From Candidatus Planktophila vernalis (lineage in GTDB: Bacteria; Actinomycetota; Actinomycetes; Nanopelagicales; Nanopelagicaceae), in contig NZ_CP016776.1 in assembly GCF_002288185.1 (NCBI RefSeq), forward strand, positions 434,001 to 498,000: a stretch of DNA of 64,000 bases, given 5' to 3'. Of this stretch, positions 1 through 64,000 are shown piece by piece. Each line of letters begins with the position of its first letter. The stretch's first letter is position 1. The position numbers and the translations under genes are program-made. The notes beneath the pieces are model-generated. The model was not told where the DNA came from and did no database searches. It worked only from the letters and a program-made list of their open reading frames with translations.

Positions 1-2020
1 GCGCGGACTTGCTTATCGAAAAGATTCAGCAGTGAACTGGTGTCCTGGTTGCCAAACTGTTTTAGCTAATGAGCAAGTAGTTGCAGGACTTTGTGAGCGT
101 TGTGATTCAGCCGTAACGAAGAAGAAGTTGAATCAGTGGTATTTCAAGATCACTGATTACGCCGATCGTTTACTAGATGACATGGCTCAACTTGAGGGCA
201 AGTGGCCTGAAAAAGTCTTAATGATGCAGCGCAACTGGATTGGTCGTTCAACTGGTGCCAATGTTTCCTTTGTAATTGAAGGCCGCACGGCACCTGTAAC
301 CATCTACACAACCCGTCCAGATACTTTATATGGCGCGACTTTCATGGTTGTTGCTGCCGATAGTGAACTTGCTGCAGAGTTAGTGGTTGGTACAGGAATC
401 GAAACAGAGTTCAATGCTTATCTTGAAAAAATCAAGGCTGATAGCGATATTGATCGTCTAGCAACAGATCGTCCTAAGAGTGGAGTTTTCCTAAATCGCT
501 ATGCGATTAACCCTGTAAATGGAGCAAAGCTACCTATCTGGGCAAGTGATTATGTTCTAGCTGATTACGGCACCGGTGCCATCATGGCTGTTCCAGCTCA
601 CGATCAGCGAGATTTAGATTTTGCTAAAGCATTTAAATTGCCTGTAGTTGTAGTTGTTGAAACTGGGGAAGAAGATCCCAATACAAGTGGTGTTGCAACA
701 ACGGGAGATGGAAAATTAGTTAACTCAGGCGCACTCAATGGTCTTAATAAGGCCGATGCAATCGCTGCTATTAACAGCCAATTAGAAAAAGATGGTCTTG
801 GAAAATCTGCCCGTAACTACCGTTTGCGCGATTGGTTAGTCTCTCGTCAGCGCTACTGGGGAACTCCAATTCCAATTATTCACTGCCCATCATGTGGTGA
901 AGTTCCTGTTCCTGCAGATCAACTTCCACTTACTTTGCCTGATGCAAAAGGTTTAGATTTAAAGCCAAAGGGAACATCACCACTGGGTGCTGCAACTGAT
1001 TGGGTCAATGTTGCATGTCCTAAGTGTGGGGCTGCATCAAAGAGAGATACTGACACGATGGATACCTTCGTGGATTCATCCTGGTATTACTTACGTTATC
1101 CATCATCTACTGTGCACGATGAACCATTTTCAAAGAAAGATATTGAAACGTGGTTGCCAGTTGATCAATATGTTGGCGGCGTAACACATGCGATTTTGCA
1201 CCTTCTCTACAGCCGCTTCTTTACTAAAGTATTAAGCGACATGGGCATGGTTAATTTCAATGAACCATTTACCCGCCTGCTCAACCAAGGAATGGTTGTC
1301 ATGGATGGCTCTGCGATGTCAAAGAGCCGTGGCAACCTTGTTGCACTCTCTGATGAACTTGAAAAGCATGGCGTTGATGCAATTCGCTTGTCTATGGTTT
1401 TTGCTGGTCCACCAGAAGATGACGTTGACTGGTCTGATGTTTCACCATCGGGTTCAGTTAAATTCTTAACTCGTGCTTGGCGTTTATCTGGAGATGTAAC
1501 AAGTGCTCCAGGGGCAGATTTTTCCAAGGGAGATGTCTCTCTGCGTAAAGCAACACACAAGGCATTAAATGATGCAGGATTTGCAGTTGAGTCATTCCGA
1601 TTCAACGTCGCAGTCGCCCGCGTTATGGAGCTAGTAAATGCAACGCGTAAAGCGATTGACTCTGGTTGCGGAGGCTCTGATCCTGCAGTTCGCGAAGCTG
1701 TTGAAGCAATTGCAATCATGATTTCACTTGTTGCACCGTTTACAGCAGAAGAGATGTGGGAGCGATTGGGACATAAGCCTGCTGTGGCACTTGCAGGCTG
1801 GCCAGCGGTGGATCCAAAACTTCTTGTGGCAGATTCAGTGGAAGCCGTTATTCAAATTAATGGCAAGATTAAAGAGCGCATTGATGTCTCACCAACGATT
1901 ACAGATGCAGAACTTGAGGCGTTAGCCCTTGCACACCCAACGATTGTTGCCGAACTAGGCACAAACGCACCGAAAAAGGTCATTGCGCGCGCGCCAAAAC
2001 TAGTTAATATCGTCGCTTAA
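1..2020 (+). CDS. leuS: Leucyl-tRNA synthetase (5' end outside window)
   Basis: This class I synthetase charges tRNA-Leu in the cytoplasm. The reading frame is open from base 2, so the N-terminus, including the HIGH motif, lies outside the window. Visible are a zinc-binding CPGC/CERC pair at the left edge, the CP1 editing domain with the threonine-rich [12 protein letters not shown] segment and the editing-site sequence AVPAHDQRD, a second CPSC/CPKC zinc pair, and the KMSKS-type loop MSKSRGN at 1316-1336, followed by the anticodon-binding and C-terminal domains. It lies upstream of the comE genes and holA, a common actinobacterial order. About 670 residues are present of a protein usually 800-950 residues long. 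Identity is secure; only the start is unknown. Confidence 0.97.
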
Positions 2021-2034
2021 TACTCGCGCGAGTA
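2021..2034. promoter_or_regulatory. Perfect 14-bp palindrome, possible operator
   Basis: TACTCGCGCGAGTA begins immediately after the leuS stop and is a perfect inverted repeat. It lies 26 bases before the cysteine-synthase-like gene, just ahead of a possible -10 box (CACAAT, 2039-2044). With no loop and no T-run it is a poor terminator. An operator is the likelier reading, but the regulator is unknown. Confidence 0.35.
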
Positions 2035-2060
2035 GTTCCACAATATGAAAGGCACTGTCA

Positions 2061-2945
2061 ATGAAGACAATTCTAGATGCCATCGGTAATACGCCATTAA
2101 TTAATATTGAAGGCATTTGGGTCAAGATGGAGTATTTGAATCCATCTGGTTCTATTAAAGCGCGAATGGCTAAATACATGATTGAACGTGCGGAAGAAGA
2201 AGGCTTATTAAAGCCTGGTGACACAATTGTTGAAGCAAGTAGCGGTAATACTGGAAATGCAATGAGCATGATTGCAGCAGTTAAGGGCTACAAAATGTTA
2301 GTAATCATGCCCGATGGGATGAGTCCAGAGCGCACAGCAATCTCTGAAGCATTTGGCGCAGAAGTTCACACCATGGGAGATTTCCATGTTAACGACGCGC
2401 TAGAAGAAGCACGTCGGCGCGGAGCAATGCCAGGTTTTTTTGCACCACAACAATTTGATAATGAATGGAACGTGGAAGAGAACCGTCAGTGGCTAGGTCA
2501 AGAGATTTTGCAACAAATGCCAGTTTTACCAGATCTACTCGTCAGTGGAGTTGGAACAGGCGGAACAGTTATTGGCGTGGGACAAGCCTTCAAAGCTGCA
2601 AATCCAAAGTGCAAGGTGATTGCGCTAGAGCCGTCTGAATCATGCACAATTTTGTGTGGAGAAGTCTCAAAGCATTTAATTGAAGGAATCGCTGATGGCT
2701 TTATTCCAGGCATTGTTACCCGCCATCATCATGAATTAGATGGAGTTATTGATGTGGGCTCAGAAGAGTCAATTGCTGAGATGCGCCGTTTGGCAAGAGT
2801 GCATGGCATTTTCGTAGGCCCATCTTCAGGAGCACACATGATTGCAGCAAAGAGATTGAAGGAGCAGTACGGTGTTGAAAACGTCGTTACTTTCTTCTGT
2901 GATGAGGGCGAGAAGTACATCAACGACTACTGGCTTAAGAAGTAA
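2061..2945 (+). CDS. Cysteine synthase family PLP enzyme
   Basis: This is a fold-type II PLP enzyme of the cysteine synthase / cystathionine beta-synthase family, 294 residues, slightly shorter than CysK. The PLP lysine is K33 in NPSGSIKAR, the substrate loop SSGNTGN is at 60-66, the phosphate-binding GVGTGGT is near residue 165, and GPSSGAH is near the C-terminus. The likely reaction is beta-replacement on O-acetylserine or a related substrate to make cysteine. The lysine motif reads SIKAR rather than the SVKDR usual in CysK, so the exact substrate is uncertain. The start is ATG with an AAAGG-type ribosome binding site. It stands alone between leuS and comEA, with no cysE beside it. Confidence 0.8.
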   Translation: MKTILDAIGNTPLINIEGIWVKMEYLNPSGSIKARMAKYMIERAEEEGLLKPGDTIVEASSGNTGNAMSMIAAVKGYKMLVIMPDGMSPERTAISEAFGAEVHTMGDFHVNDALEEARRRGAMPGFFAPQQFDNEWNVEENRQWLGQEILQQMPVLPDLLVSGVGTGGTVIGVGQAFKAANPKCKVIALEPSESCTILCGEVSKHLIEGIADGFIPGIVTRHHHELDGVIDVGSEESIAEMRRLARVHGIFVGPSSGAHMIAAKRLKEQYGVENVVTFFCDEGEKYINDYWLKK

Positions 2946-3005
2946 ATATCCACACCCTTTAGCTTCACGTAAGCCTGTTTTGTCATCGCCCTGAACTATT
3001 GGGGC

Positions 3006-3614
3006 ATGGAATATTTCTCACAGATATTTGAAAAACTAGCCACCTGGTGGTTTGACCTCAACTTCACCTCCATTCAAAAACGAGCTCTACTTGTCATTTC
3101 GGCGGTAGTCGTTGTTATCTCGGTATTCATTGTCATTAGAGGAAATATGGATGAGGTAACTGCGCCTCCTGTAGTAGTCGAGCAAGTCCAAGCTCCACAG
3201 ATATTTGTAGATGTGACTGGCGCAGTTAATACACCAGGTGTTTACACACTCACTGCAAGCTCTCGCGTAATCGATGCAATCAAAGCCGCTGGAGGATCAG
3301 CTGCTGGAGCAGACCTGAGCACAATTAATTTGGCACGAGTGTTGGCAGATGGTGAGCAGATTTACGTTGATGCTGCAGTTACAAATAGCAAAGGCGTTCG
3401 AATCAGTGCAACAAAGCGCAGCGGTCCAATAAGTATTAACCGGGCAACAGTAAGTGATTTTGATTCACTCGACGGGATTGGTCCTGTCATTGCACGGCGC
3501 ATAGTTGAGTATAGAAAAACACACGGTCCGTTTATGACAATTGAAGATCTGCAAAAGGTGAGCGGAATCGGTGAGGCAAAATTCGCACAAATCAAAAGCA
3601 AAATTCGCATTTAA
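3006..3614 (+). CDS. comEA: ComEA-like DNA-binding competence protein
   Basis: A 202-residue protein with one N-terminal membrane helix (about residues 27-46), then a SLBB domain starting near IFVDVTGAVNTPGVYTL, then a C-terminal pair of helix-hairpin-helix motifs (SINRATVSDFDSLDGIGPVIARRIVEYR and the following GIGEAKF region). In the competence system ComEA binds double-stranded DNA outside the membrane and hands it to the ComEC channel, whose gene follows directly. A -10-like AACTAT (2994-2999) stands six bases before the ATG and there is no Shine-Dalgarno sequence, which suggests a leaderless transcript. Confidence 0.9.
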   Translation: MEYFSQIFEKLATWWFDLNFTSIQKRALLVISAVVVVISVFIVIRGNMDEVTAPPVVVEQVQAPQIFVDVTGAVNTPGVYTLTASSRVIDAIKAAGGSAAGADLSTINLARVLADGEQIYVDAAVTNSKGVRISATKRSGPISINRATVSDFDSLDGIGPVIARRIVEYRKTHGPFMTIEDLQKVSGIGEAKFAQIKSKIRI

Positions 3615-3712
3615 CCGATTACAGAGCAGTTGCTCTGGGCGGTGCAATCTGGGCAGGTGCGTTATTTCAAAGTGCGTGTGCCCCGTGGCAAATCTCATGT
3701 GCGGCATTAGCG

Positions 3713-5854
3713 TTGGGCGCACTTTCTTTGCTGAGTCGAAAAGCGCGCTTTAGCGTCATCATCTGTGCACTTCTTCTAGGTTCAACAGTGATGTCTATCC
3801 GCCAGGCATCATTGGCCAATAGCCAAATAACTAGATTCTTTATGCAGAGTGCAACGCTCACAGCTGAAGTTGTTACGGATCCCAGCAAAACCAGCACCGG
3901 TAAATATTCATTTATTGCACGTGCAATCTTGGTCAATAACAGTTCAATTCATTACAAATTGCGAGTACCGATACGAGTGATGACATCACATCGAAGTGTG
4001 ACAAAACTCTTGCCTGGGCAAAGATTTAGCGCCCAAGGGCGAATCGTTTCAAGCAAAGAGGCGCGAGTTGCTGCCTTAGTTGTAATAAAGGATGACATCC
4101 ACATTCTTACACCGCCTTCGCGTTGGGCAAGTGCGTTGGGTGCAATTCGCTTAGGTCTGCGCTCACTTTCTGGTGATGGAAATGCAGGTGCACTCATACC
4201 TGGCATGGTTCTGGGGGATACGTCCAAACAAAGCGCGCAGTTCAAAGATTCAATGAAGCGCTCTGGCTTAACGCACTTAGTTGCAGTCAGTGGTGCCAAT
4301 TTTGCACTCGTTTCAGCTTTTGTCTTATGGCTCATGCAGTTTCTATTCTCGAAAATGAAATTCCGCCTCTCTGCAACGGCTATCTCTCTGATTGCATTCA
4401 TTGCACTGGTGCGACCATCGCCATCTGTACTACGTGCTGCTGCTATGGCAGCTGTTTTACTCATTGCACAAGGCACTAAACGTGGACGCGATTCACTTCC
4501 TGCTCTGGGTTTTGCAATGGCAGCTGTTGTCATAGTTGATCCATGGCAAGCGCGTGATGCAGGTTTTGCTCTCTCTGTCTTAGCAACCGCAGGGCTTCTT
4601 CTTTTTGCACCTGTTCTGATTGAAAAACTCTCATCCCACATGCCAGTTAAGTTGGCCCAAGCTCTTTCTCCACCAATTGCAGCAACAGTTTTCTGCTCAC
4701 CCATCATCGTTGCACTCTCTGGCTATTTAGCCCCAATGAGCATTATTGCTAATTTATTAGCGGCTCCCTTTGTTGCCCCCATCACGATTGTTGGCTTTAT
4801 TGCCGCTCTTTTTTCACCTTTTGCCTCATTCATCTCCTCAGTATTGATTTGGTTTATTCGCTTTCCTGCAGGGGCAATTGCACTCATTGCACAGTGGGCA
4901 TCTAGCTTTCCAGTTCTCACGCTACAAACAGGAAAAATTGGATTTCTCATAGTTGCTAGCTTCACTCTGCTGGCTTGGTTGTTTAAGAAATGGTTTAAAT
5001 ACATCGTGATCTTCACCTTGATAATTCTCATTTCCATCACGTGGCTGCAACGTTGGCCAGGAGGGGATTGGCAGGTGGCTAACTGTGATATTGGTCAGGG
5101 TGATTCGATGGTAATTAATTTAGGCAATCATCAGGGGATAGTTATAGATGTTGGACCAGATCCTGTTGCAGAAGATCGTTGTTTGAAAGCACTTGGAATA
5201 AAGGAGATTCCGCTTCTTATTCTCTCCCACTTTCATGCAGATCACGTTGCGGGATTACCGGGGGCGTTAAACAAGCGCACTGTTGGACAAGTTTGGGTCA
5301 GTGTTAATTCAGCGCCACTTGTTGAAAGTGCAATGGCGGGATCAGCATTAGCAGGAGTTGAGATGATTAAGGCGGTGCGTGGGATGGGTGCAAGGGTTGG
5401 TGCCTTAAGTATCAATGTCCTTTGGCCAACTTTGAGTGCAACTAGTTTTGAAGAAATGCCTGGGGATGGTTCACAAATAAACAACTCCAGTATTGCCACA
5501 CTAATAACAAGTGATGCTTTTTCAATCTTTGCAGGTGGGGATATTGAGCCACCGGTTCAAGAAATTCTGGTTAAAGATGTTGGCCCCGTTGATATTTATA
5601 AAGTCTCTCATCATGGTTCTAGATACCAGGACGTAGCTTTTATGAGCGCTTTGCACCCACGTATTTCCATAATTTCAGTGGGGGCAGGCAATACTTATGG
5701 CCACCCAGCAGTGCAAACCCTGGAGGCGCTGGCTAGACTCGGCTCAGAGGTTTTACGTACAGATATAAATGGTGCGATTGCAGTTCAAGTGCGAAATCAT
5801 CAATTCACGGTGCGAAAAGCCAAGGGACGTTTTAATCTCATTAGATGGGGGTAG
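3713..5854 (+). CDS. comEC: ComEC DNA-uptake channel (true start probably upstream and non-AUG)
   Basis: A polytopic membrane protein that carries single-stranded DNA across the cytoplasmic membrane. It has the ComEC/Rec2 competence region (GLTHLVAVSGANFALVSAF, many helices) followed by a metallo-beta-lactamase-like domain with LSHFHADH near residue 505 and SHHGSRYQD near 640. The first canonical start is TTG at 3713. The frame is open upstream to 3575 and encodes DYRAVALGGAIWAGALF, which looks like the missing first membrane segment. No ATG, GTG or TTG exists in that stretch; ATT at 3581, four bases after GTGAGG, is the best candidate. The coordinates given use the first canonical codon. With the ATT start the gene would overlap the end of comEA. 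Confidence 0.9.
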   Translation: MGALSLLSRKARFSVIICALLLGSTVMSIRQASLANSQITRFFMQSATLTAEVVTDPSKTSTGKYSFIARAILVNNSSIHYKLRVPIRVMTSHRSVTKLLPGQRFSAQGRIVSSKEARVAALVVIKDDIHILTPPSRWASALGAIRLGLRSLSGDGNAGALIPGMVLGDTSKQSAQFKDSMKRSGLTHLVAVSGANFALVSAFVLWLMQFLFSKMKFRLSATAISLIAFIALVRPSPSVLRAAAMAAVLLIAQGTKRGRDSLPALGFAMAAVVIVDPWQARDAGFALSVLATAGLLLFAPVLIEKLSSHMPVKLAQALSPPIAATVFCSPIIVALSGYLAPMSIIANLLAAPFVAPITIVGFIAALFSPFASFISSVLIWFIRFPAGAIALIAQWASSFPVLTLQTGKIGFLIVASFTLLAWLFKKWFKYIVIFTLIILISITWLQRWPGGDWQVANCDIGQGDSMVINLGNHQGIVIDVGPDPVAEDRCLKALGIKEIPLLILSHFHADHVAGLPGALNKRTVGQVWVSVNSAPLVESAMAGSALAGVEMIKAVRGMGARVGALSINVLWPTLSATSFEEMPGDGSQINNSSIATLITSDAFSIFAGGDIEPPVQEILVKDVGPVDIYKVSHHGSRYQDVAFMSALHPRISIISVGAGNTYGHPAVQTLEALARLGSEVLRTDINGAIAVQVRNHQFTVRKAKGRFNLIRWG

Positions 5855-5861
5855 ATACATA

Positions 5862-6803
5862 ATGAATTCCTTCTACCTCATCCTGGGATCAGAGGCTGCT
5901 CTTGCCGATAGAGCACTCACTAAGCTCACTGCTCAACTTAAAGATGAGAAATGTGAGATTTCAACTCTCTTTGCAGCAGATGCAATCGTTGGTGATATCG
6001 CCGATGCACTTGCGCCATCACTATTTTCAGAGCGCCGTGGATTAATCATCCGTGATCTACAGGATTTGCCTGAAGATTCCAAAGATGAAGTGACAAGATA
6101 CTTAGATTCTCCAGATCCAACAATGACTGTTGTTTTTGTTCATAAAGGTGGCGTTAAAGGCAAAGCATTATTAGATGCGATTAAAAAGTTAAAGCCAGAG
6201 ATAATTGCTTGTGAGCCAATTAAGAAAGAAGCTGAGAAGGAAGAGTTTGTTCGAAACCTTTTTCTTGATTTAAAGCGAAAGGCTACTCCAGGTGCAATCA
6301 CTGCATTAGTTGGGGCGTTAGGAAATGATCTGCGAGAGCTTCAATCAGCAATTGGACAGATTGCAGCAGATGCACCAGCTGGAACTATTGATGAAGTCAT
6401 GATTGATAAGTTTCATCAAGGCAGAGTGGAAACAACAGGTTTTGATGTTGCCGATGCAACGTTGGATGGTAATTTGCCAGCAGCACTGATCGCACTTCGA
6501 AGCGCACTAGAAACTGGAACTGATCCAGTAATGATTACAAGTGCTATTGCTTCATCACTTCGCTCACTTGCAAAAGTTTCAGGTGCTAATCGCGGCGTGA
6601 AATCTTTTGAACTAGCTGGGCAATTAGGTATGGCACCATGGCAAATTGATAAGGCCCGCAGACAGTTAAATCGATGGACACCAGCTCAAATCGCTGATGC
6701 CGTTGGGGCCATCGCCCTGGCAGATGCCCAAGTAAAAGGTGCGGCTAGTGATCCGATTTACGCCCTAGAAAAGGCCTTGACCCGAATCGCCCAAAAGGGC
6801 TAG
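5862..6803 (+). CDS. holA: DNA polymerase III delta subunit
   Basis: The delta subunit is the wrench of the clamp loader: it opens the beta sliding clamp. The 313-residue protein begins MNSFYLILGSEAALADRAL, typical of the HolA N-terminal domain, and continues through the AAA-like core to a helical C-terminal domain (AKVSGANRGVKSFELAGQLGM, then ALADAQVKGAASDPIYALEKAL). A longer frame runs back into comEC, but ATG 5862 has a GGGGGT ribosome site and fits the family start. It follows comEC by seven bases, so the two are probably co-transcribed. Confidence 0.93.
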   Translation: MNSFYLILGSEAALADRALTKLTAQLKDEKCEISTLFAADAIVGDIADALAPSLFSERRGLIIRDLQDLPEDSKDEVTRYLDSPDPTMTVVFVHKGGVKGKALLDAIKKLKPEIIACEPIKKEAEKEEFVRNLFLDLKRKATPGAITALVGALGNDLRELQSAIGQIAADAPAGTIDEVMIDKFHQGRVETTGFDVADATLDGNLPAALIALRSALETGTDPVMITSAIASSLRSLAKVSGANRGVKSFELAGQLGMAPWQIDKARRQLNRWTPAQIADAVGAIALADAQVKGAASDPIYALEKALTRIAQKG

Positions 6804-6813
6804 AAATCGCAAT

Positions 6814-6842
6814 TTGACCCTGGCCTAGAGGTTCCGTACCCT
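6814..6842 (+). promoter_or_regulatory. Promoter of rplU-rpmA
   Basis: TTGACC (6814-6819), a 17-base spacer and TACCCT (6837-6842) match a sigma-70-type promoter. The predicted start near 6849 gives a leader of about 56 bases before rplU. Confidence 0.6.
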
Positions 6843-6850
6843 TAGCGTCT

Positions 6851-6882
6851 GCCCGAAGGAACCTTTGGTTCTTGCCATGGGC
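6851..6882 (+). promoter_or_regulatory. Structured 5' leader of rplU (L21-leader-like)
   Basis: An inner hairpin pairs AGGAACC (6857-6863) with GGTTCTT (6867-6873) across a TTT loop. An outer GCCC (6851-6854) can pair with GGGC (6879-6882). It ends about 22 bases before the rplU start. Autoregulatory leaders ahead of rplU are known in other bacteria; assignment to such a class here rests on position and is not proven. Confidence 0.45.
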
Positions 6883-6904
6883 TAAAAATGAACTGGAGTT
6901 ACAC

Positions 6905-7219
6905 GTGTACGCAATCGTTAAAGCTGGCGGCCATCAGGAGAAAGTGGCAGTTGGAGACACAGTCACTGTCGATCGCATCGACGCTGCTGTTGGCGCAACT
7001 GTTTCATTTCCTGCAGTGCTCCTAGTAGATGGTGCATCTGTTACTTCAGATCCAAAGCTTCTCTCTGGCGTTAAGGTCACAGGCGAAGTACTTGAGGAGA
7101 CTAAGGGCCCAAAGATCGATATTTTGCGTTACAAGAACAAGACAGGTCACCGTCGTCGTCAGGGATTTCGCGCTAAGCAGACTCTCGTAAAAATTACCGC
7201 CATCAACGGCGCGAAGTAA
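6905..7219 (+). CDS. rplU: 50S ribosomal protein L21
   Basis: L21 binds 23S rRNA in the large subunit. The 104-residue protein begins [18 protein letters not shown] and ends with the [14 protein letters not shown]-like basic segment that is typical of the family. GTG 6905 follows a CTGGAG ribosome site and matches the conserved MYAIVKAGG start; the in-frame ATG farther upstream would add a tail that L21 lacks. It forms an operon with rpmA, 11 bases downstream. Confidence 0.96.
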
Positions 7220-7230
7220 AGGATAAATAA

Positions 7231-7491
7231 ATGGCAAGTAAGAAGGGTGTCTCCTCGACACGAAACGGTCGCGATTCCAATGCGCAATACCTCGGTATCA
7301 AGCGCTTTGGCGGACAAGAAGTGAATGCAGGCGAGATCCTAGTTCGCCAGCGCGGAACACATTTTCACCCAGGCAAGAACGTTGGACGCGGTAAGGACGA
7401 CACACTGTTTGCATTAGCAGCTGGTGCAGTTGAATACGGTCGCGCTCGCGGACGTCGCGTAGTGAATGTTGTGGTTCCGGTAGCTCTATAA
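7231..7491 (+). CDS. rpmA: 50S ribosomal protein L27
   Basis: L27 is an 86-residue protein whose N-terminal tail reaches the peptidyl transferase centre. The sequence starts [19 protein letters not shown] and carries LGIKRFGGQ and [23 protein letters not shown], all hallmarks of the family. There is no N-terminal extension of the kind cleaved by Prp in Firmicutes. It is the last gene of the rplU operon, with a strong terminator 18 bases after the stop. Confidence 0.97.
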
Positions 7492-7509
7492 AAGGTTTCT
7501 CTAAAAAGG

Positions 7510-7539
7510 GCGAGCCGTAATCACACGGCTCGCTTTTTT
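7510..7539 (+). terminator. Rho-independent terminator after rpmA
   Basis: GCGAGCCGT (7510-7518) pairs perfectly with ACGGCTCGC (7525-7533) across AATCAC, followed by six T (7534-7539). It ends the rplU-rpmA transcript just before obg. Confidence 0.92.
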
Positions 7540-7567
7540 ATTTTCTGCAGTGAAGGGAGTTAATGAC

Positions 7568-9076
7568 ATGACAACATTTGTTGATCGTGTGACTCTCTAT
7601 GCCTCTGCCGGAAAAGGTGGAGATGGTTGTGTCTCTGTTAAACGTGAAAAATTCAAGCCACTAGGTGGACCAGATGGCGGTAATGGTGGACGCGGCGGCG
7701 ATGTAATTCTCGTAGTTGATCCAAGTGTTACAACTCTGCTTGATTTCCATCATTCACCACACCGCAAAGCAACGTCAGGTCATCAAGGTTATGGCGATCG
7801 CAAAGATGGTCATCAAGGTGAAGATTTAATCCTTGGCGTTCCAAACGGCACAGTTATCTTTGATGCTGCAGGTGAACAGATTGCCGACCTTGTTGGAACC
7901 GGCACAACTTTTATTGCAGCCCAAGGTGGTTTTGGTGGCCTTGGAAACATGGCTCTATCTTCATCAAAGCGACGCGCACCAGGTTTTGCATTATTGGGTG
8001 AACCAGGTGAAGAGCGCACACTTTTCCTTGAACTTAAATCAGTTGCAGACATCGCACTTGTTGGTTATCCAAGTGCAGGAAAATCATCTCTTATTGCAGC
8101 TATTTCTGCAGCACGCCCAAAGATTGCTGACTATCCATTCACAACTCTTGCGCCAAATCTAGGTGTTGTTCAAGCCGGTGAAACACGATTTACCGTTGCC
8201 GATGTTCCAGGCTTAATTCCAGGTGCAAGCCAAGGAAAAGGTTTAGGCCTTGAATTCCTACGCCATGTTGAGCGCTGCGTTGCACTCGTGCATGTATTGG
8301 ACTGTGGAACTCTAGAAACAGATCGCAATCCAGTGCAAGATCTTGAAATCATTGAAAATGAATTAGCGCTATACGGTGGTCTAGAAGATCGTGTGCGAAT
8401 CATCGCGCTCAATAAAACAGATATTCCTGATGGAAAAGCCATGGCAGATATGGTTGAAGGCGAATTGCGCGAGCGAGGCTATGAGGTCTATCAAGTCTCT
8501 GCTGCATCACGTGCAGGCTTACAAGAATTGACTTATGCAATGGCACGTTTGATTCAAAAGGATCGTGCTGCCACTGCAGCCCTTGAAGTTCGCACACGCA
8601 TTATCTTGCGCCCAGTTGCAGTTGATGACTCTGGCTTTGAAGTTAAAGCCAATGCTGATGGTTCATTTAATGTTCGAGGCAAGAAGGTTGAGCGCTGGGT
8701 GCGCCAAACAAACTTTAAGAACGCAGAAGCCATTGGTTATCTAGCTGATCGTTTAGCGCAATTAGGTGTTGAGAAGGATCTCTTTAAAAAGGGCGCAGTT
8801 GCTGGAAGTGAAGTTCGAATTGGCGATGGCCTCACTCAAGTTGTTTTTGATTGGGAGCCAACAATTGAAGCCGGAGCAGAGCAGTTAGCTGGTCACTTGC
8901 ATCGCCGTGGAGAAGATTCACGCCTTGAATCAACATGGCAGCAAACCGAGCGTGTTGATGATGTTCTTAGCGATGATGAGATTGCAAAGCAGTGGGAATA
9001 CAACATCGAAGACCCACATTCACCTAAGATTTCAGCAGTTGAAGTTAATGAATCAGAGGATGGAGATGACAAGTGA
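7568..9076 (+). CDS. obg: GTPase Obg (CgtA)
   Basis: Obg is an essential GTPase of 50S assembly and stress signalling. The 502-residue protein has the glycine-rich Obg fold (residues 1-160, with [13 protein letters not shown]), a G domain with P-loop GYPSAGKSS near residue 166 and DVPGLIPGA switch II, and a C-terminal OCT domain. The tail is acidic (NESEDGDDK). An in-frame GTG lies six codons earlier, but ATG 7568 sits nine bases after AAGGGAG and gives the conserved MTTFVDRV start. The stop overlaps the proB start (GTGA). Confidence 0.96.
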
Positions 9077-10188
9077 GCCGAGAGCAGATTACTTCTGCAA
9101 AGCGCATCGTCATCAAGATTGGCTCATCCTCTCTCACCGGTAAAGCCGGTTCTGCGCTAGATGCTGATGCGGTCAATAAACTTGTTGATCTTGTTGCTGC
9201 ATGCAAAGCACGCGGATCTGAAGTAGTCGTAGTTTCCTCTGGTGCTATCGCTGCTGGCCTTGCTCCATTGGGATTAAGTACGCGTCCTAAGGATTTAGCA
9301 ACTCAGCAAGCTGCAGCATCAGTTGGCCAAGGCCTTTTGATTGCTCAATACACCCAAAGTTTTAATCGCCATTCAATTACTGCATCACAGGTATTGCTCA
9401 CTACTGAAGATGTTGTGCGCCGCTCTCATTACCAAAACGCCCAGCGCACCCTTTATCGCTTGCTGCAACTAGGAGTCGTTCCAATTATTAATGAGAATGA
9501 CACAGTTGGCACTGGCGAAATTCGCTTTGGCGATAATGATCGACTTGCTGCGTTAGTAGCACTTTTGATTAGTGCAGATTTATTGGTTCTAGTCTCTGAC
9601 ATTGACGCTCTTTACGATGCCCCACCAACACAGGCTGGTGCTAAGCGTATTCACGAAGTTACATCTGTTGCAGATATTGAAAATGAGACTCTAGGTGGTG
9701 CAGGATCTTCCGGAGTTGGCAGTGGGGGAATGGTTACTAAGGTTGAAGCTGCGCGCATTGCAACTTCTGCTGGTATCCCAATGCTGCTGACATCGCTAGA
9801 AGATGCTGATAAAACTTTGGCTGGTCAAGATTTTGGTACTCACTTTCACGCACACGCAAGCAAGACAACATCACGCCTACTATGGTTGGCGCATGCAACC
9901 AAACCACACGGTAAGTTAGTTTTAGATGCTGGCGCTGTGAAAGCAATTTTAGAGCGTGGTGTTTCATTGCTTCCTGCTGGTGTAACTGCAGTTGAAGGTG
10001 AATTTATTGCTGGCGATGCAATCGAATTAGTAGGACCAGATGGTGTTGTGATTGCGCGTGGTTTAGTTGCCTTTGATTCAGAAGATCTACCAAAGATGCT
10101 TGGCCGCTCTACAAAGGAACTTGCTGCAGAAATGGGCGCTGAATATGAGCGCGAGCTAGTTCATCGAGATGATTTAGTGCTGCTCTAA
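9073..10188 (+). CDS. proB: Glutamate 5-kinase
   Basis: ProB phosphorylates glutamate in the first step of proline synthesis. The 371-residue protein has an amino acid kinase domain ([13 protein letters not shown] at the start, [29 protein letters not shown]) and a C-terminal PUA domain from about residue 280 ([25 protein letters not shown]). GTG 9073 overlaps the obg stop by four bases, so translation is probably coupled. proA, its usual partner, lies 1.3 kb away, beyond an inserted dioxygenase gene. Confidence 0.96.
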
Positions 10189-10221
10189 ATAAGTTTAAAG
10201 CTTTTGCAGCAGACTTACCTC

Positions 10222-10251
10222 TTGCTTTTTTTGTGAGAAAGCCAATAACCT
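10222..10251 (+). promoter_or_regulatory. Candidate promoter of the IDO-like gene
   Basis: TTGCTT (10222-10227) and TAACCT (10246-10251) are separated by 18 bases. The predicted start near 10258 leaves a short leader with an AAAGAG ribosome site before ATG 10286. Confidence 0.4.
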
Positions 10252-10285
10252 AGCGCGCATTAATCACCCTTGAGAAAGAGTCGAC

Positions 10286-11446
10286 ATGAATCCTGTAAAA
10301 ATCGCTGATTATGGTCTATCTGAAGAGTTCGGCTATTTGCCACATTATGACCCAGCGCAACGACTCTCTCCTGGAAATGAGGAATGGGATCAGTTTGCTT
10401 TAGAAATCCCTAAGCTTTTGATGGGAAATGATTTCCGTAAGCGGGTGCAAGCTCTTCCAGATTTCAATGTTGCTGCGCTAAAAACACAGGCAGACAAATC
10501 ACGGGCAATGATGATTTTAAGTTATATCGGCCAGTCTTATCAGTGGAGTGATAATTCTCCGGCAACAACTTTTCCAAAAAAGCTAGCCTTACCTTGGCAT
10601 GAAGTTGGACTTTTAGTTGGCCGGCCTCCGATACTTTCTTATCAAAGTTATGCCTCTGATAACTGGAGACGCCTTGATCCCAGCGGTCCTATCGAGTGCG
10701 GAAATATCGCACTACTCCAATGCTTCCTTGGTGGTCAGGATGAAGAGTGGTTCATTTTGATTCATATTGATATTGAGAAGAAAGCTGGAAAGGCACTCAA
10801 GGCAATTGAACTGGCCCAAGCAAGTGTTGTGGATAATGATTCTGATTCACTTGAAAAAGCTTTGATTCAATTAAGGGATGCACTTCAATCGATGTATGAC
10901 GTTTTGTGTCGGATGCCAGAGCGCTGTGATCCATATGTTTATTTCCACCGAGTTCGCCCATATATTTTTGGTTGGAGAAATAATCCCTCACTTCCTAACG
11001 GCGTTGTATATGAGGGGGTGGATGCTTATGGTTCTAAGGGTCAAGTTTTTCGTGGTGAGACTGGCGCACAAAGTGCGATCATTCCGGCTATGGATGCAAT
11101 CCTTGGAATCACCCATGAGAAGGATGAACTCCGAGATTACTTAATGGAGATGCGCGGTTACATGCCTCCGATGCATGTGAAGTTCATTGAGGCCGTAGAA
11201 GCTGGCCCTTCTGTCCGAAATATGGTCACATCACTTGCCAATACAAAGTTGAAAACTATCTTTAATGAATGCGTCAGTATTGTTGGAGACTTTAGGGCTA
11301 AACATTTGGAATATGCAGGCACATATATCCATGCGCAAGCACAAGCCACTCCTGGAAATCCATCTGCAGTGGGGACCGGGGGAACACCATTCATGGTCTA
11401 TCTACGCAAGCACAGGGACGAGTCTAAGCAACAACTCATTAGTTAA
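10286..11446 (+). CDS. Indoleamine 2,3-dioxygenase family haem protein
   Basis: The 386-residue protein matches the IDO family, which opens the indole ring of tryptophan with O2 to give N-formylkynurenine. Family blocks in order are RCDPYVYFHRVRPYIFGW, GETGAQSAIIPAMDAILGI, YMPPMHVKFIEAVEAGPSVR, the predicted proximal haem ligand H340 in FRAKHLEYAGTYI, and the C-terminal GTGGTPFMVYLRKHRDE. It stands alone between proB and proA with its own promoter. No kynureninase, kynurenine formamidase or NAD genes are adjacent, so whether it serves tryptophan breakdown, NAD synthesis or another indole is open. Family assignment is strong; substrate is inferred. Confidence 0.87.
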   Translation: MNPVKIADYGLSEEFGYLPHYDPAQRLSPGNEEWDQFALEIPKLLMGNDFRKRVQALPDFNVAALKTQADKSRAMMILSYIGQSYQWSDNSPATTFPKKLALPWHEVGLLVGRPPILSYQSYASDNWRRLDPSGPIECGNIALLQCFLGGQDEEWFILIHIDIEKKAGKALKAIELAQASVVDNDSDSLEKALIQLRDALQSMYDVLCRMPERCDPYVYFHRVRPYIFGWRNNPSLPNGVVYEGVDAYGSKGQVFRGETGAQSAIIPAMDAILGITHEKDELRDYLMEMRGYMPPMHVKFIEAVEAGPSVRNMVTSLANTKLKTIFNECVSIVGDFRAKHLEYAGTYIHAQAQATPGNPSAVGTGGTPFMVYLRKHRDESKQQLIS

Positions 11447-11494
11447 CTGAGTAGCTGTCAGAATTATTCAATGCGAATAATGCCTGGCTCCCGA

Positions 11495-11500
11495 TAGGCT
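11495..11500 (+). promoter_or_regulatory. -10 box of proA, predicted leaderless
   Basis: TAGGCT ends seven bases before the proA ATG, and no ribosome binding site lies between them. A transcript starting from it would begin at or next to the start codon. Confidence 0.55.
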
Positions 11501-11507
11501 TTGCGTC

Positions 11508-12770
11508 ATGAGCGCAACGAAACTGGTCAATGGCCTGGCAGATACCGCACGCCTTGCTGCGCGTACATTGCACGCTGCAACTGGCGCTGAACGAAGTGCA
11601 GCCCTTAATGCAATTGCCGATGCTGTCCTAGCTCGTAGTTCTGAAATCCTTGCGGCCAACGAAGAAGATATGGTGCGCGCCAGAGCGGCAAAAATTAATG
11701 ATTCTTTACTTGATCGGCTTTTGCTTACACCTGCCAGAATTGAAGGAATCGCAAAGAGTGCACGAGAAGTAAGTAACTTGCCCGATCCACTTGGAATCAC
11801 ACTGCGGCACTCGACTTTGCCTAACGGAATCGATTTACAGCAAATCACAGTGCCATTTGGCGTTATTGGAATGGTTTATGAAGCTCGGCCAAATGTCACT
11901 ATTGATGCAGCTGCAATCTTGTTAATGTCGGGTAACGCAGCACTATTACGCGGTTCTTCAAGTGCTGCCTCTAGTAACCAGATTTTGGTTACTGTCATTC
12001 GAGATGCACTTAAGACGACGAAGATTTCCCCAGAAGTTGTGCAACTGGTTCCTTCTGGAGATCGTGACACTGTTACAGCTTTGCTTAACGCCCGCGGAAA
12101 AGTTGATCTTGTCATTCCACGTGGGAGTGCATCTCTGATTCGCGCCGTTGTTGATGAATCGCGCGTGCCAACAATTGAAACAGGTGCTGGCGTTTGCCAT
12201 GTCTATGTTGATGAGTTTGCAGATCTGTCTAAGGCTGTGCCTATCATTATTAACTCAAAAACCCAGCGCCCAAGTGTCTGTAATGCTGCCGAGACATTGT
12301 TAATACATGAATCTCTTGCTAAAGATTTTGCACCAATTGCCTTAAAAGCACTTCATGATGCAGGTGTAGTGCTTCATGGAGATGCGCGCACACTTGCATT
12401 GGCTGGATCAATTCCAATTACATTAGCGAATGAAGAAAATTTCTGCACGGAGTATGGAACTCTAGAGATGAACGTAGCAATCGTTGATTCTGTTGACGAT
12501 GCCAGCGCTCACATAGCCAAGTACGGAACTAAGCACACTGAAGCGATTCTTACTGAAAATAAAGCGAATGCTCAGAGATTTATTGCACTCAGTGATTGCG
12601 CCGCAGTCATGGTGAATACATCCACCCGATTTACAGATGGTGGCCAAATGGGATTTGGTGCAGAAATTGGAATTTCAAATCAAAAACTCCATGCCCGTGG
12701 GCCTATGGGTCTTGAAGCTATGACAACTACTACCTGGATTGTTACTGGAGACGGGCAAATTCGCAGTTAA
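11508..12770 (+). CDS. proA: Glutamate-5-semialdehyde dehydrogenase
   Basis: ProA reduces glutamyl-5-phosphate to the semialdehyde in proline synthesis, using NADPH. The 420-residue protein has the aldehyde-dehydrogenase fold, with PFGVIGMVYEARPNVT, LRGSSSAASSN, the catalytic cysteine C230 in ETGAGVCHVYVD, and a C-terminal FTDGGQMGFGAEIGISNQKLHARGP segment. It is separated from proB by the IDO-like gene but keeps its own promoter. The usual downstream nadD is absent; gatC follows instead. Confidence 0.96.
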   Translation: MSATKLVNGLADTARLAARTLHAATGAERSAALNAIADAVLARSSEILAANEEDMVRARAAKINDSLLDRLLLTPARIEGIAKSAREVSNLPDPLGITLRHSTLPNGIDLQQITVPFGVIGMVYEARPNVTIDAAAILLMSGNAALLRGSSSAASSNQILVTVIRDALKTTKISPEVVQLVPSGDRDTVTALLNARGKVDLVIPRGSASLIRAVVDESRVPTIETGAGVCHVYVDEFADLSKAVPIIINSKTQRPSVCNAAETLLIHESLAKDFAPIALKALHDAGVVLHGDARTLALAGSIPITLANEENFCTEYGTLEMNVAIVDSVDDASAHIAKYGTKHTEAILTENKANAQRFIALSDCAAVMVNTSTRFTDGGQMGFGAEIGISNQKLHARGPMGLEAMTTTTWIVTGDGQIRS

Positions 12771-12783
12771 GCGCGAAATTAAT

Positions 12784-12789
12784 TAGACT
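12784..12789 (+). promoter_or_regulatory. -10 box of gatCAB, predicted leaderless
   Basis: TAGACT ends six bases before the gatC ATG. There is no purine-rich ribosome site in the gap. Confidence 0.6.
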
Positions 12790-12795
12790 GACCCC

Positions 12796-13092
12796 ATGAC
12801 CAGCCTTTCCCGCGATGATGTAGCAAAGCTTGCTGGTCTTGCTCGCATTGAAATGAGCGATGAAGAGCTAGTTTCACTCTCTAATGAATTTACTGTCATC
12901 TTGGATGCAGTTGCTCGTGTTCAAGAAGTTGCTGGTGCTGATGTTGTTGCAACGTCGCACCCATTGCCACTTCGTAACGTTTTTCGCCCCGACGTAGTGA
13001 TTCCCTCACTTTCTCCAGCTGATGCACTCTCTGGTGCACCTGCTCAAGAAGAACAGCGCTTTCGCGTTCCTCAGATTTTGGGTGAAGAATGA
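12796..13092 (+). CDS. gatC: Asp/Glu-tRNA amidotransferase subunit C
   Basis: GatC is the small scaffold that wraps GatA and GatB in the transamidosome. The 98-residue protein starts [24 protein letters not shown] and ends with the [13 protein letters not shown] / [18 protein letters not shown] segments typical of the family. Its stop overlaps the gatA ATG by four bases. Confidence 0.94.
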
Positions 13093-14585
13093 TTCGCAAC
13101 TCAGCCTCAGAAATGGCTAGCAAGTTAGCTAGTGGAGAAGTTACTTCAGTTGCACTCACGCAAGCACACCTAGATCAGATCTCTGCAGTTGATAAAGACG
13201 TTCATGCTTTCTTACATGTCGATACGCAAGGCGCACTTGCTCAAGCTGCAGCCGTTGATGCAAAGCGTAAAAGTGGAGAGAAGCTCTCACCTTTAGCTGG
13301 AGTCCCACTTGCTCTTAAAGATGTGATGACGCAAAAAGGAATTCCAACAACGTGCGGCTCCAAGATTCTTGAAGGCTGGCGCCCACCATATGACTCAACT
13401 GTTGTAACAAATTTAAAGAAGAATGACATTATTATTTTAGGTAAGACAAATATGGATGAATTTGCAATGGGTTCATCCACCGAAAACTCAGCTTACGGTC
13501 CAACGCATAATCCTTGGGATTTAACTCGCATCCCTGGCGGTTCAGGTGGCGGATCAGCTGCAGCGTTGGCTGCATTTGAAGCACCACTTGCTATTGGAAC
13601 AGATACTGGTGGATCTATTCGCCAACCTGCAGCCGTAACCGGAACAGTGGGAGTCAAGCCAACGTATGGCGGCGTCTCTAGATATGGCCTTGTTGCTTTC
13701 TCTTCATCCCTTGATCAAGCAGGACCATGTGCTCGTACGGTCCTAGATGCTGCCCTGTTGCATGAAGCTATTGCAGGCCATGATCCAAAAGATTCAACTT
13801 CCATTAACGCTCCTGTTCCTGCAGTTGTTGCAGCGGCTAAGTCAGGAAATGTTAAGGGAATGAAAATTGGTGTTGTTAAGGAACTTAACGGTGATGGCTA
13901 CCAAAAGGGTGTGCGCACTCGTTTTGAAGAATCACTTGAATTACTTGCAGCTGCTGGTGCTGAAATCGTTGAAGTATCTGCGCCTAACTTTGAATATGCC
14001 CTTGCTGCCTATTACTTAATCGCACCATCTGAGTGTTCATCTAACCTAGCTCGCTTTGATGCAATGCGTTATGGCCTTCGCGTGGGTGATAACGATGGCG
14101 CATCTGCTGAATCAGTTATGAATTTAACCCGCGAGGTTGGTTTTGGTCGTGAAGTAAAGCGCCGCATAATTCTTGGAACATACGCTCTTTCATCCGGTTA
14201 CTACGATGCTTATTACGGCAGTGCGCAGAAAGTTCGCACGCTTATTACTCAAGACTTTAACAAGGCATTTGAAAAGGCAGATGTTTTGGTTTCACCAACA
14301 TGCCCAACAACAGCCTTTAAAATCGGTGAAAAGGCTAATGACCCCCTAGCTATGTATCTCAATGACATTGCAACAATTCCTGTAAACATGGCTGGTATTG
14401 GCGGAATGTCATTGCCTTCAGGTGTTGCAGAAGAAGACGGACTACCAGTTGGCTTCCAGATCATGTCGCCAGTTATGAAAGATGATCGTATGTATTCAGT
14501 AGGCGCAGCCCTTGAAGCAGCTTTGCTTTCAAAATGGGGAGCACCATTGCTTTCAACAATTCCAGCGTTAGCAGGTAGCAAATGA
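13089..14585 (+). CDS. gatA: Asp/Glu-tRNA amidotransferase subunit A
   Basis: GatA releases ammonia from glutamine for conversion of Glu-tRNA-Gln (and Asp-tRNA-Asn) to the amidated form. The 498-residue amidase-signature protein shows the Ser-cisSer-Lys triad: K77 in PLALKDV, cis-serine S152 in GGSGGGSA and nucleophile S176 in [12 protein letters not shown]. The spacings equal those of known GatA enzymes. The second serine of the usual GGSSGGS is glycine here. It overlaps both gatC and gatB by four bases. Confidence 0.97.
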
Positions 14586-16090
14586 GCCTGACATATGATG
14601 ATGTTGTAGCAAAGTATGAACCAGTACTGGGCCTTGAAGTTCACGTCGAACTCAATACAAACTCAAAGATGTTTTGTGGCTGTTCTACTATTTTCGGAGC
14701 TGAACCAAATACACAAACGTGCCCCGTTTGTTTAGCTCTGCCAGGTGCTCTGCCAACTGTTAATGAGAAGGCGATTGAATCAACGATCAAAATAGGTCTG
14801 GCTCTGAACTGCTCCATTGCGCCCTTTAGTCGCTTTGCTCGTAAAAACTATTTCTATCCAGATATGCCAAAGAACTTCCAGATTTCACAGTATGACGAGC
14901 CAATCTGCGTTAACGGCTATGTTGATGTTGAAATTGAAACTGATGAAGGTCCAAAGGTGTTCCGCATCGAAGTAGAGCGCGTTCACATGGAAGAAGACAC
15001 TGGAAAGTCTTTACACGTGGGTGGTGCTACTGGTCGCATTCATGGCGCAGAGTATTCACTTCTTGATTACAACCGTGCAGGAATCCCATTGGTTGAAATT
15101 GTGACCAAGATTGTTCCTGGCACAGGAAAATATGCCCCTGAGGTTGCAAAGGCATACGTTGCAGAGTTGCGTGACATCTTGCGCTCACTGGGTGTGAGTG
15201 ATGTGAAGATGGAGCAGGGATCACTTCGCTGCGATGCAAACGTTTCATTGCGCTTAATTGGCTCTGATGTTCTTGGAACTCGCTCTGAGACTAAAAACGT
15301 TAACTCACTTCGCTCTGTTGAGCGCGCAATTCGTGGCGAAATGATTCGCCATGCTGAACGTCTCAATAATGGAGAGCGCGTTGTACAAGAGACTCGTCAC
15401 TTCCAAGAAGACACCGGTTTAACTCGCTCTGGTCGCTCGAAAGAACAGGCAGAGGATTACCGTTATTTCCCAGAACCAGATTTAGTTCCAGTGGCACCAG
15501 ATGCTGCATGGATTGAACAACTTCGTGCAGCTTTGCCTGAGCGACCATCCATCCATCGCAAACGTTTGCAAGAACAATGGGCAGTTCCCGATAAAGAAAT
15601 GTCAGCGATGATTAACGCCGATGTATTAGATGTTGTTGAAGCAACTGTGGCACTGGGCGCTGAGCCTGCTAAAGCACGCAGCTGGTGGTTAGGTGAGATT
15701 TCTCGAATTGCTAATGAAAAAGATGTTGCAATTAAGGATCTACCTATTTCAGCTACAGATGTGGCTGAGATTGTGGCCCTTGTTAATACTGGAGATTTAA
15801 CAGATAAGTTAGCTCGCCAAGTTGTTGAAGGCGTTATTGCCGGAGAAGGAAAGCCAACAGCGGTTATTGCTGCGCGCGGAATTAAAGTTGTTAACGATGA
15901 TTCCGCATTGATGGCTGCAATCGAGCGGGCATGTGCTGGTCAACCTGAGACTGCGCAAAAGGTTCGCGATGGCCATTTACCAGCAGCTGGTGCATTAATT
16001 GGAATGGTTATGAAAGATACAAAGGGTCAAGCAGATGCAGCTAAAGTTCGTGCGCTTTTGTTAGCTCATCTTGGACAATCAGAAGGCTAG
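14582..16090 (+). CDS. gatB: Asp/Glu-tRNA amidotransferase subunit B
   Basis: GatB binds the mischarged tRNA, phosphorylates its side chain with ATP and receives ammonia from GatA. The 502-residue protein starts with [20 protein letters not shown], keeps zinc cysteines (CGCS and CPVC), has [18 protein letters not shown] and the [10 protein letters not shown] block, and ends with a GatB/YqeY tail domain. Its TAG stop (16088-16090) forms the first half of the -10 box of ilvD. Confidence 0.97.
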
Positions 16091-16093
16091 ACT
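16088..16093 (+). promoter_or_regulatory. -10 box of ilvD overlapping the gatB stop, predicted leaderless
   Basis: TAGACT ends six bases before the ilvD ATG and includes the gatB stop codon TAG. No ribosome binding site is present. Confidence 0.58.
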
Positions 16094-16099
16094 GAGCAC

Positions 16100-17773
16100 A
16101 TGCCAAACATGAAGCCACGCTCAGGTGTTGTTACTGACGGATTAGAGCGCGCCCCTGCACGTGGAATGTTACGTGCAGTTGGTATGGGTGATGCTGATTG
16201 GGTTAAACCACAAATTGGTATTGCATCTTCATGGAATGAAATTACTCCCTGCAACTTATCTTTAGATCGCCTAGCAAAAGCGTCAAAGCAAGGAGTCCTA
16301 GAAGCAGGTGGATTCCCCATGCAATTTGGAACCATCTCAGTATCTGATGGAATTTCAATGGGCCACGAAGGAATGCACTTTTCACTAGTTTCTCGTGAAG
16401 TTATTGCAGACTCTGTTGAAGCAGTTATGCAGGCAGAGCGTTTAGATGGAATGGTTACTTTTGCTGGTTGCGATAAATCTCTTCCAGGAATGATGATGGC
16501 AGCAGCTCGTATCGATGTTGCAAGTGTTTTTGTTTATGCAGGTTCAACTCTGCCAGGTCAAGTTGATGGTAAAGATGTAACAATCATTGATGCCTTTGAA
16601 GCTGTTGGAGCATGTGCACGTGGATTAATCACCCAGGAGCGTGTGGATCAAATTGAACGTGCAATCTGTCCTGGTGAGGGTGCTTGTGGCGGAATGTATA
16701 CAGCAAACACCATGGCAAGTATTGGTGAAGCCATTGGGCTTTCACTTCCTGGTTCAGCTGCGCCTCCAGCTGTAGATCGCCGCCGAGATACTTATGCAAT
16801 TGCATCAGGTGCTGCGGTGGTTGAACTCATTCGTCAAGGAATCACCACACGCGATATTTTGACAAAGCAAGCATTTGAAAATGCGATCACAATATTGATG
16901 GCTTTAGGTGGTTCTACTAACGCGGTTCTTCACTTACTAGCAATTGCATATGAAGCCGAAGTAGATCTTGAGCTTAATGATTTCCACCGTATTGGATCCA
17001 AGGTTCCATTGCTGGGTGATCTCAAGCCTTTTGGCCGCTTTGTTATGAGTGATGTTGATAAAGTCGGTGGAATTCCAGTTGTGTTAAAGGGATTACTTGA
17101 TGCAGGCCTTCTTCATGGTGATGTTCTAACTGTCACAGGCAAAACAATGGCTGAGAATCTGAAAGATATTGCGCCGCCAGATCCAGATGGTCAGATTTTG
17201 CGTGCTATTTCATCTCCAATATCTACTGATATTGGAATTACTATTTTGGGTGGAACCCTTGCCAGCGATGGTGCAGTCTGTAAAACAGCGGGAATTGGCA
17301 TAGAAACTTTTGAAGGACCTGCGCGAGTGTTCGAGCGTGAACAAGCTGCAATGGATGCACTTGAAAATGGAACGATTCAAGCCGGTGATGTTGTTGTGAT
17401 TCGCTATGAGGGTCCAAAGGGTGGACCAGGTATGCGCGAGATGTTAATGATTACTGGTGCAATCAAAGGTGCAGGTCTTGGTAAATCAACTCTGCTTTTA
17501 ACAGATGGTCGCTTTTCTGGTGGATCAACTGGTTTGTGCGTCGGTCACGTTGCACCTGAAGCCGTTGATGGGGGACCGATTGCATTTATTAAGGATGGCG
17601 ATTTAGTGCGCATTGACATCACTAAGCGAACACTGGATTTGCTAGTGGACCCTAAGGAGCTTGAGGCTAGAAAAGTTGGCTGGAAGCCTTTGGGTCACAA
17701 ATACTCCCGCGGGGTCTTGGCTAAGTATTCAAAGCTGGTCGGATCTGCATCCAAAGGCGCGGTCTGCGAGTAA
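16100..17773 (+). CDS. ilvD: Dihydroxy-acid dehydratase
   Basis: IlvD dehydrates the dihydroxy acids in the third step of valine and isoleucine synthesis, using an iron-sulfur cluster. The 557-residue protein carries the cluster cysteines in [11 protein letters not shown] (C124) and [16 protein letters not shown] (C196), plus C-terminal [19 protein letters not shown]. It starts at ATG 16100 with no Shine-Dalgarno sequence. It is separated from ilvB by an attenuator region of about 200 bases, so ilvD and ilvBNC are probably controlled separately. Confidence 0.97.
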
Positions 17774-17808
17774 AGCTGGCTCAAATTGTGAGATGTGCAT
17801 CTCATGCC

Positions 17809-17838
17809 TTGACTCTTATGCGTAATTCATTGGACAAT
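17809..17838 (+). promoter_or_regulatory. Promoter of the ilvBNC attenuator transcript
   Basis: TTGACT (17809-17814), an 18-base spacer and GACAAT (17833-17838) form a sigma-70-type promoter. The -10 box ends six bases before the leader peptide ATG, so RNA would start at or next to that codon. Confidence 0.65.
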
Positions 17839-17844
17839 ATCTCC

Positions 17845-17874
17845 ATGAGTACAACATTTGTGGTGGTGATTTAG
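17845..17874 (+). CDS. ilvBNC attenuator leader peptide MSTTFVVVI
   Basis: ATG-AGT-ACA-ACA-TTT-GTG-GTG-GTG-ATT-TAG encodes nine residues with three consecutive valines and an isoleucine, the end products of the pathway controlled. Ribosome stalling at these codons when Val-tRNA or Ile-tRNA is scarce would change folding of the downstream RNA. A pause hairpin and terminator follow in the expected order. Leader peptides of this kind are known for ilv operons in enteric bacteria and corynebacteria. No ribosome site precedes the ATG; the promoter position suggests leaderless translation. The threonines may add sensitivity to the isoleucine precursor, which is a guess. Confidence 0.88.
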   Translation: MSTTFVVVI

Positions 17875-17876
17875 CA

Positions 17877-17903
17877 GCGCGTGATCTAACGATGATCATG
17901 CGC
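17877..17903 (+). promoter_or_regulatory. Pause (1:2) hairpin of the ilv attenuator
   Basis: GCGCGTGATC (17877-17886) pairs with GATCATGCGC (17894-17903), ten pairs with one G-U, across a seven-base loop. It starts three bases after the leader stop codon. Alternatively CGCCGCC (17901-17907) can pair with the GGTGGTG of the valine codons (two G-U pairs), giving a competing fold. Confidence 0.75.
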
Positions 17904-17905
17904 CG

Positions 17906-17929
17906 CCCTCAGTTATCTGAGGGTTTTTT
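17906..17929 (+). terminator. Attenuator terminator before ilvB
   Basis: CCCTCAG (17906-17912) pairs with CTGAGGG (17917-17923) across TTAT, followed by six T (17924-17929). It lies 43 bases before the ilvB start and would end transcription when valine and isoleucine are plentiful. Confidence 0.92.
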
Positions 17930-17972
17930 CGTTTAACCACTTTAAATGCAAGGCAACGAAGGGAGAAGAACA

Positions 17973-19709
17973 ATGAGTCAAATGACTGGGGCCAGTTCAC
18001 TTGTGGCATCACTTGAAGCTGCAGGCGTTGACGTCATGTTTGGAATCCCAGGCGGTGCGATCCTGCCAGCCTATGACCCAATTTTTTCTAGCTCCATCCG
18101 CCACATTCTTGTTCGCCACGAACAAGGTGCAGGACATGCTGCAACTGGTTATGCCCAAGTAACTGGTCGCGTTGGTGTGTGTATTGCTACATCAGGTCCT
18201 GGTGCAACAAATCTTGTAACACCTTTGGCCGATGCTGCAATGGATTCAGTTCCAGTTGTTGCAATTACAGGCCAGGTGCCTTCAGTTGCAATTGGTACAG
18301 ATGCTTTCCAAGAAGCCGATATTCGCGGCATCACAATGCCATTTGCAAAACACAATTATTTGATTACCAACCCAGCCGATATCCCACGCGCGATCGCCGA
18401 GGCCTTCCATATTGCAAGCACAGGCCGTCCCGGCCCAGTTCTTGTGGATATTGCAAAAGATGCACTTCAAGCTATGACAGATTTCAAATTTCCAACATCT
18501 GTTAATTTGGCTGGATATAAACCAAAGTCGGTCCCAGACAATCAGTCGATTCTGGATGCGGCTGCGTTAATCACCCAATCGAGTAAGCCAGTCTTTTATG
18601 TTGGTGGCGGAGTAATCAAGGCAAATGCATCACGTGAATTGTTAGAACTTGCACAATTACTTGGTGCACCTGTTGTTACAACTCTTATGGCACGTGGCGC
18701 ATTCCCAGATAGTCACCCGCTCAACCTTGGAATGCCTGGAATGCATGGAACGGTTGCTGCAGTTACAGCCCTACAAAAAGCAGATCTGCTTATCACTTTA
18801 GGTGCACGCTTTGATGACCGTGTTACAGGCAAGCTTTCAACATTTGCAGTTAATGCCAAGGTTATTCACGCAGATATCGATCCTGCTGAAATTGGTAAGA
18901 ATCGCTTTGCTGATGTTGCCGTATTGGGTGATCTCAAAAACACTATCTCTGCGCTGATTCCAGCACTTAAATCAGCTCTTGCAAAGAATCAGCCTGATTT
19001 AACTCCATGGTTACACCAGATGAATTCACTTCAAGCTGCATATCCCTTGGGTTATGACAAACCAAATGATGGGACATTGTCTCCACAGTATGTAATTGAA
19101 CGACTTGGAAAAATCTCAGGTCCTGATGCAATTTTTGCTGCAGGTGTTGGCCAACATCAGATGTGGGCTTCCCAGTTTGTTTCTTATGAAAATCCACGCA
19201 CCTGGCTTAACTCTGGTGGCTTAGGAACTATGGGATATGCAGTTCCTGCGGCAATGGGTGCAAAAGTTGGAGCACCGGACACAACTGTGTGGGCAATCGA
19301 TGGTGATGGTTGTTTCCAGATGACTAATCAAGAGCTCGTCACGTGTGCACTCAATAACATTCCAATCAAGGTTGCAATCATTAATAACGAATCTCTTGGC
19401 ATGGTTCGCCAGTGGCAGACCCTGTTCTATGAAGGTCGATACTCAAACACAAACCTTGAATCTAAGCGCGTTCCTAACTTCCCAATGCTTGCAGAAGCTA
19501 TGGGTTGCGTTGGTTTGAGTTGTGAGCGTGAAGAAGATGTTGATGCAACGATTGAAAAGGCAATGGGGATTAATGATCAACCCGTTGTTATTGATTTCCG
19601 AGTGCATCGCGATGCAATGGTGTGGCCAATGGTTGCAGCTGGTGCATCAAATGATGACATTAAGATCGCGCGCGAAACCGCGCCTGACTGGGATTCACAG
19701 GAGCTATAA
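17973..19709 (+). CDS. ilvB: Acetolactate synthase large subunit
   Basis: This ThDP/FAD enzyme makes acetolactate or acetohydroxybutyrate, the first common step to valine, leucine and isoleucine. The 578-residue protein has the N-terminal ThDP glutamate region ([13 protein letters not shown], then [13 protein letters not shown]), the FAD domain and the C-terminal ThDP motif beginning [15 protein letters not shown] 17973 follows GAAGGGAG, which makes it preferable to an in-frame ATG nine codons earlier. It is the first structural gene after the attenuator and forms an operon with ilvN and ilvC. Confidence 0.97.
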
Positions 19710-19711
19710 AA

Positions 19712-19999
19712 ATGGCCCAACACACACTCGAAGTTTTAGTAGAGAACTCACCTGGCGTATTGGCCCGCGTTGCTGGCCTCTTTTCTCGCCGTGCTTACAA
19801 CATTGAACGCTTATCAGTTGGTCCAACTGCTGACTCATCCATCTCACAGATGGACATAGTGGTTAATTTGGAAGGCCATGCGCTCGAGCAAGTAATTGCT
19901 CAGCTAGATAAGTTAATCAATGTCATTTCTATTAAGGAAATAGTTCCAAATAAGGCAGCACCAGCAGTTCACGACACTCAACCCGATTACCAGAACTAA
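19712..19999 (+). CDS. ilvN: Acetolactate synthase small regulatory subunit, short form
   Basis: IlvN activates IlvB and passes on feedback inhibition by valine. The 95-residue protein holds one ACT domain (HTLEVLVENSPGVLARVAGLFSRR...NIERLSVG) and then ends in a polar tail. Most actinobacterial IlvN proteins are near 170 residues and have a second C-terminal domain; this one is the length of the short enterobacterial type. The stop is clear and the next gene has its own ribosome site, so it does not look like a frameshift. Confidence 0.93.
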   Translation: MAQHTLEVLVENSPGVLARVAGLFSRRAYNIERLSVGPTADSSISQMDIVVNLEGHALEQVIAQLDKLINVISIKEIVPNKAAPAVHDTQPDYQN

Positions 20000-22079
<2,080 letters not shown>

Positions 22080-22082
22080 GCC

Positions 22083-23162
22083 ATGAAAGTCACACTCAAT
22101 CCAAATGCAAAAGATGCAGCAACTCGTGATGCACTTGTTGCTGAAGGTGGTTTCGGTAAGTACTACACCGATCACATGGTTGTGTGTGAGTGGACTGAAA
22201 AAGATGGCTGGGCAGAACCAGAGTTAAAGCCTTATGGTCCACTTTCTTTAGATCCAGCGACAGCAGTATTTCACTACGGTCAGGAAATCTTTGAAGGTAT
22301 GAAGGCTTATCGCCAACCTGATGGTTCAATCTCACTCTTTCGCCCTGATGCAAATGCAAAGCGTTTTGCTAACTCTGCAAAACGTTTAGCTCTACCTGAA
22401 ATGCCAGAGGCGTTATTTCTAGAAACAGTTGAAACTTTAGTTAAGCAAGATGCAGGTTGGGTGCCAAACAAAATTGGTGAATCTCTCTATATCCGTCCAT
22501 TTATGATTGCAACAGAGGTTGGTTTGGGTGTTCGTCCAACTAACAAAGCCACATACATTCTTATTGCAACACCTGCCGGAGCCTACTTTGATCCATCAAA
22601 GGCTGTTTCTGTGTGGATTTCAACTGAATATGTGCGAGCAGCGCAAGGTGGAACAGGTGAGGCAAAGTGCGGAGGAAACTATGCAGCCTCACTCGTTGCA
22701 CAAAAAGCTGCTGCGAAAGAGGGTTGCGACCAAGTTGTGTGGATTGATGCAAAAGAGCGCAAGTGGGTTGAAGAGATGGGTGGCATGAACCTTTACTTTG
22801 TTAAGGGCAAAGGCGCAGATGCAACTGTCATCACTCCAAAGTTAACTGGAACATTGCTTCCAGGGATTACCCGTGATTCGATTCTCTCTGTTGCTAAGGA
22901 CCTTGGCTATAAAACTGAAGAAGTAATGCTGAGCATCGATGATTGGCGCGATGGCGTTTCATCCGGTGAAATCACTGAAATCTTTGCGTGTGGAACAGCT
23001 GCAGTTGTTTCACCGGTTGGTACTGCTAAATCAAATATGGGTACATGGGTGACTGGCGATGGCCAACCTGGTGTGATTACTATGCAAATTCGCAATCACT
23101 TACTTGCCATTCAACATGGAACAACCTCTGATACACACGGCTGGGTTCGTAAGGTCTGCTAA
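22083..23162 (+). CDS. ilvE: Branched-chain amino acid aminotransferase
   Basis: This class IV PLP transaminase makes the last step to valine, leucine and isoleucine. The 359-residue protein has YGQEIFEGMKAYR, IRPFMIATEVGLGV, the PLP lysine K195 in GEAKCGGNYA, and GEITEIFACGTAAVVSPVG. It starts three bases after leuB and its TAA stop shares one base with the cimA ATG, so the cluster from ilvB onward is probably read as one transcript. Confidence 0.96.
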   Translation: MKVTLNPNAKDAATRDALVAEGGFGKYYTDHMVVCEWTEKDGWAEPELKPYGPLSLDPATAVFHYGQEIFEGMKAYRQPDGSISLFRPDANAKRFANSAKRLALPEMPEALFLETVETLVKQDAGWVPNKIGESLYIRPFMIATEVGLGVRPTNKATYILIATPAGAYFDPSKAVSVWISTEYVRAAQGGTGEAKCGGNYAASLVAQKAAAKEGCDQVVWIDAKERKWVEEMGGMNLYFVKGKGADATVITPKLTGTLLPGITRDSILSVAKDLGYKTEEVMLSIDDWRDGVSSGEITEIFACGTAAVVSPVGTAKSNMGTWVTGDGQPGVITMQIRNHLLAIQHGTTSDTHGWVRKVC

Positions 23163-24751
23163 TGCCAGTCTCTGATGCATTTCATATTTATGACACCACT
23201 CTGCGCGATGGTGCGCAGCAAGAGGGATTAAATCTCTCGGTTCATGACAAGTTGGCAATCGCGCGTCATCTTGATGATCTTGGTGTTGGATTTATTGAAG
23301 GTGGATGGCCAGGGGCAAACCCAAAGGACACTGAGTTTTTTGCGCGAGCTAAAAAGGAATTAGTACTAAAGAATGCAACCTTTGTTGCATTTGGTGCCAC
23401 ACGTCGTCCAAACGTTAAAGCCGCCGATGATGTATTACTTGGTGCCCTGCGTGATTCAGGTGCTCCAGCAGTTACTTTGGTTGCAAAGGCTTTTGATCGC
23501 CACGTTGATTTAGCACTCAAAACTTCTCTTGATGAAAACCTAGAGATGATCCGTGACTCAGTGAGTCACTTAATTGCTGAAGGACAACGTGTATTTCTTG
23601 ATGCTGAGCACTTCTTTGATGGCTATCGCAGTAACCGTGCATACGCGCTAGAAGTTGTACGCGTTGCAGCTGAAGCAGGGGCAGACGTCATTGCCTTGTG
23701 CGACACAAACGGCGGAATGTTGCCAGATGAGCTTTCACAAGTAGTCCATGATGTTTTAACTGCTAGCTCTGCTCGCCTTGGTATTCATTGCCACAACGAC
23801 ACAGGATGCGCAGTTGCTAACTCAATGGCTGCAGTTGCAGCAGGTGCGACGCACGTTCAAGGAACTCTTAATGGTTATGGTGAGCGCACCGGTAACGCTG
23901 ATCTAGTAACAATTATTGCAAACCTAGAGTTGAAGAAGCATCAATTGGTATTACCTAAGGATTCACTGCGCGAAGCATTTAGAATCTCACATGCCGTAGC
24001 TGAAGTTACAAACGTCTCTTCTAGTGCGCGTCAGCCATATGTGGGAGTTTCAGCATTTGCTCACAAGGCAGGTCTGCACGCCAGCGCTATTAAGGTTGAT
24101 CCATCCCTTTACCAACATGAAGATCCAGCATCTGTTGGAAACGATATGCGTATGTTGGTCTCTGACATGGCTGGGCGTGCATCTATTGAATTAAAGTCCC
24201 AAGAACTCGGTGTTGATCTTGGTGGAGATAAAGAACTTATCGGCCGTATCGTTGATCGCGTTAAGGAGATGGAATCTCGCGGATTCACTTTTGAAGCTGC
24301 TGATGCCTCATTTGAACTTCTAGTTCATGAAGAGATGATCGGCAAGCGTCCATCTTTCTTTACCATCGACCATTGGCTAACAACTGTTGAGCGCTCTGAA
24401 GATCAAAGCATTCTTACAAAGGCTGAAGTTAAAGTAACGGCTATGGGTAAGCAGATTTCATGTTCTGGCTCTGGTAACGGTCCCGTAAATGCATTTGATA
24501 ACGCTTTGCGTACAGGATTGAAAGCTCTGTATCCAGAGTTAGAAGTTCTAGAGCTCACTGATTACAAGGTGCGCATCCTTGAGGGTCGTCTGGGTACGGG
24601 CGCAGTTACACGCGTATTAGTTGAAACGAGCGATGGCAAGGGCGAATGGAACACCGTTGGTGTGCATGAAAACGTTATTGCAGCTTCTGCAATGGCACTT
24701 GAGGACGCGGTTACCTTCGGCCTTATGCGTCAGGGACGCAAACCCGAGTAA
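23162..24751 (+). CDS. cimA: (R)-citramalate synthase
   Basis: CimA condenses pyruvate and acetyl-CoA to citramalate, which leads to 2-oxobutyrate for isoleucine without threonine deaminase. The 529-residue DRE-TIM metallolyase family protein has IYDTTLRDGAQQEGLNLSV, HCHNDTGCAVANSMAAV and the VSAFAHKAGLHASA hinge, then a C-terminal LeuA-type allosteric domain. TTLRDGAQQEG and GGWPGANPKD are typical of CimA; isopropylmalate synthases have TTLRDGEQ. Its place beside leuB and ilvE supports the role. Confidence 0.9.
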   Translation: MPVSDAFHIYDTTLRDGAQQEGLNLSVHDKLAIARHLDDLGVGFIEGGWPGANPKDTEFFARAKKELVLKNATFVAFGATRRPNVKAADDVLLGALRDSGAPAVTLVAKAFDRHVDLALKTSLDENLEMIRDSVSHLIAEGQRVFLDAEHFFDGYRSNRAYALEVVRVAAEAGADVIALCDTNGGMLPDELSQVVHDVLTASSARLGIHCHNDTGCAVANSMAAVAAGATHVQGTLNGYGERTGNADLVTIIANLELKKHQLVLPKDSLREAFRISHAVAEVTNVSSSARQPYVGVSAFAHKAGLHASAIKVDPSLYQHEDPASVGNDMRMLVSDMAGRASIELKSQELGVDLGGDKELIGRIVDRVKEMESRGFTFEAADASFELLVHEEMIGKRPSFFTIDHWLTTVERSEDQSILTKAEVKVTAMGKQISCSGSGNGPVNAFDNALRTGLKALYPELEVLELTDYKVRILEGRLGTGAVTRVLVETSDGKGEWNTVGVHENVIAASAMALEDAVTFGLMRQGRKPE

Positions 24752-24754
24752 AGT
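24749..24754 (+). promoter_or_regulatory. -10 box of the Xer gene overlapping the cimA stop, predicted leaderless
   Basis: TAAAGT ends six bases before the GTG start and contains the cimA stop codon TAA. Confidence 0.45.
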
Positions 24755-24760
24755 TGACGC

Positions 24761-25675
24761 GTGAGCGAAGATTTTGAAAAGTTACTAACTACTTTTCAAC
24801 GCCATTTAGAAGTTGAACGAAACCTCTCAGTTCACACAGTCCGTGCATATATGGGGGACTTAACCTCATTTCTAGAACATCTAGAAAAAAGTAGCCTTAC
24901 AGATATCTCACAGTTGCAGCTTGTTCACTTACGCTCATGGCTAGCTAATCAACAAGTCAAAGGTGCATCGCGCACAACTATTTCACGCAGAGCAGTCTCA
25001 GTGCGCTTGTTTACGAAGTGGGCGCTAAAGAACAAATACTTAACCAGTGATGTGGGTGCACCCCTTGCAACACCTAAGGGTCATCGCACATTGCCTGAAG
25101 TTTTAGGTATTGATGATGCAAAAACAGCCATGGATTCAATGGCAACACGGGCAGCAGAAGATGAGACTCCTATGACGTTGCGCGATGTCGCTATGGTGGA
25201 AATGCTTTATGCAACAGGTGCTCGCGTGGCAGAACTATGTGGTTTAGATCTAGGCGATATTGATTACAACCGCCAGACCATTCAAGTGCTCGGAAAGGGA
25301 AACAAGGAACGTGTTATTCCACTGGGCAATCCTGCGATGCGCGCACTTAAGAAGTGGCTAGATGATGGACGCCAAGAGTTACTGAATGAGAAATCTGAAA
25401 AAGCTGTTTTTCTTGGGGCCCGTGGAAAGCGAATAGATCAACGTGCAGTTAGAACCGTTGTGTATGAAGCACTCTCTGCAATTGAAGGAATAGAGCGGAT
25501 GGGACCACATGCTCTTCGCCACTCTGCAGCAACGCATCTATTAGAAGGTGGTGCTGACTTGCGGACAGTGCAAGAGATTTTGGGCCATGCATCGTTGGCC
25601 ACAACTCAGATTTATACACATGTATCAACTGAACGTTTACAAAAAGCTTTCAAACAGGCACATCCACGGGCATGA
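24761..25675 (+). CDS. xerC: Tyrosine recombinase, XerC/XerD type
   Basis: Xer recombinases resolve chromosome dimers at dif. The 304-residue protein has the N-terminal SAM-like core-binding domain and the catalytic set R155 in ATGARVAEL, the HALRHSAATHLLEGGADL box, LGHASLATTQ and the nucleophile Y285 in IYTHVS. Sequence alone does not separate XerC from XerD; the xerC label follows the actinobacterial habit of placing xerC near rpsB-tsf, which lies 900 bases downstream. It is a chromosomal housekeeping enzyme by context, with no mobile element around it. Confidence 0.85.
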   Translation: MSEDFEKLLTTFQRHLEVERNLSVHTVRAYMGDLTSFLEHLEKSSLTDISQLQLVHLRSWLANQQVKGASRTTISRRAVSVRLFTKWALKNKYLTSDVGAPLATPKGHRTLPEVLGIDDAKTAMDSMATRAAEDETPMTLRDVAMVEMLYATGARVAELCGLDLGDIDYNRQTIQVLGKGNKERVIPLGNPAMRALKKWLDDGRQELLNEKSEKAVFLGARGKRIDQRAVRTVVYEALSAIEGIERMGPHALRHSAATHLLEGGADLRTVQEILGHASLATTQIYTHVSTERLQKAFKQAHPRA

Positions 25676-26364
25676 GTAAATCAATTGTTGTTATTCCAAC
25701 ATATAACGAAGTTGAGAGCATCGGCTCACTACTCGATGAGTTAGCAACACTTGATGTTGATGTTCTAGTTATAGATGATGGCTCACCTGATGGCACTGCA
25801 CAAATCTGTAAAGCACATGGCATTGAAGTAGTTGAACGTAGCGGTAAGCAAGGCTTGGGCAGTGCTTATCGTGCGGGATTTCAGATTGCACTTGATCGTG
25901 GTTACGAAAACATTATTGAAATGGATGCCGATGGCTCTCACCAAGTAAGTGATTTAGTGGCGATGATGCAGTGGATTGGTTCGGCTGATTTATTGATTGG
26001 TTCGCGCTGGGTGGCAGATGGACAGATTAAAAATTGGAGCAAGTCTCGTGAGCTGCTTTCAAAAGCTGCTAATAGATATGCAAATACTCTGTTATCCCTT
26101 GGGGTGGCCGATACAACTGCGGGCTTTAGAATCTATTCAGCTTCACTATTAAAGAAAATGGATATCCAAACTATTGCTAGTGAGGGATATTGCTTTCAGA
26201 TTGAGATGACTCGTAGGGCACTTGCTAGAGGTGGATCAATTGCTGAAGTGCCTATTACTTTTATCGAGCGCGAACATGGGGTCAGCAAGATGAGCTTTGC
26301 AATTGCCTTGGAGGCCGTGGTTCGCATCACTGCCTGGGGGCTTTTACGCATAGTGGGACGGTAA
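25672..26364 (+). CDS. Polyprenol-phosphate glycosyltransferase (dolichol-phosphate mannose synthase-like)
   Basis: A family 2 glycosyltransferase of 230 residues with VVIPTYNEVESI at the N-terminus, the nucleotide-binding DDGSPDGT, EMDADGSHQ, and GSRWVADGQIKNW. It matches the polyprenyl monophosphomannose synthase (Ppm1/DPM1) type, which loads mannose from GDP-mannose onto a lipid carrier for cell-surface glycans. It has no C-terminal membrane segment beyond a short hydrophobic end. The ATG overlaps the Xer gene stop by four bases. The sugar transferred is inferred. Confidence 0.8.
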   Translation: MSKSIVVIPTYNEVESIGSLLDELATLDVDVLVIDDGSPDGTAQICKAHGIEVVERSGKQGLGSAYRAGFQIALDRGYENIIEMDADGSHQVSDLVAMMQWIGSADLLIGSRWVADGQIKNWSKSRELLSKAANRYANTLLSLGVADTTAGFRIYSASLLKKMDIQTIASEGYCFQIEMTRRALARGGSIAEVPITFIEREHGVSKMSFAIALEAVVRITAWGLLRIVGR

Positions 26365-26385
26365 TTAGCACGCTCACGGCTCAGG

Positions 26386-26586
26386 TAAGATTTGCCTCGC
26401 ACCAGTTGAAGTAATTCAGTTGGTGACATCTCAGCACTGCCTCACTTTTAGTGGGTGAATCATCTCGGTCCGTTAAATCGGTAGATGACTTTCAGTGCGA
26501 CGGGCCCAACAAATTGTTAGGCCAAAACCGAGCGGGTTTTTTATTGTGCTGCGCACGTAAATAAACCTAAGAAGGAGTATGCCGTC
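26386..26586 (+). promoter_or_regulatory. Leader region of rpsB with candidate promoter and hairpins
   Basis: TAAGAT (26386-26391) is a possible -10 box. The region then holds an 11-pair hairpin (CACCAGTTGAA at 26400-26410 with TTCAGTTGGTG at 26415-26425, two G-U pairs), a second hairpin (26503-26523, GGCC/GGCC over AACA/TGTT), a terminator-like stem and a strong AAGGAG ribosome site before rpsB. The arrangement suggests control of rpsB-tsf within the leader. Confidence 0.45.
26524..26542 (+). terminator. Short terminator or attenuator before rpsB
   Basis: AAAACC (26524-26529) pairs with GGTTTT (26535-26540) and runs into a six-base T tract. It may end the glycosyltransferase transcript or act as an attenuator within the rpsB leader. 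Confidence 0.6.
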
Positions 26587-27405
26587 ATGGCAGTAGTAAC
26601 AATGCGAGAACTTCTCGACAGCGGAGTCCACTTCGGACACCAGACTCGTCGATGGAACCCAAAGATGAAGCGCTTTATTTTCACAGAGCGCAATGGCATC
26701 TACATCATCGATATCCAGCAATCATTAGCGCTAATCGACAATGCATATGAGTTCGTTAAGGACACAGTTGCAAAGGGCGGTCACGTTTTGTTCGTTGGAA
26801 CAAAGAAGCAAGCACAGGAACCAATCCTTGAGCAAGCAGCACGCGTTGGTATGCCAACAGTGACTGAGCGCTGGTTAGGTGGAATGCTTACAAACTTCCC
26901 AACTGTCTACAAGCGTATTCAGCGTCTGAAGGAGCTAGAAGCTCTAGAAGAAAAGAACGATTTACTTCTAACAAAGAAGGAACTTCTTGTTCTTCGCCGT
27001 GAACGCGAAAAACTATTTAAGAACCTCAACGGCATCCGTAACATGACTAAGTTGCCTTCAGCGATTTGGGTTGTTGATACCAAGAAGGAGCACCTAGCTG
27101 TGCAGGAAGCCAAGAAGCTTGGTATTCCAGTTATCGCTATCTTGGACACAAACTGTGATCCAGATGAAGTTGATTACAAGATTCCTGGTAACGACGATGC
27201 AATCCGTTCAATCGGACTACTAACTCGCGTTATCACTGATGCAATCGCTGCTGGTCTTGCTGCACGTTCAGCACAGGCCAAGAGTGAGGTTAAGGATGAA
27301 GCCCCTGCAGTTGCAGCTGGTGAGCCTTTAGCTGATTGGGAAAAAGAAATTGCTGGAACAACTGAAGTTTCACCAGAAGCAATCACTGTCACAGAAGGAG
27401 CTTAA
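26587..27405 (+). CDS. rpsB: 30S ribosomal protein S2
   Basis: S2 joins late in small-subunit assembly. The 272-residue protein has [54 protein letters not shown] and the [21 protein letters not shown] signature, then an acidic alanine-rich tail. A strong AAGGAG site precedes the ATG. tsf follows four bases after the stop, the near-universal rpsB-tsf pair. Confidence 0.97.
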
Positions 27406-27409
27406 TTAA

Positions 27410-28240
27410 ATGGCTGCATATACAGCGCAAGACGTTAAGAATCTTCGTGAAGCAACAGCTGCTGGAATGCTTGATTGCAAGAAGGCTTTGGATGAAGCAG
27501 AAGGCGATTACAACAAGGCGATTGACATCATTCGCGTTAAAGGACTCAAGGGAGTCACAAAGCGTGAAGGTCGTTTAACTTCAAACGGTGCAGTTGTTGC
27601 AAAGGTTGAAGGAAATCTTGGTGTGATGCTTGAGCTCAACTGCGAAACAGATTTCGTGGCTAAGGGTGAGCGTTTCGTTGCACTAGCTGATGAGCTCCTT
27701 GCTCACCTACAAAATGCACAATCGGATTCACTAGAAGCATTCCTAACAACAACAATGTCTAGCGGCAAGACCGTTCAGGCAACTGTTGATGAGGCAAATG
27801 CAACTCTTGGCGAGAAGATTGAAGTTCGCCGCATTGCAGTGTTGAAGGATTCTCCAGTTGGAATCTACTTGCACCGCACAAGCCCAGATTTGCCACCACA
27901 AGTTGGCGTTCTAGTTCAATTGACTAAGGATGCAGCTGAAGTCGGTAAAGATATTGCTCAGCACATCGCAGCCTTTGCACCACAGTTTGTAAATCGCGAA
28001 GATGTTCCTGCTGAACTAATCGAAAACGAACGTCGTATCGCAGAAGAGACTGCACGCGAAGAAGGAAAGCCAGAAGCTTCCCTCATCAAGATCATTGAAG
28101 GTCGCGTAACAGGCTTCGTCAAGGAAGTTTCTTTGATTGAGCAATCTTTTGCTAAAGATGCGAAGAAGACTGTGAAGCAGATCCTCGATGAGGCAGGAAC
28201 AGCCGTTAAGGCGTTCAATCGCTTCCGCGTGGGTCAATAA
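27410..28240 (+). CDS. tsf: Elongation factor Ts
   Basis: EF-Ts recycles EF-Tu by releasing GDP. The 276-residue protein opens with the TAQDVKNLREATAAGMLDCKKAL UBA-like domain and has the second signature ELNCETDFVAKGERF, followed by two dimerisation subdomains. It is co-transcribed with rpsB. Confidence 0.97.
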   Translation: MAAYTAQDVKNLREATAAGMLDCKKALDEAEGDYNKAIDIIRVKGLKGVTKREGRLTSNGAVVAKVEGNLGVMLELNCETDFVAKGERFVALADELLAHLQNAQSDSLEAFLTTTMSSGKTVQATVDEANATLGEKIEVRRIAVLKDSPVGIYLHRTSPDLPPQVGVLVQLTKDAAEVGKDIAQHIAAFAPQFVNREDVPAELIENERRIAEETAREEGKPEASLIKIIEGRVTGFVKEVSLIEQSFAKDAKKTVKQILDEAGTAVKAFNRFRVGQ

Positions 28241-28259
28241 GTTCAAAGGCGACATCGCT

Positions 28260-28265
28260 TAGAAT
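28260..28265 (+). promoter_or_regulatory. Candidate -10 box of pyrH
   Basis: TAGAAT stands 34 bases before the pyrH ATG, with an AAAGGAG ribosome site between them. No good -35 box was seen. Confidence 0.4.
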
Positions 28266-28299
28266 TTAGATATTCCAACTAGAAGTTAAAGGAGCACTC

Positions 28300-29022
28300 A
28301 TGCCCGGTACAAGAGGAACGTATCGGCGGGTGCTCCTTAAACTTTCTGGTGAAGTTTTTGGTGGAGAAAAAGGCATCGGTGTTGATCCTGATGTCGTGCA
28401 AGATATTGCTAAACAAATCGCAGATGTAGCCCGTAGTGGCGTCCAAGTTGCCATTGTTGTTGGCGGCGGTAACTATTTCCGTGGCGCAGAGCTTTCTCAG
28501 CGCGGTATGGATCGCTCACGCGCTGACTACATGGGAATGCTCGGAACAGTGATGAACTGCTTAGCGCTACAAGATTTCCTAGAAAAAGAAGGCGTGCAAA
28601 CTCGAGTTCAGACTGCAATCACTATGGGTCAAGTGGCAGAGCCTTACATTCCACTTCGCGCTATTCGCCACCTTGAAAAGGGTCGCGTTGTAATTTTTGG
28701 CGCAGGCGCTGGAATGCCATTCTTCACAACAGATACAGTTTCAGCCCAACGCGCACTTGAAATTGGAGCAGAAGCTCTGCTTCTTGCCAAGAGCGGTGTT
28801 GATGGTGTTTATAGCGCAGATCCAAAGAAGGATAAGAGCGCAACTAAATACGATTCAATTTCTTATAACGAAGTTTTAAGCAAATCTCTGGCTGTGGCTG
28901 ATGCTGCAGCTTTTGCTCTGTGTCGTGAAAATAAGCTGCCTATCGTTATCTTTGACTTAATGAAGAATGGCAATATCGCACGCGCAGTACGCGGTGAAAC
29001 GATTGGAACGTTAGTTTCTTAG
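28300..29022 (+). CDS. pyrH: Uridylate kinase
   Basis: PyrH phosphorylates UMP to UDP in pyrimidine nucleotide synthesis. The 240-residue amino-acid-kinase-fold protein has [35 protein letters not shown] and the [14 protein letters not shown] block. It lies in the conserved order rpsB-tsf-pyrH-frr and has an AAAGGAG ribosome site. Confidence 0.97.
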
Positions 29023-29057
29023 TTCAAATTTTTTGGGGCTAGGGCAGAAATTGCCGA

Positions 29058-29063
29058 TAGAAT
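29058..29063 (+). promoter_or_regulatory. Candidate -10 box of frr
   Basis: TAGAAT stands 30 bases before the frr ATG, with an AAGGGAG ribosome site between. The -35 region is weak. Confidence 0.4.
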
Positions 29064-29093
29064 CAATAATGATGTAATACCAAGGGAGATGTC

Positions 29094-29657
29094 ATGGCAG
29101 ATGTAGCAAGCGCCCTCAAGGACGCTGAGACGAAGATGAGCAAAGCAGTTGAGGTTGCAAAGGATGATTTTGCTTCAATTCGAACTGGCCGTGCACACCC
29201 ATCAATGTTTAATAAAATCATGGTCGATTACTACGGCACCTACACGGCGCTCTCTCAACTAGCCTCTATTCAAGTTCCTGAAGCCCGCATGGCCACAATT
29301 GCGCCATTTGATAAGGGCTCAATGGCAAGTATTGAAAAAGCGATTCGTGAATCAGATTTAGGTGTTAATCCTGGAAATGACGGCGTTGTTATTCGAGTTA
29401 ATTTCCCACAATTAACCGAGGAGCGCCGCAAGGAATACATCAAGGTTGCAAAAGGCAAAGCTGAAGACTCAAAGGTCTCCATGCGAAACATCCGTCGCGC
29501 GGCAAAAGAGGCGATGGAGAAGATGGAAAAAGATGGTGAGATTGGAAAGGATGATTTAGCACGCGGTGAAAAAGAGCTTGAGAAAATCACCTCTGATCAT
29601 GTTGCGAAAATCGATGAACTCTTGAAGCACAAGGAGGTCGAACTCCTAGAAGTTTAA
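29094..29657 (+). CDS. frr: Ribosome recycling factor
   Basis: RRF splits post-termination ribosomes with EF-G. The 187-residue protein has [60 protein letters not shown], and a long C-terminal helix ending in [14 protein letters not shown]. The cdsA ribosome site overlaps its end. Confidence 0.97.
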
Positions 29658-29671
29658 GGAGTTTGTCACCG

Positions 29672-30517
29672 ATGTCTGATTTTCAATCGATAAACGAGGC
29701 TATTAATAAGAAGGCCGGGCGAAAGCTGGGACCTTCGATTGTCGTCTCGCTATCCTTAATTGCTTTGGTGTGGTTTGCTCTTGTTTACCGCCGTGAGGTT
29801 TTTGCTGTTGTTGTAGCAATCGCGGTTCTTCTTGGCATTCGCGAAATTGTTCGAGCCTTTAACGTGCGCGGAATTTATATCTCAGTTGTTTCACTTGCTG
29901 CAGGAGCCGTGGCTCTTACATATGCAACCTGGAACGGTGGGGCAGCAGGTTTAGCTATTGCCACAGCTATCGCTATTCCGCTTTTGCTAATTCAACTTTT
30001 AACTAAGGGCCCAGAGGGCTTTGTGCAAAGCGCGACTGCAACTACGTTTTCACTTCTCTATCTGCCATTTCTAGCTGGCTTCCTTATTCTTCTTGCTAAG
30101 CCAAGTACGGGCCTAGAGCGCGTTATGACTTTTGTTGTATTGGTTGGATGTAACGACACATTTGGTTACATCGTGGGAGTTCTATTTGGAAAGCACCCAC
30201 TCGTTCCAGCCATCAGCCCAAAAAAGAGCTGGGAAGGCTTAATTGGCTCTCTCGTCTTCACAGTCATTGGTGGATCACTGGCATTTAAATACATCATGGA
30301 GATGCAATGGTGGATAGGTGCCATCGTTGGATTAATGATTGTTTTCACCGCCACTTGCGGTGATCTCATTGAAAGTGCGATGAAGCGCGACCTTCACCTT
30401 AAAGATATGGGAACTCTGCTTCCAGGCCATGGTGGAATTTTGGATCGTCTTGATTCAGTATTGATTTCAGCCCCAGCGCTATGGCTTGCACTAGAGCTAG
30501 TGAAGCGCTGGTTATGA
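29672..30517 (+). CDS. cdsA: Phosphatidate cytidylyltransferase (CDP-diglyceride synthase)
   Basis: CdsA makes CDP-diacylglycerol from phosphatidate and CTP in the membrane. The 281-residue protein has about seven to eight hydrophobic segments, [15 protein letters not shown], and the family signature [20 protein letters not shown] followed by GILDRLD near the C-terminus. ATG 29672 is preferred because AAGGAG lies nine bases upstream. The stop overlaps the rlmN ATG. Confidence 0.93.
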
Positions 30518-31641
30518 GCGTTCCTGAGATTAAATTGGTTTTTGATGAACCAGTTCAGCGCAAGAAAACCCCCAAGCATTTAGCTGACTATTCACCCGAA
30601 GAGCGCCGCGAACTAGCAAAATCTCTAGGTCTTCCAGCTTTTCGTGCCAACCAAGTTGCCACCCATTACTTCACGCATTTATCTAATGATCCAGAGAACT
30701 GGACAGATATTCCTGCTGAGATGCGCAAGACAATCGCAGAACAATTCACTCCTAAACTCATTGAACTTGTGCGCTCAGTTGAGTGCGATGGAGGAATGAC
30801 ACGTAAAGATCTGTGGAAACTCCATGATGGTGTTTTGGTGGAGTCAGTTCTAATGCGTTACACCGATCGCGTAACAGTGTGTATTTCATCCCAAGCAGGA
30901 TGTGGAATGAACTGCCCATTTTGTGCAACTGGCCAAGCTGGACTCACTCGAAACTTAAGTGCTGGTGAAATCACAGAACAAATCGTTGCAGCAGCAAGAG
31001 CATGTGCAAATGGTGAATTACCTGGGGGAGAAGCCCGTCTTTCAAATATCGTCTTTATGGGTATGGGTGAACCATTAGCTAATTACAACGCAGTTACACG
31101 AACACTGCGAAACATTACAGATCCAAACCCTGACGGCCTCGGAATTAGTGCGCGCTCAGTGGTGGTTTCAACTGTTGGACTTGTTAATGGAATTGAAAAA
31201 CTCACTGAGGAAGGACTCTCAGTTACTTTGGCCGTTTCACTTCACACACCAGATGATGAACTTCGAGACACTTTGGTTCCAATCAACTCTAGGTGGAAAA
31301 TCAAGGAAGTTTTGGCTGCAGCAGATGCATATGAAAAGAAGACGGGCCGTCGTTATTCAATTGAATATGCCTTGATTCGAGACATCAACGACCAATCATG
31401 GAGATCGGATTTGCTTGGCAGGTTACTGAAAAACCGTAATGCTCACGTTAATTTAATTCCCCTCAATCCCACTCCAGGTTCCAAGTGGACTGCGTCCCGC
31501 CGTGAAGATGAAGCTGAGTTTGTCCGCATCTTGGAAAGTTACGGGGTTCCAGTCACTGTGCGAGATACCAGAGGTCGAGAAATTGATGGGGCCTGTGGTC
31601 AGTTAGCTGCTGCAGAAAAAGGTAACAGTCCTACTGGTTAG
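30514..31641 (+). CDS. rlmN: 23S rRNA/tRNA adenine-C2 methyltransferase RlmN
   Basis: RlmN is a radical SAM enzyme that methylates A2503 of 23S rRNA and A37 of tRNAs. The 375-residue protein has the cluster motif [28 protein letters not shown], and the C-terminal catalytic cysteine region ([12 protein letters not shown]). ATG 30514 overlaps the cdsA stop; an earlier in-frame ATG would lie inside cdsA and adds nothing conserved. The cdsA-rlmN pair is common in actinobacteria. Confidence 0.95.
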
Positions 31642-31657
31642 GTAAGGATGGAATTGG

Positions 31658-31663
31658 TAGGCT
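31658..31663 (+). promoter_or_regulatory. -10 box of the aldehyde dehydrogenase gene, predicted leaderless
   Basis: TAGGCT ends seven bases before the ATG at 31671, with no ribosome site. Confidence 0.55.
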
Positions 31664-31670
31664 CAATTCC

Positions 31671-33095
31671 ATGGAAAAGTTAACTAACTTCATTAATGGC
31701 AAGGCCGTCGATTCAACATCCGGAGAAACCTCACCACTTATTAACCCATCAACTGGCAAAGAGTATGCCCGTGCACCTAAATCTAATGCCGCCGATGTTG
31801 ATTTAGCATTTAAAGCTGCAAGTGATGCATTCCCAGGTTGGCGCGATTCCACTCCATCGCAGCGTCAAAAAGCTTTACTGAAAATCGCAGATGCTATTGA
31901 ATCTCGCGCAGATGAAATTATTGCAATTGAGACGACAAATACAGGTAAGCCAATCTCTTTAACTACTTCTGAAGAAGTACCACCGATGGTTGATCAGATC
32001 CGATTCTTTGCGGGAGCTGCACGAAACCTTGAAGGAAAATCTGCTGGTGAATACATGCCAGGTATGACTTCAATGATTCGCCGCGAACCTGTGGGAGTGA
32101 TTGGACAAGTAACACCGTGGAACTATCCAATGATGATGGCAGTGTGGAAGTGGGCTCCGGCAATTGCTGCAGGTAACACGGTTGTGTTAAAGCCAAGTGA
32201 TACAACACCCGCATCAACTGTGTGGATGGCCAATGTGATGTCAGAGTATTTACCATCAGGTGTTTTCAATGTTGTTTGCGGTGAACGTGAAACTGGACGC
32301 ATGGTCGTGGAACACAAGCGCCCTGACATGGTTTCAATCACTGGTTCAGTCGGTGCTGGAATTCAAGTTGCACAATCTGCAGCTACTCAACTCAAGCGAG
32401 TGCACCTTGAACTCGGTGGTAAAGCACCTGTAGTTGTCTTTGCTGATGCAGATTTAGCCGCTGCAGCTGAAGGCATTGCAATTGCTGGCTATTTCAACGC
32501 CGGCCAGGACTGCACAGCTGCCACACGAGTGATTGTTGAAGCCAGTGTTTATGATGAATTTGTTGCTCTTTTAACCGAGCAAGCTAAGGGGATTGCCATT
32601 GGTTCCCCATCTGAAGATGTTTTCTTGGGGCCAGTTAATAATGCAAACCAGTTAGCCCGTGTTAGCGCCTTCTTTGATCGCCTGCCTTCTCACGCAAAGG
32701 TGATGACCGGTGGAAAGGCTCTGGATAAGCCAGGCTTCTTCTTCCCAGCAACTGTTGTTGCCGACCTGAAGCAAGATGACGAGATGATCCAGAGTGAAAT
32801 CTTTGGCCCAGTCATTACTGTTCAAAAATTTAGCGATGAAGCAGATGCAATCTCAAAGGCCAACGGGGTTGAGTATGGCTTGGCCTCTAGCGTCTGGACC
32901 AAGGACCATGGCCGTGCGATGAGAATGGCTAAGGCCTTTGACTTTGGTTGTGTCTGGATCAATACCCATATCCCTGTGGTTGCTGAGATGCCGCACGGCG
33001 GATTCAAGCGCTCAGGCTATGGCAAGGATCTTTCTGCCTATGGATTTGAAGATTACACACGAATCAAGCACGTCATGACCAACCTTGGGGCGTAG
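31671..33095 (+). CDS. Aldehyde dehydrogenase, aminobutyraldehyde dehydrogenase-like
   Basis: An NAD(P)-dependent aldehyde dehydrogenase of 474 residues with N151 in VTPWNYPM, E247 in LELGGKAP and the catalytic cysteine C281 in YFNAGQDCTAATR. The GQDCTAATR form and the overall sequence resemble 4-aminobutyraldehyde dehydrogenases (PatD/PuuC-like), which turn the product of putrescine oxidation into GABA. The neighbouring polyamine importer, amine oxidase and ureohydrolase genes support this, but the substrate is inferred. It has its own leaderless-type promoter and is separated from potD by 39 bases. Confidence 0.82.
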   Translation: MEKLTNFINGKAVDSTSGETSPLINPSTGKEYARAPKSNAADVDLAFKAASDAFPGWRDSTPSQRQKALLKIADAIESRADEIIAIETTNTGKPISLTTSEEVPPMVDQIRFFAGAARNLEGKSAGEYMPGMTSMIRREPVGVIGQVTPWNYPMMMAVWKWAPAIAAGNTVVLKPSDTTPASTVWMANVMSEYLPSGVFNVVCGERETGRMVVEHKRPDMVSITGSVGAGIQVAQSAATQLKRVHLELGGKAPVVVFADADLAAAAEGIAIAGYFNAGQDCTAATRVIVEASVYDEFVALLTEQAKGIAIGSPSEDVFLGPVNNANQLARVSAFFDRLPSHAKVMTGGKALDKPGFFFPATVVADLKQDDEMIQSEIFGPVITVQKFSDEADAISKANGVEYGLASSVWTKDHGRAMRMAKAFDFGCVWINTHIPVVAEMPHGGFKRSGYGKDLSAYGFEDYTRIKHVMTNLGA

Positions 33096-33134
33096 TATTT
33101 CGCCCAAGAACCCTAATCACTAAGGAGTAAAGCA

Positions 33135-34307
33135 ATGGCAAAAGAGCGGTCACTTTCACCTGAGGCACGTTCAATACTTGGAACTCAGATTTCACGTCGT
33201 GCTGTTTTAGCAGGAGCAGGTGGTGTTGGTGCAGCAGGTTTATTAGCTGCATGCGGTGGCGGAGATGGTGCGTCTGCAGAAAACACTGTGCGCTGGGGTA
33301 ACTGGCCTTTGTATTTAGATTTTGATGAAGAATCAAAGACATATCCAACTCTTGTTAAGTTCTCAGAGCAAACAGGAATTGAAGCAAAGTACTTTGAAGA
33401 TTACAACGATAATGATGAGTTCTATGGAAAAGTTCAAGCGCAGTTAAAGCTTGGAGAAGATATTGGGTATGACGTAGTCACACCAACTGACTGGATGGCA
33501 GCTCGCTGGATTCGCTTGGGATACACACAAAAGTTTGATGCTGCAAACATTCCAAACAAGGTAAACATTCTTGATTCACTTGCTTCACCTTCATATGACC
33601 CTAACCGTGAATCAACTCTTACATGGCAAGGCATCATGGGTGGATTCGGTTGGAACGTTGAAAAGAATCCAAAGGGAATTCGCACACTTGATGATCTATT
33701 TGCGCCACAGAACAAGGGAAAGATCGTTGTTCTTTCTGAAATGCGCGACACAATCGGTGTGATTTTGCTTGGCCAAGGTGTTGATATCACTAAGGTAACT
33801 GAAGATGAGTATATGAATGCCGTTGATTTCATGGCTAAGAAGATCTCTGATGGATGGATTCGTGGCGTTAAGGGTAATGAATACGCTGAAGACCTCACAT
33901 CAGGTGATGCAACCGCTGTTATCGGCTGGTCTGGAGATATGTTCATTCTTGCCTCAGAGAATGAAGGAAAGTTTGACTTCGCAATTCCAGAGTCAGGCGG
34001 AACTATCTCAGGTGATAACTTGATTATTCCTTCGACTGCATCTGCTACTGGTAAAGCAAATGGCGAGAAGATGATTAATTACTACTACGAGCCAGCTGTA
34101 GCGGCAGAAGTTGCTGCTTATGTGAACTATGTGTGTCCAGTAAAGGGTGCACAAGCTGAGATGGAAAAGATTGCTCCAGAACTTGCAACAAGTGAGTACA
34201 TCTTCCCAACAGAAAAGACAGCATCTCGTCTCAATGTTTTCCGTTCTCTCACACCAGATGAAGAGACAAAGTGGGCTGAAGCTTTCCAGCAAGCTCAAGG
34301 AAACTAG
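33135..34307 (+). CDS. potD: Polyamine ABC transporter substrate-binding lipoprotein
   Basis: A 390-residue periplasmic-type binding protein of the spermidine/putrescine family. The N-terminus has twin arginines (SRRAVLAG, 21-22) and a lipobox LLAAC with C40, so it is probably a Tat-exported lipoprotein. WGNWPLYLDFDE, FEDYNDNDEFYGKVQ and YDVVTPTDWMAARWI resemble PotD/PotF; the aromatic residues that hold polyamines are plausible here. A good AAGGAG site precedes the ATG. The stop shares one base with the potA GTG. Confidence 0.86.
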   Translation: MAKERSLSPEARSILGTQISRRAVLAGAGGVGAAGLLAACGGGDGASAENTVRWGNWPLYLDFDEESKTYPTLVKFSEQTGIEAKYFEDYNDNDEFYGKVQAQLKLGEDIGYDVVTPTDWMAARWIRLGYTQKFDAANIPNKVNILDSLASPSYDPNRESTLTWQGIMGGFGWNVEKNPKGIRTLDDLFAPQNKGKIVVLSEMRDTIGVILLGQGVDITKVTEDEYMNAVDFMAKKISDGWIRGVKGNEYAEDLTSGDATAVIGWSGDMFILASENEGKFDFAIPESGGTISGDNLIIPSTASATGKANGEKMINYYYEPAVAAEVAAYVNYVCPVKGAQAEMEKIAPELATSEYIFPTEKTASRLNVFRSLTPDEETKWAEAFQQAQGN

Positions 34308-35455
34308 TGTCGAAAGATCCAATTACTGCAAGGGGAGATCTTCGTCTAACTCGTATTACGAAGTCATATGGTGACTTCACTGCGGTAGATGATTTAACTC
34401 TTACGATTCCAAAAGGATCTTTCTTTGCATTGCTTGGCCCTTCAGGTTGTGGCAAAACCACAACGCTTCGCATGGTCGCAGGTCTTGAAGAGCCAACAGT
34501 TGGAAGTATTCATTTGGGTGATACGGACATTACAACCACGCGTCCGTATCAACGCCCGATTAATACTGTTTTTCAAAACTATGCGCTATTTCCTCATCTC
34601 ACCATCTTTGAAAACATCGCTTTCGGTCTTCGCCGTCGGGGAATCAAAGATGTTAAGGAACAGGTCGATAAAGTCCTCAACCTTGTTGAGCTCCCACATT
34701 TAGCTGAGCGCAAGCCAACTCAACTATCAGGTGGTCAACAACAGCGCATTGCACTTGCTCGCGCAATTGTTAACCGCCCAGCCCTTTTGCTTCTTGATGA
34801 ACCGTTAGGTGCACTTGATCTCAAGCTACGTCGTCAGATGCAGATCGAACTCAAGTGGATTCAGCGTGAAGTTGGCTTAACTTTCGTTCACGTAACACAC
34901 GATCAAGAAGAAGCTATGACTATGGCAGACACGATTGCAGTTATGAATGAAGGAAAGATTGAGCAGATGGGATCGCCAGCTGATCTCTATGACAATCCTG
35001 AAACCGCATTTGTTGCTAACTTCCTCGGTCAATCTAATTTAATTAAGGGCAAAATCGATGGAAATGATGGCGACAATTTAGTAGTTGATCTTTATGGCCA
35101 AAAGATTTCCATGCCAAAAAAGCGCAGCCACGCAGTTGATAGTTCACTCTATGCAGGAATTCGCCCAGAGAAGTTTAGAATTTCTCGCCTAGGAACGCCT
35201 GTTAAGGGAAACACTTTAACTGGTGGACACATCGAAGATGTTTCCTACATTGGCGTGAGCACGCAATATGTGGTGGCAATGCCTTGGGGCCAGGAAGTTA
35301 TGGTCTTTGAGCAAAACGATGATGGTGTTGCACCATTTGATAAGGGCGATGAAGTTAATATCTCATGGGAACCAAGCTTCACTTTTGGTCTGCGCGGAGA
35401 TGAAGATATCGAAGCGGGTACAGAAGTTAATCCTGAGGAATTAGAGGAGGAATAA
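34307..35455 (+). CDS. potA: Polyamine ABC transporter ATP-binding protein
   Basis: The 382-residue ATPase has Walker A GPSGCGKTT, signature LSGGQQQR, Walker B LLLLDEPLGALD and the switch histidine in VTHDQEEAMTMADTI, followed by a C-terminal TOBE domain. It powers import by PotB and PotC. GTG 34307 overlaps the potD stop, which implies coupled translation. Confidence 0.92.
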   Translation: MSKDPITARGDLRLTRITKSYGDFTAVDDLTLTIPKGSFFALLGPSGCGKTTTLRMVAGLEEPTVGSIHLGDTDITTTRPYQRPINTVFQNYALFPHLTIFENIAFGLRRRGIKDVKEQVDKVLNLVELPHLAERKPTQLSGGQQQRIALARAIVNRPALLLLDEPLGALDLKLRRQMQIELKWIQREVGLTFVHVTHDQEEAMTMADTIAVMNEGKIEQMGSPADLYDNPETAFVANFLGQSNLIKGKIDGNDGDNLVVDLYGQKISMPKKRSHAVDSSLYAGIRPEKFRISRLGTPVKGNTLTGGHIEDVSYIGVSTQYVVAMPWGQEVMVFEQNDDGVAPFDKGDEVNISWEPSFTFGLRGDEDIEAGTEVNPEELEEE

Positions 35456-35456
35456 C

Positions 35457-36311
35457 GTGTCCTTTCCGAAGGTACGTGTTCCTTACCTGCTTCTTCTCCC
35501 AGGTTTTGTTTTCCTCTTTACTTTCTTTATTCTGCCAATCATTAATCTTGCACAGACATCTACACAGACACCAGTAGCTGGTGGCGATACAGGTGAATAC
35601 GAACAAACCCTTGCCTTTGGTAACTACATTCAAGCATTTGTAGAGAACAAGGAACAGTTTGGCCGATCATTTATGTACGCAAGCTTGGCCACGATTTTTG
35701 CTCTAGCCATTGCTTATCCGCTTGCCTATGCAATCGCCTTTAAAGCAGGAAAGTTTAAAAACATTCTTCTTGTATTAGTTGTTGCACCTTTCTTTACCTC
35801 TTTCCTGCTACGAACCGTCGCTTGGAAGCAGATTCTTGGTGAAGAAGGTTTCGTTGTTCCAGGACTTCGCAGCCTGAACATCATTGGGGAGCAGACAACG
35901 CTGACTTCGACCTCTATTGCAGTCGTTGCTGGTATGACCTATAACTTCTTACCTTTTATGACTCTGCCGTTGTATGCATCACTAGAGCGCATTGATCCTC
36001 GCACAATTGAAGCGGCGGGGGATCTCTATGCCAATGGAATAACAGCTTTTCGCAGGGTTACTGTTCCGCTTTCTATGCCAGGTGTGGTTGCTGGGACTTT
36101 ACTTACATTTATTCCAGCTGCAGGTGACTACGTCAACGCTGCAATTTTGGGAAGTCCTAATACAAAGATGATTGGTAACGTGATTGAGTCACGCTATTTC
36201 AAGATTGTTGATTATCCAACGGCAGCTGCCCTTTCCTTCACTCTGATGGTAGCGATCTTGATTCTTGTTACTTTATATATTCGCAAAGCAGGAACGGAGG
36301 AGTTGGTATGA
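35457..36311 (+). CDS. potB: Polyamine ABC transporter permease PotB
   Basis: An inner-membrane permease of 284 residues with six predicted helices and the EAA loop (EAAGDLYANGITAFRRVTVPLSMPGV) that contacts the ATPase. GTG 35457 lies one base after the potA stop with GAGGAGG upstream. It pairs with PotC, whose start overlaps by four bases. Confidence 0.9.
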   Translation: MSFPKVRVPYLLLLPGFVFLFTFFILPIINLAQTSTQTPVAGGDTGEYEQTLAFGNYIQAFVENKEQFGRSFMYASLATIFALAIAYPLAYAIAFKAGKFKNILLVLVVAPFFTSFLLRTVAWKQILGEEGFVVPGLRSLNIIGEQTTLTSTSIAVVAGMTYNFLPFMTLPLYASLERIDPRTIEAAGDLYANGITAFRRVTVPLSMPGVVAGTLLTFIPAAGDYVNAAILGSPNTKMIGNVIESRYFKIVDYPTAAALSFTLMVAILILVTLYIRKAGTEELV

Positions 36312-37144
36312 GCCAGAAGATTAAAGATGCCTCCATCCCAACCATTCCCGTTAAGGCTCGATTCTCTCGCTGGTTTGGGCGCAACTTGCTGCGTATCTAT
36401 ATGATCTTTGGTTTCACCTACCTCTTTATTCCAGTTGCTTACACATTTGCCTTCTCATTTAATGACTCAGGTAAGAGTAATTTAATCTGGAAGGGTTTCA
36501 CCTTAGATAACTGGAAAAATCCTTGCGGGGCGCCTGAGGTTTGTAACGCTCTTGGAAACTCAATCAAGATTGGCTTACTCGCCACTATTTTTTCAACAAT
36601 TCTAGGCACAATGATTGCCTTTGCAATTGGACGATATAAGTTCAAGGGCCGCTCAAGTTCAAACTTACTTATCTTTTTACCTATGGCAACACCTGAAATC
36701 GTTCTCGGTGCTTCACTACTTTCATTGTTCTTGGTATTCAAAATTAACCCAGGATTCTGGCCAACAGTTATTGCACACGTAGTGTTTTGTGTTTCCTTCG
36801 TAGTGGTAACCGTAAAGGCCCGTATTGCATCTCTGGATCCACGACTTGAACAAGCTGCAATGGATCTCTACGCCAATGAACTTGAAACATTCCGTAAAGT
36901 GACTTTGCCATTAGTAGCACCTGGAATTGCAGGGGCTGCCTTACTAGCCTTTAGCCTTTCTTTTGATGACTTTATTATTACTAATTTCAACTCTGGAACT
37001 CTCATAACTTTCCCTAAGTTTGTCTATGTTTCTGCCGCACGCGGAATCCCAGCACAAGCTAACGTGATTGGTTCTGCGATGTTTTTCCTAGCTTTAGCGA
37101 TAGTTATTGCGGGGCAACTAGTAAAAAGAAAGAAAAACCGCTAA
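36308..37144 (+). CDS. potC: Polyamine ABC transporter permease PotC
   Basis: The second permease, 278 residues, with six helices and an EAA loop near DLYANELETFRKVTLPLVAPG. Its N-terminal extension (about 25 residues, polar) precedes the first helix. It is the last gene of the potDABC operon; a long hairpin starts 13 bases after the stop. Confidence 0.9.
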   Translation: MSQKIKDASIPTIPVKARFSRWFGRNLLRIYMIFGFTYLFIPVAYTFAFSFNDSGKSNLIWKGFTLDNWKNPCGAPEVCNALGNSIKIGLLATIFSTILGTMIAFAIGRYKFKGRSSSNLLIFLPMATPEIVLGASLLSLFLVFKINPGFWPTVIAHVVFCVSFVVVTVKARIASLDPRLEQAAMDLYANELETFRKVTLPLVAPGIAGAALLAFSLSFDDFIITNFNSGTLITFPKFVYVSAARGIPAQANVIGSAMFFLALAIVIAGQLVKRKKNR

Positions 37145-37156
37145 CCTTTAGCCAGT

Positions 37157-37268
37157 CCACAACGAACTACAGGTTGTTTAAGAAAATCTGCGTTGTGGGG
37201 TTAGGTTCCGGAGGACCCGGGCCAACTACGAGTAGTGATTGAAGGGGTGATTCCGGTCAAGGCCGGAT
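37157..37268 (+). ncRNA. Unassigned structured RNA between potC and the amine oxidase gene
   Basis: Four hairpins fill most of the 130-base gap. The first is long: CCACAACG (37157-37164) with CGTTGTGG (37191-37198), a five-base bulge, then CAGGTT (37170-37175) with AATCTG (37185-37190). Next come a bulged GGTTCCGG/CCGGGCC stem near 37204-37223, a short ACTA/TAGT stem with CGAG loop near 37225-37236, and TCCGG/CCGGA at 37252-37267, ending eight bases before the ATG. There is no T-run and no clear ribosome site for the next gene. This looks like a cis-regulatory leader, possibly a riboswitch. The class is not identified. Confidence 0.5.
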
Positions 37269-37274
37269 AGCGCG

Positions 37275-38687
37275 ATGGCAACCATCGACCCTTACGTTCT
37301 CAAGCATCTTTCACATATGCAGCCAGCTTTGTATTGGCTGGATGAAGATCCCCTTGAACCACAACCAAATCCAACATTAATTGGTGATGTCACTACTGAT
37401 TTATGTGTGGTGGGTGCTGGCTATACCGGTTTGTGGACGGCTTTAATTGCAAAAGAACAAAACCCAGAGCGCGAAGTAATCATTGTTGAACAACGTGAAA
37501 CTGGCGCGGGTGCATCTGGGCGAAATGGTGGGTTCTGTAGCTACTCATTGACCCATGGCTTTATGAATGGATACAGCAGATTTAAAGATGAGATGGCAGT
37601 AATTGAACGTTTGGGCCGTGAGAATTTAGATTTAATTGAAGAGACAATCAAGCGATATGGGATTGACTGCCAATTTGAGTGGACCGGTGAGCTACGAATT
37701 GCCAATGAAGAGTGGCAGATCGAAGGTTTAGTCGATGAAGCTAATTTGAGAAACTCTTTTGGCGATAACGTTGAAGTTTTAGCACAAGAAGAAATACAAG
37801 CACGTGTTAACTCACCGTTATCTAAAGCGGCGCTATGGGATCCAGATGGGACTGCGTTAGTAGATCCGGCGAGATTAGTGTGGGGATTAGAGCGAGCTTG
37901 TTTGAAGCTAGGTGTGAAGATTTTCGAAAACACCCACGTTGAATGGTTAGAGCGCACAAGTGATGGAATGATTGTTCATACTCCATATGGAACTGTCTAT
38001 GCCCAAAAGGTTGCACTTGCTACTAACGTTTTTAAGTCACTAGTAAAGCGTGCGCATAAATATGTTGTGCCGGTATATGACTTTCAGTTAGTTACAGAAC
38101 CATTGACTAAAGAACAGATGAAATCAATTGGCTGGAAAGGCCGTGAGGGTCTATCAGAGGCAGGAAACCAATTCCATTACTATCGCTTAACCAAAGATAA
38201 TGAGATTTTGTGGGGCGGCTATGACGCCATATATAACTTCCGCGGCAAGGTGCGCCAAGAGTATGAAACTGATGCTGAAACGTACGCGCACTTAGCGCAG
38301 GCGTTCTTAGAAACTTTCCCGCAGCTCAAGGGAATTAAGTTCACACATGGTTGGGGCGGAGCAATTGATACATGTTCACGGTTCTCACCATTTTGGGGTA
38401 AAGCCTATGGTGGGCGAGTGGCATATGTATTGGGCTACACCGGACTTGGTGTTGGCTCGACTCGATTTGGCGCACAAGTGATGTTAGATCTTCTGGATAA
38501 GGTTGATAACGAACGCACTCGTTTAAAGATGGTTCGCAAGAAGCCGCTGCCATTCCCTCCAGAGCCTTTGAAGTTTATATTTATCCGAATTACGCAGTGG
38601 TCAATCAATAGGGCTGATCAAAATCAAGGTAAGCGTAATTTATGGCTGAAATTACTCGATGCTTTGGGCTTGGGCTTTGATTCTTAA
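37275..38687 (+). CDS. FAD-dependent amine oxidase (DAO family, PuuB-like)
   Basis: A 470-residue oxidoreductase with the dinucleotide motif VVGAGYTGLWTA near residue 46, the EQRETGAGASGRNGGFCSY segment typical of gamma-glutamylputrescine oxidase relatives, and a C-terminal GYTGLGVGSTRFGAQ FAD-binding block. The family oxidises amines to aldehydes; with the polyamine importer upstream, the aldehyde dehydrogenase and the ureohydrolase, putrescine or a derivative is the likely substrate. No glutamylputrescine synthetase is in the window. The start has no clear ribosome site and follows a structured RNA. Confidence 0.78.
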   Translation: MATIDPYVLKHLSHMQPALYWLDEDPLEPQPNPTLIGDVTTDLCVVGAGYTGLWTALIAKEQNPEREVIIVEQRETGAGASGRNGGFCSYSLTHGFMNGYSRFKDEMAVIERLGRENLDLIEETIKRYGIDCQFEWTGELRIANEEWQIEGLVDEANLRNSFGDNVEVLAQEEIQARVNSPLSKAALWDPDGTALVDPARLVWGLERACLKLGVKIFENTHVEWLERTSDGMIVHTPYGTVYAQKVALATNVFKSLVKRAHKYVVPVYDFQLVTEPLTKEQMKSIGWKGREGLSEAGNQFHYYRLTKDNEILWGGYDAIYNFRGKVRQEYETDAETYAHLAQAFLETFPQLKGIKFTHGWGGAIDTCSRFSPFWGKAYGGRVAYVLGYTGLGVGSTRFGAQVMLDLLDKVDNERTRLKMVRKKPLPFPPEPLKFIFIRITQWSINRADQNQGKRNLWLKLLDALGLGFDS

Positions 38688-38697
38688 GCTTTACCTC

Positions 38698-38703
38698 TAT
38701 TCT
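38698..38703 (+). promoter_or_regulatory. -10 box of the ureohydrolase gene, predicted leaderless
   Basis: TATTCT ends six bases before the ATG at 38710, with no ribosome site. Confidence 0.55.
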
Positions 38704-38709
38704 TAAGCC

Positions 38710-39708
38710 ATGACCAATCACGGCAATATGTATGGCCCCGATTTCACATTTCTAGGAATCGAGCGCTGTGATTTAGATATTCCTTCCTCATATGCTGATG
38801 CAGATGTAGTAATCGTTGGCGCACCCATTGATAGTGGAACTTCACATCGTTCAGGTGCCAAGTTTGGTCCACAAGCAATTCGTGGTGGAGATTATCTGCC
38901 TCATGATGCTGAGCGTCCACATTTAGCTTTGCGCATCGATGCATTAAAGGAAATGAAAGTTGTCGATGCAGGAGATTTGTTAATGCCAGGTAGTGACTTG
39001 GTTGCATCGCTAGAAGTTTTAGCACAAGCCACAGAAAAGATTTCACGTGCTGGTGCTATACCAATCATTCTTGGTGGAGATCACTCAATTGCATCTGCAG
39101 ATGTTGCAGGAATTGCACGCCACCGCGGTATGGGCAAGATTTCAATGATTCACTTTGATGCACATGCTGATACTGGTGAAGATCAGTGGGGTGCTTTAGT
39201 TGGTCATGGCACGCCTATGCGTCGCTTAATTGATACAGGAACAGTGCGTGGAGATCGCTTCTTACAGTTAGGTTTGCGCGGCTATTGGCCAGATGCAAAG
39301 ACTTTGGATTGGATGCGCGATCAAAGAATGCGCTCCTATGAAATGACAGAGATTCACCACCGCGGACTCAATACAGTTCTAGATGAATCCTTCGCAATTC
39401 TTACAAATGAGTGCGATGGAGTTTTCTTATCTGTAGACATTGACGTTGTCGATCCAGGCATGGCACCGGGAACTGGAACTCCAGAACCTGGCGGAATGAC
39501 TAGCCGTGAGCTTCTTGAGTCGGTGCGCAGAATCTGTCTTGAACTACCAATTGTTGGAATTGATGTTGTTGAAGTAGCACCAGCATTTGATAGCGCCGAT
39601 ATAACTGCAATTTTGGCTAACCGTGTTGTCCTAGAGGCCCTGAGTGCAATTGCAAAGCGCCGTTCAGGAACTAAGTACTCTCCAACTCAAAATCTTCTGG
39701 ACCGATAA
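38710..39708 (+). CDS. speB: Agmatinase-family ureohydrolase
   Basis: A 332-residue binuclear manganese hydrolase that splits a guanidino group to urea. Metal ligands are visible: H125 in GGDHS, D150, H152 and D154 in FDAHADTG, D243 and D245 in SVDIDVVDP. Agmatine to putrescine is the textbook reaction and fits the polyamine genes upstream, but guanidinobutyrase and guanidine hydrolase activities occur in the same family and the substrate loop cannot be read by eye. The stop abuts the dxr ATG, so dxr may share this transcript. Confidence 0.82.
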   Translation: MTNHGNMYGPDFTFLGIERCDLDIPSSYADADVVIVGAPIDSGTSHRSGAKFGPQAIRGGDYLPHDAERPHLALRIDALKEMKVVDAGDLLMPGSDLVASLEVLAQATEKISRAGAIPIILGGDHSIASADVAGIARHRGMGKISMIHFDAHADTGEDQWGALVGHGTPMRRLIDTGTVRGDRFLQLGLRGYWPDAKTLDWMRDQRMRSYEMTEIHHRGLNTVLDESFAILTNECDGVFLSVDIDVVDPGMAPGTGTPEPGGMTSRELLESVRRICLELPIVGIDVVEVAPAFDSADITAILANRVVLEALSAIAKRRSGTKYSPTQNLLDR

Positions 39709-40854
39709 ATGCGTGATGTAGTTATTTTGGGCTCCACGGGCTCAATTGGTGTTCAGGCCCTTGAAGTTATCGCAAGCAATCCTTCTCTCTTTAGAGTTGT
39801 GGGTATTTCATCTGCAGGAAGCAACCCAGAATTAGTCATTGCACAGGCTAAGCAGTTCAAAGTCTCGCATGTTGGCGTAGTAAATAATGCAGATCTGGTG
39901 CGCACAGCATTGCCTGGAGTTACTGTCATAGACGGTGCTAATGCATCAACAGAGATTGCAGCAATTAACTGCGATGTTGTGGTCAATGGCATAACAGGAT
40001 CTATTGGGCTTGGACCAACACTTGCAGCTTTAGATGCCGGCAATACCTTGGCACTTGCCAATAAGGAGTCATTGGTTGCAGGCGGAGATCTAGTAATGAG
40101 TAGGGCTAGGGAACACCAGATAATCCCTGTTGACTCAGAACACAGTGCGATTTTTCAGTCAGCATTGGCTGGCAAGAAATCTGAGATTAAGAAGATTGTA
40201 TTAACTGCAAGCGGGGGAGCTTTTAGAGATCGCTCAAACCTAGATAGAATTACAGTCGAAGATGCACTTAAGCACCCAACGTGGTCAATGGGGGCAGTTG
40301 TAACTATCAATTCAGCGACTCTTGTCAATAAAGGTCTTGAAATCATTGAGGCACATTACTTATTTGGTTTGCCGTACTCTGATATTGAAGCTGTTATTCA
40401 CCCACAGTCGGTCGTCCACTCCCTTGTTGAATTCAATGATGGCTCAACGATTGCTCAAGCCAGTCCGCCTAATATGAAAGGCGCAATTGCCTATGCAATG
40501 AACTGGCCAGATAGATTAAACAAATCAACTGCGCCAATAGATTGGTCAATCCCACACACTTGGTCATTTGCACCTATTAACGCCAAACAATTTCCAAGCA
40601 TTGATCTAGCTCGCCATTGTGGTGAAGTAGGTGGGGGATTACCTGCGATATTTAACGCTGCTAATGAAGCGGCAGTGGCTGCATTTATCTCCAAAAAGCT
40701 TGAATTCAAATCAATAGTTGGAGTTATAGCTGGAGTTGTTGCAGATCTAGAGAAAGATTCACCGAAAACTCTCAGAGATTTATCCGATGTCAGTGCCCTA
40801 GAAGATGATGCTCGCACCCGTGCACAAGCACATCTACTACGATTGGCCCCATAA
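39709..40854 (+). CDS. dxr: 1-deoxy-D-xylulose 5-phosphate reductoisomerase
   Basis: Dxr makes MEP in the non-mevalonate isoprenoid pathway. The 381-residue protein has the NADPH motif LGSTGSIGVQALEV, ALANKESLVAGG, PVDSEHSAIFQ, and LTASGGAFRDR. It precedes the site-2 protease and ispG, the usual actinobacterial dxr-rip-ispG order, so two MEP pathway genes lie here together. The stop overlaps the next ATG. Confidence 0.96.
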   Translation: MRDVVILGSTGSIGVQALEVIASNPSLFRVVGISSAGSNPELVIAQAKQFKVSHVGVVNNADLVRTALPGVTVIDGANASTEIAAINCDVVVNGITGSIGLGPTLAALDAGNTLALANKESLVAGGDLVMSRAREHQIIPVDSEHSAIFQSALAGKKSEIKKIVLTASGGAFRDRSNLDRITVEDALKHPTWSMGAVVTINSATLVNKGLEIIEAHYLFGLPYSDIEAVIHPQSVVHSLVEFNDGSTIAQASPPNMKGAIAYAMNWPDRLNKSTAPIDWSIPHTWSFAPINAKQFPSIDLARHCGEVGGGLPAIFNAANEAAVAAFISKKLEFKSIVGVIAGVVADLEKDSPKTLRDLSDVSALEDDARTRAQAHLLRLAP

Positions 40855-41999
40855 TGCAGATCATCGGAATCCTTGGCTTTGTTGTCGCTTTACTCGTCTC
40901 AGTGATGATTCACGAGTTTGGCCATTACTTAACTGCCAAGCGTTACGGCATGAAAGTCAGTGAATTCTTTTTAGGTTTTGGAACACGGATTTGGTCAACC
41001 AAACGTGGTGAAACCGAGTTCGGTCTTAAAGCTATTCCTGCAGGTGGATATTGCAAGATTGAAGGTATGACACCAGGTGATGTAATGCCTGAAGGTGAAG
41101 AGTCACGTGCTTTCTATACTGCTAAATCCTCACAAAAGTTAATTGTCCTTGGTGCTGGCTCATTTCTCCATTTTGTTCTTGGCTACATTCTTCTCTTTGT
41201 TTTATTCGCAGGTATTGGTACTAATCAGTTATTGCCCACTATTAATGAAGTAGTCAAAGGATCAGCGGCTCAATCTGCTGGAATTCTGGCTGGAGATGAA
41301 GTTCTAGCAATTAATGGCAAGCAAGTTCAAAACTGGTATTCAGATGTTCAGATCATTCGTAACTCTAATGGCGCACCTCTCACTCTCTTGATTAAGCGTG
41401 GTGGGGAAGAGCTCACAATAACTGCCTCAGCAAAACTGGAAACTATTGAAGGTTCTGAGCGCTATGTGCTTGGAATCATTAATGACGTTGGACTTAAGCG
41501 CTCTGATCTAGGCACCTCATTTAAAAATTCAGCGATTGTTACTAAAGATTTCTTAGTGCAAAGCGTTAAATCACTCATTAATCTTCCTTCAAAGATCCCT
41601 GCCTTATGGGGACAAACTGTGAGCGGAGAAACTCGTGATCCCAATGGCTTAGTTGGTGTTGTCGGTGTTGCCCGAGTTTCAGGACAAGCAGTAGGTAGCG
41701 ATGCATTAACGGCAGCAGAGCGCTTATCAACATTTATTTTGATTATTGCTAGCTTAAATATCTTCGTTGGTTTGTTTAATCTATTGCCGATATTGCCACT
41801 CGATGGTGGACATATGGCTGTTGCTATTGCTGATGAGCTTCGCGCATTTATAGCGCGCCTTCGCGGTCGAGCACGCCCAGCCGCAATTGATGTGACTTTG
41901 CTGACCCCAGTAACCATGGTGGTCTTCGTGATTCTGGCTGCCCTTACGGTTCTGCTCCTAATTGCAGACATCGTTAATCCAGTCATACTTAATCTTTAG
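40854..41999 (+). CDS. RIP site-2 zinc metalloprotease
   Basis: An intramembrane protease of the RseP/Rip1 type, 381 residues, that cleaves membrane-bound regulators such as anti-sigma factors. The zinc motif HEFGH is at residues 20-24 in the first helix, a PDZ domain sits in the middle ([24 protein letters not shown]), and the second metal-ligand motif reads [11 protein letters not shown] near the C-terminus. The gene lies between dxr and ispG. Its target in this organism is not visible. Confidence 0.92.
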
Positions 42000-42019
42000 C
42001 ACAACCCGCATTCTTACGG

Positions 42020-42025
42020 CACAAT
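42020..42025 (+). promoter_or_regulatory. -10 box of ispG, predicted leaderless
   Basis: CACAAT ends six bases before the ispG ATG, with no ribosome site. Confidence 0.5.
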
Positions 42026-42031
42026 AGCGCC

Positions 42032-43183
42032 ATGGTTGATCTAGGAATCCCAAGTGCACCACCTGCCACATTAAGCCCGCGCCGAAAGACGCGTCAGATG
42101 ATGGTGGGTAAAGTTGGCGTTGGAAGTGATTTTCCGGTCAGCGTGCAATCAATGTGTACAACTCTTACAGCAGATGTGAATGCAACTCTGCAGCAGATTG
42201 CAGAGTTAACAGCTTCTGGATGCCAGATTGTTCGTGTTGCAGTTCCAAGTCAAGATGATGCTGATGCATTGGCTCAAATTGCTAAGAAATCACAGATTCC
42301 AGTTATTGCAGATATTCACTTTCAGCCTAAATATATTTTCGCTGCCATTGATGCAGGATGTGCTGCGGTGCGTGTTAATCCCGGCAACATCAAGCAATTT
42401 GATGACAAAGTAAAGGAAGTTGCTAAAGCTGCGGGAGATGCAGGAATTCCAATTCGTATTGGCGTTAACGCAGGTTCATTAGATCCACGCCTTCTAGCAA
42501 AGTATGGCAAGGCAACACCTGAAGCTTTAGCCGAGTCAGCTCTGTGGGAAGCATCATTATTTGAAGAACATGGTTTTTCAGATATTAAAATCTCAGTAAA
42601 ACACCATGACCCAGTAATTATGGTCAATGCATATCGAATTCTTGCTGCTAAGTGTGATTATCCATTGCACCTTGGAGTGACTGAGGCAGGACCTCTTTTC
42701 CAGGGAACAATCAAGTCAGCAACTGCCTTTGGAATTTTGTTAGCAGAGGGAATCGGCGACACTATTCGTGTTTCTCTTTCAGCGCCTCCAGTTGAAGAAG
42801 TTAAAGTTGGAATCTCAATTCTTGAATCACTCAACTTACGTCAACGTAAATTAGAGATTGTCTCTTGTCCTTCATGCGGACGTGCACAAGTTGATGTGTA
42901 TACATTGGCTGAAAAAGTGCAGGCAGGGTTGCAAGGAATGACAGTTCCACTTCGCGTTGCTGTTATGGGCTGCGTTGTTAATGGTCCAGGCGAGGCACGT
43001 GAAGCAGATCTTGGTGTTGCATCAGGAAACGGCAAGGGCCAGATATTTGTTAAGGGTCAAGTAATTAAGACCGTACCTGAAGCCCAAATTGTTGAAACTC
43101 TAATTGAAGAAGCTATGAGATTAGCCGAAGAAATGGAAGCCGCTGGCGTTGCTTCAGGGCAACCATCTGTTGATGTTCGATAG
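42032..43183 (+). CDS. ispG: 4-hydroxy-3-methylbut-2-enyl diphosphate synthase
   Basis: IspG is a [4Fe-4S] enzyme of the MEP pathway that opens the cyclodiphosphate to HMBPP. The 383-residue protein has [13 protein letters not shown], a TIM-barrel region with PVIADIHFQ, and C-terminal cluster cysteines in [12 protein letters not shown] and [11 protein letters not shown]. Its TAG stop opens the -10 box of proS. Confidence 0.96.
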
Positions 43184-43186
43184 GCT
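43181..43186 (+). promoter_or_regulatory. -10 box of proS overlapping the ispG stop, predicted leaderless
   Basis: TAGGCT contains the ispG stop TAG and ends six bases before the proS ATG. Confidence 0.55.
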
Positions 43187-43192
43187 CACTCC

Positions 43193-44917
43193 ATGCTAAA
43201 AATGTCTACGCTCTTTTTGCGTACGCTGCGCGATGACCCAGCAGATGCTGAAGTTGCTAGCCATCGTTTATTAGTAAGAGCGGGATACATTCGCAGAATT
43301 GCAGCTGGAATTTACTCATGGCTGCCTCTTGGAGTTATCACTCTTCGCAACGTTGAAAACGTTATTCGCCAAGAGATGGATCAAGCAGGTTTTCAAGAGG
43401 TTCACTTCCCAGCACTTTTGCCACGCGAGGCATATGAAGCAACCAATCGTTGGGAAGAGTACGGTCCATCCCTGTTTCGCCTTCAAGATCGCCGTGGCGC
43501 AGATTATTTATTAGGACCAACACACGAAGAGATGTTTACTTTGATGGTTAAGGGTGAATATTCATCCTATAAAGATCTTCCACTTTCTATCTATCAAATT
43601 CAAACGAAGTATCGCGATGAAGCGCGTCCACGCAGTGGAATCATCCGCGGGCGTGAGTTTGTGATGAAGGATTCATATTCATTTGATATTGATGATGCAG
43701 GCTTAGAGGTCTCCTATCAAAAGCACCGTGATGCCTATGTCAGTTGCTTTAATCGCTTAGGAATGAAATACAACATTGTTAAGGCAGTCTCTGGTGCTAT
43801 GGGCGGTTCTAAATCAGAAGAGTTCTTAGCTCCATGTTCAACTGGTGAAGACACATATGTGCTTTGTCCTAAGTGTGGTTTTGCTGCAAATGTTGAAGCG
43901 ATGGTTACTAAAGTTCCAGCCGGTGATGCATCAGCTACACCTGCACTTGAGGTCTTGAACACACCAAATACACCAACTATTGATTCACTCGTTGATCTGA
44001 TGAATGAGAAATTTGGTGGGGGATACACAGCCGCTGACACTTTGAAAAACATTATGTTGATGGCAGATGGCACACCAATCGCTGTTTTGGTTCCAGGTGA
44101 TCGTGAAGTTGATTTGAAGCGCCTGCAGGAAAACCTAGGCGGCGTTCATGAACTTCGCGTATTTGAAGAAGCGGACTTTGCTAAACATCCCTCACTTGTT
44201 AAGGGATATATCGGACCACAAGATGCCGCTAAATCTGGAATTAAGGTTCTAGCCGATCCACGCGTAGCACCAGGAACTGCATGGATCAGTGGAGCAAATA
44301 AGAAGGATCACCACGCCCGCTATGTTGTTAATGGTCGTGACTTCACTCCAGATGCATACGTTGAAGCAGCTGAAGTTCGAGCCGGTGATAGCTGTCCTGA
44401 ATGCAATACTGAAATCATTATTGATCGCGCAATTGAAATTGGTCATATTTTCCAACTTGGTCGCAAGTATGCAGAGGCCCTGAGCCTTACGGTCTTAGAT
44501 CAAAACGGTAAATCTCAAGTGGTAACTATGGGTTCTTATGGAATCGGTGTTTCACGCGCAGTTGCCGCAATTGCTGAGCAGACTAGCGATGAAATTGGAC
44601 TTAACTGGCCAGCAGAAATCGCTCCAGCCAAGGTGCACATTGTTGCAACAGGTAAAGAAGATCTTCCATTTGATACAGCCCTAGATATTGGCCAAAAGCT
44701 TGAAGCATCAGGAATTACTGTCATGCTCGATGATCGACGTGATGCAAGTGCTGGCGTGAAGTTTAAAGATGCCGAATTGATTGGTAATCCAATTATTGTG
44801 GTTGTTGGTAAAGCCCTAGCTGAGGGCAAAGTCGAAGTTCGCGTCCGCAAGAGCGGGGATAAGAGTGAAGTTTTACTTGCTGATGCAGTATCAACAATTG
44901 CCAAGTTGCTAGCCTAG
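43193..44917 (+). CDS. proS: Prolyl-tRNA synthetase, bacterial type
   Basis: ProRS charges tRNA-Pro. The 574-residue class II enzyme has motif 1 in [28 protein letters not shown] (motif 2), a central YbaK-like editing insertion (about residues 230-390, with [14 protein letters not shown]), motif 3 [13 protein letters not shown] and a C-terminal anticodon domain. The insertion marks the bacterial form. The gene order ispG-proS is common in actinobacteria. Confidence 0.96.
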
Positions 44918-44921
44918 AAAA

Positions 44922-45704
44922 GTGTTTGCTGACTTAACGCTTGCTACGGTTCTATTTCTAATATCTGCATCGTTTTTCGCTGGATTTGTTGATTCAATCG
45001 CAGGTGGCGGGGGATTAATTCAACTTCCAGCTCTTTTAATCGGTTTGCCTAAAACAGATACAGTCACAGTTCTTGGCACCAATAAGCTGGGATCAGTTTT
45101 TGGGACAACAACGGCAGCAGCTCTCTATCGCAGGCAGATAAAGCCAGATATTAAAGTTCTTGCAGCGATGGCGATACCAGCATTTATTGGATCTGCAATT
45201 GGGGCATCTCTGGCCTCACGTATTCCTACACAATCTATGCGCCCGATTGTTCTGGTGCTACTTATCGTTGTTGCGATTTATACATGGTTGAAGCCAGATT
45301 TAGGAAAAATTGAGTTGCTACGCCATGCATCAAAGCGTCGAATCCAGATATCAGTAGCTGCCGGATTAGTTATCGGTTTCTATGATGGAATCTTTGGGCC
45401 AGGCACGGGCTCATTCCTGATGTTGATTATGGTTGCATCCCTTGGGTATGCCTTCATCACTGCATCGGCAATTGCAAAAGTTGTTAATGTTTCAACAAAT
45501 GTTGGAGCAATTATGATTTTCGGTTTAAATGGAGCCATTATTTGGAAGCTCGGATTGATGTTAGGCGCTGCCAATGTTGCTGGGGCAATCATCGGTTCAC
45601 GCCTTGCTATTCGAGGTGGGTCAGTGCTGGTGCGCAAGGTTTTCCTCATAGTTACCGTGGCTTTAATCATAAAAGTAGGAATTGATACTTTCTCATCTTT
45701 CTAG
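44922..45704 (+). CDS. TauE/SafE family membrane permease
   Basis: A 260-residue membrane protein with about seven to eight helices and the family start FAGFVDSIAGGGGLIQLPALL, plus the repeat-like GFYDGIFGPGTGSFL in the second half. The TauE/SafE family exports or imports sulfite, sulfoacetate or other organic anions; nothing nearby points to one substrate. GTG 44922 follows the proS stop by four bases, so it may be expressed with proS. Confidence 0.8.
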   Translation: MFADLTLATVLFLISASFFAGFVDSIAGGGGLIQLPALLIGLPKTDTVTVLGTNKLGSVFGTTTAAALYRRQIKPDIKVLAAMAIPAFIGSAIGASLASRIPTQSMRPIVLVLLIVVAIYTWLKPDLGKIELLRHASKRRIQISVAAGLVIGFYDGIFGPGTGSFLMLIMVASLGYAFITASAIAKVVNVSTNVGAIMIFGLNGAIIWKLGLMLGAANVAGAIIGSRLAIRGGSVLVRKVFLIVTVALIIKVGIDTFSSF

Positions 45705-45711
45705 TTACAAT
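45682..45711 (+). promoter_or_regulatory. Promoter of the rimP-nusA-infB operon
   Basis: TTGATA (45682-45687) and TACAAT (45706-45711) are 18 bases apart. RNA would start near 45718, giving a short leader before rimP. The -35 box lies within the end of the permease gene. Confidence 0.6.
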
Positions 45712-45746
45712 TGCTCTTACAACTTAATAAGAAAGCAGAAATACTC

Positions 45747-46220
45747 ATGGCGCTCAAGGATTCATTGACTGAACTTCTCACCCCAGCTGTTGAAAACGCG
45801 GGATTTTTCTTAGAAGAAGTTCAAATACAAAAAGCCGGTAACCACAGCACTGTTATTTGTGTTGTTGATGGATTAAAGCCGCTCAACATGGATGAAGTTA
45901 CTTCAGTTTCGCGCGTGATCTCAGAGCTTTTAGATAATGAACCCGCATTGGGTGATAACCCTTTCACACTAGAAGTCACATCTCCTGGTGTTGATCGCCC
46001 ACTTACTTTGCCCCGCCACTGGACTAAGAACCTCACTCGATTAATCAAGATGACTCTCAACGATGGAACAGTAGTCACTGCCAGACTCGGTGAATTTAAC
46101 GATACTCATGCCCAGTTAGTTGAAAACATTAAAGGACGCATGAAAAACCATGAGATTGCCTTTGCAGATATCAAGCGCGCTGTGGTTGAAATTGAATTTA
46201 ACCGAAAGGATGACAACTAA
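45747..46220 (+). CDS. rimP: Ribosome maturation factor RimP
   Basis: RimP helps 30S subunit maturation. The 157-residue protein starts MALKDSLTELLTPAVENAGFFLEEV and has the central DEVTSVSRVISELLDNEP block and LEVTSPGVDRPLT. A longer frame begins 12 codons upstream, but ATG 45747 fits the family. The stop shares one base with the nusA ATG. Confidence 0.93.
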   Translation: MALKDSLTELLTPAVENAGFFLEEVQIQKAGNHSTVICVVDGLKPLNMDEVTSVSRVISELLDNEPALGDNPFTLEVTSPGVDRPLTLPRHWTKNLTRLIKMTLNDGTVVTARLGEFNDTHAQLVENIKGRMKNHEIAFADIKRAVVEIEFNRKDDN

Positions 46221-47194
46221 TGCATGTTGAGATGTCAGCCTTAGTAGAACTCACTAATGAAAAAGGCATTCCCTTGGAGCAGTTGATTCAAGCAATTGAG
46301 GTAGGCGTTCTTACCGCTTATAACCAGACCGATGAAGCTAAGCGTCATGCTCATGCTGTTTTAGATCGTGAGTCAGGTGAAATTCAAATATTGATTCCTC
46401 AGTTCAATGAGATTGGCGAGAAAATCGGTGATGAGCAAGATATGCCTGAGGGTTTCTCACGCGTTGCCACATCAACAGCCAGACAAGTAATCAAGATGAA
46501 GATGCGTGAAACCAATGATGCATCAATCGTTGCAGAGTTCACTGCCAATGTCGGTGATGTTATCTCTGGTGTTGTTCACCAAGGCCGTGATCCAAAAATG
46601 ATTCTTGTGAACCTAGGTCGATTTGAAGGACGCATCCCGCCACAAGAACAAGTACCAGGTGAGGTATATAACCACGGTGATCGCATTAAATGTTTTGTTG
46701 TTGAAGTAAAACAGGGATTAAAAGGCCCTGAGATCATGTTATCTCGCAGCCACCCAGCACTTGTGAAGCAGTTGTTTGCTCTAGAAGTTCCAGAGATTAA
46801 TGATCGTATTGTTGAAATCATGGCAGTTGCACGCGAAGCAGGACATCGCACCAAGATTGCAGTTCGCTCACACCGAGCAGGAGTTAGTCCTAAGGGTTCA
46901 CTCATCGGACCAATGGGTGCTCGTGCTCGCGCAGTGATGGATGAATTACATGGCGAGAAAATTGATATTGTGGATTGGTCAGAAGATCCTGCAACATTTG
47001 TTGGGCATTCACTTGCGCCAGCAAAAGTTGCATCCGTTCAAATCACAGACCTAGCCGGGCGCTCTGCCAAGGTGGTTGTGCCTGATTACCAACTCTCACT
47101 TGCCATCGGAAAAGACGGGCAAAATGCACGCTTAGCGGCCCGCTTAACTGGCTGGCGAATCGATATTCACCCAGACAATCCGATTGAGGCTTAA
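46220..47194 (+). CDS. nusA: Transcription factor NusA
   Basis: NusA binds RNA polymerase and modulates pausing, termination and antitermination. The 324-residue protein has an N-terminal polymerase-binding domain, an S1 domain (GDVISGVVHQGRDPKMILVNLG) and two KH domains (VSPKGSLIGPMGARARAV and SLAIGKDGQNARLAARLTGW). It lacks the acidic C-terminal repeats of the enteric protein, as usual in actinobacteria. No ylxR follows. Confidence 0.96.
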   Translation: MHVEMSALVELTNEKGIPLEQLIQAIEVGVLTAYNQTDEAKRHAHAVLDRESGEIQILIPQFNEIGEKIGDEQDMPEGFSRVATSTARQVIKMKMRETNDASIVAEFTANVGDVISGVVHQGRDPKMILVNLGRFEGRIPPQEQVPGEVYNHGDRIKCFVVEVKQGLKGPEIMLSRSHPALVKQLFALEVPEINDRIVEIMAVAREAGHRTKIAVRSHRAGVSPKGSLIGPMGARARAVMDELHGEKIDIVDWSEDPATFVGHSLAPAKVASVQITDLAGRSAKVVVPDYQLSLAIGKDGQNARLAARLTGWRIDIHPDNPIEA

Positions 47195-47357
47195 GGCCAT
47201 TATGTATTCAGGCCTTGGGTTCGATACCATGGGGCATTGCTTTAACCGAAGAAATGGATAAGAAAGATATGAAACTCAAATGAGCTCGTTAGAACTATGA
47301 GGTCGTACAACTAGGGCTTGCATGTGAAGTTTCATGCGGGCCAAGACAGGGGAAAAA

Positions 47358-50024
47358 GTGTCAAAGGTCCGCGTACACGAGTTAGCAAAGCAACTCGGTA
47401 TGGAGAGCAAGGTTGTCCTTGCAAAGCTCCAAGAAATGGGCGAATTCGTCCGGTCAGCATCATCGACAGTAGAAGCGCCAGTTGTGCGCAAGCTCATCGA
47501 GATGTATCCCGATGCAAAACCTGCAGAGGAAAAAAAGCCTGTCAAAAAGGCTGCAGCCAAAAAGGCCGCGGCAAAACCTAAGAGTGAAGTAAGTGCTGAA
47601 CAAGCTGCGGAGTTAGCGGCAGAGCTAGGCGTTGATATCAACGCACTTAAGGCACAACAAGAGCGCGTTGAAGCAGCAAAGGCAGAATCTGCAAAGACAC
47701 ATGCTGCAGAAGCAATCGCTGAAGAAAAATCAGAGCTTCCAAAACCTGCACCACGTCCAGGTAATAATCCATTTTCAACTGGTAGCGCAGTTCCTCGACC
47801 ACCACGCCCAGGAAATAATCCATTTTCAACTGGTGGAACAACACCACGCCCACCACAACGACCAGGCGGTGCACCGCAACGTCCTGGAATGTCAGGACCA
47901 CGTCCAGGTTCAGTTCGTCCAGGATTTGCTGCGCGTCCACCAGGATCTCGTCCACCAGCAGGTGCAGGTTTTCCTCCACGCACTGGAGCGCCAACAACTG
48001 GTGCACCAGCATCTCCATATAAATCAAATGCAGGTGGAGCACCAGCAGGTGGTCCACAACGTCCAGGTGGCGGTCGCCCACCACAACGTGGCGGTGCAGG
48101 CGGAGCATTTGGAAAGAATGCAAGCAAGAAGTCAGGACGTAAATCTAAATCTAGAAAAGCATTGCGCGATGAATTCGACAATATGCAGGCACCACAACTT
48201 GGTGGAGCAGTTGTTCCACACGGTGATGGTAAGACTCCTATTCGTATGCGTCGCGGTGCTTCATTGGCAGATTTTGCAGACAAGATCAATGCAGATCCAG
48301 CAGCGTTAGTTGCAGCACTCTTTCACTTAGGTGAGATGGTTACAGCAACTCAATCTGTTGATGCTGATACTTTCGAAATTCTTGGCGTTCAACTTGGTTA
48401 TGACATTCAAATTGTTAGCCCAGAAGATGAAGACCGTGAGCTTCTACAAGGCTTTGATATTGATTTAACTGATGAGCTCAGTGATATTGATCCAGATACA
48501 TTGGTTGCACGCCCACCAGTAGTAACGGTTATGGGTCACGTTGACCACGGTAAGACTTCACTTTTGGATGCAATCCGTAAGAGTGAAGTTATGAAATCTG
48601 AAGCGGGTGGAATTACTCAGCACATTGGTGCATACCAAATTCACCATGACCATAACGGCATTAACCGCGCAATTACCTTTATTGATACACCAGGTCACGA
48701 GGCTTTCACAGCTATGCGTGCTCGCGGTGCCAAGGTAACTGACATTGCAGTGCTTGTTGTGGCTGCAGATGATGGAATCATGCCTCAGACAATTGAAGCC
48801 TTAAACCACGCTCAAGCAGCAGATGTTCCAATCGTTGTGGCAGTTAACAAGATGGATAAAGAGGGTGCGAACCCAGATAAGGTCCGTCAGCAGTTAACTG
48901 AGTACAACTTGATCGCAGAAGAGTACGGCGGAGAAACAATCTTCGTGAACGTCTCTGCTAAATCAGGAGAAGGCGTTCAAGATTTGATCGAATCAATTCT
49001 TCTTACAGCCGATGCAGCTATTGATCTACGCGCTGTTGCAGATGATTCTGCTCGTGGTGTGGCAATTGAAGCTCACCTTGATCGTGGTCGTGGCCCAGTT
49101 ACAACTGTGCTCGTGCAACGTGGAACGCTACGTATTGGAGATCCAATTGTTGCCGGTGGTGCATTTGGTCGCGTTCGTGCGATGTTGGATGAGAATGGTG
49201 ATTCAGTAGAAATCGCTGGTCCATCACGTCCAGTTCAGGTTCTTGGTTTCACATCTGTTCCAAGTGCTGGAGATACATTCTTAGTTGCCGATGAAGATCG
49301 CACCGCTCGTCAGATCGCTGAAAAGCGTCAAGCTGCAGAGCGCAATGCCCAACTTGCTAAGGCACGCAAGAAGGTCTCACTTGAAGACTTTATGGAGCAA
49401 TCTAAGATCACTACTCTTAATTTGATTCTTAAGGGTGACGTGAGTGGATCTGTAGAAGCTCTAGAAGAGGCATTAATGCAGCTAGATGTTGGCGCAGAAG
49501 TTGATCTTCGCGTTATTCACCGTGGTGTTGGTGCAATTACTAAGAGCGATATCACGTTGGCATCTGCTTCAACTGCAGTAGTGATTGGCTTTAACGTTAA
49601 GCCAGAGCCACAGACTGCAATCTTTGCTGATCAAGAAGGCGTTGAAGTTCGCTTCTACTCAGTCATCTATCAAGCAATTGAAGAGATTGAGCTCTCACTT
49701 AAGGGTCTGCTCAAGCCAATCTATGAAGAAGTTATCACTGGTAACGCTGAAGTTCGTGAGATCTTCAAATCTTCTAAGGCTGGAAACATCGCAGGTTCAC
49801 TTGTTAAGGATGGAGTCATCCGTCGTAATGCAAAGGCACGCATTTTGCGTGGTGAAACCCTCATTCTTGATAACCTCACAATCGATTCACTCAAGCGCTT
49901 TAAAGATGATGCGAATGAAGTCAAGGAAGGCTTCGAATGCGGAATTGGTCTTGGCAATATGAAGGATCTTCAAATTGGCGACACCATTCAAGTCTTTGAG
50001 ATGCGCGAGAAAAAGCGGGTATAA
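47358..50024 (+). CDS. infB: Translation initiation factor IF-2
   Basis: IF-2 is the GTPase that brings initiator tRNA to the ribosome. The 888-residue protein starts [18 protein letters not shown] (IF2-N domain), then has a basic, proline-glycine-rich linker with a 17-residue tandem repeat, a second IF2-N domain, and the G domain: G1 GHVDHGKT at about 393-400, DTPGHEAF and NKMD, followed by domains II-IV. GTG 47358 has AGGGG five bases upstream and the exact actinobacterial start; an ATG eight codons earlier is less likely. Confidence 0.95.
47754..47855 (+). repeat. 51-bp in-frame tandem repeat in the infB linker
   Basis: Two 51-base units (47754-47804 and 47805-47855) encode [17 protein letters not shown] and [17 protein letters not shown]. 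The first 30 bases of each are nearly identical; the rest has diverged. It is coding repeat sequence in a disordered linker. Confidence 0.85.
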
Positions 50025-50026
50025 CA

Positions 50027-50461
50027 ATGGCAGCATCACACCGCAGCCAAAAGGTTGCAGACCGAATCAAAGTGATTGTGGCGCAGTTGCTTGAGACAAA
50101 GATTAAAGATCCACGTCTTGGCTTCGTCACAGTTACTGATGCACGCGTAACTGGAGATCTCCAACAGGCCTCTGTTTTCTACACAGTCCTTGGCGATATC
50201 GACCAACGCGCTGCAACAACTGCAGCTCTAGAGAGTGCTAATGGCGCGATCAGATCAGCGTTGGGGCGTGAATTAGGTTTGCGCATTACGCCGACACTTG
50301 CCTTCTTTGAAGATGGTTTACCAGAGAGTGCTAAAGCACTTGATTCATTGCTTTCAAAAGTACATGAATTAGATGCTGAGGTAGCTGCACTTCGTGCGAA
50401 TGCAACATATGCCGGGGGAGAAGATCCATATAAAGCTCCTCGTGTAATTGACGAGGATTAA
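50027..50461 (+). CDS. rbfA: Ribosome-binding factor A
   Basis: RbfA is a cold-shock and 30S maturation factor. The 144-residue protein has HRSQKVADRIKVIVAQLLETKIKDPRLGFVTVTDARVTGDLQQASVFYTV, all in the usual KH-like fold, and an extended C-terminal tail (YAGGEDPYKAPRVIDED). It follows infB by two bases. Its stop lies within the probable start region of truB. Confidence 0.94.
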   Translation: MAASHRSQKVADRIKVIVAQLLETKIKDPRLGFVTVTDARVTGDLQQASVFYTVLGDIDQRAATTAALESANGAIRSALGRELGLRITPTLAFFEDGLPESAKALDSLLSKVHELDAEVAALRANATYAGGEDPYKAPRVIDED

Positions 50462-50502
50462 TCATCGAGCACGGATTTCTGGTTGTAGATAAAGAACCAG
50501 GT

Positions 50503-51336
50503 ATGACAAGCCACGATGTTGTGGCTATCGCTCGGCGCGCACTTGGTACACGCAAGGTTGGCCATGCCGGAACTCTTGATCCAATGGCCACGGGTATTTT
50601 GGTTTTAGGTTTTAACAACGGCACGCGCTTGCTTCAATACATCACAAATGGCGACAAGACCTATGAAGCAACTGTTGTTTTAGGTGCTGCAACAGTTACA
50701 GATGATGTTGAAGGTGAAGTCATTTCACGCGCGGATGTCTCAGCAATCACTGATGCGCAAATAGAAGCAGAGATGGCAAAGATGCGTGGAACCATCATGC
50801 AACGCCCAAGTTCAGTATCGGCCGTGAAAGTTGATGGTGAACGAGCATATGATCGCGTGCGAGCAGGAGAAAGCGTTGAACTTGCTGCCCGCGAAGTAAC
50901 AATCTCTCAATTAGATATCAAAGATGTGCGCCGAATTGAAAGTGCGATTGAAGTTGATATTGAAGTGACTTGTTCTGCCGGAACATTTATCCGCGCCATT
51001 GCTCGAGACTGTGGAAATGCACTTGCAGTAGGCGGACACTTGAATTCGCTGCGTCGCACACGTGTTGCTGGCTTTGGTTTAGATAAATCCATCTCTCTTA
51101 CAGCACTTAAGGCTGGGGAGTTTTCAACCCTTGGATTAGTAGATGTCGCACGAACAACATTTAGCGCGCGTGAGCTGGCACTTGATGAAGTCAATGAACT
51201 TTCCTTTGGTCGCCCGCTCAGTGCTAACCCAGATGAAGCTATCTATGCAGCAATTTCTGGTCAAGATCTCATTGCACTGCTGTGTAACAAGGATGGTTTA
51301 GCTAAACCCATCGCCGTATTCGCGGCAGCTAACTAG
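50503..51336 (+). CDS. truB: tRNA pseudouridine-55 synthase TruB (true start probably upstream and non-AUG)
   Basis: TruB makes pseudouridine 55 in the T-loop of tRNAs. The catalytic aspartate lies in HAGTLDPMATG, encoded at 50560-50592, and a PUA-like C-terminal part follows. From the first canonical start, ATG 50503, the protein has 277 residues but begins in the middle of the conserved block: the frame upstream (50461-50502) encodes IIEHGFLVVDKEPG, which is the normal TruB N-terminus. No ATG, GTG or TTG exists there. ATC at 50464, seven bases after GAGGA, or ATC at 50461 is the likely start. Coordinates use the canonical codon. Confidence 0.92.
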   Translation: MTSHDVVAIARRALGTRKVGHAGTLDPMATGILVLGFNNGTRLLQYITNGDKTYEATVVLGAATVTDDVEGEVISRADVSAITDAQIEAEMAKMRGTIMQRPSSVSAVKVDGERAYDRVRAGESVELAAREVTISQLDIKDVRRIESAIEVDIEVTCSAGTFIRAIARDCGNALAVGGHLNSLRRTRVAGFGLDKSISLTALKAGEFSTLGLVDVARTTFSARELALDEVNELSFGRPLSANPDEAIYAAISGQDLIALLCNKDGLAKPIAVFAAAN

Positions 51337-51342
51337 GTCTGA

Positions 51343-51348
51343 GAGAAT
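51343..51348 (+). promoter_or_regulatory. Weak -10 box of ribF, possibly leaderless
   Basis: GAGAAT ends six bases before the ribF ATG; the first base departs from the TANNNT pattern. Confidence 0.3.
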
Positions 51349-51354
51349 AAGGCC

Positions 51355-52227
51355 ATGAGCGTTGTAGTCATTGGAGTCTTCGATGGTGTCCATAGGGGCC
51401 ATCAAGAAGTACTCAACCAAGCAAAAAAGATTGCTGGTGATGAAAAGATTATTGCGCTGACCTTTGATCCACACCCAACAACTGTTTTTGCACCTGATCG
51501 TGCTCCAACTTTGCTCACCATTTTAACTGATCGGATAGAGCTTCTGAAGATTCACAACGCCGATCAAGTTGCCGTTATGAAGTTCACGCCGGAGTTTGCC
51601 GCCATGACACCTGAGGATTTTGTGAATAAAGTTTTAGTAGACCAGCTTGGCGCAACAAAGGTTGTCGTGGGTAAGAACTTTACCTATGGATCAAAGGCTG
51701 CTGGAAATGTTGATTCACTCAAAGCGCATTCCCAGTTTGAAACAATCGTTCTAGATCTCGAACCTTCTGAGGGAGAAGTTGTTTCATCCACTCGGATTCG
51801 CAAGTTGATTGTTGAAGGAAATGTTGAACTTGCACGCACACTTTTAACCAGGCCACATCGTTTAGATGGCATTGTGGTTCATGGCGAAAAGCGTGGTCGG
51901 GAAATTGGTTATCCAACTGCAAATCTGGGAGATCTTGAAAATCAAACAATTCCAGCTGATGGTGTGTATGCAGGATGGTTAACTGTTGGCATTGATAGAT
52001 GGCCTGCTGCTATTTCAATTGGAACTAATCCAACATTTGATGGAGTTCGAGGCCGGCAAGTTGAGGCATATGCAATTGATCAAGTTGGTTTAGAGCTCTA
52101 CTCACTGCGGGCAACAATTGAATTTGGTTGGCGATTGCGTGAAACTTTAAAATTTGATGGACTTGAGCCATTACTTGAGCAGATGGCTAAAGACTGTGCC
52201 AAAGCCCGTGAATTAACCGAGCTTTAG
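51355..52227 (+). CDS. ribF: Bifunctional riboflavin kinase / FAD synthetase
   Basis: RibF turns riboflavin into FMN and then FAD. The 290-residue protein has the adenylyltransferase domain (VVVIGVFDGVHRGHQEVL, FTPEFAAMTPEDFV, VVGKNFTYGSKAAGN, SSTRIRKLI) and the kinase domain (HRLDGIVVHGEKRGREIGYPTANL). It starts directly at the first beta-strand, about 15-20 residues shorter than many actinobacterial RibF proteins, with no alternative upstream codon that restores the tail. Confidence 0.95.
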   Translation: MSVVVIGVFDGVHRGHQEVLNQAKKIAGDEKIIALTFDPHPTTVFAPDRAPTLLTILTDRIELLKIHNADQVAVMKFTPEFAAMTPEDFVNKVLVDQLGATKVVVGKNFTYGSKAAGNVDSLKAHSQFETIVLDLEPSEGEVVSSTRIRKLIVEGNVELARTLLTRPHRLDGIVVHGEKRGREIGYPTANLGDLENQTIPADGVYAGWLTVGIDRWPAAISIGTNPTFDGVRGRQVEAYAIDQVGLELYSLRATIEFGWRLRETLKFDGLEPLLEQMAKDCAKARELTEL

Positions 52228-52236
52228 GCTCAGGAT

Positions 52237-52265
52237 TTCACCTTATTCGCCCCCGCTGGTAATCT
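52237..52265 (+). promoter_or_regulatory. Candidate promoter of rpsO
   Basis: TTCACC (52237-52242) and TAATCT (52260-52265) are 17 bases apart. RNA would start near 52272, just before the leader structure. Confidence 0.4.
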
Positions 52266-52276
52266 TGCCCAGTCCA

Positions 52277-52318
52277 ACGAGAAAGCGAGCTTTCGTGAGG
52301 CAAACCGAAAGCCCTCGT
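52277..52318 (+). promoter_or_regulatory. Structured leader of rpsO, possible S15-binding pseudoknot
   Basis: CTTTCG (52290-52295) can pair with CGAAAG (52306-52311), and GAGG (52297-52300), inside that loop, with CCTC (52313-52316) outside it, which is an H-type pseudoknot. ACGAG (52277-52281) can alternatively pair with CTCGT (52314-52318), and AAAG/CTTT can form a competing hairpin. Autoregulatory leaders bound by S15 are known ahead of rpsO in several phyla, including actinobacteria; the folds differ between groups. Confidence 0.55.
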
Positions 52319-52344
52319 GATCAGAAACCAAGGAGTACTAAAGA

Positions 52345-52614
52345 ATGGCACTAACACCAGAAGTAACAAAGCAAATTGTCGCGCAGTTCGGATCTACTCC
52401 TACTGACACGGGAAGTCCTGAAGCTCAGGTCGCTTTGCTATCTAAGCGTATTGAAGAAATCACATTACATTTAAAGACCAATCCACATGATCACCACAAC
52501 CGTCGTGGTCTGTTGTTGCTAGTTGGTCGTCGTCGTCGCATTCTTCAATATCTTGCTAAGACAGATATCAACCGTTACCGCGTGATTATCGAGAAGCTCG
52601 GTATTCGCCGCTAA
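52345..52614 (+). CDS. rpsO: 30S ribosomal protein S15
   Basis: S15 nucleates the central domain of the small subunit. The 89-residue protein has [30 protein letters not shown], the [23 protein letters not shown] block that binds 16S rRNA, and [13 protein letters not shown] at the end. An AAGGAG site precedes the ATG. pnp follows, the classic rpsO-pnp pair. Confidence 0.97.
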
Positions 52615-52630
52615 TTAATTAATACCTACA

Positions 52631-52731
52631 CCACTTCAAGGCAAATGGTCCTCGGTAGTGGTTTCCGCACAAAATAATGTGCGTGAACTTCGATCGAAGA
52701 TTCATTTCTCCTTTAAGTGGGTAGTAACCAC
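52631..52731 (+). ncRNA. Structured pnp leader, candidate Actino-pnp RNA
   Basis: The 160 bases before pnp hold several stems: CCACT (52631-52635) with AGTGG (52657-52661), CGCAC (52666-52670) with GTGCG (52679-52683), the palindrome CTTCGATCGAAG (52688-52699) flanked by GAA/TTC, and GTGG (52717-52720) with CCAC (52728-52731). A conserved motif named Actino-pnp is known in the 5' leaders of actinobacterial pnp genes. The position and hairpin series fit; I could not compare it with the consensus. Confidence 0.55.
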
Positions 52732-52777
52732 GATGTGACTTGCAATGAGTCGCGTCCATAGTAATAAAGGAGGACCC

Positions 52778-54979
52778 ATGGAGGGTCAAGAGGTTCAGTC
52801 AGCCGTTGCAGTTATTGATAACGGAAAATTTGGAAAACGAGAGATTCGTTTTGAAACAGGTCGCCTAGCGCGCCAAGCAGCAGGAGCAGCAGCAGTTTAC
52901 TTAGATGATCAAACAATGATCTTCTCAGCAACAACTGCATCAAAGACTCCTAAAGATCAATTTGATTTCTTTCCTTTAACAGTTGATGTTGAAGAAAAGA
53001 TGTATGCAGTTGGTCGAATTCCAGGATCGTTCTTCCGTCGTGAAGGTCGTCCATCAGAGGATGCAATTCTTACCTGTCGTTTAATCGACCGTCCACTGCG
53101 TCCATCATTTGTTAAGGGACTTCGTAATGAAGTTCAAATCGTTGTGACAGTAATGGCACTTGATCCAGACCACATGTATGACGTGATCGCGATTAACGCT
53201 GCTTCAATGTCAACACAACTTGCAGGTTTGCCTTTCTCTGGCCCAATCGGTGGCGTTCGCGTTGCCTTGATTGATGGACAGTGGGTTGCATTCCCTAACC
53301 ACTCACAGGTTGCTAACGCAGTCTTTGACATGGTTGTTGCTGGTCGCATTAGCGATGGCGATGTTGCAATCATGATGGTTGAAGCAGAAGCCACAGAGCG
53401 CACAATTGAACTCATCAAGGGCGGCGCACCAACTCCTACTGAAGAAGTTGTTGCACAAGGTCTAGATGCTGCAAAGCCATTTATCAAGATTCTCTGTGAA
53501 GCACAGTCAAAGCTTGCAAAGGTGGCTGCAAAGCCAACTGCTGAGTTCCCTGTGTTCCTTGATTACCAAGATGATGTATTTGCAGCTGTTGAAAAGGCAG
53601 CAAGTGCAGATCTTGCAAAGGCACTAACAATTTCTGGTAAGCAAGAGCGCGAAACAAAGATTGATGAGATTTCTGCATCAACGAAGGAATCAGTTTCTGC
53701 TGCCTTTGAAGGCCGTGAGAAGGAACTTCCTGCAGCGTTTCGCTCATTAACCAAGAAGCTTGTTCGTCAGCGCGTTTTGCGTGACAAGATTCGTATCGAT
53801 GGACGTGGATTGCGCGATATCCGTGCACTATCTGCAGAGGTTGAAGTAATTCCTCGTGTTCACGGTTCAGCAATCTTTGAACGTGGAGAGACACAGATTC
53901 TTGGAATCACGACTCTTAACATGCTCAAGATGGAACAACAGCTAGATACGTTGAATCCTGAAAACCATAAGCGTTATATGCACAATTACAACTTCCCACC
54001 ATATTCAACTGGTGAAACAGGTCGAGTTGGTACACCTAAGCGTCGCGAAATCGGCCACGGTGCACTTGCAGAGCGTGCTTTGATTCCAGTACTTCCAACA
54101 CGCGAAGAGTTCCCTTACGCAATCCGTCAGGTCTCTGAAGCTCTTGGTTCAAATGGATCAACCTCTATGGGATCTGTGTGTGCATCAACTCTTGCGCTCT
54201 ATAACGCAGGAGTTCCACTACGTGCACCAGTTGCAGGTATTGCAATGGGTCTTATCTCTGACACTGTCGATGGCAAGGTCGAGTACGTAGCACTCACTGA
54301 CATTCTTGGTGCAGAAGATGCATTTGGCGATATGGACTTTAAAGTCGCTGGAACAAAGGACTTCGTTACAGCTTTGCAGCTAGATACAAAGCTTGATGGA
54401 ATTCCTGCTTCAGTTCTTGCTGGTGCACTGCACCAAGCTAAGGAAGCACGTCTTGCAATTTTAGATGTGATGAATGAAGCAATTGATGGCCCAGATGAGA
54501 TGAGCCCATTTGCTCCACGCATTATCTCTGTGAAGATTCCAGTTGATCAGATCGGCGCAGTAATCGGGCCTAAGGGCAAGATTATTAACCAGATCCAAGA
54601 TGAAACTGGCGCAGATATTTCAATTGAAGATGACGGCACAATTTATATCGGCGCAGTTGATGGTCCATCAGCTGAAGCTGCACGTGCTCAAATCAATGCA
54701 ATTGCTAACCCACAGATGCCAGAAGTTGGAGAGCGCTACCTCGGTACCGTTGTAAAGCTTGCAGCATTTGGTGCCTTCATCTCATTGATGCCAGGTAAAG
54801 ATGGCTTGCTCCACGTATCTCAGATTCGCAAGATGCATGGTGGAAAGCGCATTGAGAACTTGGAAGAAGTCATGAAGGTTGGCGACAAGATTCAGGTTGA
54901 AATCGGCGAGATTGATCCAAAGGGCAAGTTGTCTTTGGTTCCAGTTCTTGAAGATGGAACAACTGGTTCTGCTGAATAA
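52778..54979 (+). CDS. pnp: Polyribonucleotide nucleotidyltransferase (PNPase)
   Basis: PNPase degrades RNA 3' to 5' with phosphate. The 733-residue protein has two RNase PH domains (first with [42 protein letters not shown]; second with [10 protein letters not shown] and the catalytic [16 protein letters not shown] region), then a KH domain ([19 protein letters not shown]) and an S1 domain. ATG 52778 has a strong AGGAGG site; an upstream in-frame ATG lies inside the leader. The stop abuts the peptidase start. Confidence 0.97.
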
Positions 54980-56988
<2,009 letters not shown>

Positions 56989-57000
56989 AGGGAGACACAC

Positions 57001-57258
57001 ATGTCAAAAGATCAAATCACGATGTATAGCGCTGACTGGTGCGGAGATTGCCGTCGCTCAAAGCGTTTATTTGAAGAGTTAAATGTTGAATACACACTTA
57101 TCGATGTTGATGCTGATCTAAGTGCAGCAGAGAAAGTTAAAGAGATTAACGGTGGAGCGCAGTCAATTCCTGTGATTGTTTTCTCTGACGGCACTCACTT
57201 AACTGAGCCTTCAGATAATGACTTGAAGGCAAAGCTTCAAGCTCTCAAAATTATCTAA
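57001..57258 (+). CDS. Glutaredoxin/mycoredoxin-like protein
   Basis: An 85-residue thioredoxin-fold protein with the redox pair CGDC at residues 14-17 (ADWCGDCRRSKRLFEE), cis-proline in QSIPVIVFSDG, and a C-terminal helix. The CxxC with the following RRSK resembles actinobacterial mycoredoxin Mrx1, which reduces mycothiol mixed disulfides; mycothiol use here is an inference from the lineage. The ribosome site is AAAGGGAG. Its stop overlaps the stop of the convergent azlD gene. Confidence 0.82.
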   Translation: MSKDQITMYSADWCGDCRRSKRLFEELNVEYTLIDVDADLSAAEKVKEINGGAQSIPVIVFSDGTHLTEPSDNDLKAKLQALKII

Positions 57259-57563
57259 AACCAGTTATAGATTGCAGCCGATGTGAAGGCTGCGCTTAGT
57301 ACTACAACTGGAAACGGTGCTTTAAGAATAAGGGCTATAACTGCAGCCGACACGCCTGCTAATCGATGATCAATCATGAGTTGTGATTTTTCGGTGAAGG
57401 TTTGAACGGCAACCAAAGCACTCAAGAGTGCAATAGGAATAAGAGCATTAATGGATTGAACTTTAGGGTGTGCAAAAATTCGCTCTGGAACGTTATGGCC
57501 AGCGTATTTAAGAGCAAAAGCAATAACACTTGTGCCTATCGTTGCAATCCAAAATGAGTTCAT
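57255..57563 (-). CDS. azlD: Branched-chain amino acid exporter subunit AzlD
   Basis: A 102-residue protein with four hydrophobic segments, the small partner of AzlC. The pair exports branched-chain amino acids or related hydrophobic compounds (BrnFE in corynebacteria). The start ATG overlaps the azlC stop by four bases (ATGA on the minus strand). The gene ends within the stop codon of the glutaredoxin gene on the other strand. Confidence 0.85.
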   Translation of the reverse strand: MNSFWIATIGTSVIAFALKYAGHNVPERIFAHPKVQSINALIPIALLSALVAVQTFTEKSQLMIDHRLAGVSAAVIALILKAPFPVVVLSAAFTSAAIYNWF

Positions 57564-58222
57564 TTGCGCAGCCCTACCGCTACGGCAATAAATGCAGTTG
57601 CAATGATTGGCAACCCTGCCGGCAAAATCGGTGTCATCGCAAGAGCAAAAACAACACAGCCAACGGCGAGGAAGCGATCACGATTAGTTTTTAAGCGTGG
57701 CCACACAAGTCCTAAGAATGCCGCTGGAACTGCTGAATCAAGACCCCAAGCACGGATATCTCCCATGGCTTGTGCGCCAAGAGCACCTGCAACTGTAAAT
57801 AGATTCCAAAAGATAAACACACCAAAACCGGTGAGCCAAAAACCTTGGCGCATGGCACTTTCCCCGCGCACTTCTTGACCAAGTGCTACTGCTGTTGATT
57901 CATCAATAGTGATTTGAGCAGCAACGATTCTCTTAAAACCTTTTACCTTTAATCGAGGCGCCATGATCACGCCATACACACCATTTCGAATTCCAAGTAG
58001 AGAAGCAGTAGCAATTCCACTTATTGCTCCGCCGCCAGCACCGAGAACTCCGATGACAGCAAACTGAGATGCACCAGAAAATGTTAGAAGTGACAGCAAG
58101 CACGTTTGCAGAACTGAAAAGCCATTTGCAACCGCAGCTGCTCCAAAAGCGGTTCCATAGGCCCCAACTGTGATGGAAACGCTCAGAGAATCGCGCAATG
58201 TGGTCGATTCAATTCTGGACAC
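57560..58222 (-). CDS. azlC: Branched-chain amino acid exporter subunit AzlC
   Basis: A 220-residue membrane protein of the AzlC family, with DSLSVSITVGAYGTAFGAAAV, LTFSGASQFAVIGVLGAGGG, LGIRNGVYGVIMAP and QITIDESTAVALGQ. It forms the exporter with AzlD. The GTG start has a -10-like CAGAAT six bases upstream on the minus strand and no ribosome site. These two genes are the only minus-strand genes in the window and interrupt the usual dapB-thyX-dapA order. Confidence 0.87.
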   Translation of the reverse strand: MSRIESTTLRDSLSVSITVGAYGTAFGAAAVANGFSVLQTCLLSLLTFSGASQFAVIGVLGAGGGAISGIATASLLGIRNGVYGVIMAPRLKVKGFKRIVAAQITIDESTAVALGQEVRGESAMRQGFWLTGFGVFIFWNLFTVAGALGAQAMGDIRAWGLDSAVPAAFLGLVWPRLKTNRDRFLAVGCVVFALAMTPILPAGLPIIATAFIAVAVGLRK

Positions 58223-58228
58223 GCAGAC

Positions 58229-58234
58229 ATTCTG
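58229..58234 (-). promoter_or_regulatory. -10 box of azlCD, predicted leaderless
   Basis: CAGAAT on the minus strand ends six bases before the azlC GTG. It lies back to back with the thyX box. Confidence 0.4.
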
Positions 58235-58269
58235 CCCTAGATATCCAAAGGCTCAAACCCGGCCCCTTA

Positions 58270-58275
58270 TAAGGT
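58270..58275 (+). promoter_or_regulatory. -10 box of thyX, predicted leaderless
   Basis: TAAGGT ends six bases before the thyX ATG, with no ribosome site. An overlapping TATAAG at 58268-58273 is an alternative. Confidence 0.45.
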
Positions 58276-58281
58276 GAGCCC

Positions 58282-59001
58282 ATGCCTGAGGAAATCATAT
58301 TTAGAGACGATGTAACCGTTGAATTAGTAAAAGCCAGTGCAAGTGATGCCGATGTAATCTGGGCAGCACGTGTTTCAACTGCTGGTGAACAGTCAATGGA
58401 TGAGATTGGTGAAGACCCAGCTCGCTCTGCTGGATTGATCAACTATCTTGCACGTGAGCGCCATGGATCACCGTTTGAACATACCTCTATGACTTTCTTC
58501 ATCTCTGCACCAATATTTGTATTTCGTGAATTCATGCGCCACCGCATCGCTTCATACAATGAAGAAAGTGGTCGTTACCGCGAATTGAAACCTGTTTTCT
58601 ATGTTCCATCAAAAGAGCGAAAGCTTGTGCAAGTTGGTAAGACTGGTTCCTACACATTTGAAGATGGAACCAAAGAACAGTTTGAAATTACAACTAACTC
58701 AATGAAGGCTGCCTACGTTGTTGCCTATGATAGTTATCAGAAAATGTTAGAAGCTGGAGTTGCACGCGAAGTTGCACGTGCTGTATTGCCTGTGGCGACA
58801 TATTCATCCATGTATGTTTCTATGAATGCCCGTGCACTCATGAACTTTTTATCCCTTCGCACATCCCGCGAAGGCTCGCACTTTCCAAGCTACCCTCAAC
58901 GCGAAATTGAGATGGTGGCCGAGAAAATGGAAGCCGAATTCGCAAAATTAATGCCGCTTACATACGGGGCCTTCGAAAAGTCTGGTCGCATCGCCCCATA
59001 A
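58282..59001 (+). CDS. thyX: Flavin-dependent thymidylate synthase
   Basis: ThyX methylates dUMP to dTMP using FAD and methylene-tetrahydrofolate. The 239-residue protein has the family motif RHRIASYNEESGR, ERHGSPFEHTSMTFFISAP and the C-terminal NARALMNFLSLRTS helix. It lies in the actinobacterial dapB-thyX-dapA neighbourhood. Confidence 0.96.
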   Translation: MPEEIIFRDDVTVELVKASASDADVIWAARVSTAGEQSMDEIGEDPARSAGLINYLARERHGSPFEHTSMTFFISAPIFVFREFMRHRIASYNEESGRYRELKPVFYVPSKERKLVQVGKTGSYTFEDGTKEQFEITTNSMKAAYVVAYDSYQKMLEAGVAREVARAVLPVATYSSMYVSMNARALMNFLSLRTSREGSHFPSYPQREIEMVAEKMEAEFAKLMPLTYGAFEKSGRIAP

Positions 59002-59007
59002 AACGGG

Positions 59008-59013
59008 TAGAGT
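59008..59013 (+). promoter_or_regulatory. -10 box of dapA, predicted leaderless
   Basis: TAGAGT ends seven bases before the dapA ATG, with no ribosome site. Confidence 0.55.
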
Positions 59014-59020
59014 TGCCCGC

Positions 59021-59911
59021 ATGAGTACGCCAGCGCCATTCGGCCGCATGTTGACGGCAATGGTCACGCCATTTAAAAAAGATGGCTCCATTGATTGGGA
59101 TGGCGTTGAAAAGATCGCTGATCATCTAGTTAAAACCGGTCATGATGGCATTGTCGTCAATGGCACAACCGGTGAAGCCCCTACGACTAAATCCTCTGAA
59201 AAAGAAGAGATAATTAAAGTTGTTAAGCGTGTAGTTGGAGCGAACATCAAGGTTGTTTCTGGTGCTGGCGATAATGAAACTGATTATTCAATCAATCAAG
59301 CCAAGCGCAGCGAAGCAGCTGGCGCGGATGGAATTTTGGTAGTTACTCCTTATTACAACAAGCCACCACAAGCAGGTATCAAAGCTCACTTCCTGGCAAT
59401 GGCAAATGCAACCGGTCTGCCAATGATGCTCTATGACATTCCTGGTCGCACAGGAGTAGAGATTGAATCAGACACGATCGTTGAACTCTTTGAACACCCT
59501 TCAATTGTTGCGCTCAAGGATGCTAAAGGAAACGTTGCCGCAACCTCTTGGGTAATAAAGCGCTGCGGAATCCCTGTGTATTCAGGTGATGACATTCTCA
59601 ATTTGCCACTTCTATCAGTGGGCGCAGTTGGCTTTGTTTCAGTGTGTGGTCACACAGTTGGATCACAACTCAAAGAGATGCTCAATGCTTGGTTTGCAGG
59701 CAATCCTGCTCGCTCACTAGAGATTCATCAGCAATTGCTACCAGTCTTTACTGGAACATTCCGCACACAAGGTGCCATCATGACAAAAGCCGCACTGACA
59801 TTAATGGGTCTACCTGGTGGATATACCCGTCTTCCTCTAGTCGATGCAACAGATGCGCAAATTGCGCAGTTGCGTGACGACCTACGCGCAGGTGGCGTAG
59901 TACTTAAATAA
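59021..59911 (+). CDS. dapA: 4-hydroxy-tetrahydrodipicolinate synthase
   Basis: DapA condenses pyruvate with aspartate semialdehyde in lysine and diaminopimelate synthesis. The 296-residue TIM barrel has NGTTGEAPT, the catalytic tyrosine in VTPYYNKPPQAG, the Schiff-base lysine in VALKDAKGN and GDDILNLPLLSVGAVG. Its TAA stop shares one base with the rnj ATG. Confidence 0.96.
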   Translation: MSTPAPFGRMLTAMVTPFKKDGSIDWDGVEKIADHLVKTGHDGIVVNGTTGEAPTTKSSEKEEIIKVVKRVVGANIKVVSGAGDNETDYSINQAKRSEAAGADGILVVTPYYNKPPQAGIKAHFLAMANATGLPMMLYDIPGRTGVEIESDTIVELFEHPSIVALKDAKGNVAATSWVIKRCGIPVYSGDDILNLPLLSVGAVGFVSVCGHTVGSQLKEMLNAWFAGNPARSLEIHQQLLPVFTGTFRTQGAIMTKAALTLMGLPGGYTRLPLVDATDAQIAQLRDDLRAGGVVLK

Positions 59912-61593
59912 TGAATCATCCTCACCCAGATCTCGGATTACCCTCACCTTTAGTAAAAGGGGGATTGCGCATTGTCGCCTTAGGCGGCTTAGGTGAAATT
60001 GGTCGCAACATGACCGTCTTTGAAACTAAAGGAAAACTACTCATTGTTGACTGCGGTGTTTTATTTCCTGAAGATACGCAGCCAGGAATCGATTTAATTC
60101 TTCCTGATTTCTCATATATCCGTGATCGTTTAGATGACGTTGTTGGAGTCTTTTTAACGCATGGCCACGAAGACCACATTGGCGCAGTTCCTTATCTACT
60201 GCGCGAACGTGGAGATATTGCTATTTATGGATCAGCACTTACTTTGGCCCTAGTCACAGCAAAGCTAAAGGAGCACAGAATTTCTCCACTCACACGCGAA
60301 GTTCGCGAAGGTGGACATGAAGATGTTGGACCATTTGAACTTGAATTTGTTGCCGTTAACCACTCAATTCCAGATGCATTAGCAGTTGTGATTAATACTG
60401 ATGCTGGCCGAGTTCTTGCAACAGGTGATTTTAAGATGGATCAGTTACCACTTGATGGTCGTATTACAGATCTTCGAACCTTTGCCCGTTTGGGTGAAGA
60501 AGGCGTTGATCTATTTATGGTGGATTCAACTAATGCTGACATTCCAGGCTTTACTCCTTCAGAGCGCGAAATTATGCCCGCACTTAATCGCGTTATCGGT
60601 TCGACTAAGCGCCGGGTAATTGTTGCCTCATTTTCATCCCATGTGCACCGCGTTCAACAAGTAATTGATACAGCTTTAATTCACAATAGAAAAGTTATCT
60701 TCATTGGGCGCTCCATGGTTCGCAATATGAAGATTGCCCAAGATATGGGTTACCTAACAGTTCCACCTGGAATCGTTATGGATGCAAAGGATTTAGATTC
60801 CTTTGATGACAATGTGGTTTTGATTTGCACAGGTTCACAAGGTGAACCGATGGCAGCGCTATCGCGTATGGCAAATGGTGATCACCAGATTCGAGTCGGC
60901 GAAGGCGATACAGTTATTTTGGCTTCATCACTCATTCCTGGAAATGAAAACTCAGTCTTTAGAGTTATCAATGAACTCACTCGCTTTGGTGCAAAAGTAG
61001 TCCATAAAGCAAATGCCATGGTCCATGTTTCAGGTCATGCGGCTGCAGGTGAACTTCTTTACTGCTACAACATCGTGAAGCCTCGATTTGTAATGCCAAT
61101 CCACGGCGAATGGCGGCATATGAAGGCAAATGCTGAACTTGCAATTCAATCTGGAGTCCCGCGATCAAATGCGTTGATTATTGAAAATGGCGTTGTGGTC
61201 GATTTAATTGACCATGAAGCACAAGTTGTTGGTTCAGTCCCATGTGGATTTGTTTATGTTGATGGTCAGAGTATTGGTGACATCACAGAGACATCACTGA
61301 AAGATCGTCGAATTCTTGGTGAAGAAGGTTTCATTTCAGTCATTGTGGTGATTGATTCACAAAGTGGAAAGATCGTTGCTGGACCTGATATCCATGCACG
61401 TGGATTCAATGAAGATATGGCGCTCTTTGATGATGTGAAGTTAAAGATCGAAAAAGCATTGGCTTCAGCAGTTGCCGAAGGAATTAATGGAACGCATCAG
61501 CTTTCACAGATTGTGAGAAAAACCGTTGGTGGCTGGGTAGGGGGAGAACATCGCCGAAAGCCGATGATTGTCCCTGTTGTTATTGAAGTTTAA
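59911..61593 (+). CDS. rnj: Ribonuclease J
   Basis: RNase J is an endo- and 5'-exonuclease of mRNA decay and rRNA processing. The 560-residue protein has the metallo-beta-lactamase motif THGHEDHIGAVPYLL, a beta-CASP domain (FSSHVHRVQQVIDTA, CTGSQGEPMAALSRM) and a C-terminal domain, with HVSGHAAAGEL and MPIHGEWRH in the core. The order dapA-rnj-ftsK is typical of actinobacteria. Confidence 0.96.
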   Translation: MNHPHPDLGLPSPLVKGGLRIVALGGLGEIGRNMTVFETKGKLLIVDCGVLFPEDTQPGIDLILPDFSYIRDRLDDVVGVFLTHGHEDHIGAVPYLLRERGDIAIYGSALTLALVTAKLKEHRISPLTREVREGGHEDVGPFELEFVAVNHSIPDALAVVINTDAGRVLATGDFKMDQLPLDGRITDLRTFARLGEEGVDLFMVDSTNADIPGFTPSEREIMPALNRVIGSTKRRVIVASFSSHVHRVQQVIDTALIHNRKVIFIGRSMVRNMKIAQDMGYLTVPPGIVMDAKDLDSFDDNVVLICTGSQGEPMAALSRMANGDHQIRVGEGDTVILASSLIPGNENSVFRVINELTRFGAKVVHKANAMVHVSGHAAAGELLYCYNIVKPRFVMPIHGEWRHMKANAELAIQSGVPRSNALIIENGVVVDLIDHEAQVVGSVPCGFVYVDGQSIGDITETSLKDRRILGEEGFISVIVVIDSQSGKIVAGPDIHARGFNEDMALFDDVKLKIEKALASAVAEGINGTHQLSQIVRKTVGGWVGGEHRRKPMIVPVVIEV

Positions 61594-61644
61594 GAACGGC
61601 GCGCCTAGGCGCTAAGAAATTACTCTTCCTTTACGATGAGGAGT

Positions 61645-63963
61645 GTGGCTAAGAAGAAATCTAAATCCAAAAGCGGCGCAGTAGGTGGCGCGCTCGGAAG
61701 AGGCCTAACTGCAATCTGGCGATTTATTGCAAAAATTCTTGGTAATTCAGTTCGCTTTATCGCCCGCGGTGCCCGTGATTTAGATCCAGCACATCAGCGT
61801 GATGGCATCGCATTTCTCATTCTCATTCTTGCTCTCGTTGCTACAGCGGGCACGTGGTTCCATGCTGACAATATTGTTGGCCGTGCGGTCTATGCATTTG
61901 TTTATGGTGGCTTTGGACGCATCGGTTTTATCACACCACTTGTCTTAATTTATTTTGCCTTCAAACTATTTAGAACTCCTGAAGATAAGGCAGCTATCGG
62001 GCGAGTTGTAGTTGGCACTTTAACGTTATTGCTCTCGTCAACTGGCATTTCACATTTACTCAATGGCTCTACCGGCACAGGTGCCACCGCAATGCGCGAA
62101 GGTGGTGGCTGGATTGGTTACGCAGTAACCACCCCGTTGGTGTCACTGATGACTTCGGTACTTACTTATCCAGTGTTAATCATTGTTTTCATCTTTGGAT
62201 TACTAGTCGTTACTGCCACACCAGTTTCACAAGTTCTAGATCGCTTTACCTCTAGTGCTAGTTGGTTATGGGCCAAGCGTCCTGAAAGACCAATCAAGGT
62301 TGAAGATTTTGAAATCACTGACACTCCACCTTTTGAATCCCCGATTGTTGCTGCCTGGAATGAACCGGTAGAAGAAGATGAAGAAGAGTTGGATGAAGAG
62401 AGCTTTGATGAAGAGTTCACTGTTCCTATCCCTATCTCTCCTGTCATAACTCCAGAAACAGTTACCAAGCGTCCAGAACAACTCTTGCTCACCCCTGATT
62501 CAACATATGAATTGCCACCTGCCGATCTGTTGCGCACAGGACCTGCTGCAAAAGCCAAGAGCAAAGTAAATGATTTAGTTGTAGCAGCGCTGACTGAAGT
62601 ATTTGCTCAATTTGAAATTGATGCCCAAGTAACAGGCTTTATGCGTGGACCGACCGTTACACGCTATGAAGTTGAGCTGGGAAATGCCGTCAAAGTCGAG
62701 CGCATTACCGCCCTTGCTAAGAACATTTCTTATGCTGTTGCAAGTAGTGATGTGCGAATCCTTTCTCCTATTCCAGGCAAATCTGCTGTGGGAATTGAAA
62801 TTCCAAATACTGACCGCGAAATCGTGGCTCTAGGCGATGTTTTACGCTCATCTGTTGCAGGCCAAGATCACCATCCCATGTTGGTTGCACTCGGAAAAGA
62901 TGTTGAAGGCAACTTTGTCTGTGCAAATCTTGCAAAAATGCCTCACCTTTTGGTTGCTGGTGCAACAGGTGCTGGTAAATCTTCAATGATTAACGCAATG
63001 ATTACTTCGATTTTGGTGCGTGCAACACCGGATGAAGTTCGCTTAGTGCTAATTGATCCTAAGCGTGTTGAGCTAACTGCCTATGAAGGTATTCCGCATT
63101 TAATTACACCAATTATTACTAATCCAAAAAAGGCATCAGATGCACTGACCTGGGTAGTGCGTGAGATGGATTTGCGATACGAAGATCTTTCTACTTTTGG
63201 ATTTAGACATATAGATGATTTCAACAAGGCAGTTCGAGCTGGCAAGGTAATTGTGCCTCCCGGAAGTGATCGCACAGTTGAGCCTTATCCATACCTACTT
63301 GTCATCATTGATGAGCTTGCAGATTTAATGATTGTGGCTGCAAAGGAAGTGGAAGAATCTGTTGTTCGTATTACCCAGCTCGCACGATCTGCTGGTATTC
63401 ACTTAGTACTTGCAACACAGCGTCCCTCTGTGGATGTTGTTACCGGTTTGATTAAGGCAAACGTACCTTCCAGACTCTCGTTTGCAACAAGTTCTTTAGC
63501 CGATAGCCGCGTTATTTTAGATAGCCCAGGTGCTGAAAAACTTGTTGGCCAAGGAGATGCTCTCTTTATTCCTATGGGAGCTAGCCGAGCAGTTCGTATC
63601 CAAGGTGCCTATGTGTCAGAGCGCGAAATTGAAGCGGTCACAACACATGTAAAGAAGCAGTTAAAACCGCGCTATCGCGACGATGTCACAGCAGTGCAAT
63701 CGCATCCAAAGATGGTTGATAAAGAAATTGGCGATGATTTAGATATTTTGCTGCAAGCAGTTGAATTAGTTGTTGGAACACAGTTTGGTTCAACATCAAT
63801 GTTGCAAAGAAAACTTCGTGTTGGATTTGCTAAGGCTGGACGCCTGATGGATCTGATGGAGTCCCGTGGAATTGTTGGACCATCTGAAGGTTCCAAGGCC
63901 AGAACAGTTTTGGTCAAGCCAGATGAACTTGATTCGGTTATTGCAACATTGCGGGATTACTAG
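61645..63963 (+). CDS. ftsK: DNA translocase FtsK/SpoIIIE
   Basis: FtsK pumps chromosomal DNA through the closing septum. The protein (772 residues from GTG 61645) has a basic tail, four membrane helices (about 50-200), an acidic linker with many Glu and Asp near residue 250, then the motor with Walker A AGATGAGKSS and Walker B LVIIDELADLM, and a C-terminal winged-helix gamma domain that reads polar sequences. ATG 61636 is three codons earlier. A TACGAT box (61632-61637) seven bases before the GTG favours a leaderless GTG start. The linker is short for the family. Confidence 0.94.
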   Translation: MAKKKSKSKSGAVGGALGRGLTAIWRFIAKILGNSVRFIARGARDLDPAHQRDGIAFLILILALVATAGTWFHADNIVGRAVYAFVYGGFGRIGFITPLVLIYFAFKLFRTPEDKAAIGRVVVGTLTLLLSSTGISHLLNGSTGTGATAMREGGGWIGYAVTTPLVSLMTSVLTYPVLIIVFIFGLLVVTATPVSQVLDRFTSSASWLWAKRPERPIKVEDFEITDTPPFESPIVAAWNEPVEEDEEELDEESFDEEFTVPIPISPVITPETVTKRPEQLLLTPDSTYELPPADLLRTGPAAKAKSKVNDLVVAALTEVFAQFEIDAQVTGFMRGPTVTRYEVELGNAVKVERITALAKNISYAVASSDVRILSPIPGKSAVGIEIPNTDREIVALGDVLRSSVAGQDHHPMLVALGKDVEGNFVCANLAKMPHLLVAGATGAGKSSMINAMITSILVRATPDEVRLVLIDPKRVELTAYEGIPHLITPIITNPKKASDALTWVVREMDLRYEDLSTFGFRHIDDFNKAVRAGKVIVPPGSDRTVEPYPYLLVIIDELADLMIVAAKEVEESVVRITQLARSAGIHLVLATQRPSVDVVTGLIKANVPSRLSFATSSLADSRVILDSPGAEKLVGQGDALFIPMGASRAVRIQGAYVSEREIEAVTTHVKKQLKPRYRDDVTAVQSHPKMVDKEIGDDLDILLQAVELVVGTQFGSTSMLQRKLRVGFAKAGRLMDLMESRGIVGPSEGSKARTVLVKPDELDSVIATLRDY

Positions 63964-64000
63964 CGCAACCATTCCAAGGGGTTAACCCACATTTCACCCC

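Follow-up and report, generated by a model that had tools for sequence, protein, structure and literature searches.

A probable ribosome-mediated attenuator ahead of the ilvB operon in a small-genome freshwater lineage of actinobacteria

Genes for branched-chain amino acid synthesis form a compact cluster within the window, the 64,000-nucleotide stretch of DNA analysed here, which belongs to a genome assembled as a single contig of 1.36 Mb. Gene ilvD ends at 17773 and ilvB begins at 17973, and the space between them holds, in this order, an array of half-sites, a promoter, a short leader open reading frame (ORF), a hairpin (H1) and an intrinsic terminator (T). On the plus strand, the regulated gene ilvB, for the acetolactate synthase large subunit (17973..19709; NCBIfam NF005860, 1045.8 bits), is followed by a short ilvN of 95 amino acids (19712-19999), ilvC (20012-21049), leuB (ending at 22079), ilvE (22083-23162) and cimA, which encodes citramalate synthase (23162-24751; NCBIfam TIGR00977, 620.6 bits); ilvN, ilvC, leuB and ilvE were named from reading their translations. 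A sequence-only reading of this DNA had spoken of an ilvBNC operon. It is an ilv operon, but its extent is larger, ilvB-ilvN-ilvC-leuB-ilvE-cimA, and as ilvB to cimA are nearly gapless, a single attenuator probably controls the greater part of the branched-chain pathway. The nearest relatives in the named collections are actinobacterial genomes mainly from fresh water (e.g., Actinobacteria bacterium IMCC26103), and the genome is one that we take to be of the acI (Nanopelagicales) kind. Elsewhere in the window, an Actino-pnp RNA (RF01688; 52644-52706, plus strand, 66.4 bits) is the sole match to Rfam.

The comparison of regions upstream of ilvB drew on 60 selected relatives, another 30 genomes and 80 loci from named genomes. 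The family set comprises 97 distinct promoters that could be parsed, with five loci left unparsed (L018, L043, L049, L050, L151); the CCCTCAG terminator anchor is absent upstream of ilvB in L049 and L050, two more distant relatives. The sigma-70-type promoter of the window, TTGACT-18-GACAAT, lies at 17809..17838 on the plus strand (-35 at 17809-17814, -10 at 17833-17838), where the sequence-only reading had placed it. Taken by itself the match (9/12) is within chance, with one found against 2.7 expected, but its conservation is not: the pattern TTGAC, a spacer of 17 or 18 nucleotides and xAxxxT is kept in the 97 distinct relatives. The distance from the -10 element to the start codon of the leader is nearly invariant, being 6 nucleotides in 91 of the 97 distinct promoters and 7 in the other six, and the start codon is ATG in 95 of the 97 parsed relatives. 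Since the start codon sits where transcription should begin, the leader ORF is probably carried on a leaderless transcript, as judged from the spacing and by analogy with C. glutamicum, in which the leader start lies one nucleotide from the transcript start (PMC11857589), and with S. lividans, in which IlvL is transcribed leaderless (PMC8079986).

Four nucleotides before the -35 element of the window ends a probable operator (17778..17804, no strand assigned) made up of three alternating half-sites: (GG)CTCA at 17780-17783, TGAGAT at 17789-17794 after five nucleotides, and ATCTCA at 17799-17804 after four more. The ilvB site holds the only exact copy of TGAGAT-N4-ATCTCA in the genome, and with at most two mismatches the palindrome occurs in 87 of the 97 distinct relatives, in 81 of them exactly 4 nucleotides from the -35. 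Identical half-sites with the same N4 and N5 spacings lie between ltbR and leuC in 49 of the 50 relatives checked (the intergenic sites are L217-L244 and L247-L266), beside a gene for an IclR-family regulator (G000:C1:505358-506071 in the genome of the window). Because the half-sites are common to ilvB and ltbR-leuC, an LtbR/NdgR-type IclR regulator probably binds the array at ilvB, a suggestion that draws also on analogy with S. coelicolor, where NdgR binds the ilvB and leuC promoters (PMC4340878). The published LtbR/NdgR consensus KTYCRSMWYSYGRRM is an inverted repeat with N5 (PMC8222616), and inverted half-sites with N5 are likewise found at ilvB here; the predicted site differs from the known operators in its half-site TGAGAT and in the third half-site at N4. 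The palindrome was also considered as a genome-wide regulon signal, but the three one-mismatch sites elsewhere are all intragenic and were taken as chance. Loss or decay of the ilvB operator is seen in some genera and, within the genus of the window, in two members (L155-L157, L162, L045, L119, L127). Genera without it retain LtbR, and the leuC site also persists in the genera checked, so that presence or absence of LtbR does not discriminate as a cause of the missing ilvB operator.

The leader ORF (17845..17874, plus strand, with TAG at 17872-17874) starts 6 nucleotides past the -10 element and encodes MSTTFVVVI, at the position at which the peptide had originally been proposed. A short ORF rich in Val, Ile or Leu, the feature to be expected in related genomes if the proposal were sound, was found in 97 of 97 parsed relatives. 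Every one of these leaders contains a run of at least three Val, Ile or Leu codons, and across them the three residues make up 45% of all leader residues, the remaining peptide varying freely; these counts come from related, non-independent sequences. Codon choice within the leaders is distinctive. All three Val codons of the window leader are GTG, the codon used for 71% of leader valines among the relatives compared with 16% in the neighbouring genes of the window, which prefer GTT. Among 30 scanned tRNA loci, tRNA-Val is represented with the anticodons TAC and GAC. Over much of the family the leader frame runs on through the 5' strand of H1, the peptides ending in ERAI or KRAI, while in the clade of the window the stop codon precedes H1.

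Terminator T (17905..17929, plus strand) has an 8-bp stem (17905-17912/17917-17924) and six T residues (17924-17929). Its predicted free energy is -13.9 kcal/mol (z -6.8), and none of 200 dinucleotide-preserving shuffles was equally stable. The CTGAGGG-type terminator that the sequence-only reading had set between the leader ORF and ilvB is thus confirmed, and it is conserved, with 97.6% of the stem paired in 21 sequences. H1, of 10 bp, occupies 17877..17903 on the plus strand (17877-17886/17894-17903), at -17.1 kcal/mol (z -5.4), again with 0 of 200 shuffles equally stable, and the entire leader folds at -34.3 kcal/mol (z -4.9; 0 of 200). Compensatory changes had been proposed for both stems. 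They are abundant in H1, where 32 diverse sequences show 7 of 11 pairs altered on both sides (18 cells), a level that none of 500 shuffles reached and that was much lower or destroyed when the partner columns were slid by 1 to 3 positions. In T they affect only one of eight pairs, the stem being too conserved to show much covariation. H1 and T jointly are 93.9% paired, and in the 32 sequences used for the covariation of H1 91.7% of its cells are paired.

The placement of H1 points to what it may respond to. The last Val/Ile codon and the first G of H1 are 5 nucleotides apart in 30 of the 32 sequences and 4 in the other two, while the stop codon ranges from 5 nucleotides before the start of H1 to 10 nucleotides inside it, a shift of 15 nucleotides. 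The fixed distance and the moving stop codon together indicate that the point of reference for H1 is the regulatory codons, not the stop codon. Folding with an assumed ribosome footprint of 12 nucleotides, counted from the first base of the A-site codon, predicts that with a ribosome on the first Val codon (V1) H1 is free in all sequences, at -11 to -24 kcal/mol, and that with a ribosome at the stop codon it is lost in all of them; in the window, H1 already loses its base with the ribosome at the third Val codon.

H1 and T lie close together throughout. In every family member H1 ends between 4 nucleotides inside T and 3 nucleotides before it, and in the outgroups in which both were found (Nocardioides to Frankia, Kitasatospora) the distance to T is at most 3 nucleotides. 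The overlap in the window is 2 nucleotides; many relatives have contact only (gap 0), with no shared base. By using the two basal 5' bases of T, H1 of the window is predicted to extend over 17874..17906 on the plus strand through the pairs 17874:17906 and 17875:17905, giving -19.0 kcal/mol as against -16.1 for H1 alone, and T without its two basal pairs drops from -13.3 to -8.0 kcal/mol. With a ribosome on V1 the extension has a probability of about 0.99 before the 3' arm of T emerges and about 0.1 afterwards, and the complete T regains the two shared bases at equilibrium (P 0.93). Equilibrium folding therefore yields no clean switch, and any antitermination would have to be kinetic or steric. 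We infer from these folds that H1 antagonises T by base sharing (kinetic preclusion), by a steric block from the abutting helix, or by both. That the H1-T overlap should be a sensitive spot is plausible from mutational work in C. glutamicum, where mutations in the overlap of terminator and antiterminator raise expression seven- to eightfold (PMC11857589).

The sequence-only reading was correct on the position and pairing of the ten-pair hairpin, but the role it gave the hairpin, that of a pause hairpin, fits less well than that of antiterminator. As H1 abuts or overlaps T in nearly every sequence, and in the folds forms or vanishes with the position of the ribosome, it is better read as the equivalent of the antiterminator in the three-hairpin model of C. 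glutamicum. The whole region is, with good confidence, a ribosome-mediated transcription attenuator of the ilvB-ilvN-ilvC-leuB-ilvE-cimA operon with a Val/Ile leader peptide. Attenuation of this kind, as already suggested from the single sequence, gains its support from the conservation of the ORF, the promoter and both hairpins across the family and from the compensatory changes in H1. According to the model, RNA polymerase would start on the A of the leader ATG or beside it, giving a leaderless mRNA from which the leader would be translated. Under a shortage of Val-tRNA (and Ile-tRNA) the ribosome would stall on GUG GUG GUG AUU with its front edge short of 17877, so that H1 could form; with two further pairs reaching into the base of T, H1 would keep the lower part of T from closing against the U-run and allow read-through into ilvB. 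With Val and Ile plentiful the ribosome would reach the UAG at 17872 and cover the 5' strand of H1, and with H1 blocked T would close and the transcript end near 17930. The operon would accordingly be on when Val and Ile are short, a direction that follows from the model. An LtbR/NdgR-type IclR protein, going by the shared half-sites, probably adds control at the level of the promoter.

A different layout had been foreseen in part by the sequence-only reading, which noted a second structure that could compete with the first: pairing of the Val codons (17862-17868) with CGCCGCC (17901-17907), within 17862..17907 of the plus strand. H1 would then serve as a pause hairpin keeping ribosome and polymerase in step, with the Val-codon helix as antiterminator. 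The pairing is geometrically possible, with seven pairs and -16.3 kcal/mol in the window when the upper part of H1 is kept, and it is pairable in 92% of cells in the 32 sequences. The extended H1 is more stable (-19.0 kcal/mol), and the helix shows no covariation beyond column composition, as 62 to 195 of 500 shuffles score at least as high as the real sequences. A stalled ribosome would, moreover, mask its 5' strand, so that starvation would prevent the helix, which is the wrong direction for derepression. The Val-codon helix was therefore rejected as antiterminator, and the layout built on it is improbable. Slightly less improbable, though still unlikely, is that the leader senses translation in general, through arrival of a ribosome on the leaderless mRNA, with the Val/Ile codons incidental. 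The passages of Seliverstov et al. 2005 (PMC1262725) on this subject report that changing the presumed regulatory codons in the ilvB leader of S. coelicolor was without effect, a result that speaks for general sensing and counts against attenuation by specific codons. Val/Ile/Leu runs in all 97 parsed relatives, at a fixed distance to H1, argue the other way, as do the Ile runs of related leaders ahead of cimA, which are in line with the pathway of that gene.

Two further explanations would do away with the leader peptide. H1 and T could belong to the end of ilvD as its terminator, or to a small RNA in its own right, with the ORF there by chance; ilvD does end just upstream, at 17773, and T is a good intrinsic terminator. 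In all parsed relatives, however, a promoter, a start codon at the fixed 6 nucleotides and the Val/Ile ORF intervene, and the module accompanies ilvB in the outgroup and, in its sister version, cimA, which makes this very improbable. Still less credible is a ligand-binding riboswitch or T-box ahead of ilvB, such as the ppGpp riboswitch of some ilv genes. Some ilvB genes are under riboswitch control, according to work cited in PMC10272879, but a search of Rfam (release 15, including T-box and ppGpp riboswitch) matched the attenuator with no model at gathering score, the best E value at a relaxed threshold being 0.2, and likewise gave no match to the outgroup and cimA versions. Conservation here is in stems and codons; the loops vary, and there is no invariant unpaired core.

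In its own genome the covariance model of the attenuator (R1) finds only this place (E 9e-17, the next hit having E 1.3). Under strict filters and at E 0.01 it matches 58 of 148 genomes of the class, 45 of them outside the family. The attenuator, which the sequence-only reading held would be a notable survivor in streamlined actinobacteria, is not an isolated case: nearly all of the family has it, and it also occurs across the class. Several genomes have two R1 matches, the second directly before cimA (citramalate synthase, NCBIfam TIGR00977). Other families supplied 30 cimA loci, and in 20 of them the module lies 23-98 nucleotides before the gene at E <1, in 19 of these at E <0.01; examples from cimA loci L290-L313 and others are L290:1395-1463, L309:1361-1439 and L276:10423-10491. 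Leaders before cimA, in frames picked by eye among alternatives and with predicted starts, carry Ile runs, e.g., MLHHGIIIN, MPPQAIIIVRRAG and VTAVIIII (also AIIIVRRAG), while the ilvB leaders of genomes with a cimA module have Leu-Val-Val or similar. The hairpins of the cimA version touch, as they do at ilvB. In the genus of the window, cimA is one of the genes of the ilvB operon and lacks a separate leader. No report of a cimA leader peptide was found in the literature searched, which takes in only a minority of subscription journals.

These versions may be forms of one reprogrammable attenuator of Actinomycetes, composed of a leaderless ORF, an H1 about 5 nucleotides past the regulatory codons and a T touching H1, with Val, Leu or Ile codons at ilvB and Ile codons at cimA, and with antitermination by contact between H1 and the base of T instead of a classical helix that sequesters a whole terminator arm; we regard the case for and against this generalisation as about evenly balanced. 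The Ile-coded version ahead of citramalate synthase is a regulatory hint that cimA serves isoleucine synthesis. The mechanism of actinobacterial ilvB attenuators has long been unsettled, and the many natural variants, with a shifted stop codon and with or without the overlap, make it testable. A small-genome freshwater actinobacterial lineage apparently keeps two layers of control on its branched-chain operon, and streamlining has thus not removed this regulation.

Leaders of ilvB in Corynebacterium, Mycobacterium and Streptomyces, each an ORF with a run of Ile, Val or Leu codons followed by a terminator, are described in passages of Seliverstov et al. 2005 (PMC1262725), where their mode of regulation is called unclear. 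As in those leaders, a short ORF of branched-chain amino acid codons and a terminator hairpin with poly-U precede ilvB here; the present leader differs from those in the passages in being shorter and in having its stop codon before H1. Covariation of H1 and the fixed distance from the Val/Ile codons to H1 are additions of the present analysis, and the present family is not treated in those passages of the paper. Branched-chain amino acid codons are likewise shared with the three-hairpin ilvBNC attenuator of C. glutamicum (PMC11857589) and the Corynebacterium ilvB-II motif (PMC10272879). The leader of C. glutamicum starts at the transcript start, which is predicted here from the 6-nucleotide spacing to the -10 element. 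Its antiterminator overlaps the foot of the terminator by a few bases, where the window has 2 nucleotides and many relatives contact alone. The third C. glutamicum hairpin, an anti-antiterminator over the leader start, has no counterpart in the fold of the window beyond a weak, interrupted stem at 17845-17867; for this reason the attenuator is regarded as working like the C. glutamicum type and is not filed as a member of it. IlvL of S. lividans (MRTRILVLGKRVG, PMC8079986) offers the same layout, a leaderless leader before ilvB with hairpins and a U-run, although its peptide is longer, mixes Leu, Val and Ile and runs into H1, whereas the peptide here has Val-Val-Val-Ile and then stops. The type of switch is already known from such actinobacterial ilvB attenuators, to which the attenuator of this family is newly added.
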